DNA of 11,378 nt from Nitrospirota bacterium. Its GTDB lineage: Bacteria; UBA2233. Both the position numbers and the translations under genes were made by a program. The notes beneath the pieces were generated by a model, which ran no database searches, was not told the DNA's origin, and saw only the letters and a list, made by a program, of their open reading frames with translations. Below, piece by piece: positions 1-11,378 of the stretch (within the stretch, counting starts at the first letter, position 1; the number at the start of each line of letters is the position of its first letter). The stretch is taken from the NCBI GenBank assembly GCA_011620345.1, contig WOZJ01000052.1:1-11378 (forward strand), read 5' to 3'.

Positions 1-394
1 TCCGGTTGAAGACGCCAAGAACCGAACCTATCTCTGCAACCCGCAAGTCGCACCAGAGCGCAAGCTCGAGCCCTCCCGCCACGGCATACCCAGAGATGGC
101 CGCGATGACGGGCTTGGAAAGCCGCATTCTTGTCGGCCCCATGGGGCCGGGCTCAGACATGCCCTCGCTTAGCACGTTGGGCCGGCCATGGGCGATGGCC
201 CTTAGGTCTGCCCCGGCGCAGAAATGCCCCCCTTGCCCCCAGAGCACGGCCACGGAAAGCTCCTCGTTCTCCTCAAACCTTTGAAAGGCCTCGAAAAGCT
301 CGGCTGCGGTTTCTCGATCGAGGGCGTTGCGTACCTCCGGGCGGCTTAAGATGATCGTCGCAACCTTGCCTTGGCGTTCCAGGTCAATGGCCAC
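1..394 (-). CDS. Crotonase / enoyl-CoA hydratase family protein (3' part beyond window)
   Basis: N-terminal 131 codons of a crotonase-fold enzyme; the C-terminal half lies beyond the left edge. Crotonases stabilise an acyl-CoA enolate in an oxyanion hole, typically hydrating enoyl-CoA in fatty-acid or aromatic breakdown. Visible are SRPEVRNALD (17-26), the first oxyanion-hole segment HFCAGADL (57-64) and the second, GYAVAGGLELA (102-112), with E110 at the position of the first catalytic glutamate of classical hydratases. The following LGVFNR (126-131) puts Asn where the second catalytic glutamate (the E of FGxPE) normally sits. That resembles the broad 'crotonase/enoyl-CoA hydratase family' subgroup rather than proven hydratases, so the exact reaction is open. 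The start is GTG (394-392), with an AAAGGGGG ribosome-binding site just upstream; there is no in-frame ATG at a suitable place. It lies on the same strand as the CBS-domain gene but is separated from it by about 245 bp and a terminator. Confidence 0.9.
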   Translation of the reverse strand, partial: MAIDLERQGKVATIILSRPEVRNALDRETAAELFEAFQRFEENEELSVAVLWGQGGHFCAGADLRAIAHGRPNVLSEGMSEPGPMGPTRMRLSKPVIAAISGYAVAGGLELALWCDLRVAEIGSVLGVFNR

Positions 395-570
395 GTTGCC
401 CCCTTTCTAGACTCACGACAAAGATTCCTGGATTTCTACGGTCCACTTTTAAAATCGCTTGCAGCCCCCCGAATCGGCCCTAAATCTTTTCACTAGGCGC
501 CACAGATAGGAAGGAAACAATAAAAAGACGGCGGGGCGACGCTCGGAGTGCTCGTCTGAAAGAGGCTGAA

Positions 571-588
571 GGTTAAGCGGGTTAAGCG
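571..588. repeat. Tandem 9-bp duplication GGTTAAGCG
   Basis: Two perfect adjacent copies of GGTTAAGCG at 571-579 and 580-588, just beyond the CBS-gene terminator. The rest of the 395-590 interval shows no convincing gene. The repeat may be a slippage duplication; no function is assigned. Confidence 0.6.
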
Positions 589-590
589 GC

Positions 591-611
591 AAGAAAAGCC
601 AGCTTCCGGCT
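591..611 (-). terminator. Intrinsic terminator of the CBS-domain gene
   Basis: Read on the minus strand, AGCCGG-AAG-CTGGCT folds into a 6-bp stem (one G-T wobble) with a 3-nt loop, followed directly by TTTTCTT. It starts 27 bp after the CBS-gene stop codon. The stem is short but the placement and T tract are typical. It would separate the CBS gene from the crotonase gene further on. Confidence 0.6.
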
Positions 612-638
612 GTTTGCTAGGAGGTAAAGTGCATTCCC

Positions 639-1094
639 CTAATCCGCTTCGATCTCCGGGCCGTGGCTTCCAGTAATGTATTTTTTTAGCTCCCGGATGG
701 TAAATTTCTGGTCTGAAATGGTTTCTTTTACCACGTCGCCTATGCTTATGACCCCGACAACACCGCCTTCATCCAGGACGGGCAAATGCCGGATTCTTTG
801 AAGCGTCATTATCGCCATACAGGTGTTGATGTCGTCGCTTAAGCCCACGCAGAAAACCCCCCTTTCCATCAGCTCGCTCACGAGGGTGTCCTTCGATGCT
901 CGCCCTTGCAAGATGACCTTGCGGGCATAGTCTCTTTCAGAAAAAACCCCTGCCAGCTTGCCATCGTCTAAAACCAATACTGCACCGACGTTATGTTCCG
1001 CCATGACTTCAAGCGCCTCAAAGACCGTCGCCTGAGGTGAAACAGACCGCACGTCGCTCCCTTTTTTTCTAAGAATATCCCTGACGTAAACCAT
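639..1094 (-). CDS. Two-CBS-domain protein
   Basis: A 151-residue protein made almost entirely of a tandem CBS pair (Bateman module): CBS1 about residues 8-65, ending GVFSERDYARKV, and CBS2 about 73-128, ending GVISIGDVVKE. The GxFSERD and GVISIGD turns with their Asp residues are the usual contacts for adenosine ligands (AMP/ATP/SAM/NAD) in this family. There is no attached enzyme or transporter domain, so it is best seen as a stand-alone cytoplasmic energy or redox sensor; the partner is unknown. I chose the ATG at 1094 because GGGAGG lies about 7 bp upstream and the protein then starts MVYVRDIL, as family members usually do. An ATG at 1151 in the same frame has no ribosome-binding site and adds only an unconserved 19-residue extension. 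It is divergent from the cupin-flavodiiron unit, and an intrinsic terminator follows the stop. Confidence 0.9.
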   Translation of the reverse strand: MVYVRDILRKKGSDVRSVSPQATVFEALEVMAEHNVGAVLVLDDGKLAGVFSERDYARKVILQGRASKDTLVSELMERGVFCVGLSDDINTCMAIMTLQRIRHLPVLDEGGVVGVISIGDVVKETISDQKFTIRELKKYITGSHGPEIEAD

Positions 1095-1151
1095 GAGAGC
1101 CCTCCCGCTGATTCCTAGTAGAAAAATCAATTTGGATTCTCTATCTATCAT

Positions 1152-1165
1152 TTGACACTGTTCAA
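1152..1165. promoter_or_regulatory. Possible CRP/FNR-family (FNR/HcpR-like) site
   Basis: TTGAC-ACTG-TTCAA is a 14-bp dyad with TTGA and TCAA outer arms. It differs at two positions from the FNR consensus TTGAT-N4-ATCAA and at one from the TTGAC-N4-GTCAA type that I recall for HcpR-like regulators. It lies in the divergent region, 58 bp upstream of the CBS start and about 200 bp upstream of the cupin start, so the CBS promoter is the nearer target. One short site can easily arise by chance. Confidence 0.3.
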
Positions 1166-1255
1166 GGCGAAAAAATCAAGGTCTCGCTTGGTCCACGACT
1201 CAAAGTCCCCCCTTTTTTTTAGAACGGGAGAGTTTTTTGGAAGGAAGCGCGAAGG

Positions 1256-1293
1256 CGTTCGAATTGACTACGAACGGGGGGAGGGTGTATTTT
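1256..1293 (+). promoter_or_regulatory. Candidate sigma70-type promoter and dyad upstream of cupin-flavodiiron unit
   Basis: A TTGACT -35 box (1264-1269; consensus TTGACA) is followed 18 bp later by TATTTT (1288-1293), or 16 bp later by TGTATT (1286-1291). The -35 box sits inside a perfect 6-bp inverted repeat, CGTTCG (1256-1261) and CGAACG (1271-1276), a plausible operator that would block RNA polymerase. Predicted transcription would begin near 1300, leaving a leader of about 65 nt before the cupin ATG. Confidence 0.45.
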
Positions 1294-1365
1294 AAAACTA
1301 ACCGATCGAACACGAAAGGCTGGCTGGTAGCCTCAGCAGCGGAAATCCTGCAAAGGAGAGTAAGT

Positions 1366-1728
1366 ATGGATAAGGATAAGCCACAAAAACCGGCGAATGC
1401 CCTCATCCCCCAAGGAACGCCTCTTGGCCTTGAAGAGCTTGCCTCTTACCAAGAAGGATCCATCGTCAGCCGTATTCTACTTAAGACCGCTTCGGGCTCG
1501 GTCACGCTGTTTGCCTTCGATAAAAACCAGGCCTTAAGCGAGCATACGACGCCCTTCGAAGCGCTGGCCCACATGCTGGAAGGCGAGGCCGAGTTCATCG
1601 TTGGGGGCAAAGCGATGAGCTTGAAAGCGGGCCAACTCGTGTGGATGCCCGCAAACATTCCGCATGCCCTGAAGGCCGTCACGCGCTTTAAAATGCTGCT
1701 GACCATGCTAAGCGAGGTGAACTTATGA
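1366..1728 (+). CDS. Small single-domain cupin protein
   Basis: A 120-residue cupin (cupin_2 type, conserved beta barrel). The barrel runs from about residue 45 to 115: motif 1 is SEHTTPFEALAHMLEGEAEF (58-77), with H60 and E65 as likely metal ligands but Thr62 where the second His of HxH normally lies; motif 2 is AGQLVWMPANIPHAL (88-102), with H100. This compact form is frequent in anaerobes and usually has no assigned substrate; binding of a small molecule or divalent metal is the general expectation. The start at 1366 is set by AAAGGAGAG just upstream; the reading frame is open back to 1237, but nothing there resembles a cupin. Its TGA overlaps the flavodiiron ATG (ATGA), so the two are probably translationally coupled. 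It is clearly GC-richer than its partner. Confidence 0.9.
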   Translation: MDKDKPQKPANALIPQGTPLGLEELASYQEGSIVSRILLKTASGSVTLFAFDKNQALSEHTTPFEALAHMLEGEAEFIVGGKAMSLKAGQLVWMPANIPHALKAVTRFKMLLTMLSEVNL

Positions 1729-2930
1729 GCTCTGTTAAAATTATGGACAACTTGTTTTGGTGCGGGGTTTTTGACCCCAACATGCGTATATTCGATATAG
1801 CTATTCCTACGGAAAAAGGCACAACTTATAACAGCTATCTTATCGTTGGCAAGAATAAAAAAGCCTTGATAGATGCCAGTAAGCTTGATTTCAAGAAAGA
1901 ACATTTCGATCATATTGAAGAAATATGCCCGATTAAAGAAATTGACTATATTATCGTCAATCATACCGAACCGGATCACTCTGGGACTTTGCCCGTGATT
2001 GTCGATACAAACCCAGATATTGAGGTTATCTACTCCAAGACAGCAAAAAGCTTTGTTGATAACGTTTTAAACAGACCGTACAAAGGCCGGGCTGTAGGTG
2101 ACAATGATGCGATAGATTTAGGGGGGTTGACCCTTCAATTTTTTCATGCACCTTTTCTCCACTGGCCTGATACAATGTTTACCTATCTAAAAGAATATAA
2201 AGTTTTATTCCCCTGTGATTTCCTTGGCTCTCATTACTGCGACACCAATTTATTCAACGACAAAGTTGTCAATAAAGACGAAGCCTTTGACGCTTTCAAG
2301 TATTATTACATGTGCATCATGAGGCCTTTCAATGATTACATATCAAACGCTTTTAAAAAAATAGCGCCACTTGACATTCAAATGATTTGCCCTTCTCATG
2401 GTCCAATATTGAGAGAAAATCTTGATGCATATATGAATTTTTATAAAGAGCAAGCTAAAAGGCACAACCTAAGGAGAGAGAACAACCAGGCCGTTATTGT
2501 GTATGCCAGCGCCTATGGCAACACCAAAAAACTGGCGGAAAAAATACGTGAAGGGATTTCCGATAGCGGCGTAAAAGTAAAGATTTTTGACGCATCAGAT
2601 TGCAATATGGAAGATCTTATAAACGAAATTGAAGCATCCAATGGGCTTTTAATAGGAACCGCCACAATCAATTCTAAAACTCCCAAGCCAATATTTGACG
2701 TATTTTCCAGCATGGTTGTTTTAAACGTTGCAGGCAGAATTGCCGGTGTTTTTGGCTCTTATGGTTGGAGCGGAGAGGGGATTACAATTTGCGAAGATAT
2801 CGTGAGGACAATGAGAATGAAAACTCCCCTGGAAAGCTTCAAGGTAAAGATGACGCCGAGCGAAAAAGAATTAAACGATGCTTCCGAATGGGGGAGAGAA
2901 TTTGGCATTGCACTTTTAGGGTCGAGTTAG
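1725..2930 (+). CDS. fprA: Class A flavodiiron protein (FprA / rubredoxin:oxygen oxidoreductase type)
   Basis: A 401-residue soluble enzyme that reduces O2 to water and/or NO to N2O, drawing electrons from rubredoxin or a related donor; it protects anaerobes from oxidative or nitrosative stress. Residues 1-250 form the metallo-beta-lactamase-like domain with a complete diiron ligand set: H80, E82 and D84 in HTEPDHSG, H146 in LHWPD, D165 in PCDF and H225 in CPSHGP. Residues about 256-400 form a flavodoxin domain with the FMN phosphate loop SAYGNTKKLAEK (262-273). There is no C-terminal rubredoxin or flavin-reductase extension, so it is the minimal class A form. Its ATG overlaps the cupin stop. 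Base composition is striking: sampled 60-bp rows are mostly 35-40% G+C, against about 58-65% in rows of the cupin and glgX genes, and codons end often in A/T. Recent horizontal acquisition is likely. O2 versus NO preference cannot be read from sequence. Confidence 0.97.
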   Translation: MSSVKIMDNLFWCGVFDPNMRIFDIAIPTEKGTTYNSYLIVGKNKKALIDASKLDFKKEHFDHIEEICPIKEIDYIIVNHTEPDHSGTLPVIVDTNPDIEVIYSKTAKSFVDNVLNRPYKGRAVGDNDAIDLGGLTLQFFHAPFLHWPDTMFTYLKEYKVLFPCDFLGSHYCDTNLFNDKVVNKDEAFDAFKYYYMCIMRPFNDYISNAFKKIAPLDIQMICPSHGPILRENLDAYMNFYKEQAKRHNLRRENNQAVIVYASAYGNTKKLAEKIREGISDSGVKVKIFDASDCNMEDLINEIEASNGLLIGTATINSKTPKPIFDVFSSMVVLNVAGRIAGVFGSYGWSGEGITICEDIVRTMRMKTPLESFKVKMTPSEKELNDASEWGREFGIALLGSS

Positions 2931-2955
2931 GGTTAAGTAATGCACGCACCGCTCA

Positions 2956-2970
2956 AGCCCGTTACGGGCT
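2956..2970 (+). other. Short GC-rich hairpin between fprA and glgX
   Basis: AGCCCG-TTA-CGGGCT is a perfect 6-bp stem with a 3-nt loop, 26 bp after the fprA stop and 40 bp before the glgX start. No T tract follows, so it is not a standard intrinsic terminator. It may slow read-through or protect an mRNA end. No clear promoter for glgX is seen in the 80-bp gap. Confidence 0.4.
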
Positions 2971-3010
2971 GCAATAACGCCAAAATTCTTCTTTTTGAAG
3001 GAGGAGCCTA

Positions 3011-5137
3011 ATGCCAAAGAAGTATGCCGTTTGGTTTGGAACCCCATACCCACTTGGGGCTACGTGGGATGGGTTAGGCGTAAACTTCGCCCTTTTTAGC
3101 GAGCGGGCGGAAAAAGTCGAGCTTTGTTTGTTCGATGAATCCGGCCAAAACGAGGTCGCCCGCATCCCCATGCCAGACCAGACAGACCAGATTTGGCATG
3201 CCTATCTTCCAGAAGCCCGTCCAGGACTAAAATACGCCTACAGGGTATACGGCCCCTACAAGCCTGAAGAGGGGCAACGGTTCAACCCCAACAAGCTCCT
3301 TTTGGACCCTTATGCCAAGGCGATCGTAGGGGATATCAAGTGGGACGATGCGCACTTCGCCTATAAAGTCGGCGATCCCCAAGAAGACCTGTCTTTCGAC
3401 GAGAGAGACAGCGCACCATTCACCCCTAAAGGCGTCGTCGTGGAACAAGCCTTCAGCTGGGGGAAAGATGCAAAGCTCGACATCCCGTGGCACGAGACGA
3501 TTATCTACGAGATGCACGTGAAGGGCTTCAGCAAGCTCAACCACCAACTTCCCGAAGAGCTTCGCGGCACCTACGCCGGGCTTGGCAGCGAGCCTGCAAT
3601 AGATTATTTTAAAAGGCTTGGGGTTACCTCTCTCGAGCTCATGCCCGTCCATACGTTCGCCGATGACCGCTACCTGGTCGAAAAGGGCCTTCGCAACTAC
3701 TGGGGCTACAACTCGATCGGGTTCTTTGCTCCCGACATGCGCTACAGCGCGACAGGCCAGATTGCGGAGTTCAAGACCATGGTCAAGGCGCTCCATGCGG
3801 CCGGGATCGAGGTAATTTTAGATGTCGTGTACAACCACACGGCCGAAGGCAACCATTTGGGGCCTACGCTAAGCTTCAAGGGGATCGACAACGCCGCCTA
3901 CTACCGGCTTGTTAATGACGACCCCCGCCATTACATGGACTACACGGGATGCGGTAACTCGCTCAACATGGACCACCCCAGAGTCCTCCAGCTCATCATG
4001 GACAGCCTGCGCTACTGGATCACGGAAATGCATGTCGACGGGTTTCGGTTCGATCTTGCCTCGACATTGGCCAGGGAACTGCACGAGGTGAACCGGCTAG
4101 GGAGCTTTTTTGACATCATCTGCCAAGACCCGGTTATATCACAGACAAAGCTCATTGCCGAGCCTTGGGACCTTGGCGAAGGCGGTTATCAAGTTGGAAA
4201 CTTCCCGCCTGGCTGGGCCGAATGGAACGATAAGTACCGCGATTGCATGCGCCGATACTGGAAAGGGGACGGTGGGCAGATCGGAGAGCTCGCCTACAGG
4301 CTGACGGGCTCGTCCGATTTGTATGCCCTCTCTGGACGTCGGCCCGTCGCCTCGATTAACTTCATCACGGCACACGATGGGTTTACGCTCAACGATTTAG
4401 TCAGCTACAACGAAAAGCACAACGAGGCCAACTTAGAGGACAATAAAGACGGCTCGGACAACAACCTAAGCTGGAACTGCGGGGCTGAGGGTCCGAGCGA
4501 TGCCCCCGAGATCAACGAGCTAAGGGCCCGTCAAAAAAGAAATTTCTTGGCAACACTTTTGCTTTCCCAAGGGGTGCCGATGCTCTTGATGGGCGATGAG
4601 GTTAACCGCTCCCAAATGGGCAACAACAACGCCTACTGCCAAGACAACGAAATCACGTGGATGCGCTGGGATTTCAAGCCCGAGGATAGGGAGCTCTTCA
4701 AGTTTGTTCGCGACGTCCTCGCGTTTCGAAAGTCACACCCCATATTGCACCGGGCTCACTTCTTCCAGGGCCGTCCAATCCATGGGACGGGGATTAAAGA
4801 CATTCTTTGGCTTAACTCCTCCGGCCAGGAGATGAGCGACGAAGAATGGGAGCAGGCGTTTACCCGTTGCCTTGGCGTGTTCTTTGCGGGTTCTGGGCTG
4901 ACCGAGATGGACGAGAGGGGCCGCCCACTCGTCGACGACAACATGCTGATCCTACTAAGCTCCCATCACGAGGAGATCCCCTTCAAGATCCCCGAACTTC
5001 CGATCGAGGGCAGCTGGGAGGTAGCCTTCGATACGTCCGATCCAAAGCGAAAGGGCTCTTGGTTTGCACCCGGAGACGAGTATCCGCTGGCAAACCGCTC
5101 GTTTGTCGTGCTGTTGAACGCAAGGCCGGAGGAATAG
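3011..5137 (+). CDS. glgX: Glycogen debranching enzyme / isoamylase (GH13_11)
   Basis: A 708-residue cytoplasmic debranching enzyme that hydrolyses alpha-1,6 branch points of glycogen or phosphorylase-limit dextrin. It opens with a CBM48/isoamylase N domain (about 1-125; [18 protein letters not shown], 14-31), followed by the GH13 barrel. Conserved regions are visible: [19 protein letters not shown] with nucleophile D348, AEPWD with acid/base E384, and [14 protein letters not shown] with transition-state Asp D456. [11 protein letters not shown] and the [16 protein letters not shown] loop are hallmarks of the GlgX/TreX group. Length fits (E. coli GlgX is somewhat shorter, archaeal TreX similar). 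A beta-sandwich follows the barrel from about residue 600. The start is fixed by GAAGGAGGAG 5-7 bp upstream of the ATG. G+C returns to the local norm here, unlike the preceding gene. No other glycogen gene is in the window. It converges with the AGPS-like gene, with a 50-bp gap. Confidence 0.97.
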
Positions 5138-5154
5138 TCGGGCTTTAAGGGAAA

Positions 5155-5210
5155 CGGGCAAACAATGCTCGGCGAACGCCGCCACAATCAAGGGGCGAGA
5201 AGTTTGCCCG
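5155..5210. repeat. Long-range inverted repeat at convergent gene ends
   Basis: CGGGCAAAC (5155-5163) and GTTTGCCCG (5202-5210) are perfect 9-bp inverted arms 38 bp apart. Inside them are CTCG/CGAG (5168-5171 and 5196-5199) and a GGC-GAAC-GCC mini-hairpin (5171-5180), so the region could fold into one branched stem. It sits between the glgX stop and the AGPS-like stop, and its right arm is within the AGPS coding end. It is a possible bidirectional 3' end structure, without a proper T tract on either strand. Confidence 0.4.
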
Positions 5211-6780
5211 GGTTGAGCATGCCTGTGGGGTCGAGTGTAGCCTTGAGCGATCGAAGCAAGGAAAGCCCGGCCTCGCCTTTTTCTTCGGTCATGTAAGAGA
5301 GGTGGTCGGAGCCTACTCCGTGGTGGTGGGTGAGCGTGGCTTTCTGCCCAAGGACGGCTTGGATGGAGGCACGCTTGATCGTTTGCCAGCACGCGAGGGT
5401 TTCTTCAAACCCCTTGGCAAGCCTAAAAAAGAACGTGAAGTAAAGGCTCGCGCCTGTTTCGTAGCCGTGCGAGAGGTGCGCCATGGCATAGACCCGGCCG
5501 TTATCTGTAGCGAGCGCGCCCTGCATGGCCTTCATGACGGCCCCGTAGGTAGGCAGGAGCCTGGAGTAGGCCGTTGCGGTCTCTAGCGTATCCACTCCGT
5601 AGCCAAGCTCCCAAAGCGCGTTGCGCAGGTATGGCAGCCGAAAGCGGCTCTTTTGCCAGCTCTTCCCGGGGATCCTTCCAAGCCCTATGCCCTTGTGCGT
5701 ACGGACCACCGCAGCGGCTTCTTGAAGGGCCTTCGCAACGTCCCCCCGCCTGCCGGCCGCTCCGTAGAGCAAAAGACAGCGCTGTTCCCCTTTTGGCATG
5801 CGAAATCGCAGCGCCCTGTTGGCCAGCCCTCCAAGCCTGCCCAAATTGGCCAAAAGAAAGGAAACTCTCGTCTCGAAGACATCGCTTAGCCGAAGCATGC
5901 ATAAGGGGACTCGCGCTTGGATAAGCTCCCGAACCGCCTCGAGCCCTGCCTCGAACCCCGGAAGCAGCGCGCCCACGAAGGCTTGCTTTTCTGGGAGCGG
6001 CCGAACCCTCACGACGGCCTCGGTCAAAACGCCAAAGCACCCTTCCGAGCCAAGGACGACGTGCTTGAGCTCAGCCCCGGCCGCCGAAGCGGGGTGCGGG
6101 GGAATGTCGAGCCTCCCTGCCGGCGTGATCATACGCCCGCCTTGGAACATGTCCGCAATTCTTCCGTAGCCCAGCGACTCCTGGCCGCTCGAGTGCGTCA
6201 CGACCCAGCCGCCCAAGCTCGAATAGGCGAAGGATTGCGGGAAATGCCCGAGCGTGAACCCATTGGCCCTTAGCTGCGCCTCGAGCCATGGGCCTTGAAC
6301 GCCCGCCTCGAACCTCGCCAAATGGCTTTTTTGATCGAGCTCGAGCAGGGCCTGCATCCTTTCGAGGCTAAGGGTCAAAACGGGCTTTCCGTTCTCAACT
6401 GGGTTCACCCCGCCCGTAACGGAGGTTCCGCCTCCGTACGGAATGACCTGCGCATCGATCCCACTTGCCCATTCGAGCAATTCTTCGATGTCCGATGGGC
6501 AAACAGGAAACGCGACGCCATCCGGCACGTTGGGAACTTCCCCGAACCGAAGCGCCGCCAAATCGGCAAAGCTCTGGCCGCGCGCACGCACAAGCCGTGT
6601 CTTTGGGTCACAGGCCACAAGCGGATGATCGGGAAGCCTGGGAAACGGCACAGGGATACTCTCGGCCGGAACACTGGGTGCTGGGGCGCTTTCTCCAAGC
6701 TCGGCCACAAGAAACCCCAGAGCCTCTTTTGGAAGAGGATAGACAACATCCTCTTCACCCCAGCCGTTCCAGCGGCGCAT
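5188..6780 (-). CDS. Alkyldihydroxyacetonephosphate-synthase-like FAD-binding oxidase
   Basis: A 530-residue VAO/PCMH-type flavoprotein. Alkyl-DHAP synthase (AGPS) swaps the acyl chain of acyl-DHAP for a fatty alcohol, making the ether bond of ether lipids. Family hallmarks seen: the N-terminal RWNGWG (3-8); the FAD pyrophosphate loop PYGGGTSVTGG (114-124); a Tyr-rich segment SLYFTFFFR, matching the region of the catalytic Tyr in AGPS; HHHGVG (485-490), the His cluster typical of AGPS; and the C-terminal LDPTGMLNPGK common to the superfamily. YLRNALWELGYGVDTLETA also aligns with eukaryotic AGPS by eye. No peroxisomal signal or transmembrane segment is present. ATG 6780 is preferred: GGGAGGG, inside the end of glpD, precedes it, and the protein then starts MRRWNGWG; a 19-residue longer frame from 6837 overlaps glpD. 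It lies 2 bp after the glpD stop, so the two are almost surely co-translated. A related flavin oxidase on another hydroxy acid remains possible. Confidence 0.88.
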   Translation of the reverse strand: MRRWNGWGEEDVVYPLPKEALGFLVAELGESAPAPSVPAESIPVPFPRLPDHPLVACDPKTRLVRARGQSFADLAALRFGEVPNVPDGVAFPVCPSDIEELLEWASGIDAQVIPYGGGTSVTGGVNPVENGKPVLTLSLERMQALLELDQKSHLARFEAGVQGPWLEAQLRANGFTLGHFPQSFAYSSLGGWVVTHSSGQESLGYGRIADMFQGGRMITPAGRLDIPPHPASAAGAELKHVVLGSEGCFGVLTEAVVRVRPLPEKQAFVGALLPGFEAGLEAVRELIQARVPLCMLRLSDVFETRVSFLLANLGRLGGLANRALRFRMPKGEQRCLLLYGAAGRRGDVAKALQEAAAVVRTHKGIGLGRIPGKSWQKSRFRLPYLRNALWELGYGVDTLETATAYSRLLPTYGAVMKAMQGALATDNGRVYAMAHLSHGYETGASLYFTFFFRLAKGFEETLACWQTIKRASIQAVLGQKATLTHHHGVGSDHLSYMTEEKGEAGLSLLRSLKATLDPTGMLNPGKLLAP

Positions 6781-6782
6781 GG

Positions 6783-8360
6783 CTACCCTCCCATGGGAGC
6801 ATAAGCTCTGTCGACGAGCGCGAGATAATCCTTCCATTCGGCATTCCAGCGCGGCTCGTCCCAGCCCAGCGGAGCCAAAAGCCGCGCTTTAAGCTTCCCT
6901 CCAAGCATCGAGCCACCTTTTGGCAAAAGATGCCCGAGCCTGGTTCTTCGCAAGAGCAAATCGTCCAAGTGTACGATGCGCTCGTTTTTGGCTGCATAAA
7001 CGAGCTCTCCAAAGCTATACGGTGTCCCCTGGACTGTCTTCAAGTCGGCAGGGCTTACGCCTTTCATGAAGGCCGCTAAATCTGGCCCATACCTGCCTGC
7101 AAGCCGAAGCGTGCTTGGAAGGCCAAGCCCGGGGTAAGATTCCATCACCAGCGAAAGCGCACCTTCTGGGGTCTGCTCAAGCCCTACCGATCGCCCCTTT
7201 GGCTGCAACCCCCTTCCCGAAATTCGCTTGAGGATGAAAGCGAGCGTCTTTTGACCCATGACCCGAAATGTCGTGAGCTTTCCGCCCGTGATCGTGATCA
7301 GTCCTTGCTCGTCTAGCAACGCCTCTTCCCTGCTTTCCTCGGAGGGGGGCCTGTCTCCCCTACCGACAACGGGCCGAACGCCCGCGTAGGTGCCGAGCAT
7401 GTCCTTCTGGCCCAGCCCAAGCTCACGAAAGCGCCGCTCGATCCCCTCTAAAAGGTAAGAAACTTCCGCTTCAGAGGCCACGGGCTCTTCGTCCAAAGGG
7501 GCCTTGTGGTCCACATCCGTCGTCCCGACAAGGCTCACCCCCTCCCAAGGGAAGGCATAGATCGGCCTTCCGTCTCGATGGTGGGCAAACGTCACAGAAA
7601 GCGCCACGGGAAGCTTTTCTTGGGGGAAGACAAGGTGCGTCCCCCGAAGCGGCCTAAGCATGGCTGGCTTTCCAAGGTGCGCCCTGAGCTTATCCCCCAA
7701 AGCCCCCGCGGCGTTGACAACCACCCTTGCCTGGATTTCGTGCGTCGCGCTCGAGCGAAGGTCGCTCACGGCCAGGCCTGCGACCTCACCCTTCGCGTTT
7801 AGAAGCAGCCCTTCGACTTTTGTATAGTTCATAGTGATGGCCCCGAAACGTTCGGCCTCCCGAAGGACACGGTAAACGAGCCTCGCATCGTCCACAATTC
7901 CGTCAAAATAGAAAAAGGCCGCCTTTAGCCCTTTTAGCTGGACGTTTGGGGCCGAGAGCCAGCTGTCCATCTCGTTCAAACGGCCGAAGGGGCGCTTGCT
8001 TTTGGCGAGCGCTTGGTAGAGCCTAAGGCCCGACGACAACATCCAAGGACGCATTTTGTCGCCCTCGTGGATTAGATAGAGGTACTTGAGAGGCTCTACG
8101 AGCCCCGCCCCTTCTTGAAGCAGCCGCTCGCGCTCTCTGGCCCCCTCTTTGACGAGCCCGATCTTTGCTTGCTTTAGGTAGCGAAGGCCGCCGTGGATCA
8201 TCTTGGAGCTCCGAGACGAAGTCCCGCATGCAAAATCACGCTGCTCAAAAAGGACGACAGAAAGCCCGGCGCGCGCCGCCTCCCTGGCCACGGCCACACC
8301 CGTGATGCCGCCGCCCACCACAGCCACATCCCAAACCTTGGAAACAAGCCCCTCTATCAA
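6783..8360 (-). CDS. glpD: FAD-dependent glycerol-3-phosphate dehydrogenase
   Basis: A 525-residue (with the chosen start) membrane-associated flavoenzyme oxidising sn-glycerol 3-phosphate to DHAP and passing electrons to quinone. The N-terminal FAD dinucleotide fold is clear: VVGGGITG (14-21), then VLFEQRDFACGTSSRSSKMIHGG, the GlpD signature with SSK-IHGGLRYL. Later come VVNAAG, PLRGTHLVF, VGTTDVDH and the C-terminal part ITGGKLTTFRVMGQ. The C-terminal helical domain ends with DDLLLRRTRLG. Length suits the GlpD family (E. coli 501). I prefer TTG 8360 as start: GAGAGG lies 5 bp upstream, the fold then begins about 10 residues in, as in GlpD, and predicted minus-strand transcription starts below the ATG at 8411. 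That ATG (542 residues) has no ribosome-binding site and lies inside the operator dyad; TTG 8375 is a third option. It is the first gene of a pair with the AGPS-like gene; no glycerol kinase is in view. Confidence 0.93.
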   Translation of the reverse strand: MIEGLVSKVWDVAVVGGGITGVAVAREAARAGLSVVLFEQRDFACGTSSRSSKMIHGGLRYLKQAKIGLVKEGARERERLLQEGAGLVEPLKYLYLIHEGDKMRPWMLSSGLRLYQALAKSKRPFGRLNEMDSWLSAPNVQLKGLKAAFFYFDGIVDDARLVYRVLREAERFGAITMNYTKVEGLLLNAKGEVAGLAVSDLRSSATHEIQARVVVNAAGALGDKLRAHLGKPAMLRPLRGTHLVFPQEKLPVALSVTFAHHRDGRPIYAFPWEGVSLVGTTDVDHKAPLDEEPVASEAEVSYLLEGIERRFRELGLGQKDMLGTYAGVRPVVGRGDRPPSEESREEALLDEQGLITITGGKLTTFRVMGQKTLAFILKRISGRGLQPKGRSVGLEQTPEGALSLVMESYPGLGLPSTLRLAGRYGPDLAAFMKGVSPADLKTVQGTPYSFGELVYAAKNERIVHLDDLLLRRTRLGHLLPKGGSMLGGKLKARLLAPLGWDEPRWNAEWKDYLALVDRAYAPMGG

Positions 8361-8378
8361 CTTGGCCTCTCGCAAAAC

Positions 8379-8407
8379 TTTACCTGTATACAGCTTGATG
8401 ATATCAT
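8379..8407 (+). promoter_or_regulatory. Candidate promoter for the secreted-protein gene
   Basis: TTTACC (8379-8384) and TATCAT (8402-8407) are separated by exactly 17 bp and match sigma70 consensus at 4/6 and 5/6 positions. The predicted start near 8414 gives a leader of about 40 nt before ATG 8454. The -10 box lies within the centre of the operator dyad. Confidence 0.5.
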
Positions 8408-8425
8408 ACATCAGACTGTGTACAG
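8384..8425. promoter_or_regulatory. 42-bp dyad operator between glpD and the secreted-protein gene
   Basis: Arms 8384-8400 and 8409-8425 are inverted copies matching at 14 of 17 positions around a centre at 8404.5. The outer part is CTGTATACAG (8384-8393, itself a perfect palindrome) and CTGTGTACAG (8416-8425, one base different); the inner part is TGATG (8396-8400) and CATCA (8409-8413). The two 10-mers are 32 bp apart, close to three helical turns, so a regulator could bind both on one DNA face. TGTATACA-type palindromes recall GntR-family operators, but no regulator gene is in the window. The dyad covers both predicted divergent promoters. Confidence 0.7.
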
Positions 8426-8430
8426 ACCAA
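8403..8430 (-). promoter_or_regulatory. Candidate promoter for glpD-AGPS pair
   Basis: On the minus strand TATGAT (8408-8403) is a 5/6 -10 match, with a weak -35 TTGGTC (8430-8425) 16 bp upstream. It overlaps the plus-strand -10 box back to back. Transcription would start near 8396, below ATG 8411, which supports a TTG start for glpD. Confidence 0.35.
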
Positions 8431-8453
8431 AAATAACCCTCAAGGAGGACGAA

Positions 8454-9272
8454 ATGTCCAGGATAAGGCTTGGAGCTTGGCAAACGTTCGTAAGCATCTG
8501 CCTGGCGCTCGCGTGCTTTATCGGTCTGGCACAAAGCCAGGAGCTTGGGGCTATCCAAGCCCCCCCCAAGGGCAGCTCCTTTACGTTCGAGGTCAAGGCA
8601 ACGGGCGATAAGCCCGCCACGATGAGCCTCTGGCAGGTCCCGGGAGAAGGGCTCGAGGTTCACACGCTCAAGGGCCTCGTCCGTAACGTGAAAGGAAGGA
8701 TCGGTTCGCAAACCCTTGAACAAGCAACGCCCTACAACTGCCTGGCCTGGGAAATTACGAAGCCGAACGATCCTAAGTTTCGAGGCGAGTACCTCTACGC
8801 GATCGTGGACAACGCGCTTTGCTGCTATTTAGAACGGCAGAGTTCGGGCGAAGAGAAATACTACGTCAAGCCGCTTGCGCTGTTTAGGTTTCCTTTGAGG
8901 CCGGAGGATAGCTTCAAAAACAGTACAACCTTCTATCTGCATCTTCCGGATACGGGCATTACGCTCGCCAAATCCTACACTTCCAAGGGGGCTACTACCG
9001 ACACGATCGAGGCCGAGGTGACCGTTGGCCAACAAGAGCAAATCACGACCAAAGCGGGCACGTTCCCCACGACAAAAGTCACGGTCACATTCCGCTCGCA
9101 TACGGGCCGGTTTTTGACGTCCGCCAACACGACGATCACGATGGAGCGCTGGTGGTCCGAAAAGCTCGGCTACTTTATCAAAGAGCACGACGACATCCTG
9201 ATGGACGCCCTAATCGACAGCAAAGGCACGGTTAACAAAGAACTCGTAAGCTTTAGGCTTCCTTCCCCCTAG
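8454..9272 (+). CDS. Secreted beta-rich protein of unknown function
   Basis: A 272-residue protein I do not recognise as a named gene. Residues 1-28 form a Sec signal peptide: basic start MSRIR, a hydrophobic core about 11-25, and a likely signal-peptidase I cut after AQS28. The Cys at 21 does not sit in a proper lipobox (LALAC), so a lipoprotein is unlikely. The mature part is rich in alternating beta-strand patterns. The C-terminal half has TKAGTFPTTKVTV (199-211) and WWSEKLGYFIKEH (233-245), recalling the AGTFxxxKV and WYSxxLGYxVK phrases of periplasmic DUF3108-like proteins; that is a resemblance, not an assignment. C96, C123 and C124 could form a disulfide. ATG 8454 is set by AAGGAGG 5 bp upstream; the frame is open further up, but that part runs through glpD. 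It is divergent from glpD and shares the dyad operator, so it may be co-regulated with glycerol-phosphate or lipid metabolism. Confidence 0.85.
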   Translation: MSRIRLGAWQTFVSICLALACFIGLAQSQELGAIQAPPKGSSFTFEVKATGDKPATMSLWQVPGEGLEVHTLKGLVRNVKGRIGSQTLEQATPYNCLAWEITKPNDPKFRGEYLYAIVDNALCCYLERQSSGEEKYYVKPLALFRFPLRPEDSFKNSTTFYLHLPDTGITLAKSYTSKGATTDTIEAEVTVGQQEQITTKAGTFPTTKVTVTFRSHTGRFLTSANTTITMERWWSEKLGYFIKEHDDILMDALIDSKGTVNKELVSFRLPSP

Positions 9273-9306
9273 CCTTGCTTCATGGCCCGTATGCGTGTAC
9301 GCTGTA

Positions 9307-9335
9307 TTGGGCACTTCTAGATAAGTTATGCCCAA
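9307..9335. repeat. Inverted repeat in gap before the dehydratase gene
   Basis: TTGGGCA (9307-9313) and TGCCCAA (9329-9335) are perfect 7-bp arms with 15 bp between, and ACTT/AAGT inside can add pairs with a 3-nt bulge. It lies 34 bp after the secreted-protein stop and 33 bp before the dehydratase ATG. The following ATTGTCTT is a poor T tract. It may be a weak terminator or an operator for the dehydratase-activator pair. No confident promoter was found in this gap. Confidence 0.4.
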
Positions 9336-9367
9336 ATTGTCTTAAAACACTATCGAGAGGAGTGAGG

Positions 9368-10648
9368 ATGGAATCAAAAGAAAATACGCTTTGGAGATCT
9401 TTAGGAATGGATCTGGAGCGTCACGACGCCTTCCTTTCTCCCTTGCCCAAGGTGTATGAGGAAATATTCCTAAGCCAGCCCAACAGGCCTAAAGGGATGG
9501 CATACTTCGACACCGTCATGTCGGGCGTCCACAGCCTTCGGGTCGAAGAGCTCGTCGCACACAAGCAACAAGGCGGCTTCGTCGTCGGCACGTATTGCGT
9601 TTACGTCCCAGACGAGCTGATCCTCGCCATGGGGGGGATTCCCGTGGGGCTCTGCGCCGGCGCTCATTTCAGCGTTCCCGCAGCCGAGGCCGTTTTGCCC
9701 CAGACCCTTTGTCCCCTGATAAAATCTACCTTCGGGTTCTACCTTGAACGCATCTGCCCCTACATGCAAGCCTGCGACCTGATCGTCGGCGAGACAACCT
9801 GCGATGGCAAAAAGAAGGCCTGGGAGATCATGGCAGATGGTCTTCCCCTTTACGTCATGGAGCTGCCGCAGAAAAAAGGCCCAAAAGATGAAGAACTCTG
9901 GCAATCAGAGGTTTGGGGGTTGCTAGACGAGATCCGCGCCCGTTTCCACGCCCAAATGCCCAGCGTCCAATCCCTACAAGACGCCATCCACAAGGTCAAC
10001 CGCAAGCGTTCCGCCCTGAAAGAGCTCTATGCCCTAAGGCAGAACGACCCCGCCCCGATCAGCGGCAAGGACAGCCTACTCGTTTCACAGCTCGCCTTTT
10101 TTGACGACCCCGAGCGGTTCGCAAGCCAGGTAGAAGCCTTGAACGAAGAGCTCAAGGCGCGCGTGGGGCGCGGCGAAGGGGTGGCCCCCAAGGGCAGCCC
10201 AAGGCTGCTCATCGCCGGCACCCCCATGCCATTGCCAGACTGGAAGCTCCACCATATCCTCGAAACGAGCGGAGGGGTGGCGGTAGCCGAAGAGACCTGT
10301 ACCGGAACCCGCTACTTAGAAGCTAGCGCTGAAGGGGATGCAAAGACACGGGAAGCCTTGATCGAGAGCATCGCAGACCGCTTCCTAGGGGTTCACTGCG
10401 CCTGCTTCAGCCCCAACCCGGAGCGTATCGAAGATATCATTCGCCTGGCCAAGTCGCAAAAAGCGGACGGGGTTATCTACGCCACTTTGCCGTTTTGTCA
10501 AACCTACCAGCTGGAGTTTCCGGGGGTCCAGAAAGCGCTAAGGGAGGCGGGCATCCCCCTCCTTTCGATAGAGAGCGATTTCAGCGACGAGGATGCGGGC
10601 CAGCTCTCGACGCGCGTCCAAGCGTTTTTGGAGATGATCGGTAAATGA
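9368..10648 (+). CDS. 2-hydroxyacyl-CoA dehydratase family, double-cubane-cluster protein type (YjiM-like)
   Basis: A 426-residue iron-sulfur protein of the HgdB/FldB/YjiM superfamily. Relatives hold [4Fe-4S] units, and in the double-cubane subgroup an [Fe8S9] cluster that, when energised by an ATP-driven activator, reduces small inert substrates. Family landmarks: GTYCVYVPDELILAMGGIPV (74-93), TLCPLIKS (113-120), DLIVGETTCDGKKKAWE (137-153), YVMELP (162-167), AEETCTGTRYLE (307-318), VHCACF (342-347) and LPFCQTYQLE (374-383). The TCDGKKK plus YVMELP pairing and a single ORF without a partner subunit favour the double-cubane/YjiM type over true two-subunit dehydratases. Ten cysteines are present; C77, C115, C145, C311, C346 (or C344) and C377 are the likely ligands, by inference from motif positions. 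The ATG has GAGAGGAGTGAGG directly upstream. The stop overlaps the activator start (ATGA), an obligate partner. The substrate is unknown. Confidence 0.9.
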   Translation: MESKENTLWRSLGMDLERHDAFLSPLPKVYEEIFLSQPNRPKGMAYFDTVMSGVHSLRVEELVAHKQQGGFVVGTYCVYVPDELILAMGGIPVGLCAGAHFSVPAAEAVLPQTLCPLIKSTFGFYLERICPYMQACDLIVGETTCDGKKKAWEIMADGLPLYVMELPQKKGPKDEELWQSEVWGLLDEIRARFHAQMPSVQSLQDAIHKVNRKRSALKELYALRQNDPAPISGKDSLLVSQLAFFDDPERFASQVEALNEELKARVGRGEGVAPKGSPRLLIAGTPMPLPDWKLHHILETSGGVAVAEETCTGTRYLEASAEGDAKTREALIESIADRFLGVHCACFSPNPERIEDIIRLAKSQKADGVIYATLPFCQTYQLEFPGVQKALREAGIPLLSIESDFSDEDAGQLSTRVQAFLEMIGK

Positions 10649-11378
10649 TCGTTGCCGGGCTGGACATAGGCTCGACCACGACGAAGGCTTACTTGATTTC
10701 CGAAAAACCGCTCGGCGGGGCCGTTCTTCCTACGGCCCCAAGCCCTTCTAAGGCGGCCAAAAAAGCGCTCGAGGCCGCCTGCAACCGCTCTTCGATCGTA
10801 CCCGAGGCCATCTTGCGCATCGTGGCCACGGGCTACGGGCGAAAGGCCTTCTTGCCTGCAAGCGCCTGCATCAGCGAAATCACCGCACAGGCTAAAGGAG
10901 TAAGCTTTCTCTTCCCTAGGGCGCGGAGCATCCTGGATATCGGCGGGCAAGATAGCAAGGCAATCGCGCTGAACGAGCGGGGAGAAGTTCAAGACTTCGT
11001 CATGAACGACAAGTGCGCCGCGGGCACGGGCAGGTTTTTGGAGTTCACGCTTCATAGCCTGGGCATTTCTTTTGAGCAGCTGCCCAAGCTCGCAGACGCC
11101 GAGCCATACCCCTTGAACACAACCTGTGCCGTGTTCGCCCAGTCCGAGGTTGTCTCGCTCCTTTCCGGCGAAGTGCCGCTACCGGCCATCGTGGCGGGGC
11201 TTTTTTGGCAGATGGCGACGAAGGCAAAAAACCTGGCATCGAGGCTAAGGCTCGCTTTCCCGCTCGTTTTCACGGGCGGTATGGCCAGGCTCTCTCAGGC
11301 CGGAAACGCCCTTTCCAGGAGCTTCCAGGAAGAAATCCTCATCCCCGATGAGCCCCAGCTCACGGCAGCGCTCGGGGC
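10645..11378 (+). CDS. Acyl-CoA dehydratase activase / BadF-BcrA-HgdC ATPase (partial, runs off window)
   Basis: The first 244 codons of the ATP-hydrolysing iron-sulfur reductase that injects low-potential electrons into the preceding dehydratase-type protein. It has the actin/hexokinase-like ASKHA fold: phosphate-1 loop GLDIGSTTTK (5-14), VATGYGRK (60-67), the second phosphate loop LDIGGQDSK (97-105) and the TGG of the adenosine site (210-212). The two cysteines that together bridge the homodimer's [4Fe-4S] cluster are present: C124 in NDKCAAGTGRFLE and C161 in NTTCAVFAQSE. The frame stays open to the right edge; known activators are about 255-270 residues, so only a short end is missing unless it is a longer fused form. 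Its ATG overlaps the stop of the upstream gene, fitting tight stoichiometric coupling. The segment from 15 to 50 is short compared with many activases. The activator is family-wide, so its own sequence does not reveal the substrate. Confidence 0.95.
   Translation, partial: MIVAGLDIGSTTTKAYLISEKPLGGAVLPTAPSPSKAAKKALEAACNRSSIVPEAILRIVATGYGRKAFLPASACISEITAQAKGVSFLFPRARSILDIGGQDSKAIALNERGEVQDFVMNDKCAAGTGRFLEFTLHSLGISFEQLPKLADAEPYPLNTTCAVFAQSEVVSLLSGEVPLPAIVAGLFWQMATKAKNLASRLRLAFPLVFTGGMARLSQAGNALSRSFQEEILIPDEPQLTAALG

Follow-up and report, generated by a model that had tools for sequence, protein, structure and literature searches.

A double-cubane cluster protein and its ATPase activator in an uncultured Nitrospirota lineage, and the co-occurrence of this protein family with SelD

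The closest described system to the locus presented here is the double-cubane cluster protein (DCCP) of Carboxydothermus hydrogenoformans together with its reductase DCCP-R (PDB 6eno, 7yyl, 7yzm). Acetylene, hydrazine and azide, but not N2, are substrates of the characterised DCCP, in reactions whose physiological relevance is unclear (PMC11971306). No physiological substrate of DCCPs is reported in the literature that we surveyed, so the statement of the first-pass annotation that these are largely unknown still holds, while the genomic evidence below points to selenium metabolism, a direction absent from that annotation. More distantly, BzdN of the class I benzoyl-CoA reductase BzdNO/BzdPQ binds a cluster of the [8Fe-9S] type through cysteines that align with those of DCCP, and its activator belongs to the family of the DCCP activator, although this enzyme is a heterodimer with a [4Fe-4S] catalytic subunit, whereas the system studied here has one subunit type. 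The 2-hydroxyisocaproyl-CoA dehydratase HadBC shares the fold and the activator, but it has two different subunits and no double-cubane cluster. Finally, an E. coli control genome passes NF040772 (“double-cubane-cluster-containing anaerobic reductase”), the NCBI equivalog model dedicated to DCCPs, and also has the selenophosphate synthetase SelD; the matching protein is presumably YjiM. The yjiM/yjiL genes are only listed in an expression table, with no function assigned (PMC9068703).

The window, i.e., the whole stretch of 11,378 nt that was analysed, is one contig (C21; WOZJ01000052.1) of a 97% complete, 1.8 Mb Nitrospirota genome. Its DCCP gene is located at 9,368–10,648 (+), starts with ATG and encodes a 426 aa protein. 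One dehydratase-family subunit with ten cysteines and the motifs TCDGKKK and YVMELP had been described at this position from the sequence and likened to double-cubane systems. Both motifs are present, the cysteines are exactly ten (77, 96, 115, 130, 136, 145, 311, 344, 346, and 377), and the likeness was upheld by profiles, structures and conserved ligand positions. The protein matches the Pfam HGD-D family with 378 bits and NF040772 with 451.3 bits against a cut-off of 350, while it fails the models of HadC (90 bits, cut-off 700), BzdN (82 bits, cut-off 453.8), and BcrC (53.9 bits, cut-off 421.2). Among solved structures, the best matches by sequence are the Carboxydothermus DCCP and the DCCP:DCCP-R complexes (6eno, 7yyl; E-values from about 1e-151 to 2e-151; 52–53% full-length identity), followed by BzdN (E-value = 4e-23; 22% identity) and HadC (E-value = 4e-17; 21% identity). 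An AlphaFold model (pLDDT 93.6) superimposes on the solved DCCP (6eno/7yzm) with an rmsd of 1.0 over 421–422 residues (Z 61), compared with 2.0–2.2 (Z 43–45) for BzdN and HadC, the latter being at 2.2. A phylogeny against double-cubane proteins had been proposed as a check, and in our tree of 53 proteins all DCCPs, including that of the window, fall on one side of a branch with a support of 100/100. Within this clade, the window protein and its counterpart from the sister genome UBA2233 nest in a group of 17 rows, whose remaining members all belong to Bacillota (98/96). This placement suggests, without proving it, that the DCCP of this genome was acquired horizontally.

The cluster ligands were located by phmmer and profile alignment with BzdN, where the [8Fe-9S] cluster is bound by Cys36, Cys73, Cys100, Cys263, Cys293, and Cys327 (PMC11971306). 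The corresponding positions in the window DCCP, all on the forward strand, would be Cys77 (codon at 9,596–9,598; BzdN Cys36), Cys115 (9,710–9,712; Cys73), Cys145 (9,800–9,802; Cys100), Cys311 (10,298–10,300; Cys263), Cys344 (10,397–10,399; Cys293), and Cys377 (10,496–10,498; Cys327). Direct alignment paired five of the six; Cys145 was assigned through the profile with a three-residue offset and is the only invariant cysteine of its region. Across 42 aligned DCCPs all six are conserved (Cys77, for instance, in 42/42), with a single gap at Cys377 (41/42). Three of the other cysteines (C96, C130, and C346) are nearly invariant, and C136 is not. The window DCCP therefore appears to carry the six cysteines that hold the [8Fe-9S] cluster in this family, which is the sequence counterpart of the convergence on one cluster site that had been suggested for a structural model.

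The DCCP gene is coupled to that of its reductase, an HgdC/YjiL-type ATPase activator at 10,645–11,378 (+), through an ATGA start/stop overlap at 10,645–10,648 (+), and this arrangement, with both cluster cysteines in the activator, agrees with the first-pass annotation. The frame is open to the final base of the contig and gives 244 aa. The end of the contig is the sole reason why the activator is incomplete; its complete counterpart in the sister genome has 253 aa (L032, 8,528–9,289), by comparison with which the window copy is about 9 aa short. The cluster cysteines are C124 in NDKCAAGTG and C161 in NTTCAVFAQ, and together with the ASKHA motifs they give the protein the features of a paired ATPase reductase. 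It matches Pfam BcrAD_BadFG with 151 bits and TIGR00241 with 210 bits (above cut-off), and its best solved match is PDB 4eht (E-value = 2e-48), which also reflects the activator shared with HadBC, while 7yyl_E (DCCP-R) follows with an E-value of 6e-46. Only one other BadF-family protein was found in the genome (L003), beside a cation-transporter-like gene. It lacks NDKCAAGTG and was consequently rejected as a second activator, so the activator of the window pair looks dedicated to the DCCP; by our own reading, L003 may be a sugar kinase.

The pair also looks self-contained, since a six-frame search of the whole genome gave a single HGD-D gene and the sister contig shows no second subunit in the approximately 7 kb past its activator. 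No CoA-transferase was found in the window, and none was recognised in the same stretch of the sister contig, so that the absence of both partners, already noted from the sequence, was confirmed in a wider context. A true 2-hydroxyacyl-CoA dehydratase, with its second subunit just off the contig, belongs to the same superfamily and uses the same type of activator, and the contig does end within the activator gene. Such an enzyme has two different HGD-D subunits and an adjacent CoA-transferase, neither of which is present here; the single HGD-D gene in a 97% complete genome and the sister contig refute this explanation, barring a gene missing from this genome copy, and the score under the HadC cut-off and the far greater identity and structural similarity to DCCP than to HadC also stand against it, leaving it with practically no credence. 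The four subunits and the BzdN or BcrC scores that would mark a class I benzoyl-CoA reductase are likewise absent. It could also be argued that the protein has the DCCP fold with one [4Fe-4S] cluster only, as the 2-hydroxyacyl-CoA dehydratase subunits and BzdO, which have the same fold, lost the second half-cluster and hold a single [4Fe-4S] (PMC11971306), but this is highly improbable given that all six double-cubane ligand positions are cysteines and are invariant across the aligned DCCPs.

We therefore read the locus as a DCCP, with one HGD-D subunit type that probably forms a homodimer, and its dedicated ATPase reductase, working by ATP-driven electron transfer, and we assign this reading, a role in selenium metabolism excluded, a probability of about 0.93. 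Gene identity, fold, invariant cluster cysteines, gene coupling and the absence of a second subunit were all observed directly in this analysis, while the cluster type and the ATP-driven electron transfer are carried over by homology from the characterised relative. By analogy, an activator dimer with one bridging [4Fe-4S] cluster would receive an electron from a low-potential donor, bind and hydrolyse ATP, and pass the electron to the [8Fe-9S] cluster of the DCCP, where a small substrate would be reduced at a potential beyond the reach of ferredoxin alone. The window pair is an ordinary two-gene DCCP with its ATP-driven electron donor and adds one more host to the family. It shares with C. 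hydrogenoformans the six invariant cluster cysteines and the two-gene organisation with the activator, but it is found in an uncultured lineage and among unrelated neighbours. Concerning subunit composition elsewhere in the family, activator and DCCP are separated in the Tissierellia-type loci (L052, L053, L054, L055, L056, L057, and L081) by an additional ORF of about 260 aa (e.g., L055, 7,208–7,993). This ORF groups with DCCP by BLAST and has no Pfam or NCBIfam match; it may be a second subunit that has degenerated or diverged.

The searched set contains a single other species of this genus (G001, Nitrospirae bacterium UBA2233, DDYN01000053.1), and its locus (L032) harbors the same DCCP and activator pair with identities of 95% and 96%. 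Profile searches of the window genes 5′ of the DCCP identified glycerol-3-phosphate dehydrogenase-like, FAD-linked oxidase, glycogen debranching GlgX, flavodiiron, cupin and CBS-domain proteins. On the sister contig, by our own reading in the absence of profile matches, the genes 3′ of the activator may encode rhodanese-like proteins, an acyltransferase, an acyl-CoA dehydrogenase and an RmuC-like protein. There is no obvious functional partner among these upstream or downstream neighbours. Regarding individual genes, the flavodiiron protein at 1,725–2,930 (ODP and flavodoxin domains) adjoins the cupin and scores 284 bits with flavorubredoxin models, under their cut-offs. At 5,188–8,423 (-), the glycerol-3-phosphate dehydrogenase-like gene overlaps the FAD-linked (GlcD-like) oxidase gene by about 50 bases, possibly as an ether-lipid or glycerol module. 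The ORF at 8,445–9,272 (+) has a signal-peptide-like start and a weak DUF3108-like match under cut-off, and it is kept in the sister directly upstream of the DCCP (L032, 6,076–7,155). Two or three ORFs read as secreted rhodanese-like proteins lie 3′ of the sister activator (L032, 9,728–12,003), of which those at 9,728–10,282 and 10,298–11,269 may be a single gene split by a frameshift.

With respect to selenium, seven genomes with DCCP-like proteins were examined initially, and all seven have SelD, each with an in-frame TGA; in a set of 14 controls, the two genomes with SelD, those of E. coli and M. jannaschii, are also the two with DCCP. As the phylum sample (centred on G051) comprised five genomes only, a cross-phylum set of 389 genomes, each at least 90% complete, was used instead, and both the DCCP and the SelD models were run on it. 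DCCP was found over cut-off in 27 genomes, SelD in 180 and both in 26, so that SelD is present in 26/27 DCCP genomes, which span many phyla, compared with 154/362 of the others (43%; Fisher p = 1.1e-8); the genomes are not independent and this p-value, like the one that follows, is rough. Counted by family, SelD accompanies DCCP in 21/22. Within genomes bearing NrdD (anaerobic ribonucleotide reductase), SelD was detected in 16/17 with DCCP against 34/134 without (p = 4e-8), and as the excess persists there, anaerobiosis was rejected as the cause of the link. Genomes with other HGD-D proteins (the dehydratase and benzoyl-CoA reductase cousins) and no DCCP have SelD at the background rate (38/90, 42%), and a tie between SelD and the whole HGD-D superfamily was rejected on this basis. 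The DCCP family thus co-occurs with SelD beyond what lifestyle accounts for. The only one of the 27 DCCP genomes without SelD over cut-off, also after a second look, is G377 (L080). Of all 27, this genome has the weakest DCCP, which lies about 2.8 kb from its activator and could belong to a different subfamily.

In the genus studied here, SelD with an in-frame TGA, SelA and tRNA-Sec are located together on contig C19. YedE and YedF were searched for in the window genome and were not found, and no selenium gene was detected beside the DCCP in the window or on the sister contig. Since the DCCP lies away from contig C19 and neither YedE nor YedF was found, it is co-occurrence that links it to selenium in this genome. 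In other lineages the association is also spatial. Among 60 DCCP loci, the Se/S carrier family PF11823 was profile-confirmed near the DCCP at 11, LysR_Sec_metab (NF040786) at six over cut-off, and YedE at three; YedF was found once over cut-off, with three C-terminal halves just below. SelD is close to the DCCP in L079 and tRNA-Sec in L091. Overall, about half of the 60 loci have at least one selenium neighbour (tRNA cases counted), compared with a chance expectation of 5–13% per locus, a rough estimate from assumed gene densities. Additionally, in five loci the DCCP is preceded, at a distance of no more than about 100 bases, by a tRNA-Cys(GCA) of 95–96 nt whose variable arm is long and whose acceptor stem, in several cases, is extended. 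These Sec-like tRNAs belong to Bacillota and Thermodesulfobacteria: two are of Desulfosporosinus type (L044, 3,463–3,557; L045, 7,817–7,911), one is directly upstream of the DCCP of C. islandicus (L047, 201–295), and two are from Thermodesulfobacteria (L059, 99–193; L060, 398–493). In contrast to C. islandicus, no tRNA was found upstream of the DCCP in the window. A tRNA-Cys(GCA) of Desulfotomaculum nigrificans with a tRNA-Sec-like structure decodes UGA with Cys via SelB (reviewed in PMC11415595).

Taken together, these data tip the balance slightly toward a physiological job of DCCP in selenium metabolism. The main competing explanation is that DCCP reduces a small molecule unrelated to selenium (e.g., a toxic nitrogen or alkyne compound, or a C-S or unsaturated metabolite), and that its association with selenium comes from a common anaerobic, redox-rich lifestyle or from co-transfer. 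This is consistent with the in vitro substrates acetylene, hydrazine and azide, none of which is a selenium compound (PMC11971306), with the non-selenium neighbours of the DCCP in this genus, and with the down-regulation of the Calderihabitans pair under CO (PMC7306483). It is harder to reconcile with the SelD excess that remains within NrdD-bearing genomes, with the lack of any excess in cousin-dehydratase genomes and with the selenium genes and Sec-like tRNAs that adjoin DCCP in several lineages; we regard it as a real possibility that falls somewhat short of even odds. If DCCP does act in selenium metabolism, its simplest role, which we propose only tentatively, might be to reduce an oxidised or organic selenium compound at the expense of ATP and so deliver selenide to SelD. 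That DCCPs serve selenium metabolism across prokaryotes as a general ATP-driven reductase, converting a selenium compound to selenide for SelD, is a broader and rather unlikely extension. The reaction could then be, for example, a reductive C-Se cleavage, by analogy with the nitrogenase-like MarHDK, which performs reductive C-S cleavage. A bolder version, in which selenide would be the native bridging chalcogenide of the cluster, is a very long shot.

A connection of this kind has appeared before. The dicubane cluster protein was “provisionally linked” to selenium metabolism and was shown in methyltransferase clusters (PMC10418091). The STRING neighbours of YedE, YedF, LysR and DUF3343 include a CoA-substrate-specific enzyme activase and a 2-hydroxyglutaryl-CoA dehydratase subunit, although neither was proposed as a candidate in that work (PMC5322559). 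As the provisional link is already in print, the present result constitutes independent support and not a discovery; what is added here, with no claim of priority, is a quantitative test of co-occurrence with controls, along with the Sec-like tRNAs adjacent to DCCP. DCCP pairs are almost confined to selenium-using organisms, which suggests where their job should be sought. DCCPs carry a rare, nitrogenase-related cluster, and this co-occurrence makes the question of their substrate experimentally approachable.
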